This document shows, piece after piece, positions 1 to 64,000 of a DNA stretch of 64,000 nucleotides. Origin of the DNA: Roseovarius aestuariivivens. GTDB taxonomy: Bacteria; Pseudomonadota; Alphaproteobacteria; Rhodobacterales; Rhodobacteraceae. Location of the stretch: assembly GCF_004761875.1 (NCBI RefSeq), contig NZ_SJEY01000003.1, forward strand, positions 248,001-312,000, given 5' to 3'. The notes beneath the pieces are model-generated. The model saw only the letters and a program-made list of their open reading frames with translations. It did no database searches and was not told where the DNA came from. Both the position numbers and the translations under genes were made by a program. Position 1 is the stretch's first letter; each line of letters begins with the position of its first letter.

Positions 1-1263
1 CGGCAGGGCCTCGTAAAGAGCGCGCATGCGCGATCCCACACAGTGCACCCGGGCCAGACCGTCCATCGCCGGCAATCGCGCCAGATCGGCATGCAGGGTC
101 ATCTCGTCGGCGCCAAGTTCAAGCATCTCGCCCAGAATGGCGATGCGCCGCCCGGCGCTCACGCGCCCGATCCCGTCGCGCGGCTCGGCGGCGGCCAGCA
201 CCTCGAGCGAGGCAGCCATCGAGGCCGGGTTCGCGTTGAAGGCGTCGTCGATAAGGTCAATGGTCAGCGCCTCGTCGGCAATATCGAGACACAGTGTCTC
301 GCGCGTGCCGCGTCCGGCGGGCGGATGCCAGCGGCCCAGATCGCCGATCGCCACGGCCCGGTCCGCGCCGAGCGTCTCGGCGGCGGCGAGTACGGCAAGG
401 GCGTTTCTCGCGAAATGACGTCCCGCACTACCCACCTTGAAGACGAAGCGCCCCGCGCGGTCTTCGGCGTGGGCCACGGTGATCGCATCGTGTAGTTCCA
501 CCTGCGTGAGGCGCATATCGCAGGCATCCGTCTCGCCGAAGGTCACGATCCGCGCGCCAACAGCCTCGGCGGCCTCGCGCAGGATCGGCGCGGTCTCGAT
601 ATCTGCATTCAGGATCGCGGTGCCCCCGGGCTCCAGCCCGCTCAGGATCGATGCCTTTTCATGGGCGATCCCTTCGATATTCTTGAAAGCCTCCAGGTGC
701 GCGGGCGCGACGGTGGTGATGATGGCCACATGCGGGCGGGCCATCTGTGACAGCGGTGCGATCTCGCCGGGATGGTTCATGCCGATTTCGATCACGGCGA
801 ATTTCGTGTCGGCCGGCATTCGCGCCAGCGTCAGAGGCACGCCCCAATGATTGTTGTAGCTGGCTTCGGCCGCATGCGTGGTCCCCTGTCCACGCAGCAC
901 GTCGCGCAGCATTTCCTTCGTCGAGGTCTTGCCGACCGAACCCGTCACCGCCACCACCTGCGCCTTGGTGCGCGCCCGCGCGGCGCGGCCCAGGGCTTCG
1001 AGCGCAGGCAGAACCTCTTCGACGATCAGAAGCGGCGCATCCTCGGGCACGCCTTCGGGTCGGTGGCTGACCAGCGCCGCGGCGGCGCCCCTTTCCAGCG
1101 CTTGCGCCACAAACTCATGCCCGTCCCGCGCATCCTTCAGCGCCACGAAAAGATCGCCGGGCGATAGCGTGCGGGTGTCGATGGACACACCCTGCGCCTG
1201 CCAGTCACCGGTCGCCTGCCCACCCGTGGCGGCGGCGGCCTCGGCGGCGGTCCAAAGGCTCAT
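1..1263 (-). CDS. murF: MurF, UDP-MurNAc-tripeptide--D-Ala-D-Ala ligase (C-terminus off window)
   Basis: Adds D-Ala-D-Ala to UDP-MurNAc-tripeptide, the last cytoplasmic step in building the peptidoglycan stem peptide. The visible 421 residues begin MSLWTAAEA. They carry the Mur-ligase P-loop TGSVGKTSTKE near residues 107-117 and the central-domain stretch NNHWGVPLTLARMP. The family is usually about 450-480 residues, so roughly 30-60 residues lie beyond the left edge. Its ATG sits inside the murE stop (ATGA, 4-bp overlap), which implies translational coupling. The gene order murE-murF is the normal dcw order, and mraY would be expected next, outside the window. Confidence 0.95.
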   Translation of the reverse strand, partial: MSLWTAAEAAAATGGQATGDWQAQGVSIDTRTLSPGDLFVALKDARDGHEFVAQALERGAAAALVSHRPEGVPEDAPLLIVEEVLPALEALGRAARARTKAQVVAVTGSVGKTSTKEMLRDVLRGQGTTHAAEASYNNHWGVPLTLARMPADTKFAVIEIGMNHPGEIAPLSQMARPHVAIITTVAPAHLEAFKNIEGIAHEKASILSGLEPGGTAILNADIETAPILREAAEAVGARIVTFGETDACDMRLTQVELHDAITVAHAEDRAGRFVFKVGSAGRHFARNALAVLAAAETLGADRAVAIGDLGRWHPPAGRGTRETLCLDIADEALTIDLIDDAFNANPASMAASLEVLAAAEPRDGIGRVSAGRRIAILGEMLELGADEMTLHADLARLPAMDGLARVHCVGSRMRALYEALP

Positions 1264-2759
1264 GCCCCTTCCCCGTCCAGCGCGGCGACGGCGACACTGG
1301 CCTGTTCGCAATCGTCAAACGGAAAGATATCGTCGCCGACGATCTGCCCGGTCTCGTGACCTTTGCCGCAGATCAGCAGCGCATCGCCGGGGCCAAGCGC
1401 GTCGACGCCCCGCAAAATCGCTTCGGCCCGGTCGGCCACTTCCAGGACTTCGGCACGCGACCCTGCCGCGCCCGCGCCCTCCATGACCGCCGCGCGGATC
1501 GCAGCGGGATCTTCCGACCGCGGGTTGTCGTCGGTCACGATGACCATGTCGGCCGCTTCGGCTGCGGCGCGGCCCATCAGCGGGCGCTTTGTGCGGTCCC
1601 GGTCGCCTCCCGCGCCGACGATGGCGATAAGACGGCCCAGAACGTGCGGGCGCAGTGCTTCGATAGCGGTGGCGACCGCGTCTGGCGTATGGGCATAATC
1701 CACGAAAACCGACGCCCCGGTCGACCGGCTGGCCGCAAGCTGCATGCGGCCCCGAACGGTTTTCATATGCGCCAAGGTGGCGAACACCCGTTCGGGATCG
1801 GCACCGGCCGCAATCACCAGACCTGCGGCCAGAAGCACGTTATCGGCCTGGAAGCCCCCGATAAGGCCAAGCGAGACCTGAAAGACCTGCCCACGCCAGT
1901 CAAAGCGCAAGGTCTGCCCCGTAGGCGAAAAAACCCGGTTGAGCAGCCGCAGGTCCGCGCCTTCGTCACGTCCGACGGCCAGTACGTCCCGCCCCTTGGA
2001 ATTGGCAACGGCGGCCATCTTGGGCCCTCGCGGGTCGTCCACGTTGATCACCGCGATCCCGTCCTCGGGCAGCACGCGGCGGAAAAGCCCGGATTTGGCG
2101 TGGAAATAGTCGTCGAAATCGGCGTGGTAATCGAGATGGTCCTGGCTGAGGTTCGTGAATCCCGCGGCGACAAGCCGTACCCCGTCAAGCCGCCGTTGCG
2201 CCAACCCGTGAGAAGACGCTTCCATTGCGACATGGGTGATGCCCTGCGCGTCGGCCTCGGCTAGGGTGCGATGCAGGGTGATGGGTTCGGGCGTGGTATG
2301 GGCCAGCGGCGCCGACCATCCACCCTCGACGCCCGTGGTGCCCATATTGATCGCATCAAACCCCAGCTGGGTCCAGATCTGGCGGGTGAAGCTCGCCACC
2401 GAGGTCTTTCCGTTCGTCCCCGTCACGGCGACTACGACCTCGGGCTGTGCGCCGAACCACAAGGCCGCGGCAAAGGCCAATGTCTGGCGGGCGTCTTCGG
2501 CCACGATCAGAGCAGCATCGCTATTTGCAAGCGCGTCGGCGGCCAGTTTCACGCCTTCGCTGTCCGTCAGGATCGCCGCCGCCCCTTTTTCAAGCGCCAT
2601 CTCGATGAATTCCGCGCCGTGCCGCTCGGTCCCGGGCAGGGCCGCGAACAGCGTGCCCGTTCCGACCTGCCGGCTGTCGACGGCTAGACCGGTGACGTCT
2701 GTGTGCCGGCCGCCCTGGGCGGTCAGACCCAGCTCTCCCAAGGATTTGCTCTGCCCCAC
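1260..2759 (-). CDS. murE: MurE, UDP-MurNAc-Ala-Glu--meso-diaminopimelate ligase
   Basis: Cytoplasmic ligase that adds the third stem-peptide residue. The 499-residue length is typical. The ATP-binding TGTNGKTS lies at residues 113-120. DNPRSED at 411-417 is the motif that selects meso-diaminopimelate over lysine, so the wall should be the Gram-negative mDAP type. KGHE follows near residue 470. It begins 15 bp after the ftsI stop and overlaps murF by 4 bp, so it belongs to one leftward dcw transcript with rsmH, ftsL, ftsI and murF. Confidence 0.96.
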   Translation of the reverse strand: MGQSKSLGELGLTAQGGRHTDVTGLAVDSRQVGTGTLFAALPGTERHGAEFIEMALEKGAAAILTDSEGVKLAADALANSDAALIVAEDARQTLAFAAALWFGAQPEVVVAVTGTNGKTSVASFTRQIWTQLGFDAINMGTTGVEGGWSAPLAHTTPEPITLHRTLAEADAQGITHVAMEASSHGLAQRRLDGVRLVAAGFTNLSQDHLDYHADFDDYFHAKSGLFRRVLPEDGIAVINVDDPRGPKMAAVANSKGRDVLAVGRDEGADLRLLNRVFSPTGQTLRFDWRGQVFQVSLGLIGGFQADNVLLAAGLVIAAGADPERVFATLAHMKTVRGRMQLAASRSTGASVFVDYAHTPDAVATAIEALRPHVLGRLIAIVGAGGDRDRTKRPLMGRAAAEAADMVIVTDDNPRSEDPAAIRAAVMEGAGAAGSRAEVLEVADRAEAILRGVDALGPGDALLICGKGHETGQIVGDDIFPFDDCEQASVAVAALDGEGA

Positions 2760-2774
2760 CGCTTTGGCCTTCGA

Positions 2775-4568
2775 TTACTGGTTGGCGCTTGATGTCAGCG
2801 TTATACCGCTTAATGGCGCAGGTTCAATCTCGGGTCGCAATCCCAGAAGCGGCGCCACCCGGCGGGTGATCTCGGCGGCCACCGGCACCGCGGTCCAGCC
2901 CGCCGTGCGGCGCGGTTCGGATCCCGAGGTTTCGACGGGTTCGTCCAGCGTGACGACCAGAACATAGCGCGGATTATGTGCCGGAAAGACGCTGGCGAAG
3001 GTGGCGATCACCTTGTCGTCGTAATAGCCGCCGCCGCGTTCCTTCGGCTTGTCCGCCGTGCCGGTCTTGCCGCCGACGGCATAGCCTTCGACCTCGCCAA
3101 ATGTCGCGGTGCCTTCGGTCACCACGGCGCGCAACATGGTCATGACCTGCGCCGCCGTTCGCTCGGACACGACCCGCTCTCCCGCGGCATTGCCGCCGCC
3201 CTTCAGGACCGTCGGCGTCACCACGCGCCCGCCATTGGCCAGCGTCGCGAATCCCGCCGCGAGATGCAGCGGCGATGAGGACAGGCCATGCCCGTAGGAA
3301 ATCGTCATCGTTGACAGCTCGGACCACTTCGGTGGCAAAAGCGGCTTGCCGCCCTTGGCTTCCACGATCTCAAGCGCGGTCGGCTCGAAAAAACCGAGCT
3401 TTTGCAGAAACGCCTTCTGTCGCGCCGTCCCGATCATCTGCGCGATCCGCGCGGTGCCGATATTCGAGGATTTGATCAGCACCATGGCGGTGCTGAGTTC
3501 GGGGCCGTAATTGTGGAAATCGCGGATACGGTGCTTGCCCCACCGCAGCGGGCCCTTGGTATCGATCATCGTCGAGGGGTTGACGATCCCCAGATCCAGC
3601 GCCTGCGCGATGGCGAAGGTCTTGAAGGTCGAGCCAAGCTCGTAGACCCCCTGTACTGCCCGGTTGAAGAGCGGGCTGTCGGACGGGCTGCCCTCCACCG
3701 GCGGGGCAGGCCGGTCATTCGGGTCGAAATCCGGCAATGACGCCATGGCGAGCACCTCGCCGGTCTGCACCTCCATCAGAACCGCCGCAGCGCCCTTCGC
3801 GTTCATCAGCATCATGCCGCCTTCGAGCACCCGCTCGGTCGCGGATTGCACGGAAAGATCGATCGACAGTTCCAGCGGCAGATGCGCCCGGCCCGGATCA
3901 CGAAGGCGGTCGTCGAACTGTTTTTCGATACCGGCTACGCCGATCACCTCGGCGGCGTGTACGCCTTCCCGCCCGAAACTGGCTCCGCCAAGTATATGTG
4001 CGGCCAGTTTGCCATTGGGATAAAGCCGCATTTCGCGCGGTCCAAAAAGCAGGCCCGGCTCGCCGATGTCATGAACCGCCTGCATCTGTTCGGGGCTGAG
4101 CTTCTTCTTGACCCAAAGGAACTTGCGCTTGCCGGTAAAATCCTTCGTCAGACGCGCCACATCTAGATCGGGAAAGATATCGGCCAGCGCCTGCGCGGCG
4201 CGTTCGGGTTCGACCATCTGCTGAGGCTGGGCATAAAGGCTGTGGGTTTCGAAATTGGTGGCAAGGATGCGGCCCTTGCGGTCCACGATATCGGCGCGCT
4301 GCGCGACGATTTCAGCCCCGGCCACGCCCGCGCGCGGCTCGGCGGGTTCGGCATTCGCCAGAAGTCCCATCCGCGCGCCGATCGTGGCGAAGGCGCAGAA
4401 AAAGAACACGCCCAGCACCAAAAGACGCCCCTCGGCGCGAAGCCGGGCGCGGTCACGCATTTCCTCGTGGCGCAGCCGGATATTCTCACGCTCGATCACG
4501 TCCGGGTTTTCGCCCTTGTCACGGGCCGAAAGGATTCGCGCCAGCGGGCGCAGCGGCGTGCGGATCAT
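2775..4568 (-). CDS. ftsI: FtsI (PBP3), septal peptidoglycan transpeptidase
   Basis: Septum-specific D,D-transpeptidase of the divisome. The 597 residues have a single N-terminal membrane anchor at about 49-70, a class B PBP dimerisation domain, and the three penicillin-binding motifs: STFK with catalytic Ser313, SSN at 367-369, and KTGTAD near 505. Its start overlaps the ftsL stop (ATGA at 4565-4568). The cytoplasmic tail of about 48 residues ahead of the anchor is Arg-rich, a common feature of alphaproteobacterial FtsI. Confidence 0.95.
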   Translation of the reverse strand: MIRTPLRPLARILSARDKGENPDVIERENIRLRHEEMRDRARLRAEGRLLVLGVFFFCAFATIGARMGLLANAEPAEPRAGVAGAEIVAQRADIVDRKGRILATNFETHSLYAQPQQMVEPERAAQALADIFPDLDVARLTKDFTGKRKFLWVKKKLSPEQMQAVHDIGEPGLLFGPREMRLYPNGKLAAHILGGASFGREGVHAAEVIGVAGIEKQFDDRLRDPGRAHLPLELSIDLSVQSATERVLEGGMMLMNAKGAAAVLMEVQTGEVLAMASLPDFDPNDRPAPPVEGSPSDSPLFNRAVQGVYELGSTFKTFAIAQALDLGIVNPSTMIDTKGPLRWGKHRIRDFHNYGPELSTAMVLIKSSNIGTARIAQMIGTARQKAFLQKLGFFEPTALEIVEAKGGKPLLPPKWSELSTMTISYGHGLSSSPLHLAAGFATLANGGRVVTPTVLKGGGNAAGERVVSERTAAQVMTMLRAVVTEGTATFGEVEGYAVGGKTGTADKPKERGGGYYDDKVIATFASVFPAHNPRYVLVVTLDEPVETSGSEPRRTAGWTAVPVAAEITRRVAPLLGLRPEIEPAPLSGITLTSSANQ

Positions 4569-4918
4569 TCCCCGTCCTCCCGCGGTTCAAGGTTGATGAC
4601 ATCGATGGCATTCATGATCGGTAGCGGGTCGGGTTCGGGATAGCTGATCTGGTCAATCCGGCCGAACTGGTAGGGTTGCAGCGGCAAAAGCCCGAGACTG
4701 TCGAAATTGATCTCGGCCAGATCGCGAAGCCGGTCCGGACGGTTGAGATAGGCCCACTCCGCGTTGAGAACACGCAAACGCTGGCGGGCCTCCGAAATCT
4801 GGCTTTGCAGCGACACGGACCGCGCCTGCGCCTCCTGCGTCTGATAATTCTCGCGATAGGCCCAGAACGCGAGGCCAATGACCATGATGGCACTCAGAAC
4901 GTAAAGAACGCTACGCAT
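4565..4918 (-). CDS. ftsL: FtsL-like cell division protein
   Basis: Small bitopic divisome scaffold protein of 117 residues. It has one N-terminal membrane span (about residues 3-20), followed by a heptad-like, Gln/Arg-rich stretch (about 28-62) that fits a short periplasmic coiled coil. FtsL sequences diverge strongly, so the call rests on size, topology and its place between rsmH and ftsI. The gene starts 2 bp after the rsmH stop and overlaps ftsI by 4 bp. Confidence 0.85.
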   Translation of the reverse strand: MRSVLYVLSAIMVIGLAFWAYRENYQTQEAQARSVSLQSQISEARQRLRVLNAEWAYLNRPDRLRDLAEINFDSLGLLPLQPYQFGRIDQISYPEPDPLPIMNAIDVINLEPREDGE

Positions 4919-4920
4919 GG

Positions 4921-5901
4921 CTACACTCCCTTCAACATTGGCATTCCCAGGGCCTTGCGGTCTGACGGGCGCGGGGCGGCGTCCGTGCGGGTGCCCACGC
5001 GCAACTTGGCCGATCGCGCGCGCGGATTGGCGGCAAGCTCGTCTCGGTCGGCGGTGATCGCCTTGCGGGTCGCCTGGGTGAATTGCGGCTCCGGTTTTTC
5101 AACCACTGGCGCGTGCCGGCTGCCCTGTCCGCCGCCACCGCTCTTGGCCTGAAAGAAGCGCTTGACCATGCGGTCCTCGATGGAATGAAAGGTCACGACC
5201 GCCAGGTGCCCGCCGGGCTTGAGCGCGCGCTCGGCGGCGTCAAGTCCTTCGACAAGTTCGCCATATTCATCGTTCACCGCGATCCGGATAGCCTGAAAAC
5301 TGCGCGTGGCCGGATGCGCCTGCCCCGGCTTGGCTCGCGGCAGGCAGGCTTCGACGATCTCGGCCAGCCGCAGCGTGGTTTCGATCCGGGCCTCCACGCG
5401 GGCCCGCGCAATGGCGCGGGCGATACGGCGGCTGGCACGCTCTTCGCCATAAAGGTAAAGGATATCGGCCAAATCACCCTCGGGCAGGTCATTGACCAGA
5501 TCGGCCGCGCTCGGGCCGGACTGACTCATCCGCATATCCAAGGGTCCCTCCTTCAGGAAGGAAAAGCCGCGTTCGGCCCGGTCAAGCTGCATCGACGACA
5601 CGCCCAGATCCAGCACCACGCCATCAAGGTCCTGCCCATGGGCGTCGAGATTTGAAAACGTGTCCTGCACCAAGTCGACCCGGTCACCAAACTTCGTCGC
5701 CCAATCTTCGGCCAGTTCTATCGCCAGCGGATCGCGGTCGAGACCGATCACCTTCTGCGCGCCGGCCGTCAGCAAAGCGCGTGTATAGCCGCCCGCGCCG
5801 AGCGTGCCGTCCAGCCAGACGCCCGTGACAGGCGCCACGGCTTCGATCAGCGGCCCGATCAGAACCGGGATATGAGGGGCTTCGTTGGCAGCGGTCCCCA
5901 T
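4921..5901 (-). CDS. rsmH: RsmH (MraW), 16S rRNA C1402 N4-methyltransferase
   Basis: S-adenosylmethionine-dependent methyltransferase acting on C1402 in the ribosomal P site. It has 326 residues. [10 protein letters not shown] at the N-terminus and the SAM-binding loop [14 protein letters not shown] (about 31-44) are diagnostic; the [10 protein letters not shown] and ERGFSF motifs follow, and the C-terminus ends with an Arg/Lys-rich segment typical of the family. It lies 3 bp after the mraZ stop, the usual first pair of the division cluster. Confidence 0.96.
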
Positions 5902-5904
5902 CGT

Positions 5905-6405
5905 TCAATCCTCGCCAGGCGGATCAATGAGGGTGAGCGGATCGAAATCGTCTGGCATCTCATCGAGCCACGCCTCGGTCTCTGCGGCCTCGACCTCGTC
6001 ATAGGTCTTGGCGTTCCAGATCTCGAAGTAATCGCCCATGGCAACCATCACCGCCTCGCCCTCCAACCCGATCTGCTGACGCAGCCGCTGGGGCAACACG
6101 ATGCGCCCGTCCTTATCGATTTCGGTGTCCCAGCTTTTGCCAAGTATCATGCGGCTGGCGCGCTTGCGCTCGGTCGAGCCGCGAGGAAGCTTGCGGATGC
6201 CCGCTTCGATCTCGGCCATAGCCTCGATCGTGTAGGCATGAAGACAATTCTTGAGGTGAGGCCCGTGCAGTACGACAAGGCGCGGCAGCGGGTTTTCAGG
6301 GCAACGCGGATCACCATCGGCAAGCACAGAGCGAAAATCAGCAGGGATCGACATCCGACCCTTGCTGTCAACCTTCTGGTTGAACTCGCCTCTGAAGCTC
6401 AGCAT
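5905..6405 (-). CDS. mraZ: MraZ, transcriptional regulator of the dcw cluster
   Basis: Ring-forming DNA-binding protein that represses its own operon in the bacteria where it has been studied. It has 166 residues with two SpoVT/AbrB-type half-domains marked by DSKGRMSIPADFR near the N-terminus and DKDGRIVLPQRLRQ in the second repeat. I chose the ATG at 6405 (MLSFRGEF). It puts the first domain at the normal distance and has a purine-rich GAGGCAGGCAG upstream, whereas the longer frame would need a TTG at 6444. Candidate TGGG operators lie in the 644-bp leader. Confidence 0.93.
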   Translation of the reverse strand: MLSFRGEFNQKVDSKGRMSIPADFRSVLADGDPRCPENPLPRLVVLHGPHLKNCLHAYTIEAMAEIEAGIRKLPRGSTERKRASRMILGKSWDTEIDKDGRIVLPQRLRQQIGLEGEAVMVAMGDYFEIWNAKTYDEVEAAETEAWLDEMPDDFDPLTLIDPPGED

Positions 6406-6695
6406 CACTGCTCTGCCTGCCTCTTCACTCTTGCGCCCGGACAAGCCCGGGCCTTGAACGGAAAACGGCGGATTGAGCTGCTGCCACTGCCCAATCCGCC
6501 GCCCTCGTCCCGCTCTGCGGGGTGTCCGACTGCGCGCGCCACCTGGGGGGATGTCTGCTCGCCCGCGCGCCGGATCTCTTTGTTCGATGAAGGCGGGTGC
6601 CTGTATGAAACCTGCTTATTTGGGATGTCTCAGTCGGGGTCTTGTGTGGTGCCCCTGTTCTTTATCCCGTCCTCATCGTGGTTCTATGGATGACA

Positions 6696-6719
6696 TGGGA
6701 ATTCATGGAACGCAATGGT
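6696..6719 (+). promoter_or_regulatory. Candidate MraZ-type repeat array on the opposite strand
   Basis: TGGG (6696), TGGA (6706) and TGGT (6716) are spaced exactly 10 bp apart on the plus strand. A sister array, TGGG at 6779 and TGGA at 6789, shares the flanking TGGGAATT(T/C)ATGGA. The orientation is opposite to mraZ, unlike the classical operator, so binding by MraZ is a guess from spacing and sequence. Confidence 0.35.
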
Positions 6720-6778
6720 TTTTTGAGGCGATAAGACACCGGATCTTGTTCAAGACAGGCCGCAGAAACAAGATGATG

Positions 6779-6792
6779 TGGGAATTTATGGA
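6779..6792 (+). repeat. Second copy of TGGGAATT-ATGGA
   Basis: This matches the copy at 6696-6709 at 13 of 14 bases, 83 bp away. The two copies frame the AT-richer centre of the mraZ leader. Confidence 0.45.
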
Positions 6793-6867
6793 CAGTAAAC
6801 GCATAACCTAGACGCTTCCTCGCAGAACAACACAATATATAGATGCATTGAGGCAGCACGAATGTTT

Positions 6868-6881
6868 CCCATAAAATCCCA
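6868..6881 (-). promoter_or_regulatory. Candidate MraZ operator, TGGG-N6-TGGG
   Basis: Read on the mraZ coding strand, two TGGG tetrads start exactly 10 bp apart, one helical turn. Known MraZ sites are direct TGGGN repeats with this spacing. The pair lies about 465 bp upstream of the chosen mraZ ATG, which is far for a promoter-proximal operator, so confidence is moderate. Confidence 0.4.
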
Positions 6882-6936
6882 AACTTTTTCGAAAGCAATG
6901 CGTTGAAGCAGAGTGATCCTGCCTCAAACGATCAGA

Positions 6937-6957
6937 TTTCCATGAGATTCATGGAAA
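6937..6957. promoter_or_regulatory. Perfect 9-bp inverted repeat TTTCCATGA-3-TCATGGAAA
   Basis: The two 9-bp arms are exact reverse complements with a 3-bp centre (GAT). There is no T-tract, so it looks more like a dimeric regulator site than a terminator. It lies 92 bp downstream of the GNAT stop and about 530 bp upstream of mraZ. Its ATGGAAA half resembles the TGG repeats nearby. Confidence 0.4.
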
Positions 6958-7049
6958 ATCGACGCGATTGATTCGCCGAATCGCCGCAGATCAAGTCCGC
7001 AGCACCGGCAGCTCCCATCGCAGTCCCATGATTTCCCGGAAATGTGCCG

Positions 7050-7565
7050 TCAGACGGAAGCACCAAGCCACTTGTACAACACAAATGCGTCCACATAGCC
7101 CGCCACCGGGTGCAAAAAGGCCCACGGCAACCGTCCGACGGTCTCGTATCCCAGCGACGCCCAAAGTCGAAGCGCGCCTTGGTTGGTGGCGACCACGAAA
7201 TTGAACTGCATCGCAAGATAGCCCAGGTCGCGCGCCACGTCCTGGCTGTGCAGGCACAAGGCCCGCGCCACGCCCCTGCCCCGCGCGGCCGGCGCGGTGA
7301 TGTAGCCGCAGTTGCACACATGCGCGCCGCCACCGGCCTGGTTGGTCTTGATGTAATAGGTGCCAAGGATCTCGCCCCCGGCTTCCGCCACATAGGTCGC
7401 GCGCGGGGCCTCGCACCAGTAGTCAAGCAAACGCTCGCGCGAAAGGCCCGGCTCAATGGCATAGGTGTCCCCCGCGCGCACCACGTCACGCAGGATCGGC
7501 CAGAGCACGTCAGCGTCGCTGTCGCGCACCAGCCGGATCGTCAGGCCAGACTCAGGCGTTAACAT
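7050..7565 (-). CDS. GNAT-family N-acetyltransferase
   Basis: 171 residues with the GNAT fold. It has the acetyl-CoA pyrophosphate loop in AARGRGVARAL (about 92-102) and the C-terminal motif with TNQGALRLWASLGYE. The substrate cannot be told from sequence. Its start overlaps the acuI stop by 14 bp, so it is the last gene of the dmdA-acuI run and is probably co-transcribed. A link to DMSP or acrylate metabolism is possible but rests only on position. Confidence 0.85.
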   Translation of the reverse strand: MLTPESGLTIRLVRDSDADVLWPILRDVVRAGDTYAIEPGLSRERLLDYWCEAPRATYVAEAGGEILGTYYIKTNQAGGGAHVCNCGYITAPAARGRGVARALCLHSQDVARDLGYLAMQFNFVVATNQGALRLWASLGYETVGRLPWAFLHPVAGYVDAFVLYKWLGASV

Positions 7566-8541
7566 CCACCACCACGCGGCCCTTCACCTGCCCTTTAAGG
7601 ATATCCGCCCCAAGCTGCGGCAGATCCGACAACGTCGCGGGCTGCACCATGGCTTCAAGCTTGTCCATCGGAAGGTCGCTTGCGATCCGCTTCCACGCGC
7701 GCAAGCGGTTGTCATAGGGCTGCATCACGCTGTCGATCCCCAGCAGATTCACACCGCGCAGGATGAAGGGTGTGATCAGCGCCCCTTCGATGGCCGCCCC
7801 ACCCGCCAGACCGATCGCCGCGACCGAGCTGCCGTATTCCATCTGCTTGAGCACCCGGCCCAGCATCGCCCCGGCGACGGCGTCCACGCAGCCGCCCCAG
7901 GTCTCGGCCTCCAGCGGCTTTTTCGTGACCTCGGTCAGATCCTCGCGCGCCACGATCTGGGTGGCGCCCAGGCCCTTGAGATACTCCGCCTGTTCGGGAC
8001 GCCCGGTGACCGCCGCCACCTCATGGCCCAGCTTGGACAGGATCGCAGTCGCCACGCTTCCCACGCCGCCCGCCGCGCCCGTGACAAGGATCGGCCCTTT
8101 CTTGATCCCCAGATCCTCGAGCGCCATCACCGCCAGCATCGCGGTGAAGCCAGCGGTGCCCACCGCCATCGCCTGCCGCGTGTCGAGCCCGTCGGGCAGC
8201 GGCACCAGCCAGTCGGCCTTCACCCGCGCTTTCTGCGAATAACCGCCCCAATGCGCCTCGCCCACGCGCCAGCCGGTCAGCACCACCTTGTCACCGGGTT
8301 TGTAGCGGTCGTCCGAGCTCTCCTCGACCGTTCCGGCAAAATCGATCCCCGGCACATGCGGATACTTGCGCACCAACCCGCCGCCCGGCCCGATGCAAAG
8401 CCCGTCTTTGTAGTTCACGGTGGAGTACTCGACGGCGACGGTTACGTCCGCCTCGGGCAGGTCCGCCTCGGAAATCTCCTTGACGGCGGCAGAGGTCTTG
8501 CCGCTTTCCTCGTCCTTTTCCACGACCAGCGCATTGAACAT
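7552..8541 (-). CDS. acuI: AcuI-type acryloyl-CoA reductase (NADPH, MDR superfamily)
   Basis: Zinc-independent medium-chain reductase that turns acryloyl-CoA into propionyl-CoA, detoxifying the acrylate made from DMSP. The 329 residues show an N-terminal GroES-like domain with VNYKDGLC and a Rossmann fold with GAAGGVGSVA at 155-164, as in the YhdH/AcuI branch. The start at 8541 has an AGGAGA ribosome-binding site. It lies 103 bp behind dmdA on the same strand, and the dmdA-acuI pair is well known in Roseobacter-group bacteria, which raises confidence above a generic MDR call. Confidence 0.9.
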   Translation of the reverse strand: MFNALVVEKDEESGKTSAAVKEISEADLPEADVTVAVEYSTVNYKDGLCIGPGGGLVRKYPHVPGIDFAGTVEESSDDRYKPGDKVVLTGWRVGEAHWGGYSQKARVKADWLVPLPDGLDTRQAMAVGTAGFTAMLAVMALEDLGIKKGPILVTGAAGGVGSVATAILSKLGHEVAAVTGRPEQAEYLKGLGATQIVAREDLTEVTKKPLEAETWGGCVDAVAGAMLGRVLKQMEYGSSVAAIGLAGGAAIEGALITPFILRGVNLLGIDSVMQPYDNRLRAWKRIASDLPMDKLEAMVQPATLSDLPQLGADILKGQVKGRVVVDVNA

Positions 8542-8644
8542 CTTGCTCTCCTTTATCCGTTTTCAGACCAAATCGGCCTGCTTTCATCGTCTCGTGCCGC
8601 CGCGCCAGCGCCATTTGGCGCTGCTGGACGGGTCACCGCGTCTT

Positions 8645-9757
8645 CTATCGGTTCCAGAAGGTTTCGTGAACCACCGCTTCGCGCGGCCCGTCCGGCGTCT
8701 CGGCTTCCAGAACGCATCCCTCGTCCCAATGGGTCATCCGCACCATGCCGATGGCCACGTTGGTGTTGAAATCCGGGCTCCAGGCCGCGGAACTGATCCG
8801 GCCCACAACCTTGCCGCCGGCGCGCAGGGGCCACCACTTGTCACAGCGCGGCACCGCCGGCCCGTCGATGGCTATGGGACGGATCTGCTGGGTCGGTCCC
8901 TCCTTGGCCACACGCAAGAGCGCATCGCGTCCCACACAGCCAATGGCCGATTGCGTATTGCAAAACCGACCCAGCCCGCATTCATGCGGCGTGTTGTCGT
9001 CGGTCATGTCGTTGCCATAGCTCAAAAGCCCGCTCTCGATCCGTTCGATCAGATTGGGACACCCCGCGTGCAGGTCCAGATCCCTGCCCGCCTCCATCAG
9101 CGCGTTCCATAGCGGCATGCCGATATCTTCGCCCTCGACGTAGATCTCAAAGCCGCCCTGCTTGGAATAGCCCGACCGCGCGATCACCATGTCCCGGCCC
9201 TGGAAATCGAAATGCCCAAAACGGAAGAACCGGACGTCGCGCACGCTCTCGCCAAAGACCCGCGCCATCAGGTCCTCAGCCTTTGGCCCCTGCACCGCCA
9301 GAGGCGACACGTCCGGCTCGTCCACCAGCACATCTAGCCGCCAGCCATGCGCCGTGGCCTTGACCCAGTAAAGCAGGTCGCTGTCGGCGATCGAGATCCA
9401 CCAGCGTTCCTCGGACAGCTTCACCGCCACCGGATCGTTGAGCATACCGCCGGTCTCGTCGACGATGGGCACGTAGTAACACTGCCCCGGAGACATGCCG
9501 CGCAGATCGCGCGGGGTGAGCATCTGCATCAGTCGCCCGGCATCCGGCCCCCGCAGTTCCACCTGCCGCTCGCAGGCCACATCCCAGATCTGCACCGCTT
9601 CCTTGAGATGGCGATAGTCTTCCTCGACCGACCGGAACACCGTCGGCAACAGCATATGGTTGTAAACTGTATAGGCCTTGACGCCCGCAGCCTCGACACC
9701 GTCCGAGAACGGCGTGCGGCGCAGGCGGCGCGACGGGGAAAGAAAAGGCAAGGTCAT
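8645..9757 (-). CDS. dmdA: DmdA, dimethylsulfoniopropionate demethylase
   Basis: Tetrahydrofolate-dependent enzyme that removes a methyl group from DMSP to give 3-methylmercaptopropionate, the entry step of the demethylation pathway. The 370 residues have the GcvT/aminomethyltransferase fold. Stretches I recognise from DmdA are SRRLRRTPFSDGVEAAGVK, YTVYNHMLLPTVF, VWDVACERQV in its variant form, YYVPIVD and GGMLNDPVAVKL, and the C-terminal HETFWNR. I placed the start at the ATG at 9757, 5 bp after the DinB-like gene; a longer frame upstream only overlaps that gene. GcvT is the alternative, but the DmdA-specific segments and acuI next door argue against it. Confidence 0.93.
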   Translation of the reverse strand: MTLPFLSPSRRLRRTPFSDGVEAAGVKAYTVYNHMLLPTVFRSVEEDYRHLKEAVQIWDVACERQVELRGPDAGRLMQMLTPRDLRGMSPGQCYYVPIVDETGGMLNDPVAVKLSEERWWISIADSDLLYWVKATAHGWRLDVLVDEPDVSPLAVQGPKAEDLMARVFGESVRDVRFFRFGHFDFQGRDMVIARSGYSKQGGFEIYVEGEDIGMPLWNALMEAGRDLDLHAGCPNLIERIESGLLSYGNDMTDDNTPHECGLGRFCNTQSAIGCVGRDALLRVAKEGPTQQIRPIAIDGPAVPRCDKWWPLRAGGKVVGRISSAAWSPDFNTNVAIGMVRMTHWDEGCVLEAETPDGPREAVVHETFWNR

Positions 9758-9762
9758 GCGCG

Positions 9763-10272
9763 TCACTCCGGCAAGAGGAAGAGATCCGATACCGGCGCCG
9801 TCAGGCCGGCCGCCGTCATCATCGCGTGGATCTGGCCGCGGTGATGGGTCTGGTGGTTGAACATATGCGCGATGCAGGGCCCGAGCGGGCGCGAGACGGT
9901 TCGGCCCAGAACGGACGAGGTGAACGTCACATCTCCGGTCAGATCGAGCGCGCGCAGGCTTTCGGCCCAATGGCTGATCTTGCCGTCCATGTGAAACCGC
10001 TCGGCGCTCCATGCGCCCAGGGTGGGCGTACACGAAGGGCTTTCCTTTATACCGCCCGCGGGCGGCTCGACGGACGGATCGAACCGGCTCATCCAGATGC
10101 GGTCAGCCCAGAGAAGATGGTTGAGCGTGCCAAGAATCGAGCCGAAGAACGCGCCGCGATCCTGCGTCAGCTCGGCGCGCGACATGGCCTCCAGAAGGTC
10201 GAAATACTGCCGGTTCTGCCAGGCGCTATAGCGTGCCATGGTGCGGCAATACTCGGGTGTAATCATCGCCAT
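9763..10272 (-). CDS. DinB/YfiT-family four-helix protein
   Basis: 169 residues with the DinB-like helical-bundle pattern: ARYSAWQNRQYFDLL at the N-terminus, LNHLLWADRIWMSRF in the middle, and FNHQTHHRGQIHAMM near the C-terminus. The spaced histidines form the family's usual metal triad. Members include thiol-dependent transferases and hydrolases, but the substrate here is unknown. The gene is 14 bp behind DUF1326 and 5 bp ahead of dmdA, so it is very probably co-transcribed with the DMSP demethylase. Confidence 0.88.
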   Translation of the reverse strand: MAMITPEYCRTMARYSAWQNRQYFDLLEAMSRAELTQDRGAFFGSILGTLNHLLWADRIWMSRFDPSVEPPAGGIKESPSCTPTLGAWSAERFHMDGKISHWAESLRALDLTGDVTFTSSVLGRTVSRPLGPCIAHMFNHQTHHRGQIHAMMTAAGLTAPVSDLFLLPE

Positions 10273-10286
10273 CGCCCCGCCCTGAC

Positions 10287-10991
10287 TTACTTGGGGCCTT
10301 TCCAGTCGATCGGGCAGATCTCGGCGGACTTGCCTCCAAAATCCCAGACACGTCCGAAATCGCGTACCTTGGATTTCAACCCGCGCGCGGCGATAATGTC
10401 GGGCCCCATCCAGTATTTGGAATTGGAGATCATGACGGGATGATCGGGGCTGGCACCGTCGATCATCTCAATCTCGCCCTGGATCTTGCGGCCGATGTAA
10501 AGCCCGCGCTTTTTGCCCTCGCGCACGATCTCCACCTTCTCGCGCTCGGCGCCGACGATGTCGCTCACCAGCATGGTGAAAAGCCCTGTCGTGCCGCCCG
10601 CCTGTCCCGAAAAGATCTGCAGGATGCCGTTGTACGCCTTGCCGCTGGCGCGTTCGTCCACATAGGCCGCCACCTTCCAGCCGCCTTCGGCCATGCGCCC
10701 CGGGATATCCACCATCAAGCCCACGTTCAGCCCCGACAGGTCTTCGCCCTCGAAATGCCCCTCGTCGATCGCGATCGCCATCCAGGCGTGGCAATGCCCT
10801 TCGGTCGGGGGATGCTGCCCCAGGCTCACGACGCACGGGCAGAACACCTCGCACGAACAGTTGAGGAAAAGCTCGCCCTTGATGGCCCACTCCGTGGGCG
10901 TCATCTTGCGCCGCTTGGGGTTTTCCATGCGGTTATCGATGCGCTGCGAAACCGGAAGCCGGTCGGCATCGGGACGCCTCTTGATGGCCAT
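10287..10991 (-). CDS. DUF1326 domain protein
   Basis: 234 residues of a conserved family without a proven function. The hallmark is a cysteine cluster, LNCSCEVFCPC (Cys45, 47, 51 and 53), next to a His-containing GHCHAW, which suggests metal or thiol chemistry. There is no signal peptide. The start at 10991 has GGGAGG 8 bp upstream; the first 30 residues are basic and may be an extension, with ATGs at residues 22 and 30 as alternatives. It lies 4 bp after the DUF2182 gene; the two families are often neighbours. Confidence 0.88.
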   Translation of the reverse strand: MAIKRRPDADRLPVSQRIDNRMENPKRRKMTPTEWAIKGELFLNCSCEVFCPCVVSLGQHPPTEGHCHAWMAIAIDEGHFEGEDLSGLNVGLMVDIPGRMAEGGWKVAAYVDERASGKAYNGILQIFSGQAGGTTGLFTMLVSDIVGAEREKVEIVREGKKRGLYIGRKIQGEIEMIDGASPDHPVMISNSKYWMGPDIIAARGLKSKVRDFGRVWDFGGKSAEICPIDWKGPK

Positions 10992-10995
10992 GTCG

Positions 10996-11814
10996 TTATC
11001 CTCCCGTGAAAAGCGGCGCGGCGATCACCGCCAGCCCGCCTGCGATTAGTAGAATGCCAGTCGGCCGGATGACCCGGTGCCCGATCTGCGGCAGCTTTTC
11101 GAGCACCATGAACAAAGTAGCGAGCCCCATCCACAAGAGACTCATCACCCCACCGACGAAACCAAGCGCCATGAAGCCCCAGCAACACGCCGTGCAGAAT
11201 ACCCCCAGACCGAGCCCCATCCGAAGCCCACCCGCGAACCCCGCTCGCCAGTGGCCAAGGAAATAGGTCATGGGCGCGTGGCAGACGCCGTGGCACACCT
11301 CCTTGGCGCGAGTGAACTGGAACGCGCCGACCGCGATCAAAAGACCACCCGCCAGGACAGGCGATTTGGTGATGCCCAGCATGTCGATCACACCACTGAA
11401 CAGCAGACCCAACTGCACCGCGGCAATGGCGGCAGCGAACCCGACCCAGATTAGCGCGTAGCCAAGAAGCAGGCCAAGCCAGCCGGCGCGTGTGCCATCG
11501 GCCGCGCGGATCAGATCCTCGTAAACCTGCAGGGTCGGCACCATCGTCGGCAGCATCATCGCCGCCATCATCACCGCCCACATGGCGAAAACCGGGCCGA
11601 AGCTGGCCATCGGCATATACATATCCATGCGCGGATCCATGGCGCGCATCGCCTCGGCCATCTCCGCCACCGGGCGCCCGACAAGATCGAGCCCCATGCC
11701 CGTCGCCATCAGGTAAAGCCAGGCCCAGGCTACAAGAATTCCCGCAAAAAACGCGAGCCATGCGATGTTGCGCAAAAGCACGGGCGGCGAGAACATGCAG
11801 AAAACCCTTTTCAT
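10996..11814 (-). CDS. DUF2182 predicted metal-binding membrane protein
   Basis: 272 residues with about six to seven membrane spans. Met- and Cys/His-bearing motifs lie in or near them: MRAMDPRMDMYMPM, MMAAMMLPTM, HGVCHAPM and CTACCWG. The family is described as predicted metal-binding. It is the first gene of a leftward run that ends with dmdA, acuI and a GNAT gene, and it faces the GntR-type gene across 57 bp with operator-like sites. A role in metal delivery or membrane support of the neighbouring DUF1326 protein is inference. Confidence 0.88.
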   Translation of the reverse strand: MKRVFCMFSPPVLLRNIAWLAFFAGILVAWAWLYLMATGMGLDLVGRPVAEMAEAMRAMDPRMDMYMPMASFGPVFAMWAVMMAAMMLPTMVPTLQVYEDLIRAADGTRAGWLGLLLGYALIWVGFAAAIAAVQLGLLFSGVIDMLGITKSPVLAGGLLIAVGAFQFTRAKEVCHGVCHAPMTYFLGHWRAGFAGGLRMGLGLGVFCTACCWGFMALGFVGGVMSLLWMGLATLFMVLEKLPQIGHRVIRPTGILLIAGGLAVIAAPLFTGG

Positions 11815-11837
11815 CGAGTCGGGACCCGCTTAATAAA

Positions 11838-11862
11838 TGTCAGACAATTAAAAGTCTGACAA
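11838..11862. promoter_or_regulatory. Two GT-N3-AC operator-like sites between the DUF2182 operon and the GntR-type gene
   Basis: TGTCAGACA at 11838-11846 and AGTCTGACAA at 11853-11862 each contain the GT-N3-AC core typical of FadR/GntR-subfamily operators. Together they form a perfect 8-bp inverted repeat (TGTCAGAC/GTCTGACA) with an 8-bp A/T centre. The pair sits 10 bp before the regulator ATG and 24 bp before the DUF2182 start, well placed for autoregulation and control of the dmdA run. Confidence 0.65.
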
Positions 11863-11871
11863 ATAGAAATT

Positions 11872-12609
11872 ATGACCCCCTCCGACCGCAAACCCGATCT
11901 TTCCGCGCAGATCGCGCAGGCGATCCGCGATGCCATCGTCGAAGGTCGGATGATCGTGGACGAACGTCTGCCGTCGGAGGCCGAGCTTGCCGATCAGTTC
12001 GGCGTGTCGCGTTCCACCGTCCGGGAGGCGCTCAAGCGGCTCGCGGCGCAATCGCTGATCCGCACGCAGCGCGGCGCCTTTGGCGGGGCATTCGTCAACC
12101 GGCTCTCCTATCAGGAGGCCTACGGCCAGCACATCACCACCTCGACCTTACTTCTGTCGATGAACGACGTGCGTTTCGAAACCGCCTGCGAGGCGCGCTA
12201 TGCCATGGAACGGGCCTGCGCGCCCCTTGCCGCCGAGCGCCGCACACCGCGCCATCTCTCGATGATGCGCACCGAGATCGAGCGCCAGGCGACCGCATCG
12301 CTGTCGGACGAGGATTTCTGCGCCTCGGATGTGGCGCTGCACCGCGCGCTGGTCGATGCGGCGGGCAACCCGGTTTTGAGCTATCAGCTCGCCGGCGCGG
12401 TCGAGGCGATGCAACCGCTGATGAACATGATTACTTTCACCGCACGCTCGCGTGAGGAAATCGTCGCGCTGCACAAGAAGCTGGTCGATGCGCTCGATAC
12501 CCGGGACGCCGCGGCGGCGGACACCGCCCTGCACAGCCTCGAAAGCTATACCCTGACACTTGGCCGCGACGTACTCGCCGCTCGCGCACGTCGCTCAGCA
12601 ACCGCCTGA
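11872..12609 (+). CDS. GntR/FadR-family regulator with FCD domain, candidate regulator of the dmdA operon
   Basis: 245 residues. A winged-helix GntR domain occupies about 8-76 (LPSEAELADQFGVSRSTVREAL is the recognition region), and an FCD ligand-binding domain occupies about 90-235 with the D...H pattern (DVALHRALVDAAGNP). There is no clear Shine-Dalgarno sequence, and the ATG is only 10 bp from the operator-like pair, so the mRNA may be nearly leaderless. It is divergent from the DUF2182-DUF1326-DinB-dmdA-acuI run. GntR-type control of dmdA-acuI is reported in a model Roseobacter, as I recall, which fits this layout. Confidence 0.9.
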   Translation: MTPSDRKPDLSAQIAQAIRDAIVEGRMIVDERLPSEAELADQFGVSRSTVREALKRLAAQSLIRTQRGAFGGAFVNRLSYQEAYGQHITTSTLLLSMNDVRFETACEARYAMERACAPLAAERRTPRHLSMMRTEIERQATASLSDEDFCASDVALHRALVDAAGNPVLSYQLAGAVEAMQPLMNMITFTARSREEIVALHKKLVDALDTRDAAAADTALHSLESYTLTLGRDVLAARARRSATA

Positions 12610-12621
12610 GCGGCGCGACCC

Positions 12622-12813
12622 TCAGTCCAGCCGCCGCGCCTCGTCGATCAACATCACCGGGATGCCCGAGCGTATCGGGAAGGCCAATCCGGCATTGCGA
12701 CTGACCAGCTCCTGTTTCTCGGCGTCGTAGTCCAGCCGCGCATGAGTCTGGGGACAGATCAGCGCCTCCAGCATGTGCCGGTCGAAACTCTGCCCTGACT
12801 CAGTGTCGCTCAT
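12622..12813 (-). CDS. Trm112/YcaR-like small protein
   Basis: 63 residues with the Trm112-type pattern: [15 protein letters not shown] near the N-terminus and [13 protein letters not shown] at the C-terminus. Of the usual zinc-binding cysteines only the first remains in this copy. Members act as partners or chaperones of methyltransferases; the bacterial role is unclear. Its start overlaps the stop of the Lon-N-like gene by 4 bp, so the two are translationally coupled. Confidence 0.88.
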
Positions 12814-13454
12814 TGCATCAGATCCTTGTCGTCACCGCCCCGCAGATCGTACTCGATCAGCGTGACAAGGGTTTCGCGCCGGGTCGACAGACACGGCGCT
12901 TCCAGCAGGGCCTGTTTATCCTCGGGCTCGAATCCCAGCAACATCGACAGTGAATTGATCAGCAGTTCGTCATCGGCTTCCGTGAGCGACTCCCAGTCGG
13001 TGCGCAGATCGCGTGCGTCGAAATACCGTTCGAGAAGCGTCATGAAACGCGCCCGGTCAAACCCGCGATCCTCGTCTGTCGGGCCCAGATCACGCTCGAA
13101 CCCGTCCCACGACACTTTCGCGCGTCGGTAGGGCGTGAACCCCTCGACTTCCGACACGAACCGGAACCGGGATACACCCGCCAGCGTAATCATGTACCGC
13201 CCGTCTTCGGTTTCCGAAAACTGCGTCACCCGCCCGGCGCAGCCGATCGCGTGCAGCGTCCCGTCGCTGCGATCTTTGCCTGGATTGGGCTGGATCATGC
13301 CGATCAGGCGGTGAGTGGTTTTGAGCGCATCCTCGAGCATCGCCAGATAGCGCGGCTCGAACAGATGCAGCGGCAGCCGCGAGCGCGGCAAGAGCAGCGC
13401 GCCCGGCAGCGGAAATATCGGAATGGTTTCCGGAAGATCACCCTGATTGAACAT
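12810..13454 (-). CDS. Lon substrate-binding-domain (LON-N/YbiW-type) protein
   Basis: 214 residues that align with the N-terminal substrate-recognition domain of Lon protease: [29 protein letters not shown], read in two parts, at about residues 11-39. The ATPase and protease domains are absent, as in the stand-alone LON-N family. It lies between a CnoX-like thioredoxin gene (26 bp upstream) and the Trm112-like gene, a cluster that suggests protein quality control. Confidence 0.9.
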
Positions 13455-13480
13455 GAGGGTGATCTAGCCCTCACCGCCGC

Positions 13481-14401
13481 TCAGGCAAATATCATCGAGC
13501 TTAATTTCCGCCGTCCGTTCAACACCACCGGATCGTTCGGCTTGAGCGCCTCAAAGACGGTGAAAAGCTGTGTCTTCGCAGCGCCGTCATTCCACTCGCG
13601 ATCGCGGCGGAAAAGCTCCAGAAGCTGGTCCACCGCCTCGCCCGCCTGACCCGAGGCGTAAAGCGCCTGCGCGAGGTCGAACCGCGCCTGGTGGTCGTTC
13701 TCATCCGCCTCGACCTTGGCGCGCAACTCCGACACGGGGCCCGCCTCAGCAGCCTGCCGCGCAAGGTCAAGCTTGGCGTGACACGCCTCCAGTTCCGGGG
13801 TCTTCGCGATCTCGGCCGGCGCCCCGTTCAGGATAGCCTCGGCCTGGTCCAGATCATCCATGGCGATATGCGCCGACACCAGCCCGGCATAAGCGGCGGC
13901 GTTCTTCTCATCTTCCTGAAGGATCGCCGCAAAGGTCTGCGCGGCGTCGGTTGCCGCGCCCTGCTCCAGCATCTCCTGCGCGGCGGCCACGGCTTCGGCA
14001 AGCCCATCTTCCTCGTCGCCCGGCGCACCGCCGGCGGCTTGCACCACCCGGTCCACGAAACCGTCGATCTCGGACGGCGGGATCGCGCCCTGAAACCCGT
14101 CGACGGGCTGGCCCTGCCAGAAGGCATAGACCGTCGGGATCGACTGAACCCGAAGCTGCTGCGCGATCATCTGGTTCTCGTCCACGTTCACCTTGGCCAT
14201 TTTGACCGCACCCTTGGCCTTGGTGACAGCGGCCTCAAGCGCGGGACCAAGCGTCTTGCACGGGCCGCACCAAGGCGCCCAGAAATCGACGATCACGGGT
14301 ACGGTTTGAGAGGCCTCGATGACCTCCGCCATGAAATCGGCCTCAGAAACGTCCTTGATCAGGTCGCCCTGAGGCGTGGTCTGTCCGCCGAGTTCGATCA
14401 T
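13481..14401 (-). CDS. CnoX-like thioredoxin with TPR domain
   Basis: 306 residues. The N-terminal thioredoxin domain (about 1-115) has an intact WCGPC redox motif at 44-48. The rest is a helical TPR-like region of Ala/Asp/Glu-rich repeats, the architecture of YbbN/CnoX, a holdase that hands oxidised clients to GroEL or DnaK. In E. coli CnoX the motif is degraded, while here both cysteines are kept, so redox activity is expected. The start at 14401 has GGAG upstream. Confidence 0.9.
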   Translation of the reverse strand: MIELGGQTTPQGDLIKDVSEADFMAEVIEASQTVPVIVDFWAPWCGPCKTLGPALEAAVTKAKGAVKMAKVNVDENQMIAQQLRVQSIPTVYAFWQGQPVDGFQGAIPPSEIDGFVDRVVQAAGGAPGDEEDGLAEAVAAAQEMLEQGAATDAAQTFAAILQEDEKNAAAYAGLVSAHIAMDDLDQAEAILNGAPAEIAKTPELEACHAKLDLARQAAEAGPVSELRAKVEADENDHQARFDLAQALYASGQAGEAVDQLLELFRRDREWNDGAAKTQLFTVFEALKPNDPVVLNGRRKLSSMIFA

Positions 14402-14710
14402 GCTGCGGTCTCCGCTTGGCTATGTATACAAAGTTGCGGTCTACATGGCGCAGCCGATGCCACGTTGCAAGGGGTCAGCCGCCGGATGTGCCCGGCGCCC
14501 AGCGGCGTGTACCACGGAATTTTCTGGATAAGACGGCGAAGAGTGGGTATCGGCTTTGCGCAAAAGCACATCAATTGCCGAAAAGTGCCCCGTTTACCCG
14601 GAGACACCTACGCCCGCAGGTCCTGTCCGTCATCGCTTTGCATCTGCCGTTGCAAGCGGATCAACGCGTTGAAGCGTCCGATCCGCTTCCCAGGCAGGAA
14701 AACGTCCCGG
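14402..14710. other. Gene-free 309-bp gap
   Basis: No frame here has a credible start, codon pattern or family motif, and I see no tRNA or strong terminator. It should contain the promoter for the thioredoxin gene and the 3' end of the exonuclease III transcript. Confidence 0.5.
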
Positions 14711-15499
14711 CTATAGATCGAAAGTCGCAAAAACCGGCGCGTGATCCGAAGGCTTCTCCCAGCCCCTTGCCTCTCGCAGGATACGACTGGAATGCGCGGC
14801 CGTGGCAATATCCGGACTGGCCCAGACATGATCGAGCCGGCGGCCCTTGTCGGCGGCGTCCCAATCCTTCGCCCGGTAGGACCACCAGCTGTAAAGCTGA
14901 CCCTCTGGAATATCGGCGCGCGTCACGTCGCGCCAGCCGCCCGCCTCCATCACCTGCCCCAGATGCTCCACCTCGATGGGCGTGTGGCTCACCACCTTCA
15001 ACAACTGCTTGTGGCTCCACACGTCATCCTCGCGCGGCGCAATATTCAGATCTCCGACGAGAACCGCCTTTTGGGGGCCGTTATCCCGAAACCAGTCGCG
15101 CATTTCCGTCAGGTAATCGAGCTTTTGCCCGAATTTCTCATTCTGCGCCCGGTCCGGCACGTCGCCGCCCGCAGGCACGTAAAAGTTGTGGATCACGACG
15201 CCGTTCTCAAGACGCCCCGCGACATGCCGCGCATGCCCAAGAGACGCGAAATCCATGTCGCCGGCATCCTCGATGGGCTGCTTGGACAGGATCGCCACGC
15301 CGTTATACCCCTTCTGCCCCCGCGCGATCATGTGGCCGTAGCCCAGTTCGGCAAAGCGTTCGCGCGGGATCTTCTCGACCGGGCTCTTGCATTCCTGCAG
15401 GCACAGGATGTCCGGACCCTCCTCCTCCAGCAGCTTGGCAACGAGCGCCTCGCGCAAACGCACGGAGTTGATGTTCCAGGTGGCCAGGGTGAAGGGCAT
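14711..15499 (-). CDS. xth: Exodeoxyribonuclease III (XthA-type AP endonuclease)
   Basis: 262 residues of the exonuclease III/APE1 family, which cut DNA at abasic sites and trim 3' ends in base-excision repair. The landmarks are ATWNINSVRLR (Asn ligand), LCLQECK (catalytic Glu), VLVGDLNIAP (Asp/Asn pair) and the C-terminal SDHAPV (catalytic His). All key residues are present and the length is standard. It stands alone on its strand, with a secreted-protein gene divergent from it. Confidence 0.95.
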   Translation of the reverse strand: MPFTLATWNINSVRLREALVAKLLEEEGPDILCLQECKSPVEKIPRERFAELGYGHMIARGQKGYNGVAILSKQPIEDAGDMDFASLGHARHVAGRLENGVVIHNFYVPAGGDVPDRAQNEKFGQKLDYLTEMRDWFRDNGPQKAVLVGDLNIAPREDDVWSHKQLLKVVSHTPIEVEHLGQVMEAGGWRDVTRADIPEGQLYSWWSYRAKDWDAADKGRRLDHVWASPDIATAAHSSRILREARGWEKPSDHAPVFATFDL

Positions 15500-15635
15500 G
15501 TGTCTCGGTCCTCGAAGCTTGGTCGCGGCACCCTAGGAAGGGCGGCGGGAAAGGTCCAGCACCGGAACGTCGGGAACCCCCGGACATGCGTGGCGTTGGC
15601 ACGACACCAAGAACCAAACAACCTCCGGAGGAATC

Positions 15636-16160
15636 ATGATCCGTCTGACCGCACCTGTCGCAGCCCTGTGTCTCGCGACCCTGCCCGCCCTCGCGCAAGA
15701 GCCCAGCGGCACGATCACCGCCACCGTGGGCACCGAAGAACGCTCTTGGCAGGTCGTCGCGCCGGAGGACACAGGCGGCAGCCGCTGGTCGCAAGATGAT
15801 GTCGGGATCAGCGTCACGCTCGTGGGCCGTGAAGGCCCCGAGACGCTCGATGCCGCGCCGAACCTCACGCTGACCTTCACCGCCTCGGGCCAGGAAACTC
15901 AGCCCGACGCAAGCAACCTCGCCGTCACGCTTTTGCAGATGCCGGCGAGCAATACACTAAGCGGCACGCCCGAGAATACCGACATCACCCTGACCGCTTT
16001 CAGCATCGAGGACGACACTCTGGCCGTTTCGGGCAACTTCACCGCAATCCTCGCCCCGGGCGCGCCCGAGGGGCTTGTGACTGCGAACACCGAGGGCGCA
16101 CAGACGATCACCGGCGATTTTCAGGCCACGCTGCAGCGCGCCGATCCCGCCGACGAATAA
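15636..16160 (+). CDS. Secreted hypothetical protein
   Basis: 174 residues with a clear Sec signal peptide (cleavage after ALA near residue 20). The mature part is acidic, rich in Thr and short beta-like segments, and lacks cysteine, so it is probably a periplasmic all-beta protein. I do not recognise the family. A strong Shine-Dalgarno (CCGGAGGAATC) precedes the ATG. The gene ends directly at a hairpin whose T-tract serves the opposite strand. Confidence 0.7.
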   Translation: MIRLTAPVAALCLATLPALAQEPSGTITATVGTEERSWQVVAPEDTGGSRWSQDDVGISVTLVGREGPETLDAAPNLTLTFTASGQETQPDASNLAVTLLQMPASNTLSGTPENTDITLTAFSIEDDTLAVSGNFTAILAPGAPEGLVTANTEGAQTITGDFQATLQRADPADE

Positions 16161-16187
16161 AAAAGGCCCCGGCGCAATGCCGGGGCC
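16159..16187 (-). terminator. Intrinsic terminator for the response-regulator gene
   Basis: GGCCCCGGC at 16165-16173 pairs perfectly with GCCGGGGCC at 16179-16187 around a 5-nt loop. On the minus strand it is followed by six T residues (16164-16159), which is the terminator orientation for the response-regulator gene ending at 16278. The same hairpin could also slow plus-strand transcripts. Confidence 0.8.
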
Positions 16188-16277
16188 AGTCCAACAGGGA
16201 GGTACTTGTACGTACGCTCTGACATGATGCGGGTTCAAAACGACCCGGACAAGTCAGGAAAACCTGCCTTCGGGGTC

Positions 16278-16964
16278 CTAGGCCAGAAGCCGATAGCCCC
16301 CCGATTCCGTCACCAGAAGCCGGGCGTTCGACGGATCCGGCTCGATCTTCTGGCGCAGTCGGTAGATATGCGTTTCCAGCGTGTGCGTGGTGACACCGGC
16401 ATTATAACCCCAGACCTCATGCAACAGCACATCGCGCGCCACCACGCCCTCGGGCGAGCGGTAAAGAAACTTCAGGATATTGGTTTCCTTTTCCGTCAGG
16501 CGGATCTTGCGCTCATCCTCGGTGAGAAGCATTTTCATCGCCGGCTTGAACGTGTAGGGCCCAAGCTGGAAGATCGCGTCCTCGGACTGTTCATGCTGAC
16601 GCAGCTGCGCGCGGATCCGGGCCAGAAGCACGGGAAACTTGAAGGGCTTGGTGACGTAGTCGTTGGCGCCCGCATCGAGGCCCAGAATGGTATCGGCATC
16701 CCCGTCATGGCCGGTAAGCATCATGATCGGCGCTTTCACGCCCTGCTTGCGCATCAGCCGGCACAGCTCGCGCCCATCGGTGTCGGGAAGGCCCACGTCG
16801 AGAATGACAAGGTCATAGATGCCGTCCTTGGCGCGCGCCATGGCGTCCGCGCCATTGCCCGCCTCGAACACGTCGAAATCCTCGGTCATGACAAGCTGTT
16901 CGCTCAGCGCCTCACGCAGGTCCTCATCATCGTCAACCAGCAAAATCTTCTTGAGCTGTCCCAT
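16278..16964 (-). CDS. OmpR/PhoB-type response regulator
   Basis: 228 residues. The receiver domain has the acidic DDD at 11-13, phosphoacceptor Asp56 in LVILDVGLPDTDG, Thr84 and Lys106 (YVTKPFKF). A C-terminal winged helix follows, with ETHIYRLRQKIEPDP. I chose the ATG at 16964, which has GGGAGC upstream and starts right before KKILLVDDD; the longer frame to 17078 adds an unrelated leader. It may be the CenR-type regulator conserved in alphaproteobacteria, but no kinase gene is adjacent, so the symbol is left open. Confidence 0.88.
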   Translation of the reverse strand: MGQLKKILLVDDDEDLREALSEQLVMTEDFDVFEAGNGADAMARAKDGIYDLVILDVGLPDTDGRELCRLMRKQGVKAPIMMLTGHDGDADTILGLDAGANDYVTKPFKFPVLLARIRAQLRQHEQSEDAIFQLGPYTFKPAMKMLLTEDERKIRLTEKETNILKFLYRSPEGVVARDVLLHEVWGYNAGVTTHTLETHIYRLRQKIEPDPSNARLLVTESGGYRLLA

Positions 16965-17133
16965 CGCGGTGCTCCCTTGTACCGTTTCTGTGAAAGACAT
17001 GTGACCAAGACCGCGCGCGGACAAGATCTGTGACACGCCTCTCACGGGCACGTGTTGGAGGCGCGGCAATTGTTTCATTCGGTTTCAAAACCCTGTAACG
17101 CTCAAGGCCTGACTGCGACGAGGATCCCCGGCG

Positions 17134-18210
17134 ATGAGCCTCTCTCCGGACCTGAAAGAACTTGTGGCCCGCGCCCGCGCCGATCTGCGCATGGGCGTGC
17201 CCGTCGTGTTATCCGAAGGGCTGGTCGTTCTGGCGGTCGAGACCCTGACTCAAGACCGGTTGGCCGAGCTGCGTGCAATGGGGGCCCCGCTTGTTCTGGC
17301 CGTGACGGGGCGACGGGCAGAAACACTCAAAGCGCGGCCCTATGACAGAGACATCGCTCGGATCGCCGTGCCGGATCAGGCCTCGCTGACGTGGATACAA
17401 TCAATCGCCGATCCCGCCGGGGATCTGAACTATCCGATGAAAGGCCCGTTGCAGACGTTGCGTGACGGTGCCGCCGGCCCGCATCGGGCGGCGATTGCGA
17501 TGACCAAGACGGCGCGCCTGCTACCGGCAACGATCGGTGTCGATGTCGAAGACCCGGCCGGTTTTGCTGCCACGCATAATCTGACGTTGCTTTCGGCGGC
17601 CGCGATCCTGCGAACCGGGCTCTCCCCGATGAAACGGGTGATCAGCGCCCGCTTGCCCCTTGAGGTGTCAGAGGTCGGGCGGCTGCATGTCTACCGGCCC
17701 GAAGATGGCGCCGAAGAGCATTATGCCATCGAAATCGGCCATCCAGATCGCGGGCGTCCGGTTCTGGCGCGTCTGCACTCGGCCTGTTTCACGGGCGATC
17801 TGCTCGGGTCGCTGAAATGCGATTGTGGCCCGCAACTGCGCGCGGCGCTGGCCCAGATGGGAGAGGCCGGCGCCGGCATGCTACTTTACCTCAATCAGGA
17901 AGGGCGCGGCATCGGCCTCGCCAACAAGATGCGCGCCTATTCCCTTCAGGATCAGGGCTTCGACACGGTCGAGGCCAATCACCGGCTGGGATTTGAGGAT
18001 GACGAGCGCGACTTTCGAATAGGCGCGGCCATCCTGCGCCAGATGGGGTTCGGGGCGGTGCGTCTTCTTACCAACAATCCCGCCAAGATCGAGATGATGC
18101 GCCAAAGCGGCATCGACGTGACCGAACGCGTGCCGCTCAAGGTGGGAGAGACCGCGCAGAACCGCGCCTACCTCGCCACAAAGGCCGCCAAATCCGGGCA
18201 CCTTCTCTGA
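17134..18210 (+). CDS. ribA: RibA, GTP cyclohydrolase II with degenerate RibB-like N-terminal domain
   Basis: Opens GTP to the first riboflavin precursor. The C-terminal half (about 165-358) has the zinc cysteines (Cys218, 229 and 231 in HSACFTGDL and KCDCG), QEGRGIGL at 255-262, and LLTNNPAKIE. Residues 8-140 resemble 3,4-dihydroxybutanone-4-phosphate synthase (RibB) in outline, for example ARADLRMGVPVVL and HRAAIAMTKTARLLPATI. The acidic catalytic DRENEGDL loop is missing, so that half is probably inactive. A separate RibB would be needed elsewhere in the genome. Confidence 0.92.
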   Translation: MSLSPDLKELVARARADLRMGVPVVLSEGLVVLAVETLTQDRLAELRAMGAPLVLAVTGRRAETLKARPYDRDIARIAVPDQASLTWIQSIADPAGDLNYPMKGPLQTLRDGAAGPHRAAIAMTKTARLLPATIGVDVEDPAGFAATHNLTLLSAAAILRTGLSPMKRVISARLPLEVSEVGRLHVYRPEDGAEEHYAIEIGHPDRGRPVLARLHSACFTGDLLGSLKCDCGPQLRAALAQMGEAGAGMLLYLNQEGRGIGLANKMRAYSLQDQGFDTVEANHRLGFEDDERDFRIGAAILRQMGFGAVRLLTNNPAKIEMMRQSGIDVTERVPLKVGETAQNRAYLATKAAKSGHLL

Positions 18211-18316
18211 AAGCGCCGGTTTCCGCCGATTCCCGCGGCGCCGCGCGCATGGCCGTTTTGGCCCGGCGCCCCATCTGCTAGACATCTTCTCCGATGACGT
18301 TCCAAGGACCGCCCGC

Positions 18317-19114
18317 ATGACCCTGCCGCCGCCATCCCTCTCCGCCCTGCACGGGCTTCTTTGCGCCGCTTTGCTATGCGCTGTGGCCACAGGCGATGCT
18401 CAGGCGCGCACCGACACCGCGCAACCGGCGGCGGACCAGACCGCTTTGCGTCTGACGCAAGCGCTCGGCACGTGCTTTGCCGACCCCGACGGGATCGATG
18501 CCGACACCACGGTCACCCTGCGCTTTCGGCTGCTCGACGACGGCAAGCTGGGCGGCGTGCCCCGGCGCGTGGGCAACGTCAACAGAACCGGCGACGAACA
18601 AAAGCTCTACTTTCACGGCCTTCAGACGCTCTATGACTGCGTGCCCCTGCCGATCAACGACGCGGGCGGCGAATTCGACGTCGTCATGACCGCGACGGGC
18701 GTCGACCGTCTCTATGCGTCGCAGGACGCCCCGCCGCCGGTCGAGACCGTCGCGACCGACCCCGCGCCCGCCACAGCAGAGACCGAGGCCGCGCTCGGGC
18801 TCGACCGCACCGCGCGGCGCGAGCTGCAGCTGCGCCTGCGCCTCATCGGTTTCGACCCCCGGGGCGTCGACGGCGTTTTCGGGCCCAATACGCGCAGTGC
18901 CATCTCGACCTGGCAGGAAACCGCGGGCTTTGCGGCCTCAGGCTATCTCGACGCCACGCAGCTCGAGGATCTGCGCGCTCAAAGCGAGGCGGAGTTCGCC
19001 GCGTACGAGCCGCCACGCGCCCGCACCACCCCGACTCGACAGCGCGTCCGGGTCCGCATTTGCCGCAAGACCGGCATTCTGGGCATCAAGTTCTGCCGCT
19101 ACGAATACCGCTAA
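18317..19114 (+). CDS. Secreted protein with C-terminal peptidoglycan-binding domain
   Basis: 265 residues with a signal peptide (cleavage near AQA-R, residue 31). A middle region (about 45-135) resembles small TonB-C-like or colicin-uptake modules (TVTLRFRLLDDGKL). A PGBD-type domain at about 160-220 has the typical GVDGVFGPNTRSAISTWQ. The basic tail has two cysteines (ICRKTGILGIKFCRYEYR). It is probably a periplasmic wall-associated protein; the exact role is unknown. Confidence 0.8.
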   Translation: MTLPPPSLSALHGLLCAALLCAVATGDAQARTDTAQPAADQTALRLTQALGTCFADPDGIDADTTVTLRFRLLDDGKLGGVPRRVGNVNRTGDEQKLYFHGLQTLYDCVPLPINDAGGEFDVVMTATGVDRLYASQDAPPPVETVATDPAPATAETEAALGLDRTARRELQLRLRLIGFDPRGVDGVFGPNTRSAISTWQETAGFAASGYLDATQLEDLRAQSEAEFAAYEPPRARTTPTRQRVRVRICRKTGILGIKFCRYEYR

Positions 19115-19145
19115 GCCGGGCCGCTTTCGGGCGGCGGCGCAAGTC

Positions 19146-19169
19146 GTAAAAACCTGACTGGCTTTTTAC
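19146..19169 (+). terminator. Weak hairpin GTAAAAACC...GG(C)TTTTTAC
   Basis: Seven A/T-rich base pairs (GTAAAAA/TTTTTAC) are extended by CC/GG with a one-base bulge. It is 32 bp after the stop of the PGBD gene and 50 bp before the next start. Stability is modest; it may be a terminator or an operator. Confidence 0.35.
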
Positions 19170-19218
19170 AGCGCCCCTGGGGCATCCTGACGGGTACTCG
19201 TCTCAAAGGATTTGTCCC

Positions 19219-20607
19219 ATGTTGCGCTCTTTTTTGATTTTTGCCGCCACGCTATTTCTTGTCGCCGCACCCGCCTCGGCCCAGCTCGCCGCCGATCCCA
19301 CCTCGCCGCCGCTCGACGCGGCCTTTTGCGGTGGCGCCCTGCCGCCCGCGTCCAACCCGATCTGGAACGGCGAATTGCCCGCCTGGGGCGGCACGTCGCG
19401 GCCCCTCGTCAAGGTAACGCTGACCGGCGATGCGATCTGCAACGACGGGTCTCCGGCGGTGATCTACATCCGTCCCGCGCCCGCGACCGGCCCGGGTGGC
19501 GCGCCGAACCCGCTGCGCGACATGTACCATATCCACCTCAAGGGCGGCGGCTCGTGCCGGAGCTTTGCCGAGTGCCGCGCGCGCTTCTGCGCCACCGGCC
19601 CCAAATTCACCGACAAGCCCGGTCTGATGAGCTCGCTGGGCTATGCCGACCAGATCGAGGGCACGGGCCTCTTTGCCGACCGCCCCGCCAACCGGTTTGC
19701 TCGCGCCAATCAGGTTCTGGCCGCCTATTGCTCGTCCGACACCTGGATCGGCTCCACCCTGCCCGGCACGGCCGAATCCATCGATCCCGACGATACCGAC
19801 CCCGCCGACATCAGCGGCATCGCCTTCATGGGCGAGGCGATCGTGGCCGAAATGCTCGACACGCTCGACGCAGGCGCCGTCGCCAGTTTCGGCGCGCCGC
19901 CCGTGACCTACACCATGCCGCCCCTCGCGGACGCGGCAACCATCCTGCTTAGCGGCGACAGCGCCGGCGCCAACGGCGCGCGCCACCACATCGACAGACT
20001 TGCCGCGCGGTATCCCGATGCGCGCGTGATCGGCGCGCTCGACGCGGGCGGCGGCGTCGACATGCAGGACCCCCGGATCGATTTCAGCGTCATGGCCAAT
20101 ACGCCCACCTATCAGGACTTTATGGATCTGCGGACCAAGCAGGCGCGGCTCTTTCACGGGGTCGAAGGCAGCGCGCTTGATGCCTCCTGCCTTGTTTCCG
20201 GTTCCGAAACCGATTGTTTCGACGGCTATATTCTGGGGCGCGACCACGTCACCACCGACCTCCTGCAGCGGCAGTCGTTGGGCGACACCACCACCGTCGC
20301 CGGTCTTTCACCGCTCGTGGCGGGCCTCGGTGTGCCACCCGCGCAATCGGTGCGCGAGATCAGCTTCGACGGGCTGCTTGCGGCCAGTGCGGCCAATCCG
20401 ACGCTTTCGGTTCTGGGGGCTAATTGTCCGCGCCATGTCACGTTCCGTAACAACAATCAGGTGGCCAACATGCGCACAATGGCCGGCGGCACCGTGCTCT
20501 ACCGGGAGCTCGACTGGTGGGTGTTCAGCTGCCGTGCGGGACCTGTCTGCCCGAAGCTGGCCGTGCTCGCGCCGCCGCTCTTGCCGGGCAGTTCGATCTG
20601 CCCCTGA
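19219..20607 (+). CDS. Secreted pectinacetylesterase-family (Notum-like) hydrolase
   Basis: 462 residues with a signal peptide cleaved near ASA-Q (residue 22). The layout fits the pectinacetylesterase/Notum alpha/beta-hydrolase family: HLKGGGSC, in place of the family GGGW/GGWC loop, and the nucleophile elbow LSGDSAGANGARHH near residue 253, with paired cysteines along the chain. The substrate cannot be told; deacetylation of a polysaccharide is the family activity. There are no sugar-uptake genes next to it. Confidence 0.72.
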   Translation: MLRSFLIFAATLFLVAAPASAQLAADPTSPPLDAAFCGGALPPASNPIWNGELPAWGGTSRPLVKVTLTGDAICNDGSPAVIYIRPAPATGPGGAPNPLRDMYHIHLKGGGSCRSFAECRARFCATGPKFTDKPGLMSSLGYADQIEGTGLFADRPANRFARANQVLAAYCSSDTWIGSTLPGTAESIDPDDTDPADISGIAFMGEAIVAEMLDTLDAGAVASFGAPPVTYTMPPLADAATILLSGDSAGANGARHHIDRLAARYPDARVIGALDAGGGVDMQDPRIDFSVMANTPTYQDFMDLRTKQARLFHGVEGSALDASCLVSGSETDCFDGYILGRDHVTTDLLQRQSLGDTTTVAGLSPLVAGLGVPPAQSVREISFDGLLAASAANPTLSVLGANCPRHVTFRNNNQVANMRTMAGGTVLYRELDWWVFSCRAGPVCPKLAVLAPPLLPGSSICP

Positions 20608-20614
20608 GCGCGGC

Positions 20615-20860
20615 TCAGCCTTGGTCCTTCGGCTCCGCCTCGGGATCGGGCTGGCCCACGCCCTTGAACACAGGCTTCAAGGGCAGGATCCACAAGATCC
20701 CCAGCCCGACGAACAGCGCCAGTTCGGCCAGCACACTCAGCCCGCCCAGCGCATTGCGCAGCCAGTCGGCAAAAGTGACCGCCACCACCATGTAAAGCGG
20801 CAGCGCCACGATCAGCACGAAAAGCGACCATCGTTTACGGGCTTTGTAACTCAGGGCCAT
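20615..20860 (-). CDS. DUF2842 small membrane protein
   Basis: 81 residues with two membrane spans (about 11-31 and 43-64) and an acidic tail. It matches the DUF2842 pattern common in Rhodobacterales: YKARKRWSLFVLIVALPLY, then a second span with WILPLKPVFKGVG. The function is unknown. It follows purA by 19 bp on the same strand. Confidence 0.85.
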   Translation of the reverse strand: MALSYKARKRWSLFVLIVALPLYMVVAVTFADWLRNALGGLSVLAELALFVGLGILWILPLKPVFKGVGQPDPEAEPKDQG

Positions 20861-20879
20861 GCCTACCTCGTCTGCATCC

Positions 20880-22175
20880 TCAATCGGCGAAGGGATCGGT
20901 CACCAGGATGGTGTCGTCCCGCTCCGGTGAGGTGGAAAGTAGGGCCACCGGGCAGTCGATCAACTCCTCTACCCGGCGCACGTACTTGATCGCGTTGGCG
21001 GGCAGATCGGCCCAGCTGCGCGCGCCCTCGGTCGACTCGCTCCATCCCGGCATTTCTTCGTAAATGGGCTTGCAGCGCGCCTGCAGGTCGCCCGCCGTCG
21101 GCAGGTAGTCCAGCCGTGTGCCATCGACCTCGTAGCCCACACAGATCTTGAGCGTCTCGAACCCGTCCAGCACGTCAAGCTTGGTCAGCGAGATCCCTTT
21201 CACCCCAGACGTGGCACAGGTCTGACGCACAAGGGCGGCATCGAACCATCCGCAGCGCCGCTTGCGCCCGGTCACGGTGCCGAATTCGCGGCCCCGCTCG
21301 CCCAGACGCTGTCCGTCATCGTCGTCAAGCTCGGTCGGAAACGGCCCTTCGCCGACCCGCGTGGTATAGGCCTTCACGATCCCCAGAACATAGTCGATCG
21401 CCCCGGGGCCAAGCCCCACGCCGGTCGCCGCCTGCCCGGCGATCACGTTCGAGGAGGTGACAAAGGGATAGGTCCCGAAATCGATGTCCAGAAGCGCGCC
21501 CTGCGCGCCTTCGAACAAAATCCGCTTTCCCGCGCGGCGCTGCTCCATAAGCACTTTCCAGACCGGCGCGGCATAGGGCAGGATCTGCGGCGCGATCTCT
21601 TTGAGCTTGACCAAAAGCGCATCGCGGTCGATCGGCTCGATCCCCAGCCCCTTGCGCAGCGGGTCGTGATGCTGCAGCGCGCGGTCCACCCGCGCCTCCA
21701 GCGTCGCGGCATCCGCAAGATCCGCCACGCGAACCGACCGGCGCCCGACCTTGTCCTCGTAGGCCGGGCCGATGCCGCGCCCCGTTGTGCCGATCTTGGT
21801 ACCCTTGCGCGCGGCCTCTTCGCGGGCGCGGTCCAGCTCGCCATGGATCGGCAGGATCAGTGGCGTGTTTTCGGCGATCATCAGCGTGTCGGGTGTGATC
21901 TCCACCCCCTGCTCACGGATCGACGCGATCTCGTTCACCAGGTGCCAGGGGTCCAGCACGACGCCGTTGCCGATCACGCTCAGCTTGCCGCCACGCACAA
22001 CGCCCGAAGGCAGCGCGTTAAGCTTGTAGACCTTGCCGTCGATCACAAGCGTATGGCCCGCATTGTGCCCGCCCTGAAACCGCGCGATCACATCCGCGCG
22101 CTCGCTGAGCCAGTCCACGATCTTGCCTTTTCCCTCGTCGCCCCACTGGGCGCCAACGACGACCACGTTTGCCAT
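20880..22175 (-). CDS. purA: PurA, adenylosuccinate synthetase
   Basis: Joins IMP and aspartate using GTP, the first committed step to AMP. The 431 residues show the N-terminal P-loop [21 protein letters not shown], and the C-terminal guanine-recognition region. The start at the ATG at 22175 gives the canonical [15 protein letters not shown] and has GAGGGA upstream; the longer frame to 22256 has no support. The divergent PAS-GGDEF gene shares its 159-bp upstream region. Confidence 0.96.
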
Positions 22176-22275
22176 GCTGTCCCTCTTGAATTGCTCGGAA
22201 GAGCCCGCGCCCGTATACCGACGCGCTCGCACGGGCGAAACCGGAATCTCGCGCACAGTCCGCGCACCGGCAAGA

Positions 22276-22294
22276 CGTTAAGGTTTTCTTAACG
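22276..22294. promoter_or_regulatory. CtrA-type box TTAA-N7-TTAA inside a perfect inverted repeat
   Basis: CGTTAAG (22276-22282) and CTTAACG (22288-22294) are exact reverse complements around GTTTT. The core reads TTAA at 22278, seven bases, TTAA at 22289: the spacing of the alphaproteobacterial CtrA site. It is 40 bp before the PAS-GGDEF start and 101 bp before purA. Confidence 0.6.
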
Positions 22295-22334
22295 CTTGCG
22301 CCCATACCGTTGAGGCATTTACGAGGATTCCGGT

Positions 22335-23201
22335 ATGGTCCGTTTCGCTCCCCCGACGAAGGCCGCGACCGATCCTATCGGAACGGCCAAGGTCGCAACC
22401 GACGGGCGCTTTCTGCAAACGGACCGGGCGCTGCAACAGCTTCTTGGCTATTCGGGCAGCGAACTGGAACGCCTGCGCTTTCACGATATCACCCATGCCG
22501 AGGACCTTCTGCGCGACGAGGCACAGTTTGAGCGCGTTCTGGCGCGCGGCTGCGGCGCCTATTCCATTCTCAAGCGCTACGTTCGGGGCACCGGTGAAAC
22601 GCTCTGGACAGAGCTCTGCGTCACCCTGATCCGCGACGCCTCCGGCACGCCGGACCACTTTGTGTCCCGGATCCGCCCGCTGGAAACCGATCCCGGGTTG
22701 CTCGACGACCTGCACTGCCGGGCCACGCGCGACGCGCTCACGGGCCTGCTGAACCGTGGCCAGCTCGACGATCAGCTCTGCTGCGCCGAAACGCACGCCC
22801 GCCGCACCGGCGGGCGCTTCGCCCTATTGTCGATCGACCTCGACGGGTTCAAGCAGATCAACGATTCCTGCGGCCATACCGCCGGCGATGGCATCCTGCG
22901 CGCGGTGGCCCCGCGAATCGCGCGCCAGATCGACCCGGGCGACGTGGCCGGGCGCGCAGGCGGAGACGAGTTTATGGCCATCCTGCGCGACATCGACACC
23001 TGCGCCGGCCTGGAACGGCGCCGCGCCAGGCTGCAGGCCTGTTTCGCCCGCCCCTTCGAGACGGCCACAGGCCCGCTGCATCTCGCCGCCAGCTTCGGCA
23101 CCGCGATTTTTCCCGACGACGCGGGCACGGTCGGCCAACTGATCGACGTGGCCGACGCGCGGATGTACGAGGCCAAGCTGCGCAGGTTCACCCGCCGCTA
23201 G
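22335..23201 (+). CDS. PAS-GGDEF diguanylate cyclase
   Basis: 288 residues. A PAS domain (about 20-115, LLGYSGSELERL) precedes a GGDEF domain (about 130-285) with DALTGLLNR and an intact signature RAGGDEF, so cyclic-di-GMP synthesis is expected. The inhibitory RxxD site that normally sits just before the signature is absent (Asp at the Arg position), so product inhibition may be weak. There is no membrane span, so it should be cytoplasmic. The CtrA-type box 40 bp upstream suggests cell-cycle or motility-linked expression. Confidence 0.9.
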   Translation: MVRFAPPTKAATDPIGTAKVATDGRFLQTDRALQQLLGYSGSELERLRFHDITHAEDLLRDEAQFERVLARGCGAYSILKRYVRGTGETLWTELCVTLIRDASGTPDHFVSRIRPLETDPGLLDDLHCRATRDALTGLLNRGQLDDQLCCAETHARRTGGRFALLSIDLDGFKQINDSCGHTAGDGILRAVAPRIARQIDPGDVAGRAGGDEFMAILRDIDTCAGLERRRARLQACFARPFETATGPLHLAASFGTAIFPDDAGTVGQLIDVADARMYEAKLRRFTRR

Positions 23202-23313
23202 CTTTGCCGCGCCGTCTTCGGCCTCGCGGGCCGACCGCGACGAAGGCGGGTTGCAGCGCGGGCCAGTTTTGCCTAGATACGCGCTAATCCCGGGACAAAG
23301 GCTCGCGCACCCC

Positions 23314-23682
23314 ATGCAGAACGTCATCCTGCTCGTACATCTTCTTCTCACTCTCGCGCTGATCGGCGTCGTGCTTCTGCAGCGCTCCGAAGGCGGCGGG
23401 CTTGGCATGGGCGGCGGCGGCAACGTGGCGACCGGCCGCTCTGCGGGCACGGCTCTGGGCAAGATGACCTGGATCCTCGGGTTTGCGCTATTTGCGACCT
23501 CGCTCACCCTGACCATCATCGCGGCGCAGAACTCCGGCGGGGCCTCGGTGCTCGACCGGATCACGGACGCACCCGCCCCGGTCCAGGCGCCCGATGGCGC
23601 ACCGGGCCTGCCCGCCACCGGCGAGGGGCTTCTGCCGCCCAGCGCGGGCGACGATGCGCCGCTGACACCCACCGCAGACTGA
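23314..23682 (+). CDS. secG: SecG, protein-export translocase subunit
   Basis: 122 residues: two membrane spans (about 3-22 and 50-71) joined by the conserved LQRSEGGGLGMGGG loop, then a Pro/Ala-rich tail of about 45 residues. It is part of the SecYEG channel. The ATG at 23314 gives MQNVILLVHLLL; an upstream in-frame codon at 23251 would add a non-conserved leader. Confidence 0.93.
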   Translation: MQNVILLVHLLLTLALIGVVLLQRSEGGGLGMGGGGNVATGRSAGTALGKMTWILGFALFATSLTLTIIAAQNSGGASVLDRITDAPAPVQAPDGAPGLPATGEGLLPPSAGDDAPLTPTAD

Positions 23683-23691
23683 CACAAGGCT

Positions 23692-23712
23692 TTGAGGGGC
23701 CCTGCCCCTCAA
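23692..23712 (+). terminator. GC-rich hairpin after secG
   Basis: TTGAGGGGC (23692-23700) and GCCCCTCAA (23704-23712) pair perfectly around CCT, 9 bp after the secG stop. There is no T-tract, so it may stabilise the 3' end or act with Rho. Confidence 0.55.
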
Positions 23713-23851
23713 CACCATCATCTAGCGGTCGTCTTGCGCGCCCGCGCCGAATCCTTTATGGGTTAGGTCCCGTGGAACTGCGGCCGAATCCGGCCTGCCG
23801 GGGCCTCATCACAGACGCAGGCGACAGCAATTCACGGGGGGACGCCAGCCC

Positions 23852-25495
23852 ATGGCACGTTATGTTTTTATCACCGGCGGCGTCGTCTCTTCTCTTGGCA
23901 AGGGGCTTGCCTCCGCCGCCCTGGGCGCGCTCCTGCAGGCGCGCGGCTTTTCGGTTCGCCTGCGCAAGCTCGACCCCTATCTCAACGTCGATCCCGGCAC
24001 CATGTCGCCCTTTGAGCATGGCGAGGTTTTCGTAACCGATGATGGCGCCGAAACCGATCTCGATCTCGGCCATTACGAACGCTTCACCGGCGTGCCCGCG
24101 CGCATGACCGATTCCGTCAGCTCGGGCCGGATCTACTCCAATGTGCTCGAACGTGAACGGCGCGGCGACTACCTCGGCAAGACCATTCAGGTGGTTCCCC
24201 ACGTCACCAACGAGATCAAGGATTTCCTCGCCATCGGCGACGACGAGGTTGATTTCATGCTCTGCGAGATCGGCGGTACCGTCGGCGATATCGAGGGCCT
24301 GCCCTTCTTCGAGGCGATCCGGCAGTTTTCCCACGACCGCCCGCGCGGGGAATGCATTTTCATGCATCTCACGCTGCTGCCCTATCTGGCGGCCTCGGGC
24401 GAGCTCAAGACCAAGCCGACCCAGCACTCCGTCAAGGAACTGCAGTCCATCGGCATCGCACCCGATATCCTCGTCTGCCGCTCCGAACAGCCGATCCCGG
24501 ACAAGGAGCGCGAGAAGATCGCGCTTTTCTGTAACGTCCGCAAAGAGGCCGTGGTGGCCGCCTACGATCTGGGCTCGATCTACGAGGCGCCGCTTGCCTA
24601 TCATCGCGAGGGGCTCGATCAGGCGGTGCTCGACGCCTTCGCCATCTCGCCCGCGCCCAAGCCGGACCTGACCAAATGGCAGGACGTGGTGGACCGTATC
24701 CACAACACCGATGGCGCCGTGAACGTGGCCATCGTCGGCAAGTACACGCAGCTCGAAGACGCCTACAAGTCGATCAAGGAGGCGCTGACCCATGGCGGCA
24801 TGGCCAATCGGGTGCGCGTCAATGTCGAATGGGTCGACGCCGAGATCTTCGACACCGAGGATCCCGCCCCGCATCTCGAAGGCTACCACGCGATCCTCGT
24901 GCCCGGCGGCTTCGGCGAGCGCGGCACCGAAGGCAAAATCAAGGCGGCGCAGTTTGCCCGCGAACGCAAGATCCCCTATCTGGGCATCTGCCTCGGCATG
25001 CAGATGGCGGTGATCGAGGCGGCGCGCAACGTGGCCGGGCTGCAGGATGCCGGCTCCGAGGAATTCGACCACGAGGCGGGCAAGAAACGCTTCACGCCCG
25101 TGGTCTATCACCTCAAGGAATGGGTGCAGGGCAACGAGAAGGTGCAGCGCAAGGTCAGCGACGACAAGGGCGGCACGATGCGCCTCGGCGCGTATGACGC
25201 GGTGCTCAAGGAGGGTTCAAAGGTCGCCAAGGTCTATGGCTCCACCCATATCGACGAACGCCACCGCCACCGCTACGAGGTCGACATCAAATATCGCGAC
25301 AAGCTCGAAGAGGCGGGGCTCTGCTTTACCGGCATGTCGCCCGACGGGCGTTTGCCCGAGATCGTGGAATGGAAGGACCACCCTTGGTTCATCGGCGTGC
25401 AGTTCCACCCCGAGCTAAAGTCCAAGCCCTTCGACCCGCACCCGCTCTTCGCCGATTTCATCCACGCCGCCGTGGCAGCCTCGCGCCTCGTCTGA
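23852..25495 (+). CDS. pyrG: PyrG, CTP synthase
   Basis: Makes CTP from UTP, ATP and glutamine. The 547 residues show the N-terminal amidoligase domain with [20 protein letters not shown] and a C-terminal class I glutamine amidotransferase domain with the nucleophile Cys in [10 protein letters not shown] and the HPEL histidine. Length and motifs are complete. It starts 169 bp after secG and is probably transcribed from its own promoter behind the hairpin. Confidence 0.97.
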
Positions 25496-25559
25496 CCGGG
25501 CGCGCGAGCGGATAAGTCACAGGTCGTTGGTTTCTTTCGCTACGAAGCGACAGTGCCGC

Positions 25560-26192
25560 TCAGAAATGCAGCTTCGACAAATCGTCATCGTCGTCGTTCT
25601 GCGGCTTGTAACGCAGCACCCGGCGCGACACGCCAAGCTCCAGCACCGGGCTGAAGATATCCCGCCAGAGCGAGCTTGTCTCGCAATAGACCGCCGTTTC
25701 CGCCCGCGGATCAAGGCTCAGCTCGTTGTTGAGCAGCGTCGACACGATCGTTTCGTCCAGAACAAAGCGACCCTTGCGGCCCGTCTGCCTATCGTCGGCC
25801 TGCGTGCGCAGCCACCCTTCGACCCGCAGCCGGTCGGTCACATCCCGATCCGGCCAGACCAGGTAGAACCCCGAATTGAGCCGCAGGCAGATCGTGTCGA
25901 GCACGCTCGCCGCGCCGCGCAGCGCCTCGGGCACCTCGCGCTTGGGCAGATAGTTGAACCGCTCCGGCTGGCCGTTGAAAAAGACGCTGAGCGCGGTGCC
26001 CAGATCGATGCATTTCTGCGCCATGATCCAGCCCAGCACATGCTGCGGATGCCCATTCCAGTCGTAGCGCAGCGCAAGGTCGCGCAACTGCGCATCCGTG
26101 CCGGTGCGCGCCAGCGCCAGTTGCTCTTCCGCGGTGCCACGGGACCAGTCATACTGAGAAAAACGCGCATGGGCAGACATGTGACAAGCCAT
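25560..26192 (-). CDS. Conserved protein, DUF4274-like
   Basis: 210 residues with no signal peptide or membrane span. The stretch LRYDWNGHPQHVLGWIMAQKCIDLGTALSVFF (about 41-72, read as two pieces) resembles DUF4274 proteins, which alternate DW/N, W and DLGTAL. The C-terminus has a run of five Asp (NDDDDDLSKLHF). The ATG at 26180 (MSAHARF) is an equally plausible start. The function is unknown. Confidence 0.65.
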   Translation of the reverse strand: MACHMSAHARFSQYDWSRGTAEEQLALARTGTDAQLRDLALRYDWNGHPQHVLGWIMAQKCIDLGTALSVFFNGQPERFNYLPKREVPEALRGAASVLDTICLRLNSGFYLVWPDRDVTDRLRVEGWLRTQADDRQTGRKGRFVLDETIVSTLLNNELSLDPRAETAVYCETSSLWRDIFSPVLELGVSRRVLRYKPQNDDDDDLSKLHF

Positions 26193-26250
26193 TCTTGTTC
26201 GGGCGACATGTCATCGTGCCACGCAAAAGCGGAGTTAGTTGGGAGCAAAT

Positions 26251-26964
26251 GTGACCCGTTTGAGACAGATCCGCGCGGGCGTTCTGGCGCTTGGCTGCGC
26301 GCTCGCGGCCCCGGCCGCGCAAGCGCAGGACGTGGTCGTGCCCATCTCCTACGACGATCTTGCCGCCACGTCGGCGGGCCGCGTCACCTTCGACGCCTTG
26401 CCGCGACGGGCCGAACCGGGCCTGAATTTCGACGCGCCGATGCGCCTCGGCGCGCTCTGGCTGGCCGAGCGGTTTGCGGGCCAGACGGTCGCTGCGCATG
26501 GCCCGTTCGACAGCGTGGGCGGCGCACCCCTTGGCCCGCTCGCCCTGCGCCCCGGGCCATCCGGCACGAACCAGTCTGTGGCCCATCACCGTGGTTTCGG
26601 ATCGAACGCGCTCTTCCCGCTCGGGCCGCGCGGGTTTCCCGACCTTGCCGCCCGTGGTGAAGGGGCCGTGGCCCTGCTCTTTGACGAGGATCAGGCCGAA
26701 ATCGGTCTGCGGGTTCATTCCGACTACCCCGATCCACTGGGCCAGCGTCCGGCGCGCCGCGGCCGCGTGACGCTCGTCCTCTACACGCGGCAGGGTCACG
26801 AGATCGCGCGCCACGTCACGCCGCTCGGCCCCGGCGTGACAGAGATCGCCCTGCGGCGCACCCGTGGCCTGCGCGACATCGCCGGCGTGCTCATTCTCAA
26901 CGATGATCCGGGCGGGATTGCCATCGACGACATTCTTTATCAGATTGCGCCAAAACTTGGCTGA
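26251..26964 (+). CDS. Secreted hypothetical protein
   Basis: 237 residues starting with GTG at 26251, which has GGGAG directly upstream; the frame can be extended to a TTG at 26239. The signal peptide ends at AQAQ (about residue 26). The mature part alternates short beta-like stretches with Gly/Pro loops and contains DDILYQI near the C-terminus, as in carbohydrate-binding-like jelly rolls, but I do not recognise a family. It is followed by two TerB-like genes within 25 bp and may share their transcript. Confidence 0.65.
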   Translation: MTRLRQIRAGVLALGCALAAPAAQAQDVVVPISYDDLAATSAGRVTFDALPRRAEPGLNFDAPMRLGALWLAERFAGQTVAAHGPFDSVGGAPLGPLALRPGPSGTNQSVAHHRGFGSNALFPLGPRGFPDLAARGEGAVALLFDEDQAEIGLRVHSDYPDPLGQRPARRGRVTLVLYTRQGHEIARHVTPLGPGVTEIALRRTRGLRDIAGVLILNDDPGGIAIDDILYQIAPKLG

Positions 26965-26985
26965 TCCCGAAAGGCCCGCTAACTC

Positions 26986-27438
26986 ATGGACGTCGCCGCC
27001 TTCCTGCACCGCCTGCGCCACGCCTTCGACGCGCCCGCGCCGCCGCCCCTGCCCGAGCTCGACGAAAAGCTCGCGCTCGGCGCGCTTCTGGTGCGCACGG
27101 CGAAATCCGACCGCACCTACGTGCTGGCCGAGATCAGCAAGATCGACAAGCTTCTCGCACGGCTCTTCGGCCTCAAACCCATCGAGGCGGCCAAGATGCG
27201 CGCCACCTGCGAACGGCTCGACCGGGCCGCGCCGGACACCGGGCGCTTCGCCCATCTCATCCGCGAAACCGTCAGCTTCGACGCCCGCGCCGACGCGCTC
27301 GAGGCGCTGTGGGAAGTGGTGCTCGCCGACGGTGACATCCGCCCCGCCGAGGAAGCGATGTGCGACGAGGTCCGCGAGGCGCTCGGCCTCAGCCACGAAG
27401 ACGCCGAAACCGCCCGCGTCCGCGCCGAATCCGCCTGA
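26986..27438 (+). CDS. TerB-like protein, first of two
   Basis: 150 residues, mainly helical, with the TerB/DjlA-N pattern of acidic repeats: LALGALLVRTAKSD, EISKIDKLLARLFGL and LWEVVLADGDIRPAEEAMCDEV. TerB-family proteins are linked to tellurite resistance and metal-stress membrane complexes, but stand-alone copies are mostly uncharacterised. It is related to the next gene, so a tandem duplication is likely. Confidence 0.85.
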   Translation: MDVAAFLHRLRHAFDAPAPPPLPELDEKLALGALLVRTAKSDRTYVLAEISKIDKLLARLFGLKPIEAAKMRATCERLDRAAPDTGRFAHLIRETVSFDARADALEALWEVVLADGDIRPAEEAMCDEVREALGLSHEDAETARVRAESA

Positions 27439-27478
27439 TCCCATTGGACCGCACCAAGACACGGCTTATATCTCCAAC

Positions 27479-27913
27479 ATGTTTGCAGATTTCCTCAACT
27501 CCCTCCTCGCACCCGAGCCGGAACCGCTCGACGATACCGATGCGCGCCGCGCGCTGACCGCGCTTCTCGTGCGCATGGCCAAGTCGGACGGCTACTATGC
27601 CGCGTCCGAGATCATGCGCATCGAAAAGATCGTCGGCAAACGCTATGGGCTGAGCCACGATGACGCCAAGGCGCTCCGTGCCGAGGCCGAACAGCTGGAA
27701 TCCGAGGCGCCGGACACCGTGCGTTTCACCCGCGCGATCAAGGATGCGGTGGCCTACCAGGATCGTCTCGCCGTGATCGAAGCGCTCTGGCAGGTGGCCC
27801 TCGCCGATGGCGAGCGTGACGCCGAAGAAGACGCGCTGGTGCGCATGGCGGCGAATTTCCTCGGGGTCAGTGACGTCGACAGCGCCAAGGCCCGCCAGCG
27901 TATCAGCGGCTGA
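27479..27913 (+). CDS. TerB-like protein, second of two
   Basis: 144 residues beginning MFADFLNSLLAPEPEP at the ATG at 27479. The same helical pattern as its neighbour is easy to follow: LLVRMAKSDGYYAASEIMRIEKIV, and LWQVALADGERDAEEDALVRM near the C-terminus. A longer reading frame runs upstream through the first gene in another frame and is not real. It ends 6 bp before the PhnD-like gene. Confidence 0.85.
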   Translation: MFADFLNSLLAPEPEPLDDTDARRALTALLVRMAKSDGYYAASEIMRIEKIVGKRYGLSHDDAKALRAEAEQLESEAPDTVRFTRAIKDAVAYQDRLAVIEALWQVALADGERDAEEDALVRMAANFLGVSDVDSAKARQRISG

Positions 27914-27919
27914 CGCCCG

Positions 27920-28660
27920 ATGCGCGCCAGCCTGCCGATGTATGACCGCCCCGACCTGCGGGGCGCGCATCACCGGCTCTGGCGCGGCGTCCGCGCCGCC
28001 CTCGGCCACGGTCCAGATACCCTTTCGCATCCCGCCAACCCGTGGGACGACTGGACCGCGCCAGATCTGCTTTTGTCGCAGACCTGCGGGTATCCTTACC
28101 GCGCCCGCCTTCACGGTCACGTCACCCTCGTCGCCACGCCCGAACACCGCCTGCCGGGCTGCCCGCCGGGGCACTACGCGTCGGTCTTCGTGGCCCGCCA
28201 AAGCGATCCCCGCAGCGATCCCGTCGAATTCGCCGAAAGCCCCTTCGCCTATAACGAGCCACTGTCGCAAAGCGGGTGGGCCGCGCCCGCCACCTATGCC
28301 GCCGATCGCGGGTTCGCCTTCATCGACACGCGCCGCACCGGCGCGCATGTCGCCTCGGCCCGCGCGGTCGCCGACGGCCACGCCGATCTGGCCGCGCTCG
28401 ACGCCCAGACATGGCGGCTGATGCAGCGGCATGACCCGGCCGCGCGGCATCTGCGCGTGATCGCCATGACCGATCCCACGCCCGCCCTGCCCTATATCAC
28501 CGGCCCGGACCGCGTTCCGGCCCCGTTGCGCGCCGCCCTCGCGCAGGCCATCCGGACCCTGCCGGCTCCCGACCGCGACGCACTCGGGCTTTACGGTCTC
28601 GTCACCATCCCGGCTGCGGTCTATCTGGCCGTGCCGACGCCCGCGCCGCCACCCGCCTGA
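27920..28660 (+). CDS. PhnD/SsuA-like substrate-binding fold protein without signal peptide
   Basis: 246 residues with the periplasmic-binding-protein pattern of the PhnD family: SLPMYDRPDLR at the N-terminus, DLLLSQTCGYPY, a Y-S-x-F-V-A strand (HYASVFVARQ), and AALDAQTWRLM. There is no signal peptide or lipobox and no ABC partner nearby, so it is unlikely to be a transporter receptor in the usual way. It may bind a small ligand in the cytoplasm. It is closely spaced behind the TerB-like pair. Confidence 0.75.
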   Translation: MRASLPMYDRPDLRGAHHRLWRGVRAALGHGPDTLSHPANPWDDWTAPDLLLSQTCGYPYRARLHGHVTLVATPEHRLPGCPPGHYASVFVARQSDPRSDPVEFAESPFAYNEPLSQSGWAAPATYAADRGFAFIDTRRTGAHVASARAVADGHADLAALDAQTWRLMQRHDPAARHLRVIAMTDPTPALPYITGPDRVPAPLRAALAQAIRTLPAPDRDALGLYGLVTIPAAVYLAVPTPAPPPA

Positions 28661-28804
28661 CGCAACGGAACCCCCGCGATTGTCCCGCGAAAGCGCCCAA
28701 TTTGCAGGCGAATGCCACCGTTTCGGCGTTTTGCAAGTTGCAATACGTTACAATTTCCGTCCTAGTGTGTGCGATTACGCGCAGCATCAACACCGGGACC
28801 CGCC

Positions 28805-29581
28805 TTGGCCGACGAAACGCCCGTCATCGAAATCCGCAATCTTCACAAGGCCTACGGGTCTCTCGAAGTGATCAAGGGTGTCGACATCACCGCGCCCAAA
28901 GGCACGGTCGTGTCGCTTATCGGCTCTTCCGGGTCCGGCAAATCCACCATTCTGCGCTGCGCCAACCTGCTCGAAGACAGCCAGCAGGGCGACATCCTCT
29001 TCAAGGGCGAGCCGGTCAAGTGGAAGGGCAGCGGTCTGTCCCGCCACCCCGCCGATTCCGGTCAGGTCCTGCGCATCCGCACGAATCTCAGCATGGTCTT
29101 CCAGCAGTTCAACCTCTGGGCGCATATGACCATCCTGCAAAACGTGATGGAGGCGCCGGTGACCGTGCTGGGCCGCGACCGGGCCGAGGTCGAGAAGGCC
29201 GCGCGCGGCTACCTCGACAAGGTCGGCATCGGCGACAAATGCGATGTCTATCCCGCGCAGCTTTCCGGCGGTCAGCAGCAGCGCGCCGCCATCGCCCGCG
29301 CGCTTTGCATGGAGCCCGAGGCGCTTCTCTTCGACGAGCCGACCTCGGCGCTCGACCCGGAACTGGAACAGGAAGTGGTGCGCGTCATCAAGGATCTGGC
29401 CACCGAAGGCCGCACCATGATGATCGTCACACACGACATGAAGATGGCCCGCGACGTGTCCGATCACGTCATTTTCCTGCATCAGGGCCTCATCGAGGAA
29501 GAAGGCGCGCCCCAGACCCTCTTCGGCGCCCCGAAATCAGAGCGGCTGCAGCAGTTTCTCAGCTCCACCATGGCCGCCTGA
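28805..29581 (+). CDS. Polar amino-acid ABC transporter ATPase (HisP/GlnQ type)
   Basis: 258 residues from the TTG at 28805; an in-frame GTG at 28769 would add 12 residues, and neither has a strong ribosome-binding site. It has Walker A GSSGSGKST, the Q-loop in VFQQFNLWAH, the signature LSGGQQQRAAIARAL and Walker B ALLFDEPTSALDP. The KWKGSGLSRHP insert after the A-loop region is typical of the HisP/OccP branch. It is the first gene of an importer with the binding protein and two permeases that follow. Confidence 0.92.
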   Translation: MADETPVIEIRNLHKAYGSLEVIKGVDITAPKGTVVSLIGSSGSGKSTILRCANLLEDSQQGDILFKGEPVKWKGSGLSRHPADSGQVLRIRTNLSMVFQQFNLWAHMTILQNVMEAPVTVLGRDRAEVEKAARGYLDKVGIGDKCDVYPAQLSGGQQQRAAIARALCMEPEALLFDEPTSALDPELEQEVVRVIKDLATEGRTMMIVTHDMKMARDVSDHVIFLHQGLIEEEGAPQTLFGAPKSERLQQFLSSTMAA

Positions 29582-29610
29582 CCACCCATAACTAGAAAAG
29601 GGAGACACTC

Positions 29611-30336
29611 ATGAAAACACTCGTTCTTTCCGGCCTTGCCCTGACCCTCGCGGGCGGCATGGCCCTGGCCGCCGGTCATGAAAAGACCGTGCGCCTCGGC
29701 ACCGAAGGCGCCTATGCGCCGTGGAACTTTATCAACGACGCGGGCGAGGTCGACGGCTTCGAGCGCGAGCTGGGCGATGAGCTCTGCGCACGCGCCGAAC
29801 TGACCTGCGAATGGGTCACCAACGACTGGGACAGCATCATCCCGAACCTCGTTTCGGGCAACTACGACGCCATCATCGCCGGCATGTCGATCACCGACGA
29901 GCGCGATGAGGTCATCGACTTCACCCAGAATTACACGCCGCCCGATCCCTCGGCCTATCTGGGCCTCTCCGAGGATGTGGACGTCGCCGGCGGCGTGGTT
30001 GCCGCGCAGACCGGCACGATCCAGGCCGCTTACGTGGCCGAACAGGGCGCCACGCTGGTCGAGTTCGCCACGCCCGAGGAAACCGTCGCGGCGGTGAAGA
30101 ACGGCGAGGCTGACGCGGTGCTGGCCGACAAATCCTACCTTGCGCCCATCGCGGCCGAAGACTCCGAGCTGATGTTCGTGGGCGAGGATGTGCCCCTGGG
30201 CGGCGGCGTCGGCATGGGCTTCCGCGAATCCGACGCCGAGCTGCGCGAGACGTTCGACGCCGCCATCCAGTCGATGAAGGATGACGGCTCGCTCAACGCA
30301 CTGATCGAGAAATGGGAGGTCTCCTCGACCTTCTGA
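29611..30336 (+). CDS. Periplasmic polar amino-acid-binding protein
   Basis: 241 residues of the SBP_bac_3 family with a signal peptide (cleavage near ALA-A, residue 20). Landmarks are VRLGTEGAYAPWNFIN, GFERELGDELCARAEL with a Cys pair, WDSIIPNLVSGNYDAIIAGMSITDERDEVIDF, read in pieces, and a C-terminal helix. The ligand is probably lysine/arginine/ornithine or histidine-like, but the sequence alone cannot fix it. A GGGAG precedes the ATG, 29 bp after the ATPase gene. Confidence 0.92.
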   Translation: MKTLVLSGLALTLAGGMALAAGHEKTVRLGTEGAYAPWNFINDAGEVDGFERELGDELCARAELTCEWVTNDWDSIIPNLVSGNYDAIIAGMSITDERDEVIDFTQNYTPPDPSAYLGLSEDVDVAGGVVAAQTGTIQAAYVAEQGATLVEFATPEETVAAVKNGEADAVLADKSYLAPIAAEDSELMFVGEDVPLGGGVGMGFRESDAELRETFDAAIQSMKDDGSLNALIEKWEVSSTF

Positions 30337-30379
30337 TCGCTTGCGGGCCGCGCGGGATCTCCCCCGCGCGGCCCGGCTC

Positions 30380-30622
30380 TCAACCGAAGGACGGATCTTC
30401 GAAGGCCACCGGCATGAAGCCCTCATCGGTAAAGGATTCCCCCGCGATATCGCCGATCTTCAGATACGCATAGGGATTGAAATCGGGGCCCTCAAACGTG
30501 ACCGGCCCGGTCTTGCCGAAGGACGGATCTTCGAACGTCTCCACCGCAAGGGGCTGGAACATGCCGGACCCGTTATCGACCACCGCCGCAATTGGCTTCT
30601 TGAACACAAATGAATCGCTCAT
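30380..30622 (-). CDS. Small protein of unknown function with duplicated FEDPSFG
   Basis: 80 residues read against the transporter operon, between the binding-protein gene and the permeases. The ATG at 30622 has a good CAGGAG 8 bp upstream, giving MSDSFVFKKPIAAVV. The protein is acidic and rich in Phe, Pro and Gly. FEDPSFG occurs near the middle and as the exact C-terminus, 44 residues apart, with a looser FEGPDFN between them. Each FEDPSFG is encoded within the same 20-bp sequence. There is no signal peptide, membrane span or Cys. I do not recognise a family. Confidence 0.6.
   Translation of the reverse strand: MSDSFVFKKPIAAVVDNGSGMFQPLAVETFEDPSFGKTGPVTFEGPDFNPYAYLKIGDIAGESFTDEGFMPVAFEDPSFG
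30384..30403 (-). repeat. 20-bp direct repeat, copy 1
   Basis: The 20-bp sequence at 30384-30403 is identical to 30516-30535, 132 bp away, and encodes the C-terminal EDPSFG of the small antisense protein. Exact identity, including third codon positions, points to a recent duplication or conversion, or to selection on the DNA itself. Confidence 0.75.
30516..30535 (-). repeat. 20-bp direct repeat, copy 2
   Basis: This is identical to copy 1 and in the same reading frame (132 bp is 44 codons). It encodes the internal EDPSFG of the small antisense protein. Confidence 0.75.
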
Positions 30623-30750
30623 GGCGCGTCTCCTGAAATTGATTTTTGACAATAAACGCCCGTCGGACGCCACGACTGTAGCCTGCCATTCGCGGGGGGT
30701 GGTGGAAAAGTCCGGAAAACCTTGCCTTTACAGCGGCAAAGGAGGCAGCC

Positions 30751-31635
30751 ATGTTCAGCTTCTGCGCTGATCCCGAAACCCTCGACAGCCTGCGCTGGCT
30801 CGCCTGCTACCTGACCACGGCCAAGCACGCCAATCTCTACACCGCGACGCTGGTGGTGCTGGCGCTCCTGGCCATCACCGCGCCTGCCGCCATGATCTTC
30901 GGCTTTGGCGGGGCCATGGCAGCGCGCTCGCGCCTCCTGCCGCTTCGGGTCTTCGGCCACGGCTATATCTCGATTGTGCGCGGCGTGCCGGACATCGCCT
31001 TTTTCCTCTTCTTCGTGATCGCACTAGACCAGGGCTTCGAGTGGATCCGCCACAAGGTCAAATGCCCCGACTGGGATGAGCCGATCCGGCAGGGCAACGA
31101 TTTCATCGTTTGTGCCGAAGCCAAGCTGCCGCTTGGCACCTCCGCGCAATGGATCCATGAAACCTACGGCTTCTTTCTGGCCGTGCTGACCTTCGCCATC
31201 GTCTTCGGCGCCTTCTGCGCCAACGTGCTTTACGGCGCCATGCGCGCCGTGCCCCGCGCGCAGCTGGAAACCGCCGAGGCTTATGGCATGTCGCGCCGCC
31301 AGACCTTCTGGCGCATCCTCGTGCCGCAGATGTGGGTCTACGCCCTGCCCGGTCTGGGCAATCTCTGGATGGTGCTGACCAAGGCCACGCCGCTCCTCTT
31401 TCTGCTGGGCGTCGAGGATATCGTCTACTGGGCGCGCGAGTTGGGTGGCACGGCCAATCCGCGCTTTACCGACTATCCCCACGGCGACTGGCGCATGTGG
31501 TACTTCCTCGCGCTGCTGGTCTTCTACCTCGGCCTCACGCGAATCTCCGAGATCGCGCTCGACCGCCTGATGATACGGCTCAGCCACGGGCAGGCCACAA
31601 CGGGCGGCGAAGCCCTGAGAAAGGCCGCGACATGA
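30751..31635 (+). CDS. Amino-acid ABC transporter permease (HisQ type)
   Basis: 294 residues with about five membrane spans. The permease signature is in LETAEAYGMSRRQTFWRILVPQ, the EAA loop that contacts the ATPase. It is longer than the usual 220-240 residues because of a polar insert at about 95-130 (IRHKVKCPDWDEPIRQGND), as in some HisQ/OccQ relatives. Its stop overlaps the next permease start by 4 bp, so the two should form a heterodimer. Confidence 0.92.
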   Translation: MFSFCADPETLDSLRWLACYLTTAKHANLYTATLVVLALLAITAPAAMIFGFGGAMAARSRLLPLRVFGHGYISIVRGVPDIAFFLFFVIALDQGFEWIRHKVKCPDWDEPIRQGNDFIVCAEAKLPLGTSAQWIHETYGFFLAVLTFAIVFGAFCANVLYGAMRAVPRAQLETAEAYGMSRRQTFWRILVPQMWVYALPGLGNLWMVLTKATPLLFLLGVEDIVYWARELGGTANPRFTDYPHGDWRMWYFLALLVFYLGLTRISEIALDRLMIRLSHGQATTGGEALRKAAT

Positions 31636-32438
31636 GCTGCTGGCAAACCGTTCAGGACTACGCGCTGCGCTCTCTGGGTATCGGAGAGCGGCTGCTGCCG
31701 CGCGAGGGCTATACGCTCTGCGAGCATTTCACGCTGATCGGCTCGGGCCTCATCTGGAATATCTATTTCGGCGTGCTGGCGCTCTTCTTCGGGTTCTTCC
31801 TCGCCACCACCGTGGCCTTGGGCAAGGCCTCGAAGAACCGGCTGATCCGCAAGCCGTCGGAATGGTTCATCTTCATCTTCCGCGGCTCGCCGCTCTTCAT
31901 CCAGTTCTTCTTTTTCTACGCCCTCTTCCTGTCGCTCAAGTCCCGGTTCGAGATCTTCGATCCCTTCACCTCTGCCGCCATTGGCGCGCTCATCGTGCTC
32001 TTCCTCAACACCGCCGCCTATTCCGGAGAGATCTTCTACGGCGCGCTGCGCTCGATCCCCAAGGGCGATGTCGAGGCCGCGGACGCCTACGGCTTCACCG
32101 GCTGGACGCGCTTTCGCCGGATCATCTGGCCCACCATGCTGCGCCTCGCCTGGCCCGCCTACACGAACGAGGCGATTTTTCTCTTCCACGCCACGGCGCT
32201 CGTCTTCTTCTCGGCCTTCCCGGCCTGGCAGCAACGCGGCGACGCGCTCTATTACGCAAGCTTTTTCGCGGACAAGACCTTCAACCCCTTCATCCCCTAC
32301 CCGATCTTCGCGTTCTACTTCATCCTGCTCAGCCTGTCGGTGATCGGGGTCTTCGCGCTGATCAACCGTCGCCTCAATCGCCACATGCCGAAAGAATACC
32401 GCGCGCGATTCAAGCCCCGGATGAACCTCATCCGCTAA
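31632..32438 (+). CDS. Amino-acid ABC transporter permease (HisM type)
   Basis: 268 residues from the ATG at 31632, inside the previous stop codon. It has five or more spans and the EAA loop in DVEAADAYGFTGWTRFRRIIWPTMLRLAWPAY, read in pieces. The stretch IFRGSPLFIQFFFFYALF is typical of HisM. It completes a one-ATPase, two-permease, one-receptor importer. A frame running in from further upstream overlaps the other permease and is not real. Confidence 0.92.
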   Translation: MSCWQTVQDYALRSLGIGERLLPREGYTLCEHFTLIGSGLIWNIYFGVLALFFGFFLATTVALGKASKNRLIRKPSEWFIFIFRGSPLFIQFFFFYALFLSLKSRFEIFDPFTSAAIGALIVLFLNTAAYSGEIFYGALRSIPKGDVEAADAYGFTGWTRFRRIIWPTMLRLAWPAYTNEAIFLFHATALVFFSAFPAWQQRGDALYYASFFADKTFNPFIPYPIFAFYFILLSLSVIGVFALINRRLNRHMPKEYRARFKPRMNLIR

Positions 32439-32448
32439 GCCTGTCGAC

Positions 32449-33411
32449 TCAGTCGATCATCCAGCGCCCGTCGGGAAAGAACGCATGAAAGGCGAAGGCG
32501 AAAAGCATGTCATGCGCCAGGTCGCGGCCTTGGCCATCACGCACCCGCACCGTGCCCACGTCGCGCCCGTCGGCAACGCGCCCCGCATCCAGCGCCGAGG
32601 CCTGCCCGGCCTCCCAACTCAGCACGACGCCCGCCTCGGCGATCCGCCCGGCCTTGCGCACGCGGCTCATCGGCCAGGCCCGGTCGCCCACCCGCACGAC
32701 CCGCGCCAGCGGGTGGATGCCATGCGGCGGATTTTCCCCGGAATAAAGAAACGGTCGAGACGCCCGGTCATAGCCGGCATAGGGATTGCGGCCGTAATCG
32801 CGCGCCGCGCCCGGCGGCTGAAGCACCTCGCCCTGCGGGTGGCGCGCGCGAAACTGCGCCCAGCTTTCCATCACGGCGGGGATCTGCCGCAGCTCCCTGC
32901 CGGTCAGCTCGCCCACGATGGCCTCGCCTACCGCCTGCTGCCACCAGCTTTCGGTCTGGCGGTCATACATCACCATGTCCGAATGACGCAGCTTGCCGGT
33001 GACCCCGAAACTCAGCACACGCCCGCCCACGCGCCGGTCGAACACCAGCCCGGAATTGCATAAGGGGCAGAAGGTCACCGCGACCGGCACGCCCGCGACC
33101 CGATCATTCACGATCTCGTGCCACATGAGATACCGGATCGGATAAGCCCGCGCGCGCCCGCCAAGGCTCAGTGAAATTACCGCCTCCCGCGGGGACAGCC
33201 GCGTCTCGCGCGCCACCGGCGCAAAACGCGGGGCGTCTATCGCGGGAATGCCGTCGCGTCCCGGCCCGCCAGACTGGATCTCGACCCAGCTCTCGACACT
33301 CTTTCGGCTGAAATCCGTGCCCGGCCACTCGTGCCGCCAGAAGGCCGGATCGGCCAGCGCGGGCGTGACCATCAGCGCAAGAACAAAGGGCAGGATCCAA
33401 CGGGGTCGCAT
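32449..33411 (-). CDS. DUF3179 secreted protein
   Basis: 320 residues starting at the ATG at 33411, with a signal peptide cleaved near ALA-D (residue 21). The DUF3179 signature VTFCPLCNSGLVFDR is intact, with AYPIRYLMWHEIVND upstream of it, and an ENPPHGIHPLARVV stretch later. The paired cysteines may bind metal or form a disulfide; no reaction is known. The start upstream at 33648 would add a non-conserved Arg/Gly-rich leader. Confidence 0.88.
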   Translation of the reverse strand: MRPRWILPFVLALMVTPALADPAFWRHEWPGTDFSRKSVESWVEIQSGGPGRDGIPAIDAPRFAPVARETRLSPREAVISLSLGGRARAYPIRYLMWHEIVNDRVAGVPVAVTFCPLCNSGLVFDRRVGGRVLSFGVTGKLRHSDMVMYDRQTESWWQQAVGEAIVGELTGRELRQIPAVMESWAQFRARHPQGEVLQPPGAARDYGRNPYAGYDRASRPFLYSGENPPHGIHPLARVVRVGDRAWPMSRVRKAGRIAEAGVVLSWEAGQASALDAGRVADGRDVGTVRVRDGQGRDLAHDMLFAFAFHAFFPDGRWMID

Positions 33412-33494
33412 GGCATCGCTCCATTCCGGGCCGCCCCATCCTGCGCCCTTGGCGGCGGGTTCACCAGCCCCCGCACGCGGATGTGACGCACAGT

Positions 33495-34286
33495 TTACCG
33501 CCGCGACGCCTCGCCCGCCTTCTGCGCGGCCAAGGCCCGCTCCCAGGCCCTCGCGCCCAGAACCCGGCGAAACGCCCGTTCCAGCTCGGCAGTGCCGTCG
33601 CGCCTGTACCACCGGCCGTGCGAAAGAATGACCCGCCGCGCGCCCCAACCGATCACCGTCTCCAGATCCCCCGCCATCGCGTTCTTGTCGCGAAAACTCC
33701 AGCGGATCAGCGGCGGCGTCTTGCCGTCACTGTCATCGATCCCGTTCAGCCACACGAAAGGCCGGCACCGCGCGGGCAGCTTTTCGGTCTCGAACGCCTG
33801 GATCAGGTCGGTCAGGATTGTCGTCGCGGAGGCCTTGTGATGAAACACTACCTCCTTGTGCCAGCGGCTGCCCTTGATCAAAAGCTGCTCGATCTGTCCG
33901 GCCCAGGGCGTCTCCGGGCCCGCGCCGCACAGCACCTCGCCCTCAGGCAGTGTCACGCCGGAACGCGCCGCCCGGTCCCGCGCGCCGGGGCTCAGCCAGA
34001 CGGCGGCCTCGGGAAAGGCCGCGGCCCACGCGTTCAGATACAGAAAATGAAACTGGTTCGGTGCGATCAGATGCGCGACCGGGCCTTCGGCTTCGATCTC
34101 CCGGCGCAATCCCTCGGTCAAAGGCGTGGGCGAATGCACCCAAAGCCCGCCATCTCGCAGCCGGACCACCGTGGCGCGCGTGGGGAAAGGAAACCCCATC
34201 ACCCGCACCGCCGCGCCGTCGATGATCCAAAGATCGTCGGCCACGGGCTTGAGCGTATCCAGAGGCTCGTATCCCGTGGCCGTCAT
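33495..34286 (-). CDS. DUF4336 protein (metallo-beta-lactamase-like fold)
   Basis: 263 residues matching DUF4336: LKPVADDLWIIDG at the N-terminus, FPFPTRATVVRLRDGGLWVHSPTPL and HLIAPNQFHFLYL. The family is thought to be a metal-poor relative of the metallo-beta-lactamase fold; the classical HxHxDH is not seen. The function is unknown. It begins 3 bp before the stop of the secreted cyclophilin gene and may be co-transcribed with it. Confidence 0.82.
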   Translation of the reverse strand: MTATGYEPLDTLKPVADDLWIIDGAAVRVMGFPFPTRATVVRLRDGGLWVHSPTPLTEGLRREIEAEGPVAHLIAPNQFHFLYLNAWAAAFPEAAVWLSPGARDRAARSGVTLPEGEVLCGAGPETPWAGQIEQLLIKGSRWHKEVVFHHKASATTILTDLIQAFETEKLPARCRPFVWLNGIDDSDGKTPPLIRWSFRDKNAMAGDLETVIGWGARRVILSHGRWYRRDGTAELERAFRRVLGARAWERALAAQKAGEASRR

Positions 34287-34289
34287 AAG

Positions 34290-34841
34290 TCAGTCCGTGA
34301 CCGTGACCGACTGCATCACGTCGGGCTGGCCGATCACGGCACCGTTCTGGCCTTCACCGCGCTTGATCTGGTCGACCACGTCCATGCCGTCCGTGACCTC
34401 GCCCACGACCGTGTATTGCCCGTTCAGGAACTCTCCGGGGGCGAACATGATGAAGAACTGGCTGTTGGCGCTGTCGGGATTTTGCGCGCGGGCCATGCCC
34501 ACCACGCCCCGCTGGAACGGAATGTCCGAGAATTCGGCCTGCAGGTCGGGCCGGTCGCTGCCGCCCATACCGGCGCGGCGCATGTCGCCGCCCATCTTGC
34601 CGAACTCCACGTCGCCCGTCTGCGCCATGAACCCGTCGATCACCCGGTGAAAGACGACCCCGTCATAGGCGCCCTCTTCGGCCAGCGCGGTGATCTGCTC
34701 GACATGGCCCGGGGCCACGTCCTCGAACAGATCGATCTGCACGGTGCCGTTGGCCTCGCCCGCCACCTCGATGGTCAGGCCGGTGGCCAGCGCAGGCGCG
34801 GCCAGAATACTTAAGGCTGCTGCCGACAAGAACTTATGCAT
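34290..34841 (-). CDS. Periplasmic peptidyl-prolyl cis-trans isomerase (cyclophilin, PpiA type)
   Basis: 183 residues with a signal peptide (cleavage near ALA-T, residue 19). The cyclophilin core is intact: VFHRVIDGFMAQTGDVE, FSDIPFQRGVVGMARAQNPDSANSQFFIMFA (read in pieces), and NGQYTVVGEVTDGMDVVDQI. It catalyses proline isomerisation during folding in the periplasm. Its start overlaps the cytosolic cyclophilin gene by 8 bp, a common ppiA-ppiB-like arrangement in Rhodobacterales. Confidence 0.93.
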   Translation of the reverse strand: MHKFLSAAALSILAAPALATGLTIEVAGEANGTVQIDLFEDVAPGHVEQITALAEEGAYDGVVFHRVIDGFMAQTGDVEFGKMGGDMRRAGMGGSDRPDLQAEFSDIPFQRGVVGMARAQNPDSANSQFFIMFAPGEFLNGQYTVVGEVTDGMDVVDQIKRGEGQNGAVIGQPDVMQSVTVTD

Positions 34842-35340
34842 CCGCGGCCACCTTCACGCTGATCATCCGGTCGGGGTTCGCGGGCGGCTCGCCGCGCGTA
34901 ATCGCGTCCACATGCTCCATGCCCGAAATCACCCGGCCATAGACCGTGTATTGCCGGTTCAGGAAATGGTTGTCCTTGAAGTTGATGAAGAACTGGCTGT
35001 TGGCACTGTCAGGGTTCTGGCTGCGCGCGGCCCCCAGCGTGCCCCGGTCATGCGGCACGCCCGAGAATTCGGCCTTGAGATCGGGCAGGTCGCTGCCGCC
35101 GGTGCCCGCGCGCCGCAGGTTGAAATCCTTTTCCATGTTGCCGTTGGCCACGTCGCCCGTCTGCGCCATGAAGCCGTCGATCACCCGGTGAAAGGCGACG
35201 TTGTCATATTGGCCCGCGCGCGCCAGTTCCTTCATGCGCTCGCAATGGCCCGGCGCCACGTCGGGCAGAAGCTCGATGGTGACGGTGCCGTCTTTCAACT
35301 CCATCAGGATGGTGTTCTCGGGGTCCTTGATTTCGGCCAT
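34834..35340 (-). CDS. Cytoplasmic peptidyl-prolyl cis-trans isomerase (cyclophilin, PpiB type)
   Basis: 168 residues of the same family as the next gene but without a signal peptide. It shares VAFHRVIDGFMAQTGDVANG and RSQNPDSANSQFFINF. It heads the leftward pair, and the two proteins divide the work between cytoplasm and periplasm. The paralogs probably arose by tandem duplication. Confidence 0.93.
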   Translation of the reverse strand: MAEIKDPENTILMELKDGTVTIELLPDVAPGHCERMKELARAGQYDNVAFHRVIDGFMAQTGDVANGNMEKDFNLRRAGTGGSDLPDLKAEFSGVPHDRGTLGAARSQNPDSANSQFFINFKDNHFLNRQYTVYGRVISGMEHVDAITRGEPPANPDRMISVKVAADA

Positions 35341-35472
35341 GCGGCCCTCCTTTGTCTCGTCCTGTCGCCCCGTTACCTAGGCCCTCCCCCGGGCTTTGCC
35401 AAGCACGGAGGTTGACGCCACGCGCGCCCCGCGCCAAAAGGCGCCCGACCACGGTGACGGCAGGAGGCGCGC

Positions 35473-36657
35473 ATGGCCTGGAAAACCCTCGACGACATGG
35501 ATCTTTCCGGCAAGACGGTGCTGACCCGCGTGGACATCAACGTGCCCGTGGAAAACGGCCGCGTGACCGACGCGACCCGGATCGAACGCATCGTGCCCAC
35601 GGTGTGCGACATCCTGGCCAAGGGCGGCAAGCCGATGCTGATCGCCCATTTCGGACGGCCCAAGGGCAAGGTCGTGGATGCCATGTCCCTGCGGCCGCTG
35701 GTGCCCGCGCTGAAAGACGCGCTGGGACGGTCCGTGCGCTTCATCGAAACCCTCGACGGGGCCGAGCAACTGACCGACGAGATGCGCGCCGCCGATGTGC
35801 TCTTGCTGGAAAACATCCGCTTCCACCCGGGCGAAGAGGCCAACGATCCGGCCTTCGCCCAGCGCCTTGCGGGGCTCGGCGATGTCTACTGCAACGATGC
35901 CTTCTCGGCCGCGCACCGCGCGCACGCCTCGACCGAGGCGCTGGCGCATCTGCTGCCGTCCTGCGCGGGCCGCCTGATGGAGGCGGAACTCACCGCGCTC
36001 GAGGCCGCCCTTGGCACACCCAAGCGGCCCGTGCTGGCGCTGGTGGGCGGCGCGAAAGTCTCGACCAAGCTCGACCTTCTGTCGAACCTCGTGGAAAAGG
36101 TCGACATGCTGGTGATCGGCGGCGGCATGGCCAACACGTTTCTGGCGGCCCAGGGCCTCGATGTGGGAAAATCGCTCTGCGAGCATGACATGACCGACAC
36201 CGCCCGCGCCATCGCCGAGAAAGCCGCGCAGACGGGCTGCGAAATCCTGCTGCCCCGTGACGTGGTCGTCGCCAAGGAATTCCGCGCCGGCGCCGAGGCG
36301 CAGGTCGTGGCCGCGGAAGACTGCCCCGAGGACGCGATGATCCTCGATGCGGGCCCCGACAGCGTCTTTCACATCACCGCAGCGATGGACCGCGCGCAGA
36401 CACTCATCTGGAACGGCCCTCTGGGCGCGTTCGAGATCGAGCCTTTTGACGCCGCCACCAACGCGGCGGCGGCCCACGCCGCAGGGCTCAGCCGCTCGGG
36501 CAAGCTCGTCTCGGTCGCGGGCGGCGGCGATACCGTGGCCGCGCTCAACAAGGTCGATGCAGCCTCGCAATTCACCTATATCTCCACCGCCGGCGGGGCC
36601 TTCCTCGAATGGATGGAAGGCAAGACCCTGCCCGGCGTCGCGGCCCTGGGCGGGTAA
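35473..36657 (+). CDS. pgk: Pgk, phosphoglycerate kinase
   Basis: 394 residues, the standard length. N-terminal substrate-binding motifs are [16 protein letters not shown] and [11 protein letters not shown]. The nucleotide domain has [23 protein letters not shown] and the C-terminal [12 protein letters not shown]. It interconverts 1,3-bisphosphoglycerate and 3-phosphoglycerate in glycolysis and gluconeogenesis. A class I aldolase gene lies 1.9 kb downstream on the same strand, with a spermidine-synthase-like gene between them. Confidence 0.97.
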
Positions 36658-36666
36658 TCCAGTAGC

Positions 36667-36682
36667 GCGCGCCAAGGCGCGC
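36667..36682 (+). terminator. Short GC hairpin after pgk
   Basis: GCGCGCC and GGCGCGC are adjacent with only AA between, so the real stem is about 6 bp with a 4-nt loop. It lies 10 bp after the pgk stop; without a T-tract it is only a candidate. Confidence 0.35.
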
Positions 36683-36908
36683 AAGAGCTCATCTCGCCGT
36701 CGCTTGCGCGCCGGCTCGGGGCATGTGGCCGGTGTGACGCGCCTGCTTGATCGCTGCGTGGGTGCGACCTCCGGTAGCCTCCGGCGGGCGCGTTTTTCCC
36801 AACAGGAAGTAACGACGCTGGCGCGATGGGCCGGGCGTCACATTCGGCTTGTATCGGCGCGCGGGATCGGGTCCTCTCTGCCCGGTTGAACGGAACGGGC
36901 GGCAGGCC

Positions 36909-38405
36909 ATGACGCAAAGCATTCCGATCTGGCTTCTGGTGCTGGCCCAGGGCGTGATCAGCGCGGCCTCGCTTGTCGTCGAGATCGTGGCGGGCCGGAT
37001 GCTCGCGCCGCATGTGGGTATGTCGCTCTACACCTGGACGGCGGTGATCGCCGTGGTGCTGGCGGGCTTTTCCGCCGGGCACTGGTGGGGCGGCCGATTG
37101 GCCGAAAAACCGGCGGAGGCCTCGCTGCGCTGGACCGGCGGCGCGCTTCTGGCCGGCGCGGTGACAACCGCGCTTGCGGTGCTGCTTCTGCCGCTGGCCG
37201 CGGGGGCCGTTCTTTCGGCCACGGGCCACCCGGTCTGGGGCATCACCGGACTGACCTTGCTGGTCTTCTTCCTGCCGTCCTTTTTCGCCGGCGTCCCGGC
37301 GCCGGTTCTCACCCGGATCGCGGTGATCTCGCAGACGCGCACCGGGCCCGCCCTTGGGGCGATGTTCGCCTCGGGCGCCATCGGGGCCATCGCCGGTACG
37401 CTTCTGGCGGGGTTTCTCTTCATCTCCTGGCTCGGCTCCGCGACCACTCTGGCCGTGGTCACCTGCGTCTACGTGGCCTCGGGCGTGCTCTTCTTCTGGC
37501 TGGGCGGACTGCGCCGCGCGGGCGTGTTGCTTGTCATGGCGCTCGGCGGCGCGGGTCTTGCCGGACTGGCGCTCGCCGCCCCCGCGCCCTGCGACCGCGA
37601 AAGCCGCTATTTCTGCCTGCGGGTCGAGGACCTCTCGGCAGATCCCGCCGACCCCGTGCGCCTCATGGTGATCGACCACCTCGCCCACGGGATCAGCGGG
37701 CGCGACCTTCCGCAGGTGCAGTTCACCGAACACACCGCCATGCTCGAACGCCTGTCGACCCTGCGCGCCCCGCGGCCCGATTTCACCAGCTTTCACATCG
37801 GTGGCGGCAATTACGCCGTGCCGCGATCCTTCGCCGCGCAGGGTACCGGCCCCATCACCGTGGCCGAGATCGACCCGGAGGTAACCGCGCTGGCCGCCTC
37901 TCACTTCTGGTTCGATCCCGCCACCGCCGCTGTTCTGCACGAGGACGGGCGCCGCGCGCTTCTGTCTCGCCCCGATGCGCGCTACGATATCATCCTCGGC
38001 GACGCCTTCACCGATGTCGTGGTGCCGGTGCATCTCGTGACGCAGGAATTCTTCCGCCTCGCCGCAAGCCGCCTGACACCAGAGGGCAGCTTTCTGATGA
38101 ACGTCATCGACCACGAGGACAATCTCGCCGCCATCGCCTCGATCGTGGCGACCATGCAGACGGTCTTCCCGGTGGTCGAGGTCTGGACCCAGCAGATCCA
38201 GCCAGACCCGGGACAGCGCATGGTCTTCGTGGTGGTGGGCGGCCAGAGCCCGACCCCGGTCGATTCCTTCACCGTGCCTGCCCCGGACCAGACCCGCTTC
38301 GGTGCGCTGAGCAGCGGCATGGTGACAGGTCTCGCCCGGCAGCGCGGGCAGATCCTGACCGATGATTACGCGCCCATCGACCGCCTCATGGGCCGGCGCG
38401 ATTAA
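36909..38405 (+). CDS. Membrane protein with spermidine-synthase-like C-terminal domain
   Basis: 498 residues. The first half has about six or seven membrane spans (residues 10-240); the second half (about 260-490) is a SpeE-like Rossmann methyltransferase fold with IGGGNYAVPRSF, then VAEIDPEVTALA and YDIILGDAFTDVVVP. This fused MFS/spermidine-synthase architecture is widespread, but the reaction is unproven; binding of decarboxylated SAM is inferred only from homology. The ATG at 36909 is chosen because the preceding 20 codons look non-coding. Confidence 0.82.
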   Translation: MTQSIPIWLLVLAQGVISAASLVVEIVAGRMLAPHVGMSLYTWTAVIAVVLAGFSAGHWWGGRLAEKPAEASLRWTGGALLAGAVTTALAVLLLPLAAGAVLSATGHPVWGITGLTLLVFFLPSFFAGVPAPVLTRIAVISQTRTGPALGAMFASGAIGAIAGTLLAGFLFISWLGSATTLAVVTCVYVASGVLFFWLGGLRRAGVLLVMALGGAGLAGLALAAPAPCDRESRYFCLRVEDLSADPADPVRLMVIDHLAHGISGRDLPQVQFTEHTAMLERLSTLRAPRPDFTSFHIGGGNYAVPRSFAAQGTGPITVAEIDPEVTALAASHFWFDPATAAVLHEDGRRALLSRPDARYDIILGDAFTDVVVPVHLVTQEFFRLAASRLTPEGSFLMNVIDHEDNLAAIASIVATMQTVFPVVEVWTQQIQPDPGQRMVFVVVGGQSPTPVDSFTVPAPDQTRFGALSSGMVTGLARQRGQILTDDYAPIDRLMGRRD

Positions 38406-38528
38406 TTCGCAGACACGCGCGCCAAAAGCCATACACCGGCGCGGCTGTTAGCGTCATCGGAATTGCATGTCTTTCCGCGCTCGCCTAAGACAACCACAAC
38501 CAGACAAGAAACATCCGGGGGACGCGCC

Positions 38529-39422
38529 ATGTCGAAGGCCGAACAGACAAAAAAGATCCGCGATGGCCAGGGCTTTATCGCAGCACTCGACCAATCGGGC
38601 GGCTCCACGCCCAAGGCGCTGCGGCTCTACGGCATCGACGAAGACGCCTATGCCAACGATGACGAGATGTTCGACCTCATCCACGAGATGCGCGCCCGCA
38701 TCGCCACAGCACCCGCCTTTACCGGCGACAAGGTGCTGGGCGCCATCCTCTTCGAGCAGACCATGGAGCGTGAGATCGCGGGCAAGCCCTCGGCCGCCTT
38801 CCTTTGGGAAGAGCGCGGCGTCGTGCCGTTCCTCAAGGTCGACAAAGGGCTCGCGGACGCGGCCGATGGCGTGAAGGTGATGAAGCCCATGCCGGATCTC
38901 GCCGACCTCCTGAAGCGCGCGAATGCCGCCGGGATCTATGGCACCAAGATGCGCTCGGTGATCGACGCGGCCTCGCCCGCCGGTATCGCTTCGGTCGTCG
39001 ACCAGCAGTTCGAGATCGCCGGAGAGATCCTCGACGCGGGCCTCGTGCCGATCATCGAACCGGAAGTCACAATTTCGATCTCCGACAAGGCCGAGGCAGA
39101 GGGGCTGCTTTTGCACGCCATCGCCACCCATCTCGACACGCTGCCCGAGGGGCGCGAGGTGATGCTCAAGCTCACCCTTCCCGAGGTCGCCAACCACTAC
39201 GCACCGCTGGTCGAGCATCCCCGCGTGCTGCGGGTCGTGGCGCTCTCGGGCGGCTATTCGCGCGACGAGGCGAACAACCGGCTCTCCAAGAACACCGGCA
39301 TCATTGCCAGCTTCTCGCGCGCGCTGACCGAAGGCCTCTCTGCACAGCAGTCCGACGACGAGTTCAACAAGACCATCGCCGCCTCCATCGACGGCATCTA
39401 CAAGGCCTCGGTCGCGGGCTGA
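38529..39422 (+). CDS. Class I fructose-bisphosphate aldolase
   Basis: 297 residues of the bacterial class I (Schiff-base) aldolase family: FIAALDQSGGSTPKAL near the N-terminus, VPFLKVDKGL, and the catalytic-lysine strand VMLKLTLPEV. It splits fructose 1,6-bisphosphate to triose phosphates. The start at 38529 follows a GGGGGAC-type site. Together with pgk it gives the central glycolytic/gluconeogenic steps; the two are not closely spaced, so they need not share a transcript. Confidence 0.93.
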   Translation: MSKAEQTKKIRDGQGFIAALDQSGGSTPKALRLYGIDEDAYANDDEMFDLIHEMRARIATAPAFTGDKVLGAILFEQTMEREIAGKPSAAFLWEERGVVPFLKVDKGLADAADGVKVMKPMPDLADLLKRANAAGIYGTKMRSVIDAASPAGIASVVDQQFEIAGEILDAGLVPIIEPEVTISISDKAEAEGLLLHAIATHLDTLPEGREVMLKLTLPEVANHYAPLVEHPRVLRVVALSGGYSRDEANNRLSKNTGIIASFSRALTEGLSAQQSDDEFNKTIAASIDGIYKASVAG

Positions 39423-39491
39423 TCGCGCTCAGGCTGTAATCCTCGACAGCGCCGCCCGTCTCGCGCAGACTGACCGCGGGAGGGCCACATC

Positions 39492-40127
39492 ATGACATTG
39501 CAGATCATCGGCTCGGGCTTCGGGCGCACCGGCACCAAATCGCTCAAGGCCGCGATCGAGCGGCTGGGATTCACACCCTGCCACCACATGCACGAGGTGG
39601 TCGAGAACCCGGCCCAGGTCGCCCATTGGCAGGCCATCGCAGAAGGCCGCCCGGTCGACTGGGAGGCGGTCTTCGCCGGTTACGCGGCCCAGGTCGACTG
39701 GCCCGGCGCGCATGTCTGGCGCGAGCTGGCCGAGTCCTGCCCAGAGGCCCGGATCATTCATTCCGTGCGCCCCGAAGACAAATGGTGGGCCAGTTTCGAG
39801 CGCACCATCGCCAAGCTGCTGACCCTCTACCGCGACCTGCCCCTGCCGCCGCATATCCGCGACATGATGGACGCTTTCGACCGGATGGTCGTGCAGACCA
39901 CCTTCGCGGGAAAGATCACCGACAAGGCCACCGCTCTCGCCGCGTACCGCCAGCGAGAGGCCGATGTGCGCGCCGCCCTGCCGCCCGAACGCCTGCTCGT
40001 GTTCGACGTGGCCCAAGGGTGGGACCCGCTATGCGACTTTCTGGGTCTGCCCGCACCGGACGAGCCTTTCCCGCATCACAACCTGCGCGCCGATTTCTGG
40101 GAGGTTCTGGGGGGTGAACCGGCCTGA
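39492..40127 (+). CDS. Sulfotransferase-family protein
   Basis: 211 residues. The 5'-phosphosulfate-binding loop is IIGSGFGRTGTKSLKAAI (about 4-21), and ARIIHSVRPEDKWWASFERT fits the 3'-phosphate motif of this group. These PAPS-dependent enzymes sulfate small molecules or glycans; the acceptor here is unknown. The gene is 69 bp behind the aldolase on the same strand. Confidence 0.85.
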   Translation: MTLQIIGSGFGRTGTKSLKAAIERLGFTPCHHMHEVVENPAQVAHWQAIAEGRPVDWEAVFAGYAAQVDWPGAHVWRELAESCPEARIIHSVRPEDKWWASFERTIAKLLTLYRDLPLPPHIRDMMDAFDRMVVQTTFAGKITDKATALAAYRQREADVRAALPPERLLVFDVAQGWDPLCDFLGLPAPDEPFPHHNLRADFWEVLGGEPA

Positions 40128-40324
40128 CATGGCGCAAGCGGCCAGCAGCCGACCCCGGCATTCCGTGCGGCAATCCATCCTGATTGATCCGCCAAACTTC
40201 AAGGTCATGTATCACCCACTGCCGGGCCAACGCCATCTCGTGCAAAAGTGTCCGTGAGATATAGGTATTCCGGTAGACCGGTCTTCCCGGTTCAACCGCT
40301 TTTTCAAAACAAAAGGTCATACTC

Positions 40325-40870
40325 ATGAGATTGCTGATTTGCGCTGCAGTCGCAGCGACGCTCGCGCTCGCCGGATGCGTCCCGATACCGATTGCGCAGA
40401 AGGCCTATGTGCCGAACCCATCCGATACCACACCGAGACACGGCAGCGGTTGCGCATTCAACGAGGCCAGAACAACCGGTGACCGTAAGGTGGGCGACGC
40501 CACGGTATCCGTCTCTTTGTCGGTAGAGGACAAAGCTGGTGAAACCGCCCGCGCACGTCTTTGGCTCTTCGTCGATCGACCAGCCTCGTCGAAAAGGGTA
40601 TCGGTTACCGCGTCGCGTATCAGGCTTCTGGACGACGGCAGAACCCTGACGGCACGGCCCGTTTCTTTCGAGGAAAAAACGGTCAAGAATGGGACGCATT
40701 CGACGGCGGTTCTTGTGTTCACTTCTCCATCTGGCATGGGCGAGAAATTGAGCCTGACATTTGATCCGGGCGCAATCCGGATTGGTGGGCGGGCGATCCC
40801 CTTCGCGCCCATTCGTTTTGAGAAAAAGGAAGGCCCCGCAATTTACATATTTCCCTGCATCCCGACATGA
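40325..40870 (+). CDS. Putative lipoprotein of unknown function
   Basis: 181 residues with a signal peptide ending in the lipobox LAGC (Cys19), so it should be acylated and membrane-anchored. The mature part is basic and has two more cysteines. No family is recognised. Codon use includes AGA and ATA, and base composition looks lower in GC than the neighbours, so it may have been acquired separately; this was judged by eye. Confidence 0.65.
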   Translation: MRLLICAAVAATLALAGCVPIPIAQKAYVPNPSDTTPRHGSGCAFNEARTTGDRKVGDATVSVSLSVEDKAGETARARLWLFVDRPASSKRVSVTASRIRLLDDGRTLTARPVSFEEKTVKNGTHSTAVLVFTSPSGMGEKLSLTFDPGAIRIGGRAIPFAPIRFEKKEGPAIYIFPCIPT

Positions 40871-40948
40871 CCTCCGTTGCGACTGTTTACAAAAGCTTTT
40901 TCCGAGCCGTCGCGCGCGACGAACGTCCCAAAGCCGAACGCCCCGCTT

Positions 40949-40958
40949 TTTGATCAAA
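40949..40958. promoter_or_regulatory. Palindrome TTTGATCAAA upstream of the first PuuA-like gene
   Basis: A perfect 10-bp palindrome, 60 bp before the start of the first glutamine-synthetase-like gene. The same core recurs at 42385-42398 before the amidotransferase gene. It is a candidate operator for a regulator of polyamine catabolism. Confidence 0.45.
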
Positions 40959-41017
40959 TTCCCTTGTCCGCCGCCCCCCTCCGGCGCTAGGGTGCGCGCA
41001 TTAAGCCGGGTGCCCCC

Positions 41018-42334
41018 ATGAACCTTCAGGATTACCAGACCTTCCGCGTGGCCGCCTGCGACCTCAACGGGCGCATGCGCGGCAAGCGCGTGCCGGGCGA
41101 TTATGCCCCGAAGCTCGCCAAGGGCGCGGTGCGCATGCCGCTCTCGGCCTGCAATCTCGACATCTTCGGCGCCGATATCGAAGACAGCCCGCTTGTCTTC
41201 GAGACCGGCGATGCCGACGGCGTCCTGCTGCCCACCGACCGGGGCCCGGTGCCCCAGCCCTGGCTCGAGATCGCGCAGCCACTGGTGCCGATGGCCATGC
41301 ATCATGACGACCTCACCCCGTTCGAGGGCGACCCGCGCCACGCGCTCTGCGCCGTGCTCGACCGGTTTGCGGCCCGCGGCTGGACGGTCATCGCCGCGAC
41401 CGAGCTGGAATTCACCCTCGTGGATGACAGCGGCGACACGCTCGCGCCGGTGCGCGACCCCCTGACCGGTCGCCCGGTCGAACTGCCCGACGTGCTTTCG
41501 ATGGCGCAGATGGACAGTTTCGACGATTTCCTGTCCGATCTCTATCGCTGCTGCGCCGAAATGGGCATCCCCGCCCAGACCGCCACCTGCGAGGTCGGGC
41601 TGGGACAGTTCGAATTCACCCTCAGCCACCAGAACGCCCTGCGCGCCGCCGACGACACCTGGCTTTTCAAGCGCCTGATCCGCCGGCTCGCCCGCAATCA
41701 CGGCTTTGCCGCCACCTTCATGGCCAAGCCATTCCCCGAGGATGCGGGCAACGGCATGCACATGCATTTCTCGGTTCTGGACAAGACCGGCAAGAACGTC
41801 TTCGACAATGGCGGCGAGGACGGCACAGAGGTGCTGCACCATGCGCTTGCGGGCTGTCTGGCCGCGATGCACGACAGCACGCTCATTTTCGCGCCGCACG
41901 CCAATTCCTACGACCGGCTGGTGCCCGGCGCCCATGCCCCCACCGCGATCTGCTGGGCCTATGAGAACCGCACGGCGGCCCTGCGCGTGCCCGGCGGCGC
42001 GCCCGCCGCCCGCCGGATCGAACATCGCGTGCTGGGCGGCGACACCAACCCTTACCTCACCTTCGCCGTGGTGCTGGGTGCCGCCATGACCGGGATTGAA
42101 GACGCAACACCCCCGCCCGATCCCATCGAAGGCAACGCCTACGATCTCGATCTGCCGCAACTGGCCCCCAACTGGGAAAGCGCCATCGACGCCTTCGAGA
42201 CCTCGAAAACCATGGCGCGGATCTTCACGCCCGACCTGATCGCCAATCTGGTGCTGACCAAACGGCAGGAATGGAAAGAGATGCGCCAAAGGCCTGCGCC
42301 CGAGCACTGGAAAATCTACCTCGAAACGGTTTAG
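41018..42334 (+). CDS. Glutamine synthetase-like ligase, PuuA type (first copy)
   Basis: 438 residues of the GlnA/PuuA family. It shows a glutamine-synthetase beta-grasp and catalytic domain: TELEFTLVD, EVGLGQFEFTLSHQNALRAAD, MHMHFSVLD and the C-terminal WENRTAALRVPGG in variant form. The context of a PuuD-like amidotransferase, a second copy and a PuuB-like oxidase points to gamma-glutamylation of putrescine or a related amine. Exact substrates of the two copies may differ. Confidence 0.87.
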   Translation: MNLQDYQTFRVAACDLNGRMRGKRVPGDYAPKLAKGAVRMPLSACNLDIFGADIEDSPLVFETGDADGVLLPTDRGPVPQPWLEIAQPLVPMAMHHDDLTPFEGDPRHALCAVLDRFAARGWTVIAATELEFTLVDDSGDTLAPVRDPLTGRPVELPDVLSMAQMDSFDDFLSDLYRCCAEMGIPAQTATCEVGLGQFEFTLSHQNALRAADDTWLFKRLIRRLARNHGFAATFMAKPFPEDAGNGMHMHFSVLDKTGKNVFDNGGEDGTEVLHHALAGCLAAMHDSTLIFAPHANSYDRLVPGAHAPTAICWAYENRTAALRVPGGAPAARRIEHRVLGGDTNPYLTFAVVLGAAMTGIEDATPPPDPIEGNAYDLDLPQLAPNWESAIDAFETSKTMARIFTPDLIANLVLTKRQEWKEMRQRPAPEHWKIYLETV

Positions 42335-42384
42335 TCTGCGCCAAGCCTCCGGCTGGACGCGGATCTGCCGCTGCGCTAGCCTGG

Positions 42385-42398
42385 AATTTGATCAAATT
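42385..42398. promoter_or_regulatory. 14-bp palindrome AATTTGATCAAATT upstream of the amidotransferase gene
   Basis: A perfect 14-bp palindrome centred 19 bp before the ATG at 42410. It contains the same TTTGATCAAA found before the first PuuA-like gene. The recurrence of one palindrome ahead of two genes of one pathway supports a shared operator. Confidence 0.5.
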
Positions 42399-42409
42399 AT
42401 CGGTGACCC

Positions 42410-43087
42410 ATGAAGATCGGTATCCTCCTGACCGGCCACGCCCTGCCCTCCCTGATCGACAGCATCGGCGATTACGACGCGATTTTCGCGCAGATGCTTG
42501 ACGGTCACGGCTTCGACTATGCCCGCTTCGACGTGGTCGACGGGCAGTTCCCCACCGGCCCCGAGGCCTGCGACGGCTGGCTCATCACCGGCTCCAAGCA
42601 CGGCGCCTACGAAGATCACGACTGGATCCCGCCGCTGGAGCAGCTCATCCGCGAAATCCACACCTCGGGCCGTCCCCTCGTGGGCGTCTGCTTTGGCCAT
42701 CAGATCATCGCGCAGGCGCTCGGCGGCCGCGTCGAAAAGTTCCAGGGCGGCTGGTCGGTGGGCCGCACCGAATACCAGATCGACGGCGCGCCCATGGCAC
42801 TCAACGCCTGGCACCAGGATCAGGTCGTCACCCCGCCGGAAGGCGCGGAAATCATCGGCCGCTCGGCGTTCTGCGAAAACGCCGCCATGGTGATCGGCGA
42901 CAACATCCTGACGATTCAGCCGCATCCTGAATTCACGCCCCACGTGCTCGGCACCGTCATCGACGAGCGCGGCAAGGGGCTCGTGCCGGACGACCTGCTC
43001 AACAACGCCACCGCAAATCTCGACACCCCCACCGACAGCGCGCGCTTCGCCCAAAGGATCGCGGCACATCTCAAGAAAGGCGCCTGA
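42410..43087 (+). CDS. Class I glutamine amidotransferase, PuuD-like role proposed
   Basis: 225 residues with the class I triad: nucleophile Cys94 in VGVCFGHQ, the His in IQPHPEF near 180, and a Glu two residues on. GuaA-type and PuuD-type enzymes look alike at this level. In this operon a gamma-glutamyl-GABA hydrolase is the natural role, since it would release GABA after PuuA and PuuB have acted. It ends 1 bp before the second PuuA-like gene. Confidence 0.82.
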   Translation: MKIGILLTGHALPSLIDSIGDYDAIFAQMLDGHGFDYARFDVVDGQFPTGPEACDGWLITGSKHGAYEDHDWIPPLEQLIREIHTSGRPLVGVCFGHQIIAQALGGRVEKFQGGWSVGRTEYQIDGAPMALNAWHQDQVVTPPEGAEIIGRSAFCENAAMVIGDNILTIQPHPEFTPHVLGTVIDERGKGLVPDDLLNNATANLDTPTDSARFAQRIAAHLKKGA

Positions 43088-43088
43088 C

Positions 43089-44450
43089 ATGGCCAAGGAC
43101 TGGACCGAGACACTGCCGCAAGCCGCGCAGGAATACCTCGAAGGCCGCCGGCTCGACGAGGTGGAATGCATCATTGCCGATCTGCCCGGCATCGCGCGCG
43201 GCAAGGCGGTGCCGGCCTCCAAGTTTCAGCGCCAGCAGCATTTCCACCTGCCCGACTCGATCTTCTTCCAGACCATCACCGGCGACTGGGGCGAGGCCGC
43301 GGGCGAGGAAGGTTTCATCGAGCGCGACATGATCCTGCGCCCCGACATGAGCACCGCCACCGCCGCCCCCTGGACCGGCGACTGGACGCTGCAGGTGATC
43401 CACGACGCCTTCGACCGCGACGGCGAGCCCATTCCCTACGCACCGCGCAATGTGCTCAAGCGCGTCGTGGCGATGTACGAAAAACGCGGATTGAAACCCG
43501 TGGTCGCGCCCGAGATGGAGTTCTACCTCATCGCCCGCAATCTCGATCCGGCTAAGGAAATTCAGCCCATGGTGGGCCGCTCGGGCCGACCGGCGGCGGC
43601 GCGACAGGCCTATTCCATGACCGCAGTCGATGAATTCGGCCCGGTCATCGACGACATCTACGACTTCGCCGAGGCGCAGGGCTTCGAGATCGACGGCATC
43701 ACGCAGGAAGGCGGCGCGGGCCAGCTCGAAATCAACCTCCGCCATGGCCACCCGGTCAAGCTTGCTGACGAGGTCTTCTACTTCAAGCGCCTCATCCGCG
43801 AGGCCGCGCTGCGTCACGACTGCTTCGCCACCTTCATGGCCAAGCCCATCCCCGGCGAACCGGGAAGTGCCATGCATATCCACCATTCGCTCATTGACCT
43901 GGAAACCGGCCGGAACGCGTTTTCCGGGCCCCAGGGCGGCGAGACCGACATGTTCTATCACTTCATCGGCGGCTTGCAGAAACACCTGCCCGCCGCGATC
44001 GCGGTGATGGCGCCCTATGTCAATTCCTACCGCCGCTACGTGCCCGATAGCGCCGCTCCCATCAACCTCGCCTGGGGTCGCGACAATCGCACCACGGGCA
44101 TCCGCGTGCCGCTCTCGGACGCGGCCGCGCGGCGGGTGGAAAACCGGATGGGCGGCATGGATTGCAATCCCTATCTCGGCATCGCCGTCAGCCTCGCCTG
44201 CGGGCTTCTCGGGCTCGAGAACGAAATCCGCCCCGAACCGCAGTTTCGCGGCGACGCCTATAAAGGAGAGCCTGACATCCCCGAGGTCATGGGCGCCGCC
44301 CTCGATCTTTTCGAGGAGGCCGAGGATTTGCACCGTGTGCTCGATCCCGAATTCGCCCGTGTCTATTCGATCATCAAGCGCACCGAATATGCCGAGTTCC
44401 TGCAGGTGATCTCACCCTGGGAACGCGAGCACCTGCTGCTCAACGTCTGA
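43089..44450 (+). CDS. Glutamine synthetase-like ligase, PuuA type (second copy)
   Basis: 453 residues of the same family as the copy at 41018, but clearly diverged. Residues APEMEFYLIARNLDPA, EGGAGQLEINLRHG and SAMHIHHSL mark the catalytic core, and the C-terminus ends in WEREHLLLNV, as in PuuA. Two ligases in one operon suggest two amine substrates, or one ligase that has taken a different role. Confidence 0.88.
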   Translation: MAKDWTETLPQAAQEYLEGRRLDEVECIIADLPGIARGKAVPASKFQRQQHFHLPDSIFFQTITGDWGEAAGEEGFIERDMILRPDMSTATAAPWTGDWTLQVIHDAFDRDGEPIPYAPRNVLKRVVAMYEKRGLKPVVAPEMEFYLIARNLDPAKEIQPMVGRSGRPAAARQAYSMTAVDEFGPVIDDIYDFAEAQGFEIDGITQEGGAGQLEINLRHGHPVKLADEVFYFKRLIREAALRHDCFATFMAKPIPGEPGSAMHIHHSLIDLETGRNAFSGPQGGETDMFYHFIGGLQKHLPAAIAVMAPYVNSYRRYVPDSAAPINLAWGRDNRTTGIRVPLSDAAARRVENRMGGMDCNPYLGIAVSLACGLLGLENEIRPEPQFRGDAYKGEPDIPEVMGAALDLFEEAEDLHRVLDPEFARVYSIIKRTEYAEFLQVISPWEREHLLLNV

Positions 44451-44458
44451 CCGCGCCC

Positions 44459-45760
44459 ATGAATCTGCTGCACAGCAATGACCGCCCCGGCCAGTATCCG
44501 CCAAGCTGGTACGCCGCCACCGCGACGCCCCCCGATCCGTTCCCGCCGCTGAAAGGTGAAACGCGAGCGGATGTCTGCGTGATCGGCGCGGGCTTCACCG
44601 GGCTCTCGGCGGCGCTGCACCTGGCGCAAAAAGGGCTCGACGTTGTGCTCTTGGAGGCGCAGCGCGTGGGCTTCGGCGCGTCCGGGCGCAACGGCGGACA
44701 GCTTGGCACCGGTCAGCGGCAGGACCAGATCGCGCTGGAAAAGATGGTGGGCAAGGATCACGCCCGCCGCCTGTGGGATCTCGGGCAGGACAGCAAGGCG
44801 CTCGTCAAATCGCTGGTGGCCGAGCACGGCATCGACTGCCACCTCAAGCCTGGCATTGCGCATCTGGGGTTCTCGAAATCCGAAATGGACGAAGAGCACC
44901 GCTATGCCGACCACCTGGCAAAGCACTACGATTACGAGATCGAGACGCTGGACCGCGACGCAGGCCACGCGCTCTGCCCCTCGCCCGCCTATCATGGCGG
45001 CACGCTCGATATGGACGCAGGCCACCTGCATCCGCTCGCCTATGCCTTCGGTCTGGCGACCGCCTGCGCCGCCGCCGGTGTCCGGATCTTTGAGCGCGCC
45101 GAAGTGCATCACATCGCCGAAGGCCGCCCCGCCACGGTCAAGACCGACGCGGGGCGCGTCACCGCCGATCACGTCATCCTCGCAGGCAACGGATATCTCG
45201 GCGGTCTCAACCGCAAGGTCGCTGCGCGGGTCATGCCGATCAACAATTTCGTCGCCGCGACCGCCCCCCTGGGCGAGGACGCCGCAAAGGTGCTCACCCG
45301 CGACGTCGCCGTGGCCGATACCAAGTTCGTGGTGAACTACTTCCGCCTTTCCCACGACACCCGCCTGCTTTTCGGCGGCGGAGAGACCTATGGCTACCGC
45401 TTTCCCGCCGACATCGCCGCGCTGGTGCGCAAGCCGATGGTTAAGATCTTTCCCCATCTGGCCGATATTCCCATCGATTACGCCTGGGGCGGCACGCTTG
45501 CCATCACCATGAAACGCCTGCCCTACCTGGCTCGTGTCGCGCCCAATATCCTGTCGGCCTCGGGATATTCCGGGCATGGCGTGGGCATGGCGACGCTGTC
45601 GGGCAAACTCCTGGCCGAGGCCGTGGCGGGCGAGGCCGCAGGGTTCGAGACCATGGCGAAAATCCCGACCACGCCCTTCCCCGGCGGCGCGGCCTTCCGC
45701 TCGCCGCTCCTCGTGCTCGCGATGAGCTGGTACGCCATGCGCGACCGTCTGGGCGTCTGA
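44459..45760 (+). CDS. PuuB-like gamma-glutamylputrescine oxidoreductase
   Basis: 433 residues of the FAD-dependent DAO family. The dinucleotide loop VIGAGFTGLSAALHLAQ lies at about 41-57, FGASGRNGGQLGTGQRQD is a substrate-side motif seen in PuuB, and the C-terminal YSGHGVGMATLSGKLLAE closes the flavin site. It should oxidise gamma-glutamyl amines to the aldehyde. It lies 8 bp behind the second PuuA-like gene. An aldehyde dehydrogenase (PuuC) is not in the window. Confidence 0.9.
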   Translation: MNLLHSNDRPGQYPPSWYAATATPPDPFPPLKGETRADVCVIGAGFTGLSAALHLAQKGLDVVLLEAQRVGFGASGRNGGQLGTGQRQDQIALEKMVGKDHARRLWDLGQDSKALVKSLVAEHGIDCHLKPGIAHLGFSKSEMDEEHRYADHLAKHYDYEIETLDRDAGHALCPSPAYHGGTLDMDAGHLHPLAYAFGLATACAAAGVRIFERAEVHHIAEGRPATVKTDAGRVTADHVILAGNGYLGGLNRKVAARVMPINNFVAATAPLGEDAAKVLTRDVAVADTKFVVNYFRLSHDTRLLFGGGETYGYRFPADIAALVRKPMVKIFPHLADIPIDYAWGGTLAITMKRLPYLARVAPNILSASGYSGHGVGMATLSGKLLAEAVAGEAAGFETMAKIPTTPFPGGAAFRSPLLVLAMSWYAMRDRLGV

Positions 45761-45800
45761 ATTAACCCTTTCGCCTCCTGACAAGGCTTCATTCCGGCGG

Positions 45801-45829
45801 TGTACGGGGTGTGTACGGCCTGTGTACGG
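45801..45829 (+). repeat. Three TGTACGG direct repeats at 11-bp spacing
   Basis: TGTACGG occurs at 45801, 45812 and 45823, an exact 11-bp period, in the 216-bp gap before the DegT-type aminotransferase gene. Flanking bases (GTG before each copy, or nearly so) extend the repeat to about 9-10 bp. Helical phasing suggests a multimeric regulator site. Confidence 0.55.
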
Positions 45830-45976
45830 ATGTCACAGGACCGGATTTCGCATGCCGGGCTTTTTTACCACAGCAACCGCACCGTTAACCCGACCCGAAG
45901 ATTTCGCTTTGGATTCCCGGGGGCTTGAGCTACCAATTTAAGCAAATCAAAAAACAGGCTTTAGGATTTCCGAAAC

Positions 45977-47188
45977 ATGACCCTTGCTCCCAACGTCTAC
46001 GACGCCGAACCGATCCCCGAGGCCGCCCGCGTCGAGATCGACAAGCTTATGAAATCAGGCGATCTTTTCCGCTACACCGCGCCGGAAAACGCACCGGTCA
46101 CCTTGTTGGAGCAGGACTTCGCCACGTATTTCGGCACCCGCTACGCGCTGGCGGTCTCCTCGTGTTCCGCCGCACTTTTCCTGTCGCTCAAGGCGCTCGG
46201 CCTCAAGCCCGGCGCGCGCGTTCTTATCCCCGCGTTCACCTTTGCCGCCGTACCCTCCGCCGTGGTGCACGCCGAATGTCAGCCGGTGCTCTGTGAAGTG
46301 GGCGAGAATTACCGCGTCGACATCGACGATTTCGCGATCAAGCTCGGCCTCGATATCGACGCCGTGATCGTCAGCCACATGCGCGGCCACACCTCCGACA
46401 TGGACGCGATCATGGCGCTCTGCGACGCGCGCGGCATCCCCGTGGTCGAAGACGCGGCGCATTCGCTCGGCACGCTCTGGGACAGGCGCAAGATCGGCAC
46501 GATCGGGCGCGTCGGCTGCTTCAGCTTCCAGTCCTACAAGCTGGTGAATGCCGGCGAGGGCGGGATCATGGTGACCAACGACGCCGATCTGGTGGCCCGC
46601 GCGGTCATCATGTCGGGCGCCTATGAACACAACTGGTCCAAGCACATCGCCGGGTCCGATCCCGCGCTCGACGCCGCCTTTGCCCGCTGGCAGAACAAGC
46701 TGCCGCTTTATAATCTGCGCATTGGTAATCTGTCGGCCGTCATCATCCGCCCGCAGATCCCCGAGATCGCCCGCCGCGTGGCCGACGGGCGCGCCAATCA
46801 CGACTATGTCGCGGACCGGCTCAACACCTCTCCTTTCCTGCAAGTCCCTGATAAACTTGAAAAAGAGGAACGCGCGCCGGACAGTATCCAGTTCAACCTC
46901 GTGGGCATGACCGACGACGAAACGCGGGCGTTCTCTGACGTCGCCGCGGCACGCGGCGTGAAGGTTCAGGTCTTCGGCCTCTCGACCGACAATGCCCGCG
47001 CCTTCTGGAACTGGCAGTTCATCACCGGAGAAGTCCCCGACCTGCCCCGCACCCGGGCCATGCTGATGCGCGCCTGCGACGTGCGTCTGCCCGCGCGGCT
47101 TAACCGCGAAGAGCTTGATTTCGTGGCCGAAATCCTTGTCATGGCCGCACAAGAGGTAATGGAGAACACCCGCGCCTACGGCACCTGA
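45977..47188 (+). CDS. DegT/DnrJ/EryC1/StrS-family PLP aminotransferase
   Basis: 403 residues. The pyridoxal-phosphate Lys188 is in SFQSYKLVNAGEGG, and VVEDAAHSLG gives the cofactor Asp. IPAFTFAAVPSAV and the SSCSAAL motif near 61-67 are family landmarks. Most members act on nucleotide-linked keto sugars, but no sugar genes lie nearby, so the substrate is open. The gene stands between the polyamine operon and a convergent LysR gene. Confidence 0.88.
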   Translation: MTLAPNVYDAEPIPEAARVEIDKLMKSGDLFRYTAPENAPVTLLEQDFATYFGTRYALAVSSCSAALFLSLKALGLKPGARVLIPAFTFAAVPSAVVHAECQPVLCEVGENYRVDIDDFAIKLGLDIDAVIVSHMRGHTSDMDAIMALCDARGIPVVEDAAHSLGTLWDRRKIGTIGRVGCFSFQSYKLVNAGEGGIMVTNDADLVARAVIMSGAYEHNWSKHIAGSDPALDAAFARWQNKLPLYNLRIGNLSAVIIRPQIPEIARRVADGRANHDYVADRLNTSPFLQVPDKLEKEERAPDSIQFNLVGMTDDETRAFSDVAAARGVKVQVFGLSTDNARAFWNWQFITGEVPDLPRTRAMLMRACDVRLPARLNREELDFVAEILVMAAQEVMENTRAYGT

Positions 47189-47212
47189 CGCGACGCCGGT
47201 CCACCGGCTCCC

Positions 47213-48208
47213 TCAGGCCGGGGTCGCGGCGCGATCCGTGCACTCCAGAACCTGCAGGTCCTGCGCCAGGAACGGGTAAATCCCGATCGCCGGGGTAACG
47301 ATCGTATCCTGCAGAATGGGCCGCAGCGTCGCCGCGATCCGGCCTGGCATGTCCTGCAGGATCCCGCGCCGCGCCGTCAGGCTGATCGTCCGGCTCAGCG
47401 GCTCGAACGGCAGCGGCATCACGTCGATCTGATCGGCAAACCGTCGCGCGCGCATCAGCGCCAGCGGCGGCAGGATGGTCCAGCCCGTGCCCTGCCCGAC
47501 CAGCGCCAGGATCGCGTGATAGCTGTCCAGCTCGAACCGGTGCGGCCAGCTCAGCGTCTGCCGCGCCAGATGCGCCGAGATCAGCCGCCCCATGTAATGC
47601 CGCTCGGTGTATTGCACGAGGGGCAACTGCTTGATCTGACGCAGGATATCCGCGTCCTGCCGCACTGCCCCCTTGGGCGCCGCCGCCACGAACCCCTCGC
47701 GCAGCAGCGGGTGCACCTCGGCCCAGTCATCGCTGACATTAAGCTCCGAGGCCACGATCACATCCAGAACACGACTTTCCAGCAGCTCGTAAAGCGTATG
47801 GCTCGCCCCCGTTTCCAGAAGGAACTGACTTGCCTTCAGCTCTCCGGCCATATGGGTCAGAAGCTGCGGCGTCACGTCCGCCTCGAGATCCTCGATCATG
47901 CCCAACCGGAACCGCGTCAGCATCGCCAGATCCGACATCGCCAGTTCCGCGCGCGCCAGCGCCGCCTCGTTGAGGATGACCTGCGCCCGCCGTTGCAGAA
48001 TCTCGCCCGCCGGCGTCAGCCGCACAGGCCGCGCGTTGCGCTGCAAAAGCGTGGCACCCACGGCAGATTCCAGATTGGTCAATTGCTGGCTGACCGCCGA
48101 CGGGCTGGCCCCCAGCCGTTTCGCCGCGGCGGAAATCGACCGCTCGTCAGCGGCGGCCATGAACACCTCGATGCCCCATAGCGTGATGCGACCGGGACTA
48201 TCGACCAT
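47213..48208 (-). CDS. LysR-family transcriptional regulator
   Basis: 331 residues with the N-terminal winged helix-turn-helix (about 8-68, ADERSISAAAKRLGASPSAVSQQLTNLE) and a periplasmic-binding-like effector domain. The gene ends 25 bp from the convergent aminotransferase, and its own upstream region is only 6 bp from the PhaR stop, so it may be read from the phaR transcript. The target and inducer are unknown. Confidence 0.9.
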   Translation of the reverse strand: MVDSPGRITLWGIEVFMAAADERSISAAAKRLGASPSAVSQQLTNLESAVGATLLQRNARPVRLTPAGEILQRRAQVILNEAALARAELAMSDLAMLTRFRLGMIEDLEADVTPQLLTHMAGELKASQFLLETGASHTLYELLESRVLDVIVASELNVSDDWAEVHPLLREGFVAAAPKGAVRQDADILRQIKQLPLVQYTERHYMGRLISAHLARQTLSWPHRFELDSYHAILALVGQGTGWTILPPLALMRARRFADQIDVMPLPFEPLSRTISLTARRGILQDMPGRIAATLRPILQDTIVTPAIGIYPFLAQDLQVLECTDRAATPA

Positions 48209-48214
48209 GGGGTG

Positions 48215-48775
48215 TTACTTGCCCATCTTGGACAGTTTGCTCTGCAGTTCGGCCAATTGCGACCGGATCGCCTGCAGGTCCTCGTCGTCCTTGGCCGCAT
48301 CGTCATCCGGCGCGGGCCCGCTTGTTCCCATGCCGGGCATCTTGCCGCCGGTCATTGCCTTCAGAAACGCCTCCTGCTGGGCGCGCATGGCCTCCATCCC
48401 GGGCATCTGCGCCAGCGGATTGGCCTTGGCCATGTTTTCCATCATCTGGCTCTGCCCCTTCTGCAGCATCTCGAAACTCGCGGCGAGAAAATCGGGCACC
48501 ATTGACGTGGCGTGGGTCGTATAGCTGCGCACCAGGTCGTTCAGCACGTTCACCGGCAACACGTTCTCGCCGCGGCTTTCATGCTCGGCGATGATCTGCA
48601 ACAGGTATTGCCGGGTCAGGTCGTCGCCGGATTTCAGATCGATGATCTGCACCTCGCGGCCATCACGGATGAACTCCGCGATATCTTCCAACGTCACGTA
48701 ATCCGAGGTTTCGGTATTGTAGAGACGGCGGCTGGCATACCGCTTGATCAACAGGGTTTTTTCGGAATCAGCCAC
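48215..48775 (-). CDS. phaR: PhaR, PHA synthesis repressor
   Basis: 186 residues. The PHB/PHA accumulation-regulator DNA-binding domain opens with LIKRYASRRLYNTETSDYVTLEDIA (read in two parts, about 9-33) and is followed by the second conserved segment around EVQIIDLKSGDDLT. The protein senses PHA granules and represses phaP. The start is GTG at 48775 with GGGAGG upstream. PhaR-type sites lie ahead of phaR, phaP and phaC. Confidence 0.93.
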   Translation of the reverse strand: MADSEKTLLIKRYASRRLYNTETSDYVTLEDIAEFIRDGREVQIIDLKSGDDLTRQYLLQIIAEHESRGENVLPVNVLNDLVRSYTTHATSMVPDFLAASFEMLQKGQSQMMENMAKANPLAQMPGMEAMRAQQEAFLKAMTGGKMPGMGTSGPAPDDDAAKDDEDLQAIRSQLAELQSKLSKMGK

Positions 48776-48792
48776 GTTTCGTCCTCCCGGAT

Positions 48793-48804
48793 TGCAGCGC
48801 TGCA
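48793..48804. promoter_or_regulatory. PhaR-type site upstream of phaR
   Basis: TGCAGCGCTGCA is a perfect 12-bp palindrome, with a further CTGCAG at 48820-48825. TGC/GCA-rich sites of the kind CTGC-N3-GCAG are known for PhaR of Paracoccus. It lies 18 bp before the phaR start, which fits autorepression. Confidence 0.6.
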
Positions 48805-48835
48805 GAAAACCTTATGCCACTGCAGAACAAAAAGA

Positions 48836-48862
48836 AAGGGCGAGCCACGAGGACTCGCCCTT
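48836..48862 (-). terminator. phaP terminator
   Basis: AAGGGCGAG (48836-48844) pairs with CTCGCCCTT (48854-48862), a perfect 9-bp stem with a 9-nt loop. Read on the minus strand it is followed by TTTCTTTTTG, a strong T-tract. It lies 48 bp past the phaP stop and ends the phasin transcript ahead of phaR. Confidence 0.82.
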
Positions 48863-48868
48863 GAGAAG

Positions 48869-48899
48869 CGGGCTCTAAATTGGGAGGAAACAGAGCCCG
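48869..48899 (-). terminator. Second hairpin in the phaP 3' UTR
   Basis: CGGGCTCT pairs with AGAGCCCG around a 15-nt loop, 11 bp after the phaP stop. It has no T-tract and may protect the 3' end of the abundant phasin mRNA; the terminator proper follows. Confidence 0.5.
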
Positions 48900-48910
48900 A
48901 ATTCGTAACC

Positions 48911-49360
48911 TTACTTCGCCGTGGTCGAAGCTTTCTTGGCCGCGGCGGTCATGTCGTCGGTCGCCTTCTTAACGGCTTTTGCAGTGTCTTCCTGCATGTC
49001 TTTGCCGGCTGCCATCATCAGTTCGACGGTGTCCATCTGAACTTTCTTGGCGATCTCGGCGAAAGCAGCCATGTGCTCTGCGGCGCTCTCGGCATTGGCC
49101 GATGCGAAATCGGTCATCGCCTTGGCGTAATCGGCAGGCTCCGACTTGGCTTTGGTCATTTCGCTCATCTTGGCAAGGGTCTCTTTGGTCCACTTGCTGG
49201 ACAGCTCAGCCGACTTGTCGGCGGCGTCCAGAGCAACACCCGAGAGCTTCTCGCTCAGAGCAGCTTGATTCTTGAACACATCTTCCATCGCTTTGGTGTC
49301 GACGGGGAATGCACCCATGAAGTCTTTCATGATGGTGTTGATGTCTTGTGCTTTTGCCAT
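48911..49360 (-). CDS. phaP: PhaP, phasin
   Basis: 149 residues, helical, Ala/Lys/Glu/Met-rich, with no Cys, the composition of granule-coating phasins. The stretch KWTKETLAKMSEMTKAKSEPADYAKA resembles the phasin_2 family. The start at 49360 has a strong GGAGG 8 bp upstream. It coats PHA granules and controls their number and size. A PhaR-type site precedes it and a clear terminator follows. Confidence 0.92.
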   Translation of the reverse strand: MAKAQDINTIMKDFMGAFPVDTKAMEDVFKNQAALSEKLSGVALDAADKSAELSSKWTKETLAKMSEMTKAKSEPADYAKAMTDFASANAESAAEHMAAFAEIAKKVQMDTVELMMAAGKDMQEDTAKAVKKATDDMTAAAKKASTTAK

Positions 49361-49464
49361 TGGTGTGGCCTCCTTGAATTTCGTTTGCGGTTCAGCAGGA
49401 CCGTCCTGCGTTCTGCATCTGCAAACTACATACATGCCGCAACGCAGCATTTCAAGGGGTTTTT

Positions 49465-49477
49465 CTGCACTGCAGCA
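49465..49477. promoter_or_regulatory. PhaR-type site upstream of phaP
   Basis: CTGCACTGCAGCA contains two overlapping TGCA palindromes inside TTTT...AAAA flanks, about 105 bp before the phaP ATG. More TGCA/CTGC elements lie at 49412-49422 and 49445. It fits PhaR repression of the phasin gene. Confidence 0.6.
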
Positions 49478-49511
49478 AAAATCTCCGGAAAGACCGACTT
49501 TCCCTTTCCAA

Positions 49512-51314
49512 TCAGACACTTGCCTTCTTCTTAACGTACGTTCCGGGTGCCGGAGCCAGGGGCGGATGCTCCGAATCCCCCGGTTCACGGGCCTTGATCT
49601 TGGCCCCGGACCGCTTGCGCAGCCACTCTTCCCAGCGCGGCCACCACGATCCTTCGTGATCCACAGCGCCCTTCAGCCACGCCTCGGGCGTGTCCGGCAG
49701 ATCGCTGTTGGTGTAATAGCCGTATTTCTTTTTCGAGGGCGGATTGACGATGCCCGCGATGTGACCCGATTCCGACACCACAAAGGTCCGGTCCTTGCTG
49801 CTGGTCTGCAGGAAGCCGCGATAGCAATCCTTCCACGGAGCAATGTGATCGGTCTCGCAGGTGATCGCCATGATCGGCAGGCTTACGTCGCTGACGTGAA
49901 TCTTTTCCCCGCAAAGCTCGAAGCCCTCTGTCGTGAACAGGTTATTCTGGCACAGCCCGCGCAGATACTCCTTCGTCATCCGCCCCGGCAGGTTGGACCC
50001 GTCCCCGTTCCAGTAGAGCAAGTCGAAGGCGGGCGGGCTTTCCCCCATCATGTAGCTGCGGATCGCGGGTTTGAAGATCAGGTCGTTTGACCGCAGGAAC
50101 GACATCGTGCGCCCCAGGATGAACGACCGCATCACGCCTTGCTCTTCCACTTCACGCTCGATCCCGTCGACGAAATCGTCCTGCAGGAACGGCGTAAACT
50201 CCCCCTGCACGCCGAAATCGGTCAGCGCGGTGAAGAACGTGGCGGATTTCACGCTCTTGTCGCCGCGCTTGGCCATCAGGGCCAGCGTCAGGTGCAGCGT
50301 CGTGCCCGCGATACAATAGCCCACCGCGTTGACCTGTTTCTCGCCGGTGATCGCCTTGACCTCGCGGATGGCCGTCAGAAACCCGTCCTCGACATAGGTA
50401 TCCATACCGGCATCCCTGTAGGACGCATCGGGATTGATCCAGCTGACGACAAACAGGGTATAGCCCTGATCGACGATCCACTTGATCAGGCTGTTCTCCT
50501 GCTTGAGGTCGAGAATGTAGAATTTGTTGATCCAAGGCGGAAAGATCACGATCGGCGTCTTGTACACCTGTTCCGTTGTGGGCGTGTACTGGATCAGCTC
50601 CATCATGTGGTTGCGATAGACCACCTCGCCCGGTGTCACCGCCACGTTTTCGCCCAGCTCGAACGCCTTCTCGTCGCACAACCGCACAACCATCTCGCCA
50701 TTATTGGCCTCAAGGTCCGCAACGAGGTTCTCAAGACCCTTCACAAGGCTCTCGCCATCCGTTTCGACCGCCTTTTCCAGCGCATCCGGGTTGGTGCCCA
50801 GGAAATTCGTCGGGCTCAGCATGTCGACGATCTGGCGCGAGAAATAGCGCAGACGCTGCTTGTCCTTGTCGTCAAGATCCTCGGCCTCGGCGACCGCCTG
50901 CTCGATGGCCTGCTTGTTCAGCGCGTACTGGTGCTTGATGTAATGAAAGAACGGGTTGCTCTCCCACAGCGGGTTGGAAAACCGCTTGTCCCCTGCCAGC
51001 GGGTCGGGCTCGTCGCCGTGGTCCTCGACCTTGCCTGTCGCAAGATGCTGCTGAGCCTCGATGAAGTGGCGCACCGATTTGCCCCAATATTCAAGCTGCT
51101 GCTCATACATCCTGCCCGGATTTTCCAGCATCGACTGCCAGTAGGATGACGCCGCCTTCATAAAAAAGTCATTGCTGGGCGCGTTAAGTTCCGGCGCTGG
51201 CGGATTGCGCTGCGACAGCGCCTGCACCAGCCGCTGCGACAAGGACTCGACCCGCTCCAGATTGCTGGTCAGCTTGTCCAGATTCTTGACCTCGGCCTTG
51301 TCTTGCGTTGCCAT
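49512..51314 (-). CDS. phaC: PhaC, class I poly(3-hydroxyalkanoate) synthase
   Basis: 600 residues from the ATG at 51314 (AGGAG 9 bp upstream; the ATG at 51323 abuts the ribosome-binding site and is less likely). The synthase uses Cys334 in the lipase-like box GYCIAG, with the Asp and His in CETDHIAPW and SESGHIAG completing the triad. It polymerises 3-hydroxyacyl-CoA, probably 3-hydroxybutyryl-CoA. It is divergent from phaZ across 157 bp and is followed by phaP. Confidence 0.96.
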   Translation of the reverse strand: MATQDKAEVKNLDKLTSNLERVESLSQRLVQALSQRNPPAPELNAPSNDFFMKAASSYWQSMLENPGRMYEQQLEYWGKSVRHFIEAQQHLATGKVEDHGDEPDPLAGDKRFSNPLWESNPFFHYIKHQYALNKQAIEQAVAEAEDLDDKDKQRLRYFSRQIVDMLSPTNFLGTNPDALEKAVETDGESLVKGLENLVADLEANNGEMVVRLCDEKAFELGENVAVTPGEVVYRNHMMELIQYTPTTEQVYKTPIVIFPPWINKFYILDLKQENSLIKWIVDQGYTLFVVSWINPDASYRDAGMDTYVEDGFLTAIREVKAITGEKQVNAVGYCIAGTTLHLTLALMAKRGDKSVKSATFFTALTDFGVQGEFTPFLQDDFVDGIEREVEEQGVMRSFILGRTMSFLRSNDLIFKPAIRSYMMGESPPAFDLLYWNGDGSNLPGRMTKEYLRGLCQNNLFTTEGFELCGEKIHVSDVSLPIMAITCETDHIAPWKDCYRGFLQTSSKDRTFVVSESGHIAGIVNPPSKKKYGYYTNSDLPDTPEAWLKGAVDHEGSWWPRWEEWLRKRSGAKIKAREPGDSEHPPLAPAPGTYVKKKASV

Positions 51315-51338
51315 GGCTCGCATCTCCTCTTAATTTTT

Positions 51339-51349
51339 CTGCTTCGCAG
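51339..51349. promoter_or_regulatory. PhaR-type site CTGC-N3-GCAG in the phaC-phaZ gap
   Basis: CTGCTTCGCAG matches the reported Paracoccus PhaR pattern exactly. It lies 25 bp upstream of phaC, in a position to cover the phaC promoter region or its 5' leader. It is close enough to phaZ (123 bp) for shared control to be possible. Confidence 0.65.
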
Positions 51350-51471
51350 CATGGCGTCCTCCACGCCAAGCTGATATATAAACCTTAACTCGTGGCGCGT
51401 ACACCGCCGTCACGCCCGTCTGTGACTGCGGCCAAAGGGACCGGGGCCGCAGGATCAAAGGAGTATCTCCA

Positions 51472-52770
51472 ATGCGCTACATGATCACCTATGATCTCAT
51501 GGAAACCATGCGCAATACCAATCAGTGGCTCGGCGCAACCGCGCTGTCCATGGCGTCTTATCCGATATTCAGCATGGTTCCGAACCCCACACTAAACTGG
51601 ATGGCCGCCTGGGGCGAGGTGACCGAACGCACGTTCCAGCGCATGGTGGTCAAACCCGACTGGGGCATCGAATCAATCACCGGCGCGGATGGCCGCGATC
51701 ACCTCATCAATATCGAGACGCGGGTCGAACGCCCGTTCGGCGACCTCATCCACTTCGACGTGCAGGGGCGCGACGAAATGGACCGCCGCGTGCTGCTCGT
51801 GGCGCCGATGTCGGGCCACTACGCCACGCTTCTGCGCTCGACCGTCAAATCGCTCCTGCCCGACTGCGAGGTCTTTGTCACCGACTGGCACAACGCCCGT
51901 GACATTCCCGTCTCGGCAGGCAAGTTCGATATCGAGGATTACACGCTCTACCTGATGGACTTCATGAAAGAGCTGGGATCCGACCTGCACGTAATCGCCG
52001 TCTGTCAGCCGGCGCCGCTGACCCTCGCGGCCACCGCCTATTTGGCAGAGCTCGACCCCGACGCACAGCCGCGCTCGCTCACGCTGATCGGTGGGCCGAT
52101 CGACCCCAATGCGGCCCCGACCGACGTGACCGATTTCGGCCACAGCGTCACCATGGGCCAGCTCGAAGAGATGATGATCCAGCGCGTCGGCTTCAAATAC
52201 CCCGGCGTCGGGCGCAAGGTCTATCCCGGCCTGCTGCAGCTCGCGTCCTTCATGTCGATGAACGCCGACCGCCACGGCGAGGCGTTCTACAATCAGATCA
52301 CCCGCGTCGCCCAAGGTCAGGCCAGCGACCGTGACCCGCATAACAAGTTCTACGACGAATACCTCGCCGTCATGGACATGCCGGCGGAATTCTACCTGTC
52401 GACCGTCGACCGGATCTTCAAGAACGGCGAGATCGCCAGCAACGAATTCGTCGTTGCGGGCCACAAGGTCGATATCGGTGCGATCACCAATGTCGCGGTC
52501 AAGACCGTCGAGGGCGGCAAGGACGATATCTCGGCGCCGGGTCAGTGCGTCGCGGCGCTCGACCTGCTGACCGGCCTGCCCGACAGCAAGAAGGCCAGCT
52601 ATCTGGAACCGGACGCCGGGCACTACGGTATCTTCGCGGGCCGCTCCTGGCGCAATAACATCCGGCCTCTGGTGCTCGATTTCATTGACGCCAATTCCGA
52701 AGCCCCGGCCAAGCGCAGCCGCACCGCGCCGCGGCGCTCCAAGAAATCCAAGGACATGGCGGCGGAATAA
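51472..52770 (+). CDS. phaZ: PhaZ, intracellular PHA depolymerase
   Basis: 432 residues of the PhaZa-type depolymerase family. MRYMITYDLMETMRNTNQWL (first 20 residues) and the active-site Cys178 in AVCQPAPL replace the usual lipase Ser box; LEPDAGHYGIFAG supplies the His. It mobilises stored PHB. A basic Lys/Arg tail (SRTAPRRSKKSKD) may hold it to granules. The divergent arrangement with phaC allows opposite control of making and breaking the polymer. Confidence 0.95.
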   Translation: MRYMITYDLMETMRNTNQWLGATALSMASYPIFSMVPNPTLNWMAAWGEVTERTFQRMVVKPDWGIESITGADGRDHLINIETRVERPFGDLIHFDVQGRDEMDRRVLLVAPMSGHYATLLRSTVKSLLPDCEVFVTDWHNARDIPVSAGKFDIEDYTLYLMDFMKELGSDLHVIAVCQPAPLTLAATAYLAELDPDAQPRSLTLIGGPIDPNAAPTDVTDFGHSVTMGQLEEMMIQRVGFKYPGVGRKVYPGLLQLASFMSMNADRHGEAFYNQITRVAQGQASDRDPHNKFYDEYLAVMDMPAEFYLSTVDRIFKNGEIASNEFVVAGHKVDIGAITNVAVKTVEGGKDDISAPGQCVAALDLLTGLPDSKKASYLEPDAGHYGIFAGRSWRNNIRPLVLDFIDANSEAPAKRSRTAPRRSKKSKDMAAE

Positions 52771-52854
52771 CCGCCGCCGCGCCACCGCCGGGCGCGCAGA
52801 CGCCGTGATCAATATCGGCCATGCGCCAATTTCGCGCGTGATCCGCGCTGACGC

Positions 52855-53496
52855 TCAAATCTTTGCGCGAAAAAGCAGCCACAGACAAAGGGCGCTCTCG
52901 ACCACCAGCGGGATCAGATAAGCGGGCTCGATCACCGCCGCCCGGTCAGGCGCGACAAGCCGCGTCAGGCTCCCCGTCGCATAGACAAGACCGGACGCCG
53001 CAAGACCACCTGCGATCACCTTGGGCAAACGCGTACGCCACAGCAGGATCGACATGATCGCGCAGTTCACGGCGAACAGGATCAGACCGATGTCATATCC
53101 AAGCGCGTGCAAATCAGTCATATGCACCGCGATGCGTGGCGCATCGGCAAGCAATGACGGGACACTGCCCAAGGCCATCAGACTGGCACCGATAAGCACG
53201 GCCTGCCCCAACCGGAACACCATGGCGGCCAGCGCCAAGGCGCTGGAGAGGTGGCGCAAGATTTCGAAAAAGACGAGCGCAAGCGCGACATCCGCGATCA
53301 TCATCACCGTGTCGGCCACAAGGCTCAAACGAAGTTGACCGGTATTCGCGGCAAAGGCTTGGGCGATTTGATCTGGCGTACCCTGCAGCAACGGACCGCG
53401 CAAAAACATCTCGGCGGTGATTCCGCACAGAATGATGACCAGGTACAGCACACCGGCAAACCGGACGAGGCGCGGATCAGCCAAAGACGGTTTCAC
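52855..53496 (-). CDS. DUF4386 membrane protein
   Basis: 213 residues with about six membrane spans. It starts RLVRFAGVLYLVIILCGITAE and has NTGQLRLSLVADTVMMIADVALALVFF (read in parts), the pattern of DUF4386. The role is unknown. The frame ends 84 bp past phaZ on the opposite strand, so the two genes are convergent. Confidence 0.85.
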   Translation of the reverse strand: MKPSLADPRLVRFAGVLYLVIILCGITAEMFLRGPLLQGTPDQIAQAFAANTGQLRLSLVADTVMMIADVALALVFFEILRHLSSALALAAMVFRLGQAVLIGASLMALGSVPSLLADAPRIAVHMTDLHALGYDIGLILFAVNCAIMSILLWRTRLPKVIAGGLAASGLVYATGSLTRLVAPDRAAVIEPAYLIPLVVESALCLWLLFRAKI

Positions 53497-53639
53497 GGGC
53501 GCGTCCCTTCCGTGAACCGAACCCAGGTCATGCCATGCGTCATGGCGTATTCCTTTTCACTTGCGTGGACCATACATGCCGTGCCGCATAGATGGATGGG
53601 CACGGATGATCCACACCTTTGGCAAAGGATCTCCCAGAC

Positions 53640-54368
53640 CTACTCGGCCACCACCCGTCTTTGCAGGACCAGCGGCTGTTTCATCCAAACGCGCAGCGCC
53701 GCGGTGACGGCCTCGGGCGCTTCCAGCGTCGGCAGGTGGCCCGCATCCTGGATCAGCGCCAGTTCCGCATGGGGGATCAACCCGGCCATGAATTCGTGCC
53801 GCTTGACCGGCGTCAGCCCGTCATGCACCCCGCACAACACCAGCGCCGGCACGTGGCATTTGCGCAGCGTCGCCTGGTAATCCCGCCGCCGCTGCAGCGC
53901 GCGCGCCTGCCGGGTGATCGCCGCACAGCCGATGTTCTCGGCCATCTTGCCCACCTGGTACAGAACCGCCGTCCGGTCCGGACCGGGCGCCAGATATTCC
54001 GGGCGCATGATCGCCGCAACCGCCTGATCCAGAAGACCCGCGCGCAACTTGGTGATCAGCGGCTCGTAATCCGCCGCGGATTGCGGCGTCTCGGCCAGTG
54101 AATTTGTATCCATCAGCGCGATCCGCGTCACCCTCTCGGGTGCGCGCCGCATGATCTCCATCGCCACGATCCCGCCCATCGACAGACCCGCCAGCGCGAA
54201 TTTGCGCGGCAGCGTATCAAGGATGTTCGACGCGATTTCCTCGATCCGGTCGCCCTCTGTGACCGGCGCCACGACAAGGGTCATTTCCGGGCTAAGCGCC
54301 TGAATTTGCGGCGCGAACACCCGGGAATCGCAAAGCATTCCCGGCAAAAGGACCAGCGGCTCGACCAT
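53640..54368 (-). CDS. Alpha/beta hydrolase
   Basis: 242 residues. It opens LVLLPGMLCDSRVF, has the nucleophile elbow GLSMGG (about 82-87) and ends with an IQDAGHLPTLEAP histidine. It is an esterase- or lipase-like cytoplasmic enzyme; the substrate is unknown. Another alpha/beta hydrolase gene follows 128 bp upstream on the same strand, but the two are not close relatives. Confidence 0.87.
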   Translation of the reverse strand: MVEPLVLLPGMLCDSRVFAPQIQALSPEMTLVVAPVTEGDRIEEIASNILDTLPRKFALAGLSMGGIVAMEIMRRAPERVTRIALMDTNSLAETPQSAADYEPLITKLRAGLLDQAVAAIMRPEYLAPGPDRTAVLYQVGKMAENIGCAAITRQARALQRRRDYQATLRKCHVPALVLCGVHDGLTPVKRHEFMAGLIPHAELALIQDAGHLPTLEAPEAVTAALRVWMKQPLVLQRRVVAE

Positions 54369-54496
54369 GATTTTTCCTTACTGCTCGCAATACGCGTTTT
54401 TGTTTTTTTGAATCCTGCCACAGGCGAGGCGTTTTTCCAAGCGTCCCGTCGCGCAGAGACCCGCAGCGCGATCATCCGCCGGGGCGTCGGCCGCGG

Positions 54497-55249
54497 TCAC
54501 CCGACCCGCTGCAGCACCTCCTGCAGCGCCGCCTCGATCACGCCAAGGCACTCGGGATCGGAAAACCGGTGGTCGGCCCCCTTCACCAGTGTAAGACGCA
54601 GATTCGGCCCTGTCGCATGATCCAGAAGCCGCAGCGCCACCGACACCTCCACATCCGCATCCGCGGTTCCCTGCAGGAACCGCACCGGGAACGGCAGATC
54701 CAGCGGCGCGCGCAGCACCAGATGCCGCCGACCGTCCTCTATCAGCTTCTTGGTGATGACATAGGGCTCGCCATAATCACTGGGCAACGCAACCTGCCCG
54801 TCCCGCTCCAGCGCGTCGCGCTGCGCTTGGGTGAACCCTGCCCACATGCTGTCCTCGGTGAAATCCGGTGCGGCGGCGATGGTGACAAGCCCCGCCACCT
54901 TCTCGGCCATGTCCCGCGCACAAAGAAGCGAGATCCAGCCGCCCATCGACGATCCGACAAGAACCTGCGGCCCCTCCGTGACCGCGCCGATGACGGCTTT
55001 GGCATCTTCGGCCCATGCGCCGATCGAGCCGTCGGTGAACGCCTCCGAGCTTTGCCCATGCCCGGAATAGTCAAAGCGCAGAAAGGCGCGGCCCTTCGCC
55101 CGCGCCCAAGCCTCAAGATGTACGGCCTTGGTGCCGTCCATATCGGATTTGAACCCGCCCAGAAACACGATGCCGGGACCCGTGCCATCGCTTCTGTGAA
55201 AGGCAAGCTGCCGACCCTGCGGCGATGTCAGAAATTCCGGCGTGTCCAT
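54497..55249 (-). CDS. Alpha/beta hydrolase (prolyl-oligopeptidase-like small hydrolase)
   Basis: 250 residues from the ATG at 55249, with GAGGGG upstream. The elbow is VGSSMGGW, the oxyanion strand FLGGFKSDMDGTKA, and DHRF gives the catalytic His near the C-terminus. It resembles small cytosolic thioesterase/acyl-carnitine hydrolase-like proteins. A longer frame to 55456 overlaps the small Arg-rich region upstream and is not needed. Confidence 0.87.
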   Translation of the reverse strand: MDTPEFLTSPQGRQLAFHRSDGTGPGIVFLGGFKSDMDGTKAVHLEAWARAKGRAFLRFDYSGHGQSSEAFTDGSIGAWAEDAKAVIGAVTEGPQVLVGSSMGGWISLLCARDMAEKVAGLVTIAAAPDFTEDSMWAGFTQAQRDALERDGQVALPSDYGEPYVITKKLIEDGRRHLVLRAPLDLPFPVRFLQGTADADVEVSVALRLLDHATGPNLRLTLVKGADHRFSDPECLGVIEAALQEVLQRVG

Positions 55250-55334
55250 ATCGGCCCCTCGCGTTACCCGGTCGAACGTCCCGGGCAGAAACTGGCCGAT
55301 AAGGCGCCCCCTTGGCAACCGCTCGCGGTCGAAA

Positions 55335-55514
55335 TCAGGCGATGGAGCCGATGATTCTCTCGATCCGGTCCAGCGTCCACTGGCGATTGCGCGGGGGCGT
55401 GTCTTGCTCGGGATCCGCGTCGGCGGCGTCATCCGCCGTCGCCTGCGCCGCGCCATGGCCCGTAGATGGGGCGCGCGCGGGCTTCGTGTCGAAACGTCTG
55501 TCTATCTTGGCCAT
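55335..55514 (-). CDS. Small basic/acidic hypothetical protein
   Basis: 59 residues starting MAKIDRRFDTKPARAPS at 55514, with GGAGAG 6-11 bp upstream. The centre is Ala/Asp-rich and unstructured; the C-terminus (RQWTLDRIERIIGSIA) is an amphipathic helix. It lies 85 bp ahead of the hydrolase gene on the same strand and may be co-transcribed. No family is recognised. Confidence 0.5.
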   Translation of the reverse strand: MAKIDRRFDTKPARAPSTGHGAAQATADDAADADPEQDTPPRNRQWTLDRIERIIGSIA

Positions 55515-55678
55515 TCCGGCTCTCCGATCTCGGGTCCTGCTCGCAACGTTATGCTGCACATGCACAAGCCTAACACCCCTCGACCGGATGAAAACTATCT
55601 TTTTATGTCAGTCTGTTACAATAAACATTCGCATACGTTCGCACACGCAGCACAACGATTGCATACCGTCACAACGGC

Positions 55679-56926
55679 TCACGTCTCTGCCTGCCCGACC
55701 TCCCTGAGACCAAGCGCCGCGAGCCCGCCAAGCGCGGACATTGCCGCGAAACCGGCCAGCGCGCCGTTGGGTCCGACCCAGCTCAGCGCCCCGCCGAACG
55801 CGCCCGCCGCCAGCAGGATGATGCCGATCGCCAGGTTCGCCACCGCCGCGTTGGCCGTGCGCCGGTCCTCGGGCGAGATATCCACAAGATAGGTCGACCG
55901 CGCCTGCCGCACGCCGTGATAGGCCACCATCAGAACGAACAGAATGCCCGGAATGAGGAACGGCACCTGGGCCAGTCCCGCCGCCTGCACGCTTATCGCC
56001 GCGCCCATCGCCAGCGCCGCGAGCCCGCCTGCGGCCAGAAGCATCATCCGGCTCGACCGGTCCGCCAGCCACCCCCACGCGTAAGAGCTGGCAAAGCCCG
56101 CCGCCGCCGAGGCCAGCAACAGCCCGCCCAGCGTCTGCACACTGCCGCCGCCTTCGCCAGTCGTCATCACCGCCAGGAACGGCGGCGCCAGAGCGGTCGA
56201 GGTCAGAAGCCCACGGACAAGGATGAACCGCCGCAGGTTAGCGTCCTTCTTCAGCATCTTCCAGTAGCCTTCGGCACTATCCGGCCCACCCGGCTCGCTG
56301 TCCTCCTCGCGCAGCCGCGAAAAGGTGAAGAAGGCAAGGATCCACAACACCGACGCTAGCCCGATGGCCGCGATCACCCCCGCCTTGGTTTGCAAGAAAC
56401 CCGACAAAAGCAACAGCGCAAAGACCAGCACCGCGGCGGACGACACCGAGCCGGCCATGCCGGTCACTGCGCCACGCTTGGCCTGTCCCACCGTCTTGCC
56501 CAGAATATCCTTGTAAGAGACCGAGCACGCCGCTCGACAAAGCGCCAGCACCGCAAGCGCCACGCAAAAGACCTGCCCGGCGGCCCAGCCTTCCAGCGTC
56601 AGCGCGGCGATCACGATGCCCGCGGCGGCTATCCCCTGCCCCGCACTGCCCAACGCCCACATCCAGCGGCGCTGTTTCATCTGGTTGAGCCGCCCCGCCA
56701 GAAAGATTTGCGGCAACAGCGCGCCGGCCTCGCGGATCGGCACCAGAAGCGCAATGAAAATGCCGGGCGCCCCAAGGACACCCAGCAACCAGCTCAGTAC
56801 GAGCTTTGGATCGATCAGGCCGTCAGCGACCTTTGTCATGCTCAGCGACACAACATGGATCAAGCCGTTCCGGGCTTCGGTCCTGTCGCTTTCCTGGCCT
56901 GTCAGGCGTTCAAAGACAGTCTGCAC
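55679..56926 (-). CDS. MFS transporter
   Basis: 415 residues with about 11-12 membrane spans and the short basic loops of the major facilitator superfamily (AGRLNQMKQRRWMW between spans; FTFSRLREEDSEP in the central loop). The N-terminal stretch has no signal peptide. The substrate is unknown; no obvious partner genes lie next to it. Confidence 0.88.
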   Translation of the reverse strand: MQTVFERLTGQESDRTEARNGLIHVVSLSMTKVADGLIDPKLVLSWLLGVLGAPGIFIALLVPIREAGALLPQIFLAGRLNQMKQRRWMWALGSAGQGIAAAGIVIAALTLEGWAAGQVFCVALAVLALCRAACSVSYKDILGKTVGQAKRGAVTGMAGSVSSAAVLVFALLLLSGFLQTKAGVIAAIGLASVLWILAFFTFSRLREEDSEPGGPDSAEGYWKMLKKDANLRRFILVRGLLTSTALAPPFLAVMTTGEGGGSVQTLGGLLLASAAAGFASSYAWGWLADRSSRMMLLAAGGLAALAMGAAISVQAAGLAQVPFLIPGILFVLMVAYHGVRQARSTYLVDISPEDRRTANAAVANLAIGIILLAAGAFGGALSWVGPNGALAGFAAMSALGGLAALGLREVGQAET

Positions 56927-56978
56927 GCAACCTCCGTCGGATAACTGGTGTTACCCGCCGGGGTTGGGGGCAATCCTC

Positions 56979-57221
56979 TTACCCGCCGATATAGGTCGAC
57001 CGCTTGGGACGGTAAAAAACTTTTTGGTTGTGCAGGCGACCCAGAAGATCGTGGATCCGGCGTGCAGGCTCCTTGGCCGAGGCCTCGCCGATCGGCGCAT
57101 CGTCGTTCGACGGCGTCTTGATCAGGCTCTCGGCATACTCGCGCTTCGCACGGCGAAGGGCGTCTTCGATCAGCTCCATATCTTCAACAGACAGTTCGAA
57201 ATTGACGTTGTAGCGCGCCAT
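56979..57221 (-). CDS. Conserved small hypothetical protein
   Basis: 80 residues: MARYNVNFELSVEDMELIED leads into a Lys/Arg/Glu-rich helix and a basic tail (YRPKRSTYIGG). There are no Cys residues and no membrane span. I recall similar proteins in Rhodobacterales but no function. It is divergent from thrS across a 363-bp gap. Confidence 0.75.
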   Translation of the reverse strand: MARYNVNFELSVEDMELIEDALRRAKREYAESLIKTPSNDDAPIGEASAKEPARRIHDLLGRLHNQKVFYRPKRSTYIGG

Positions 57222-57584
57222 GATGTGCTCTCCGTGACTGCGGTGTATTCCGCGATAAGTTATAGTGATTGTGTGTTAGCTACGGGTTAATATAGAAATT
57301 CTGCGCCCGCGAACAAGTCGAAAAATTCGCGCTGCGTCAAACTGTTACAAGTCTGCCAGCATACAGACGGATACAAGGCGCGGCATGCTTTGGCACACGA
57401 AACCGACGCAATTCGCCCCGAAACCGGCTAAGTGCTTGTCGCGCCTTGGCCTCTTGTCGGCACGCGTCGCCCCCGTGGCGCGGCCTTTCACTTGACTTGC
57501 GCCGGGCAGAGGGCCAAAACGCGGCTGCACAAAATACCCGCAACCGGGCGTTCCGTGGGCGCCAAACCGACGAGGAAGCCAGAT
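57222..57584. promoter_or_regulatory. Divergent intergenic region before thrS
   Basis: This 363-bp gap serves the 80-residue gene (leftward) and thrS (rightward). A TTGACT at 57492-57497 may be a thrS -35 element, but no good -10 follows at 17 bp. A TTAG-N7-TTAA at 57276-57290 is one base off a CtrA-type box. I see no T-box or other riboswitch fold. Confidence 0.4.
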
Positions 57585-59564
57585 ATGGCCCAGATCTCCC
57601 TGACCTTTCCCGATGGCAACGCACGCGACTATGCGGCGGGAATCACCCCCGCCGAGGTCGCCGCTGACATTTCCAATTCCCTGGCGAAAAAGGCCATCTC
57701 GGCCCATATCGACGGCCAGCATTGGGACCTTCAGTGGCCCATCGAGCGCGACGCGAAAATCGCCATCAACACGATGAAAGAAGAAGACGCCGCAAACGAA
57801 CTGGTGCGTCACGACCTCGCCCATATCATGGCCCGCGCCGTGCAGGAAATCTGGCCCGACACCAAGGTCACCATCGGCCCGGTCGTCCAGAACGGCTGGT
57901 ACTACGATTTCGACCGGGCCGAGCCCTTCACGCCCGAGGACCTTGGCGCCATTGAAAAGAAGATGCGCGAGATCATCAATCTGCGCGACCCCGTCCGCAC
58001 CGAGGTCTGGGACCGCGACCGCGCAATCCAGCACTACAAAGACAATGACGAGCCCTACAAGGTCGAACTCATTGACGCCATTCCAGGCGATGAGCCGCTG
58101 CGCATGTATTGGCACGGCGACTGGCAGGACCTCTGCCGTGGCCCGCACCTTCAGCACACCGGCCAGGTCCCGGCGGATGCGTTCAAGCTCATGTCCATCG
58201 CCGGCGCCTATTGGCGCGGCGACAGCAGCCGCCAGATGCTGCAGCGGATCTATGGCGTCGCCTTCACCGGCAAAGAAAAGCTGAAGGCCTATCTCAACTT
58301 TCTTGAGGAGGCCGAGAAGCGCGACCACCGCAAGCTCGGCCGCGAGATGAACCTTTTCCACATGCAGGAAGAGGCCCCCGGCCAGGTCTTCTGGCACCCC
58401 AACGGCTGGACGATCTACACCACCCTGCAGGATTACATGCGCCGCAAGCAACGCGCGGGCGGCTATAACGAGATCAACACCCCCCAGGTCGTCGACCGCA
58501 AACTGTGGGAAAAATCCGGCCATTGGGACAAGTACCAGCACCACATGTTCCTGGTGGAGGTAGACGAGTCCCGCGACGGCGAGGATGACGACGCCACCGT
58601 CAAGAACAAGGAGCAGACACGCATCAACGCGCTGAAGCCCATGAACTGTCCCTGCCACGTCCAGGTCTTCAACCAGGGCCTCAAATCCTACCGCGACCTG
58701 CCCCTGCGGCTGGCCGAATTCGGCTCTTGCGCGCGGTTCGAACCGTCGGGCGCGCTGCACGGCATCATGCGCGTGCGCGGCTTCACGCAGGATGATGCGC
58801 ATATTTTTTGCACCGAAGAGCAGATTCAGGACGAATGCGCCCGCTTCATCGACTTCACCGCGAATGTCTATCGCGAGCTTGGGTTCGACAATTTCGAGAT
58901 CAAGTTTGCCACCCGCCCTGAAAAGCGCGTTGGCACCGATGAAAGCTGGGACTATGTCGAGGGCGCGCTGGAAAACGCGATCAAGGCTGTGGGCCGCGAC
59001 TACACGCTGGAACCGGGCGATGGCGCCTTTTACGGGCCGAAGCTCGACTTTTACCTCACCGACGCCATCGGCCGGGTTTGGCAATGCGGCACGTTTCAGG
59101 TCGATCCCAACCTGCCCGAACGGCTCGATGCCACCTATATCGCCGCCGACGGCGCCAAGCATCGCCCCTATATGCTCCACCGCGCCTGCCTTGGCTCATT
59201 TGAACGCTTCATCGGCATTCTGATCGAGAACTGGGAAGGCAAGCTGTCCTTCTGGCTCGCCCCCCGCCAGGTCGTCGTCGCCTCCATCGTGTCCGAGGCG
59301 GATGCGTATGTGCATGAAGTCGTCAAAACGCTGCAGTCCGCCGGCGTCCGGGCCGAGGCCGATATCCGCAACGAGAAGATCAACTACAAGGTCCGCGAAC
59401 ACTCCGTCGGCAAGGTGCCGGTCATTCTCGCCTGCGGTCTGCGCGAGGTCGAGGAAAAGACCGTGTCCGTCCGGCGTCTGGGGGAAAAGCAGACCAAGGT
59501 CGAAACGCTCGCCGATGTAACAGTTGCGCTTGCCAAGGACGCAACGCCCCCGGATTTGTTGTAA
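57585..59564 (+). CDS. thrS: ThrS, threonyl-tRNA synthetase
   Basis: 659 residues. The TGS domain is at 1-60 ([16 protein letters not shown]), then the editing domain, the class II catalytic core with [10 protein letters not shown] (zinc Cys), [20 protein letters not shown], and a C-terminal anticodon domain. The start at 57585 has GAGGAAG upstream and gives the usual [11 protein letters not shown]. The stop codon overlaps the first TTGTAACA repeat of the next operon's leader. Confidence 0.96.
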
Positions 59565-59610
59565 CATTTTGTACAAACCGGGCCGTCAGGCTTGTAACAA
59601 TTTGTACAAG
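59559..59610 (+). repeat. Tandem 33-bp repeat TTGTAACA(T/A)TTTGTACAA in the bufferin leader
   Basis: Two copies start at 59559 and 59592, 33 bp apart; the first begins in the thrS stop. Each has a dyad-like core TTGTA...TACAA. The rest of the unit is also similar (CCGTCAGGC and GGCGGCAGGC). It lies 200-250 bp before the precursor start and is a candidate operator or sRNA-related element. Confidence 0.6.
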
Positions 59611-59728
59611 ACTGGCGGCAGGCTGGCGATTTTCCGTTTATTAAGAATGCGTTACCCCCTGCGTACAGGCGCGCGGGGGGTTGACGTGCGCGTGTCTGAC
59701 GCACTCGTGAGTACGCTTTGGGCGCGAC

Positions 59729-59752
59729 CGGCGATAGCGTTGGGTATCGCCG
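59729..59752. promoter_or_regulatory. Inverted repeat CGGCGATA-8-TATCGCCG before the bufferin operon
   Basis: Perfect 8-bp arms around an 8-bp centre, 59 bp upstream of the precursor's TTG. No T-tract follows, so a metal-responsive or other dimeric regulator site is more likely than a terminator. A possible -35 TTGACG lies at 59681-59686. Confidence 0.5.
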
Positions 59753-59810
59753 CCCGGACCAACCGGGTACGGCGTCTTATTGCAAAACCTCAAGAGGGAG
59801 GAGTAAACCC

Positions 59811-60104
59811 TTGTCTAACCTTGTGAAAACCGCCGCAATTGCCTCGGCCGTCACGGCCGCGCTCGCCGCGCACACCACCACGGCTGCTCAGGCCGCCGAG
59901 AAAGAAAAATGCTACGGCATCTCGCTTGCAGGGGAAAACGACTGCGCCGCCGGCGCCGGCACCACCTGCGCCGGCACCTCCACGGTCGACTACCAGGGCA
60001 ACGCTTGGACCCTCGTCGACAAGGGCACCTGCACCGAAATCGACCTGCCCGGCGACCGCACCGGTAGCCTGGAACCGCTGGACCGCGACCTGCCGCAGGC
60101 GTGA
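59811..60104 (+). CDS. bufA: BufA1-type bufferin precursor (DUF2282), TTG start
   Basis: 97 residues from the TTG at 59811, with a very strong GGGAGGAG 7 bp upstream; longer frames have no support. A signal peptide ends near AQA-A (about residue 29). The short core has four cysteines (Cys34, 45, 53 and 74) in [22 protein letters not shown] and KGTC, the DUF2282/bufferin pattern. In known bufferins Cys residues are oxidised to thiooxazoles that bind copper. The enzyme gene follows 60 bp later. Confidence 0.9.
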
Positions 60105-60164
60105 CGAACTGGCGGGGCGCGCGCCGTTACCCCGCGCCCCGCAACCAAGACGAAAGGTGCCGCC

Positions 60165-61019
60165 ATGCCTCAGAACGCTCTGCCGAACGGTCCCGGCGTC
60201 GGCTACAAGCCACAGCATTTTCCCGATCTGACGACAGACCCGGATCCCGTTCAATGGCTTGAAATACATGCGGAAAATTACATGGGCGATGGCGGCAGAC
60301 CGCTGGCGCAACTGCGCCATCTGGCCGAGCGTTTTCCGATGTCCGTGCATGGCGTAGGCCTGAGTATCGGCGGCGAAGGTCCGCTTGACCCCAACCACCT
60401 TGCCCGCCTCAAGACGCTCTGTGACTGGCTGCAACCCGCAAGCTTTTCCGAGCATCTTGCCTGGTCGACGCATGACAGCGCGTTTCTCAACGACCTCCTG
60501 CCGCTGCCCTACACAACCGAGACGCTCCGCCGTGTGGCCGAACATATCGACGAGGTCCAAACCACACTTGGCCGTCACATGCTGCTGGAAAATCCGTCCA
60601 GCTACCTCGCTTTCGCCGAAAGCACATGGTCAGAGCCCGATTTCCTTGCGGAACTGGCCCAACGGACCGGCTGTGGTTTGCTGCTCGACGTGAACAACGT
60701 GTTCGTCTCCGCAACCAATCTGGCCATAGATGCGCACATGTATATCGACACGTTTCCCATTGATAAGGTTGAGGAATTTCATCTTGGTGGTCACGACGAA
60801 GATGAGGATGACCACGGCGCGCCGCTTTTGATCGATAGCCATGGGCGCGAGGTCGCGGATCCGGTCTGGTCGCTTTTGGAGTATACCCTTGCCCGGTCCG
60901 GTGCGCGTCCACTGCTGATCGAATGGGATACCGATGTGCCCGATTGGGCCACCCTCGCCGCCGAAGCCGCGCGGGCCGAAACGGCCCTCGCCCGCCACAG
61001 ACAGGGCGTCGCGGCATGA
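60165..61019 (+). CDS. bufB: BufB, DUF692/MNIO bufferin-modifying enzyme
   Basis: 284 residues of the multinuclear non-haem iron oxidase family (DUF692). Metal-ligand motifs are in order: HAEN at 35-38, VHGVG with His62, SEHLAW with Glu96/His97, LENPSSY with Glu142, LLLDVNNV with Asp175, and HLGGH with His206/His210, followed by DSHG. The enzyme should modify Cys in the BufA precursor. It overlaps the next gene by 4 bp (ATGA). Confidence 0.95.
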   Translation: MPQNALPNGPGVGYKPQHFPDLTTDPDPVQWLEIHAENYMGDGGRPLAQLRHLAERFPMSVHGVGLSIGGEGPLDPNHLARLKTLCDWLQPASFSEHLAWSTHDSAFLNDLLPLPYTTETLRRVAEHIDEVQTTLGRHMLLENPSSYLAFAESTWSEPDFLAELAQRTGCGLLLDVNNVFVSATNLAIDAHMYIDTFPIDKVEEFHLGGHDEDEDDHGAPLLIDSHGREVADPVWSLLEYTLARSGARPLLIEWDTDVPDWATLAAEAARAETALARHRQGVAA

Positions 61020-61768
61020 GCGTGCGGCAGGATAGCTTCCGCGCCGCCGTGCTCGATCCTCTCGCCGCCGTGCCCGAGGGCTTGAAAGACGGGCAAGGCC
61101 GTCCCGCGGGGCGCCGCTTCTCGGTCTACCGCAACAATGTCGTCGCAGGTCTGATCACCGCGATTGAAACCTCGTTCCCGGCCACGGCCAAGCTTCTTGG
61201 GCCCGAGGAATTCCTTTCCGTCGCAAGCCTTTACGTGCGAAAGTTCCCACCGGATACGCCGATGATGATGTATTACGGCGCGTCCTTTCCGGCCTTCCTG
61301 CAGCAACAGATGCGGCTAGATCACCTACCGCAAGTCGCCGATCTCGCCCGGTTGGAACAGACCCGGCGCGAAGCCTATCACGCCTCTGACGCCGCGCCGG
61401 CCGACCCCGGAGAGCTGGCCGGCTTGGCACCGGAAGCCCTTGCCAACATGCGGTTCGATCTCGCCCCGGCGCTCCGCCTATTGCGTTCGGATTGGCCGGT
61501 GCACGCGATCTGGGCCTTTCACATGACCGATGACGCGCCACCGCCCGGACAAGAGGCGCAGAACGTGCTCATCACGCGCCCCGCCTTCGACCCTGAAATG
61601 GCAGTCATCGACACACCGACCTGCGCCTTTCTCAGCGCGTTGCAGAGCGGGGCAACACTTGCCGAGGCAGAGAGTGCCGCAGACGCGCCGTTCGACCTGA
61701 CCGCCGCGCTTGGTCTTTTGCTCCAAGGCCAGGCGATACACCAGATCATTCCAGGAGATATCCTTTGA
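61016..61768 (+). CDS. bufC: BufC, DUF2063 partner of the MNIO enzyme
   Basis: 250 residues from the ATG at 61016. The DUF2063/HvfC-like region is in RRFSVYRNNVVAGLITAIETSFPATAKLLG (read in two parts, about 28-58) and in LARLEQTRREAYHASDAAP. The RiPP-recognition partner delivers the leader to the MNIO enzyme. It overlaps bufB at the start and bufD at the end. Confidence 0.92.
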   Translation: MSVRQDSFRAAVLDPLAAVPEGLKDGQGRPAGRRFSVYRNNVVAGLITAIETSFPATAKLLGPEEFLSVASLYVRKFPPDTPMMMYYGASFPAFLQQQMRLDHLPQVADLARLEQTRREAYHASDAAPADPGELAGLAPEALANMRFDLAPALRLLRSDWPVHAIWAFHMTDDAPPPGQEAQNVLITRPAFDPEMAVIDTPTCAFLSALQSGATLAEAESAADAPFDLTAALGLLLQGQAIHQIIPGDIL

Positions 61769-62316
61769 ACTCCCTGATTTCACGATACAAATCGATTTCC
61801 ACCGCGCTGGACCGAGCGGACTGGCTCCTGCCCACTCTGGCCCGGTTTCTCTTTGCCGCGATCCTGCTTCATTACTTCTGGGCGTCCGGCCTGACCAAGC
61901 TGGGCGACGGCATCTCGGGCCTGTGGCAGCCGTCTGTCGGGGCTTATGCACAGATCTTTCCCAAGACGATGGAAGCGGTCGTCTACGATACCAGCCAGCT
62001 TGGGGTCTACCATTGGGCCGTTGTCACCTTTGGCACCTGGGCAGAGTTCATTCTGCCGCTGCTCATCGTCGTCGGAATGGCCTGCCGGCTGGCCGCGCTT
62101 GGCATGATCGGGTTTGTCGCAGTGCAGTCGCTCACCGATCTGTTCGGTCATAACGGAATAGAACAAGGCACGCTTGGTGCATGGTTCGACAAGGCGCCGG
62201 ACGGGATCATCCTCGATCAGCGGGCCCTGTGGGTCTTCCTGCTTCTGGTACTCGTGATTAAGGGCGCGGGGCCGCTCTCCCTTGACCGGGCTTTCGGCGG
62301 TCGTGTGGCCGCCTAA
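61765..62316 (+). CDS. bufD: BufD, DoxX-family membrane protein, TTG start
   Basis: 183 residues with four membrane spans; FLFAAILLHYFWASGLTKLG is typical of the DoxX/DUF2282-linked group. The TTG at 61765 overlaps the bufC stop and has CAGGAG 8 bp upstream. Its role in bufferin systems is unproven; quinone- or redox-linked function is suggested by the DoxX fold. Confidence 0.88.
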   Translation: MNSLISRYKSISTALDRADWLLPTLARFLFAAILLHYFWASGLTKLGDGISGLWQPSVGAYAQIFPKTMEAVVYDTSQLGVYHWAVVTFGTWAEFILPLLIVVGMACRLAALGMIGFVAVQSLTDLFGHNGIEQGTLGAWFDKAPDGIILDQRALWVFLLLVLVIKGAGPLSLDRAFGGRVAA

Positions 62317-62627
62317 CGCATCAAGTCCGCCTGAACGTCCTTGCCCCATCCCAGGAAGAACCGCGTACCATCGGTGATCAGCGGGCGCTTCATCAGGGTG
62401 GGGTGCTCGGCAAGAAGCGTCAGCGGATCGGCTGCCCGCGCGTCGTGCGAAAGGCCCCGCCATGTGGTCGAGCGCCGATTGACAAGCTCATCACCCAAAG
62501 CGGCATAGGCGGATTTCAGCACGTCGGGTGGAATACCATCCGACCGGATGTCCCGAAACTCCACCTTATCGAGGGATTTCAGCGCCTTGCGGCAGGTATC
62601 GCAGGTTTTCAGACCATAGAGGGTCAT
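62313..62627 (-). CDS. ArsC/Spx-family protein (YffB type)
   Basis: 104 residues of the thioredoxin-fold ArsC family: YGLKTCDTCRKALK with a CxxC pair at the N-terminus, HPTLMKRPLI and GWG near the end. The family includes glutathione-dependent arsenate reductases and Spx regulators; members of this size without other ars genes are mostly of unknown function. It is convergent with bufD and overlaps its stop by 4 bp. Confidence 0.85.
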   Translation of the reverse strand: MTLYGLKTCDTCRKALKSLDKVEFRDIRSDGIPPDVLKSAYAALGDELVNRRSTTWRGLSHDARAADPLTLLAEHPTLMKRPLITDGTRFFLGWGKDVQADLMR

Positions 62628-62822
62628 TATCGCATGCCCAGTTTTTCACCGGTCTACAGAAGTTGACCACCCGCGTCATCGGGTTTCACTTGCTTTTTGC
62701 AAGGCGAGTGCAATCATTTTTTTGCAAGCGCTTCTGTCGTCTCGAAAGCCAACCTTTCTCGCGGGCCGAAGCGTTGGCATCCCGGGGTGTCCCGGGCGAC
62801 ACAAGACAGAAGGAGAAGCGGC

Positions 62823-63029
62823 ATGCCAACCGGCACCGTGAAATGGTTCAATACCACCAAAGGTTATGGGTTCATCGCCCCCGATGAGGGCGGCAAGGAC
62901 GTGTTTGTCCATATTAGCCAGGTCGAAAGGTCAGGTCTCACCGGCCTCGCCGACAACCAGAAGGTCGGCTACGACCTGCAAGAGGGCCGCGACGGTCGAC
63001 AGATGGCGGCGGATCTCAAACTGCTCTGA
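62823..63029 (+). CDS. CspA-family cold-shock protein
   Basis: 68 residues forming a single OB-fold. The RNA-binding motifs are intact: KGYGFI at 13-18 and VFVHIS at 27-32. The ATG at 62823 has GAAGGAGAAG upstream. The leader at 62690-62745 has two TTTTTGCAAG copies and a CTTGC/GCAAG hairpin, so a structured, temperature-sensitive 5' UTR is possible. Confidence 0.93.
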   Translation: MPTGTVKWFNTTKGYGFIAPDEGGKDVFVHISQVERSGLTGLADNQKVGYDLQEGRDGRQMAADLKLL

Positions 63030-63053
63030 CAGCGCTTGCGAGGCGATGGTACA

Positions 63054-63079
63054 ATTCAGGCCGGGCGTCCGGCCTGAAT
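63054..63079 (+). terminator. Strong hairpin between the cold-shock gene and its convergent neighbour
   Basis: ATTCAGGCCGG and CCGGCCTGAAT form a perfect 11-bp stem around GCGT. There is no T-tract on either side, so it is a stable 3'-end structure that may serve both convergent genes. Confidence 0.6.
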
Positions 63080-63098
63080 AAGACAGGCCCGCCTGAGG

Positions 63099-63383
63099 TC
63101 AGTAACAGCCCTTTTCACCCTCGCGGCACGTCCCGACACTGCGCGCGCGGGACGAGTGGTAATGCCGCTTTTTCGGCAGTGGATGCGCTTTCACCTGCTG
63201 GTACGTCATGCTTTGGTTCGGCGTCCCACAACAGATGACCCCGGAAATCGTGACCGGCTGCAATCCTTGCGGACAGTAATTGTGCTTGGAGGGATAGGCA
63301 TAAACCTTTGGCCCTTCAGCCATGGCCGGCCCGCCGAGAACGGCCACAGTCAACGCGGCGGCGATGTATGAGGTGATGCGCAT
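63099..63383 (-). CDS. Small Cys-rich secreted hypothetical protein
   Basis: 94 residues from the ATG at 63383 (GAGGATCAT upstream). A signal peptide ends near AMA-E (about residue 22). The mature part has five cysteines (NYCPQG, VICCG, TCRE and GCY at the C-terminus) and many Lys/His/Arg. No family is recognised. A TTGACA/TACCAT promoter precedes it. Confidence 0.65.
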   Translation of the reverse strand: MRITSYIAAALTVAVLGGPAMAEGPKVYAYPSKHNYCPQGLQPVTISGVICCGTPNQSMTYQQVKAHPLPKKRHYHSSRARSVGTCREGEKGCY

Positions 63384-63432
63384 ATGATCCTCGCAAAAAA
63401 AGTAAATACAGCCCAAAATCGTTGTGCACGTT

Positions 63433-63460
63433 ATGGTATAGATGCCCGGATGCCTGTCAA
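63433..63460 (-). promoter_or_regulatory. Promoter candidate for the small secreted protein
   Basis: On the minus strand, TTGACA (63460-63455) is followed after 16 bp by TACCAT (63438-63433), and the ATG is 50 bp downstream. It is a good sigma-70 match in an AT-richer gap. A GGAA/TTCC-type imperfect palindrome at 63472-63487 lies just upstream. Confidence 0.5.
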
Positions 63461-63514
63461 TTTTTTACGCCGGAAACAATTGGTTCCAATCCCGGGATAA
63501 TGCCATGACGCGCA

Positions 63515-63997
63515 TCAGGTCTTCCGCATCCATTCGCGCAGCTCGCATCGCGGCGCGTCCGCACGCAGGGGAATGCGCGTCGTGACCTGCCAGTCACCTT
63601 CGTCGAACTCAGGAAACCAGGTATCCGCCCCCTCGACAGCCAGGTCGACTTCGGTGATCAGCATGCGCTGCGACATCGGCAGAAGCGCTTCGAAAATCCC
63701 GAAGCCGCCGATGCCGGAAATGCGGGCATACCCTGCTGAAATCGCGCTCTCGATTGCGGCCTCGACCGACGGTACGACGTGGTGCGGGCCATCGACATGC
63801 CCCGAGGACACCACGATGTTGAGGCGACGACCAAGCGGCCTGACCGGCAGGCTTTCCCAGGTCCGCCGCCCCATGATCAGCGCAGAGCCGAGCGTTTCGC
63901 GCTGAAAAAAAGCAAGATCTTCGGGCGCATGCCAAGGGATGTCACCATCCTTGCCGATGGCGCCATTGCGGTCGCGGGCGACGACGAGCGAAATCAT
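63515..63997 (-). CDS. folA: FolA, dihydrofolate reductase
   Basis: 160 residues. It begins ISLVVARDRNGAIGKDGDIPWHAPEDLAFF (read in two parts, about 2-31) and has the nucleotide-binding GRRTWESL and VSSGHV stretches and the GGFGIFEALL motif. It reduces dihydrofolate for thymidylate and one-carbon metabolism. The start codon is 3 bp from the right edge, so upstream control is not visible. Confidence 0.95.
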   Translation of the reverse strand: MISLVVARDRNGAIGKDGDIPWHAPEDLAFFQRETLGSALIMGRRTWESLPVRPLGRRLNIVVSSGHVDGPHHVVPSVEAAIESAISAGYARISGIGGFGIFEALLPMSQRMLITEVDLAVEGADTWFPEFDEGDWQVTTRIPLRADAPRCELREWMRKT

Positions 63998-64000
63998 CAG

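Follow-up and report, generated by a model that had tools for sequence, protein, structure and literature searches.

What switches on a bufferin operon that has no sigma factor gene beside it? It has been proposed that bufferins are a response to copper stress widespread among bacteria. The control described for them is an ECF sigma/anti-sigma pair; in the part of PMC3511200 available to us, the buf operon of Caulobacter depends on SigF, which is restrained by NrsF. The window, by which we mean the whole stretch of 64,000 nucleotides of Roseovarius aestuariivivens DNA analysed here, carries such an operon at a locus where a tblastn search gives no ECF sigma gene within 2 kb. The best explanation of the locus as a whole, and one that we consider likely, is a Buf1 operon behind an activator-driven promoter, with two TTG start codons private to this genome.

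Judged from its sequence, the segment 59811-62316 is almost certainly a complete Buf1 (DUF2282) bufferin operon in the order bufA-bufB-bufC-bufD (Table 1). The bufA product matches PF10048 (DUF2282) with 85.8 bits against a cut-off of 22.4, and BufB matches the MNIO model of Pfam (346 bits, cut-off 25), the MNIO_BufB model of NCBIfam (374.4, above the cut-off of 310) and PDB entry 3bww (E = 2e-48). BufC and BufD match PF09836 (DUF2063; 77.3 bits, cut-off 27.2; family searches with the query 61019-61768, from codon 2 on) and PF07681 (DoxX; 27.3 bits, cut-off 23.6), respectively. ORF coordinates and Pfam thus agree with the four genes and the order given in an earlier note on this DNA, and the overlap or coupling that it claimed for the last three genes is present as ATGA between bufB and bufC and as TTGA between bufC and bufD. 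The N-terminus of BufA is Sec-like, judged by eye, and DUF2282 has a single match in the R. aestuariivivens genome. Buf2 bufferins share with the Buf1 of the window the MNIO-modified, Sec-exported kind, but have 6 or 12 cysteines in the excerpts of PMC12452194 consulted, whereas BufA has four; we reject a Buf2 identity on this cysteine count and on a BufA2 score of 21.3 against the NCBIfam cut-off of 60. Against the three buf products other than BufB, the NCBIfam models BufA2, HvfC and HvfX all remain under cut-off.

Table 1. Features of the buf locus, in window coordinates
Feature	Position	Strand	Description
Double-palindrome element (proposed operator)	59682-59712	+	TGACG-N4-CGTGT-CT-GACG-N4-CGTGAGT; matrix match
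-10-like TAGCGT	59735-59740	+	24 nt past the 29-base core of the element
Predicted transcription start, A of conserved aTCGC	59746	+	from column conservation alone
Shine-Dalgarno AGGGAGGAG of bufA	59795-59803	+	from sequence; 7 nt 5' of TTG
bufA, DUF2282 (Buf1) precursor	59811-60104	+	TTG start, 97 aa, Cys34/45/53/74; PF10048
bufB, MNIO bufferin maturase	60165-61019	+	284 aa; Pfam, NCBIfam, PDB 3bww
bufC, DUF2063 partner protein	61016-61768	+	ATG start, 250 aa; PF09836
Shine-Dalgarno AGGAG of bufD	61753-61757	+	from sequence; 7 nt 5' of TTG
bufD, DoxX-like membrane protein	61765-62316	+	TTG start, 183 aa; PF07681

The residues expected to carry the chemistry are conserved throughout the sample. 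The four cysteines singled out in the earlier note have the spacing (11, 8, 21) seen in 127 of 127 unique bufA loci, L125, which has no bufA match, being excluded. BufB residues H97, E142, D175, N178, H206, D224, H226 and E253 have a conservation of 1.00 (127-128 rows), and the iron ligands of the MNIO are presumably among these acidic and histidine positions. All eight align with 3bww, 8hci and MbnB (7dz9), and H62 aligns with 3bww and 8hci; going by this alignment, the acidic and histidine positions common to solved MNIOs appear to be kept, in line with the enzyme assignment made earlier. In the excerpts of PMC12452194, Buf1 is a DUF2282 protein with four conserved cysteines, of which the central two become thiooxazoles and the outer two a disulphide, and the Buf1 core consists of genes for precursor, MNIO, DUF2063 and DoxX; the thiooxazole structure is argued for in the part of PMC12668002 consulted. 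As far as the excerpts of PMC12452194 and PMC3511200 describe it, Caulobacter CC3254-CC3257 has the same four-Cys DUF2282 precursor, MNIO, DUF2063 and DoxX in the same order as the window. The EGKCG-type captophorins fontiphorin, oxazolin and gonophorin are alike in that an MNIO and a DUF2063-type partner produce thiooxazoles and in their association with copper, but in the captophorin precursors Cys motifs such as EGKCG recur, in contrast to the DUF2282 domain and four cysteines of BufA (both from the same part of PMC12668002). By analogy with these characterised relatives, BufB and BufC would oxidise the central Cys45 and Cys53 of BufA to thiooxazoles, Cys34 and Cys74 would form a disulphide, and the mature peptide, exported by Sec, may bind excess copper in the periplasm.

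The operon as such is ordinary, common in the family and of an already known type. The earlier note's emphasis on a marine copy shifts in this respect: of 198 family genomes (Rhodobacteraceae) sampled, 140 carry DUF2282, which makes the operon common and not rare. Among the matches listed, all four buf genes are matched in 79 of 80 named relatives, the remaining one being L055 (on a 3.1-kb contig), which is without bufD; the 80 listed are Rhodobacteraceae-type organisms, and judging by these relatives the bufferin lineage is presumably marine in character. Several loci of the genus are identical over 400 nt of bufB to named Roseovarius loci, which makes Roseovarius the probable genus. Of 138 loci, 117 have thrS upstream in the same orientation at up to 1.5 kb, with a median gap of 237 nt, and a thrS match is missing in 17. 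Two genomes have paired DUF2282 matches a short distance apart, a tandem precursor arrangement (G007 and G100; L108).

The TTG starts claimed for bufA (59811) and bufD (61765) behind excellent ribosome-binding sites are both real sequence features, each with its Shine-Dalgarno sequence at 7 nt, and both are private to R. aestuariivivens. The alternative bufA start, an in-frame GTG at 59823, is four codons in, 19 nt from the Shine-Dalgarno sequence and weaker; at this codon a second Met is present in many relatives. Choosing the bufA start by Shine-Dalgarno match gives 108 ATG and two TTG in 110 loci, the two being the window and L044, where an ATG is also present at the aligned MSN codon. If an ATG in range is preferred, 137 of 138 readable loci start with ATG and one, the window, with TTG (12 of the loci counted are duplicates; L023, truncated, and L125 are outside the 138), so that within the sample the bufA TTG is unique to R. 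aestuariivivens. For bufD, the start nearest the bufC stop in 88 unique loci is ATG in 80, TTG in six, the window among them, and unfound in two; three of the other five TTG codons (L014, L016, L140) have ATG as the next codon, and those of L025 and L040 have no clear start assignment. One might read the pair of TTG starts as deliberate translational control of the operon, given a good Shine-Dalgarno sequence before both and the translational coupling of bufD by TTGA, but these counts of ATG at both genes, and the ATG codons that follow three of the bufD TTGs, make this reading highly improbable. Being private to one genome, the TTG starts are therefore no family-wide control feature.

Upstream of bufA, an alignment of upstream regions of the genus, together with counts of words in 126 unique regions, identifies a double palindrome with the consensus TnACG-N4-CGTGA-N2-CACG-N4-CGTGAAT. 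A matrix search finds this element in 109 of the 126 unique bufA upstream regions and in 0 of 126 shuffles, and a matrix trained on 79 named loci finds it in 34 of 47 held-out regions, including that of the window, and in 0 of 940 shuffles; when nine ECF-type loci and three with neither element nor ECF gene are taken out, the held-out figure is 34 of 35. In 85 of the 109 operator loci a TAnnnT box is located 24 or 25 nt past the 29-base core, and a conserved aTCGC lies 3' of this box, as ATCGCC in the window. The window element, with a score of 25.4, is under most loci and is without the extra TnAC half-site present in most of them ~10 nt upstream. A consensus scan upstream of bufA found neither a canonical sigma-70 promoter nor a good -35 hexamer. 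The earlier note called the control of the operon undescribed, and on this point we agree as regards the literature covered, in which neither the element nor any non-ECF control of bufferins was encountered (excerpts of papers including PMC12538549, PMC8315932 and PMC8273931, some of the queries being too broad); the element itself did not figure in that note. A specialist will find little surprise in the operon or its TTG starts, and it is this control element, not described in the literature covered, that is the novel part of the locus and raises an ordinary operon to moderate interest.

The element is highly specific for bufA. In 120 family genomes, allowing at most one mismatch, there are 54 distinct places against five control matches, and 47 of the 54 are at bufA, 153-230 nt 5' of the DUF2282 core; of the remaining seven, one is between bufA and bufB, one near an L,D-transpeptidase gene and five in or beside unrelated genes. 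With the genus form in 83 genus genomes, 29 of 29 places with at most one mismatch lie upstream of bufB on the same strand, as do six of ten with two mismatches; at three mismatches the genus search is noisy. One of the four two-mismatch places away from bufB, L200, is probably a bufA site, since it falls at a contig end with thrS, and the other three have no gene in common. Within the R. aestuariivivens genome there is one exact match, that of bufA, which is the sole match under three mismatches, and there are eight with three mismatches against three for the control. As the pattern was derived from bufA loci, these numbers establish specificity and not the completeness of a regulon. Two of the places merit a separate description: in L186 (2720-2748, genome G063) the double palindrome stands between bufA and bufB and not before bufA, and in L152 (1501-1529, genome G112) the match, possibly by chance, is ~70 nt 5' of the L,D-transpeptidase gene, and no DUF2282 match is present in that genome.

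The element and a neighbouring ECF gene are mutually exclusive. Of 126 loci, 109 have the element only, 13 have only an ECF gene within 2 kb, none has both and four have neither, with a Fisher value of 1.4e-14 that is too strong because the loci share ancestry. A quick BufB tree has weak support (of its 123 inner branches, 46 are open); on it, the operator/ECF label requires three changes without the four "neither" loci and seven with them. The ECF gene of the 13 ECF-only loci is divergent, and NrsF is found in the examined stretch of 12 of them; Pfam confirms the ECF protein of L009 and the NrsF of L011 (182.9 bits). These ECF16-type sigma/NrsF loci (e.g., L009, L011, L093) have the same operon downstream as the window, but 11 of the 13 carry one CAC-N6-GTG palindrome 5-9 nt before GTAAY (0 in 500 shuffle rounds), whereas the window type has two palindromes, TAnnnT and no adjacent ECF gene. 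Across the class, a search of 289 genomes for palindrome plus GTAAC gives 13 matches, a reversed-pattern control giving 14, and none of these 13 loci matches the buf, ECF, NrsF or thrS queries; at chance outside the family, the box is therefore not shown beyond it.

An ECF sigma factor encoded elsewhere could nevertheless drive the operon, with the palindromes as an accessory site, and the palindrome that adjoins GTAAY in the ECF-linked loci would fit such a factor. So would a loose GTAAC[CA]-N15-18-CGA[AT] pattern, which occurs, at scattered positions, in 12 of 110 upstream regions against a shuffle mean of 0.44. The window, however, has no match to this pattern upstream of bufA, so we rejected a Caulobacter-type promoter for it, and the conserved downstream box of operator loci is TAnnnT and not CGAA. 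The R. aestuariivivens genome (99.77% complete) gives 0 matches in a search for NrsF, with a Caulobacter control genome positive. Overall, a distant ECF factor appears unlikely. The window differs in the same respects from Caulobacter, where SigF acts at GTAACC-N16-CGAA together with NrsF (PMC3511200, in part) in place of a double palindrome and TAnnnT box without NrsF.

The position of the element, which ends where a -35 hexamer would begin, and the failure of the scan to find a canonical sigma-70 promoter together favour an activator. A putative activator encoded elsewhere in the genome would bind the double palindrome, at the -35 region of the bufA promoter or immediately 5' of it, and switch the operon on, the signal being perhaps copper or another metal; we give this reading of the element slightly better than an even chance. 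A repressor would suit the pattern nearly as well. Repressors commonly use tandem palindromes upstream of a promoter, and one regulon member per genome suits a dedicated TetR- or ArsR-like repressor that would keep the operon off without metal. On the other hand, 24-25 nt separate the end of the element from the -10-like box, so that the start is left uncovered, the lack of a good -35 hexamer suits an activator better, and the most shared neighbours include no adjacent regulator gene; we view a repressor operator as possible but rather doubtful. No regulator was found among the conserved neighbours examined near bufA, which comprise thrS, an arsC-like gene and other genes, or at the other operator copies.

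The element might instead function as RNA, since each palindrome can form a short hairpin and the two would make tandem tetraloop hairpins in the leader. Watson-Crick pairs are in excess at positions 20-25 (78 against 69.9 expected) and at the inner 22-23 (62 against 45.8), but not comparably at 5-10 (66 against 65.6), 6-9 (30 against 37.8) or 21-24 (25 against 23.7). An excess equal to that of a partner pair is also seen at 5-25 (77 against 69.4), whose positions are not partners; moreover, the -10-like box is downstream of the element. As the arm positions mostly vary independently and the excess at 20-25 is matched by a non-partner pair, we reject an RNA element as very improbable and, on balance, regard the double palindrome as a protein site on DNA.

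Control by the putative activator would replace control of the SigF/NrsF type, which is known in Caulobacter and which some members of the family show next to the operon. In its most specific form the proposal is a regulon of one, in which an unlinked, metal-responsive activator that recognises two TCACG-N4-CGTGA palindromes and has essentially one target per genome replaced SigF/NrsF in most of these Rhodobacteraceae; we judge the chances of this form to be evenly balanced. The likely point of departure for such a replacement would be the one palindrome that sister loci carry next to their SigF-type box. In a family that is large and includes many marine members, the peptide appears to have been kept while the switch changed, and the element could serve as bait for a new, possibly copper-sensing, regulator and as a ready reporter of such stress in roseobacters.

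Several other features surround the operon. At the thrS end, two near-identical TTGTAACA-TTTTGTACAA repeats lie 33 nt apart (59559-59583 and 59592-59616), the first of which contains the thrS stop codon in a conserved TGTAACA context; as a control element the repeats were set aside as private, with TTGTACAA in 1 of 110 upstream regions, that of the window. In 11 of 81 loci, an ArsR-like cluster lies upstream at a distance of ~3.7 kb. Downstream of the operon, Pfam identifies an ArsC-family protein (62313-62627, minus strand) and a cold-shock protein (62823-63029, plus strand), with similar ORFs in 70 and 66 of 80 named loci, respectively. The ORF at 63099-63416 (minus strand) encodes a small, secreted-looking, Cys-rich protein (NYCPxGLQP...GVICCGTPNQ) that has no match in Pfam or NCBIfam, and ORFs like it are found near the buf operon in 16 of the 80 named loci.
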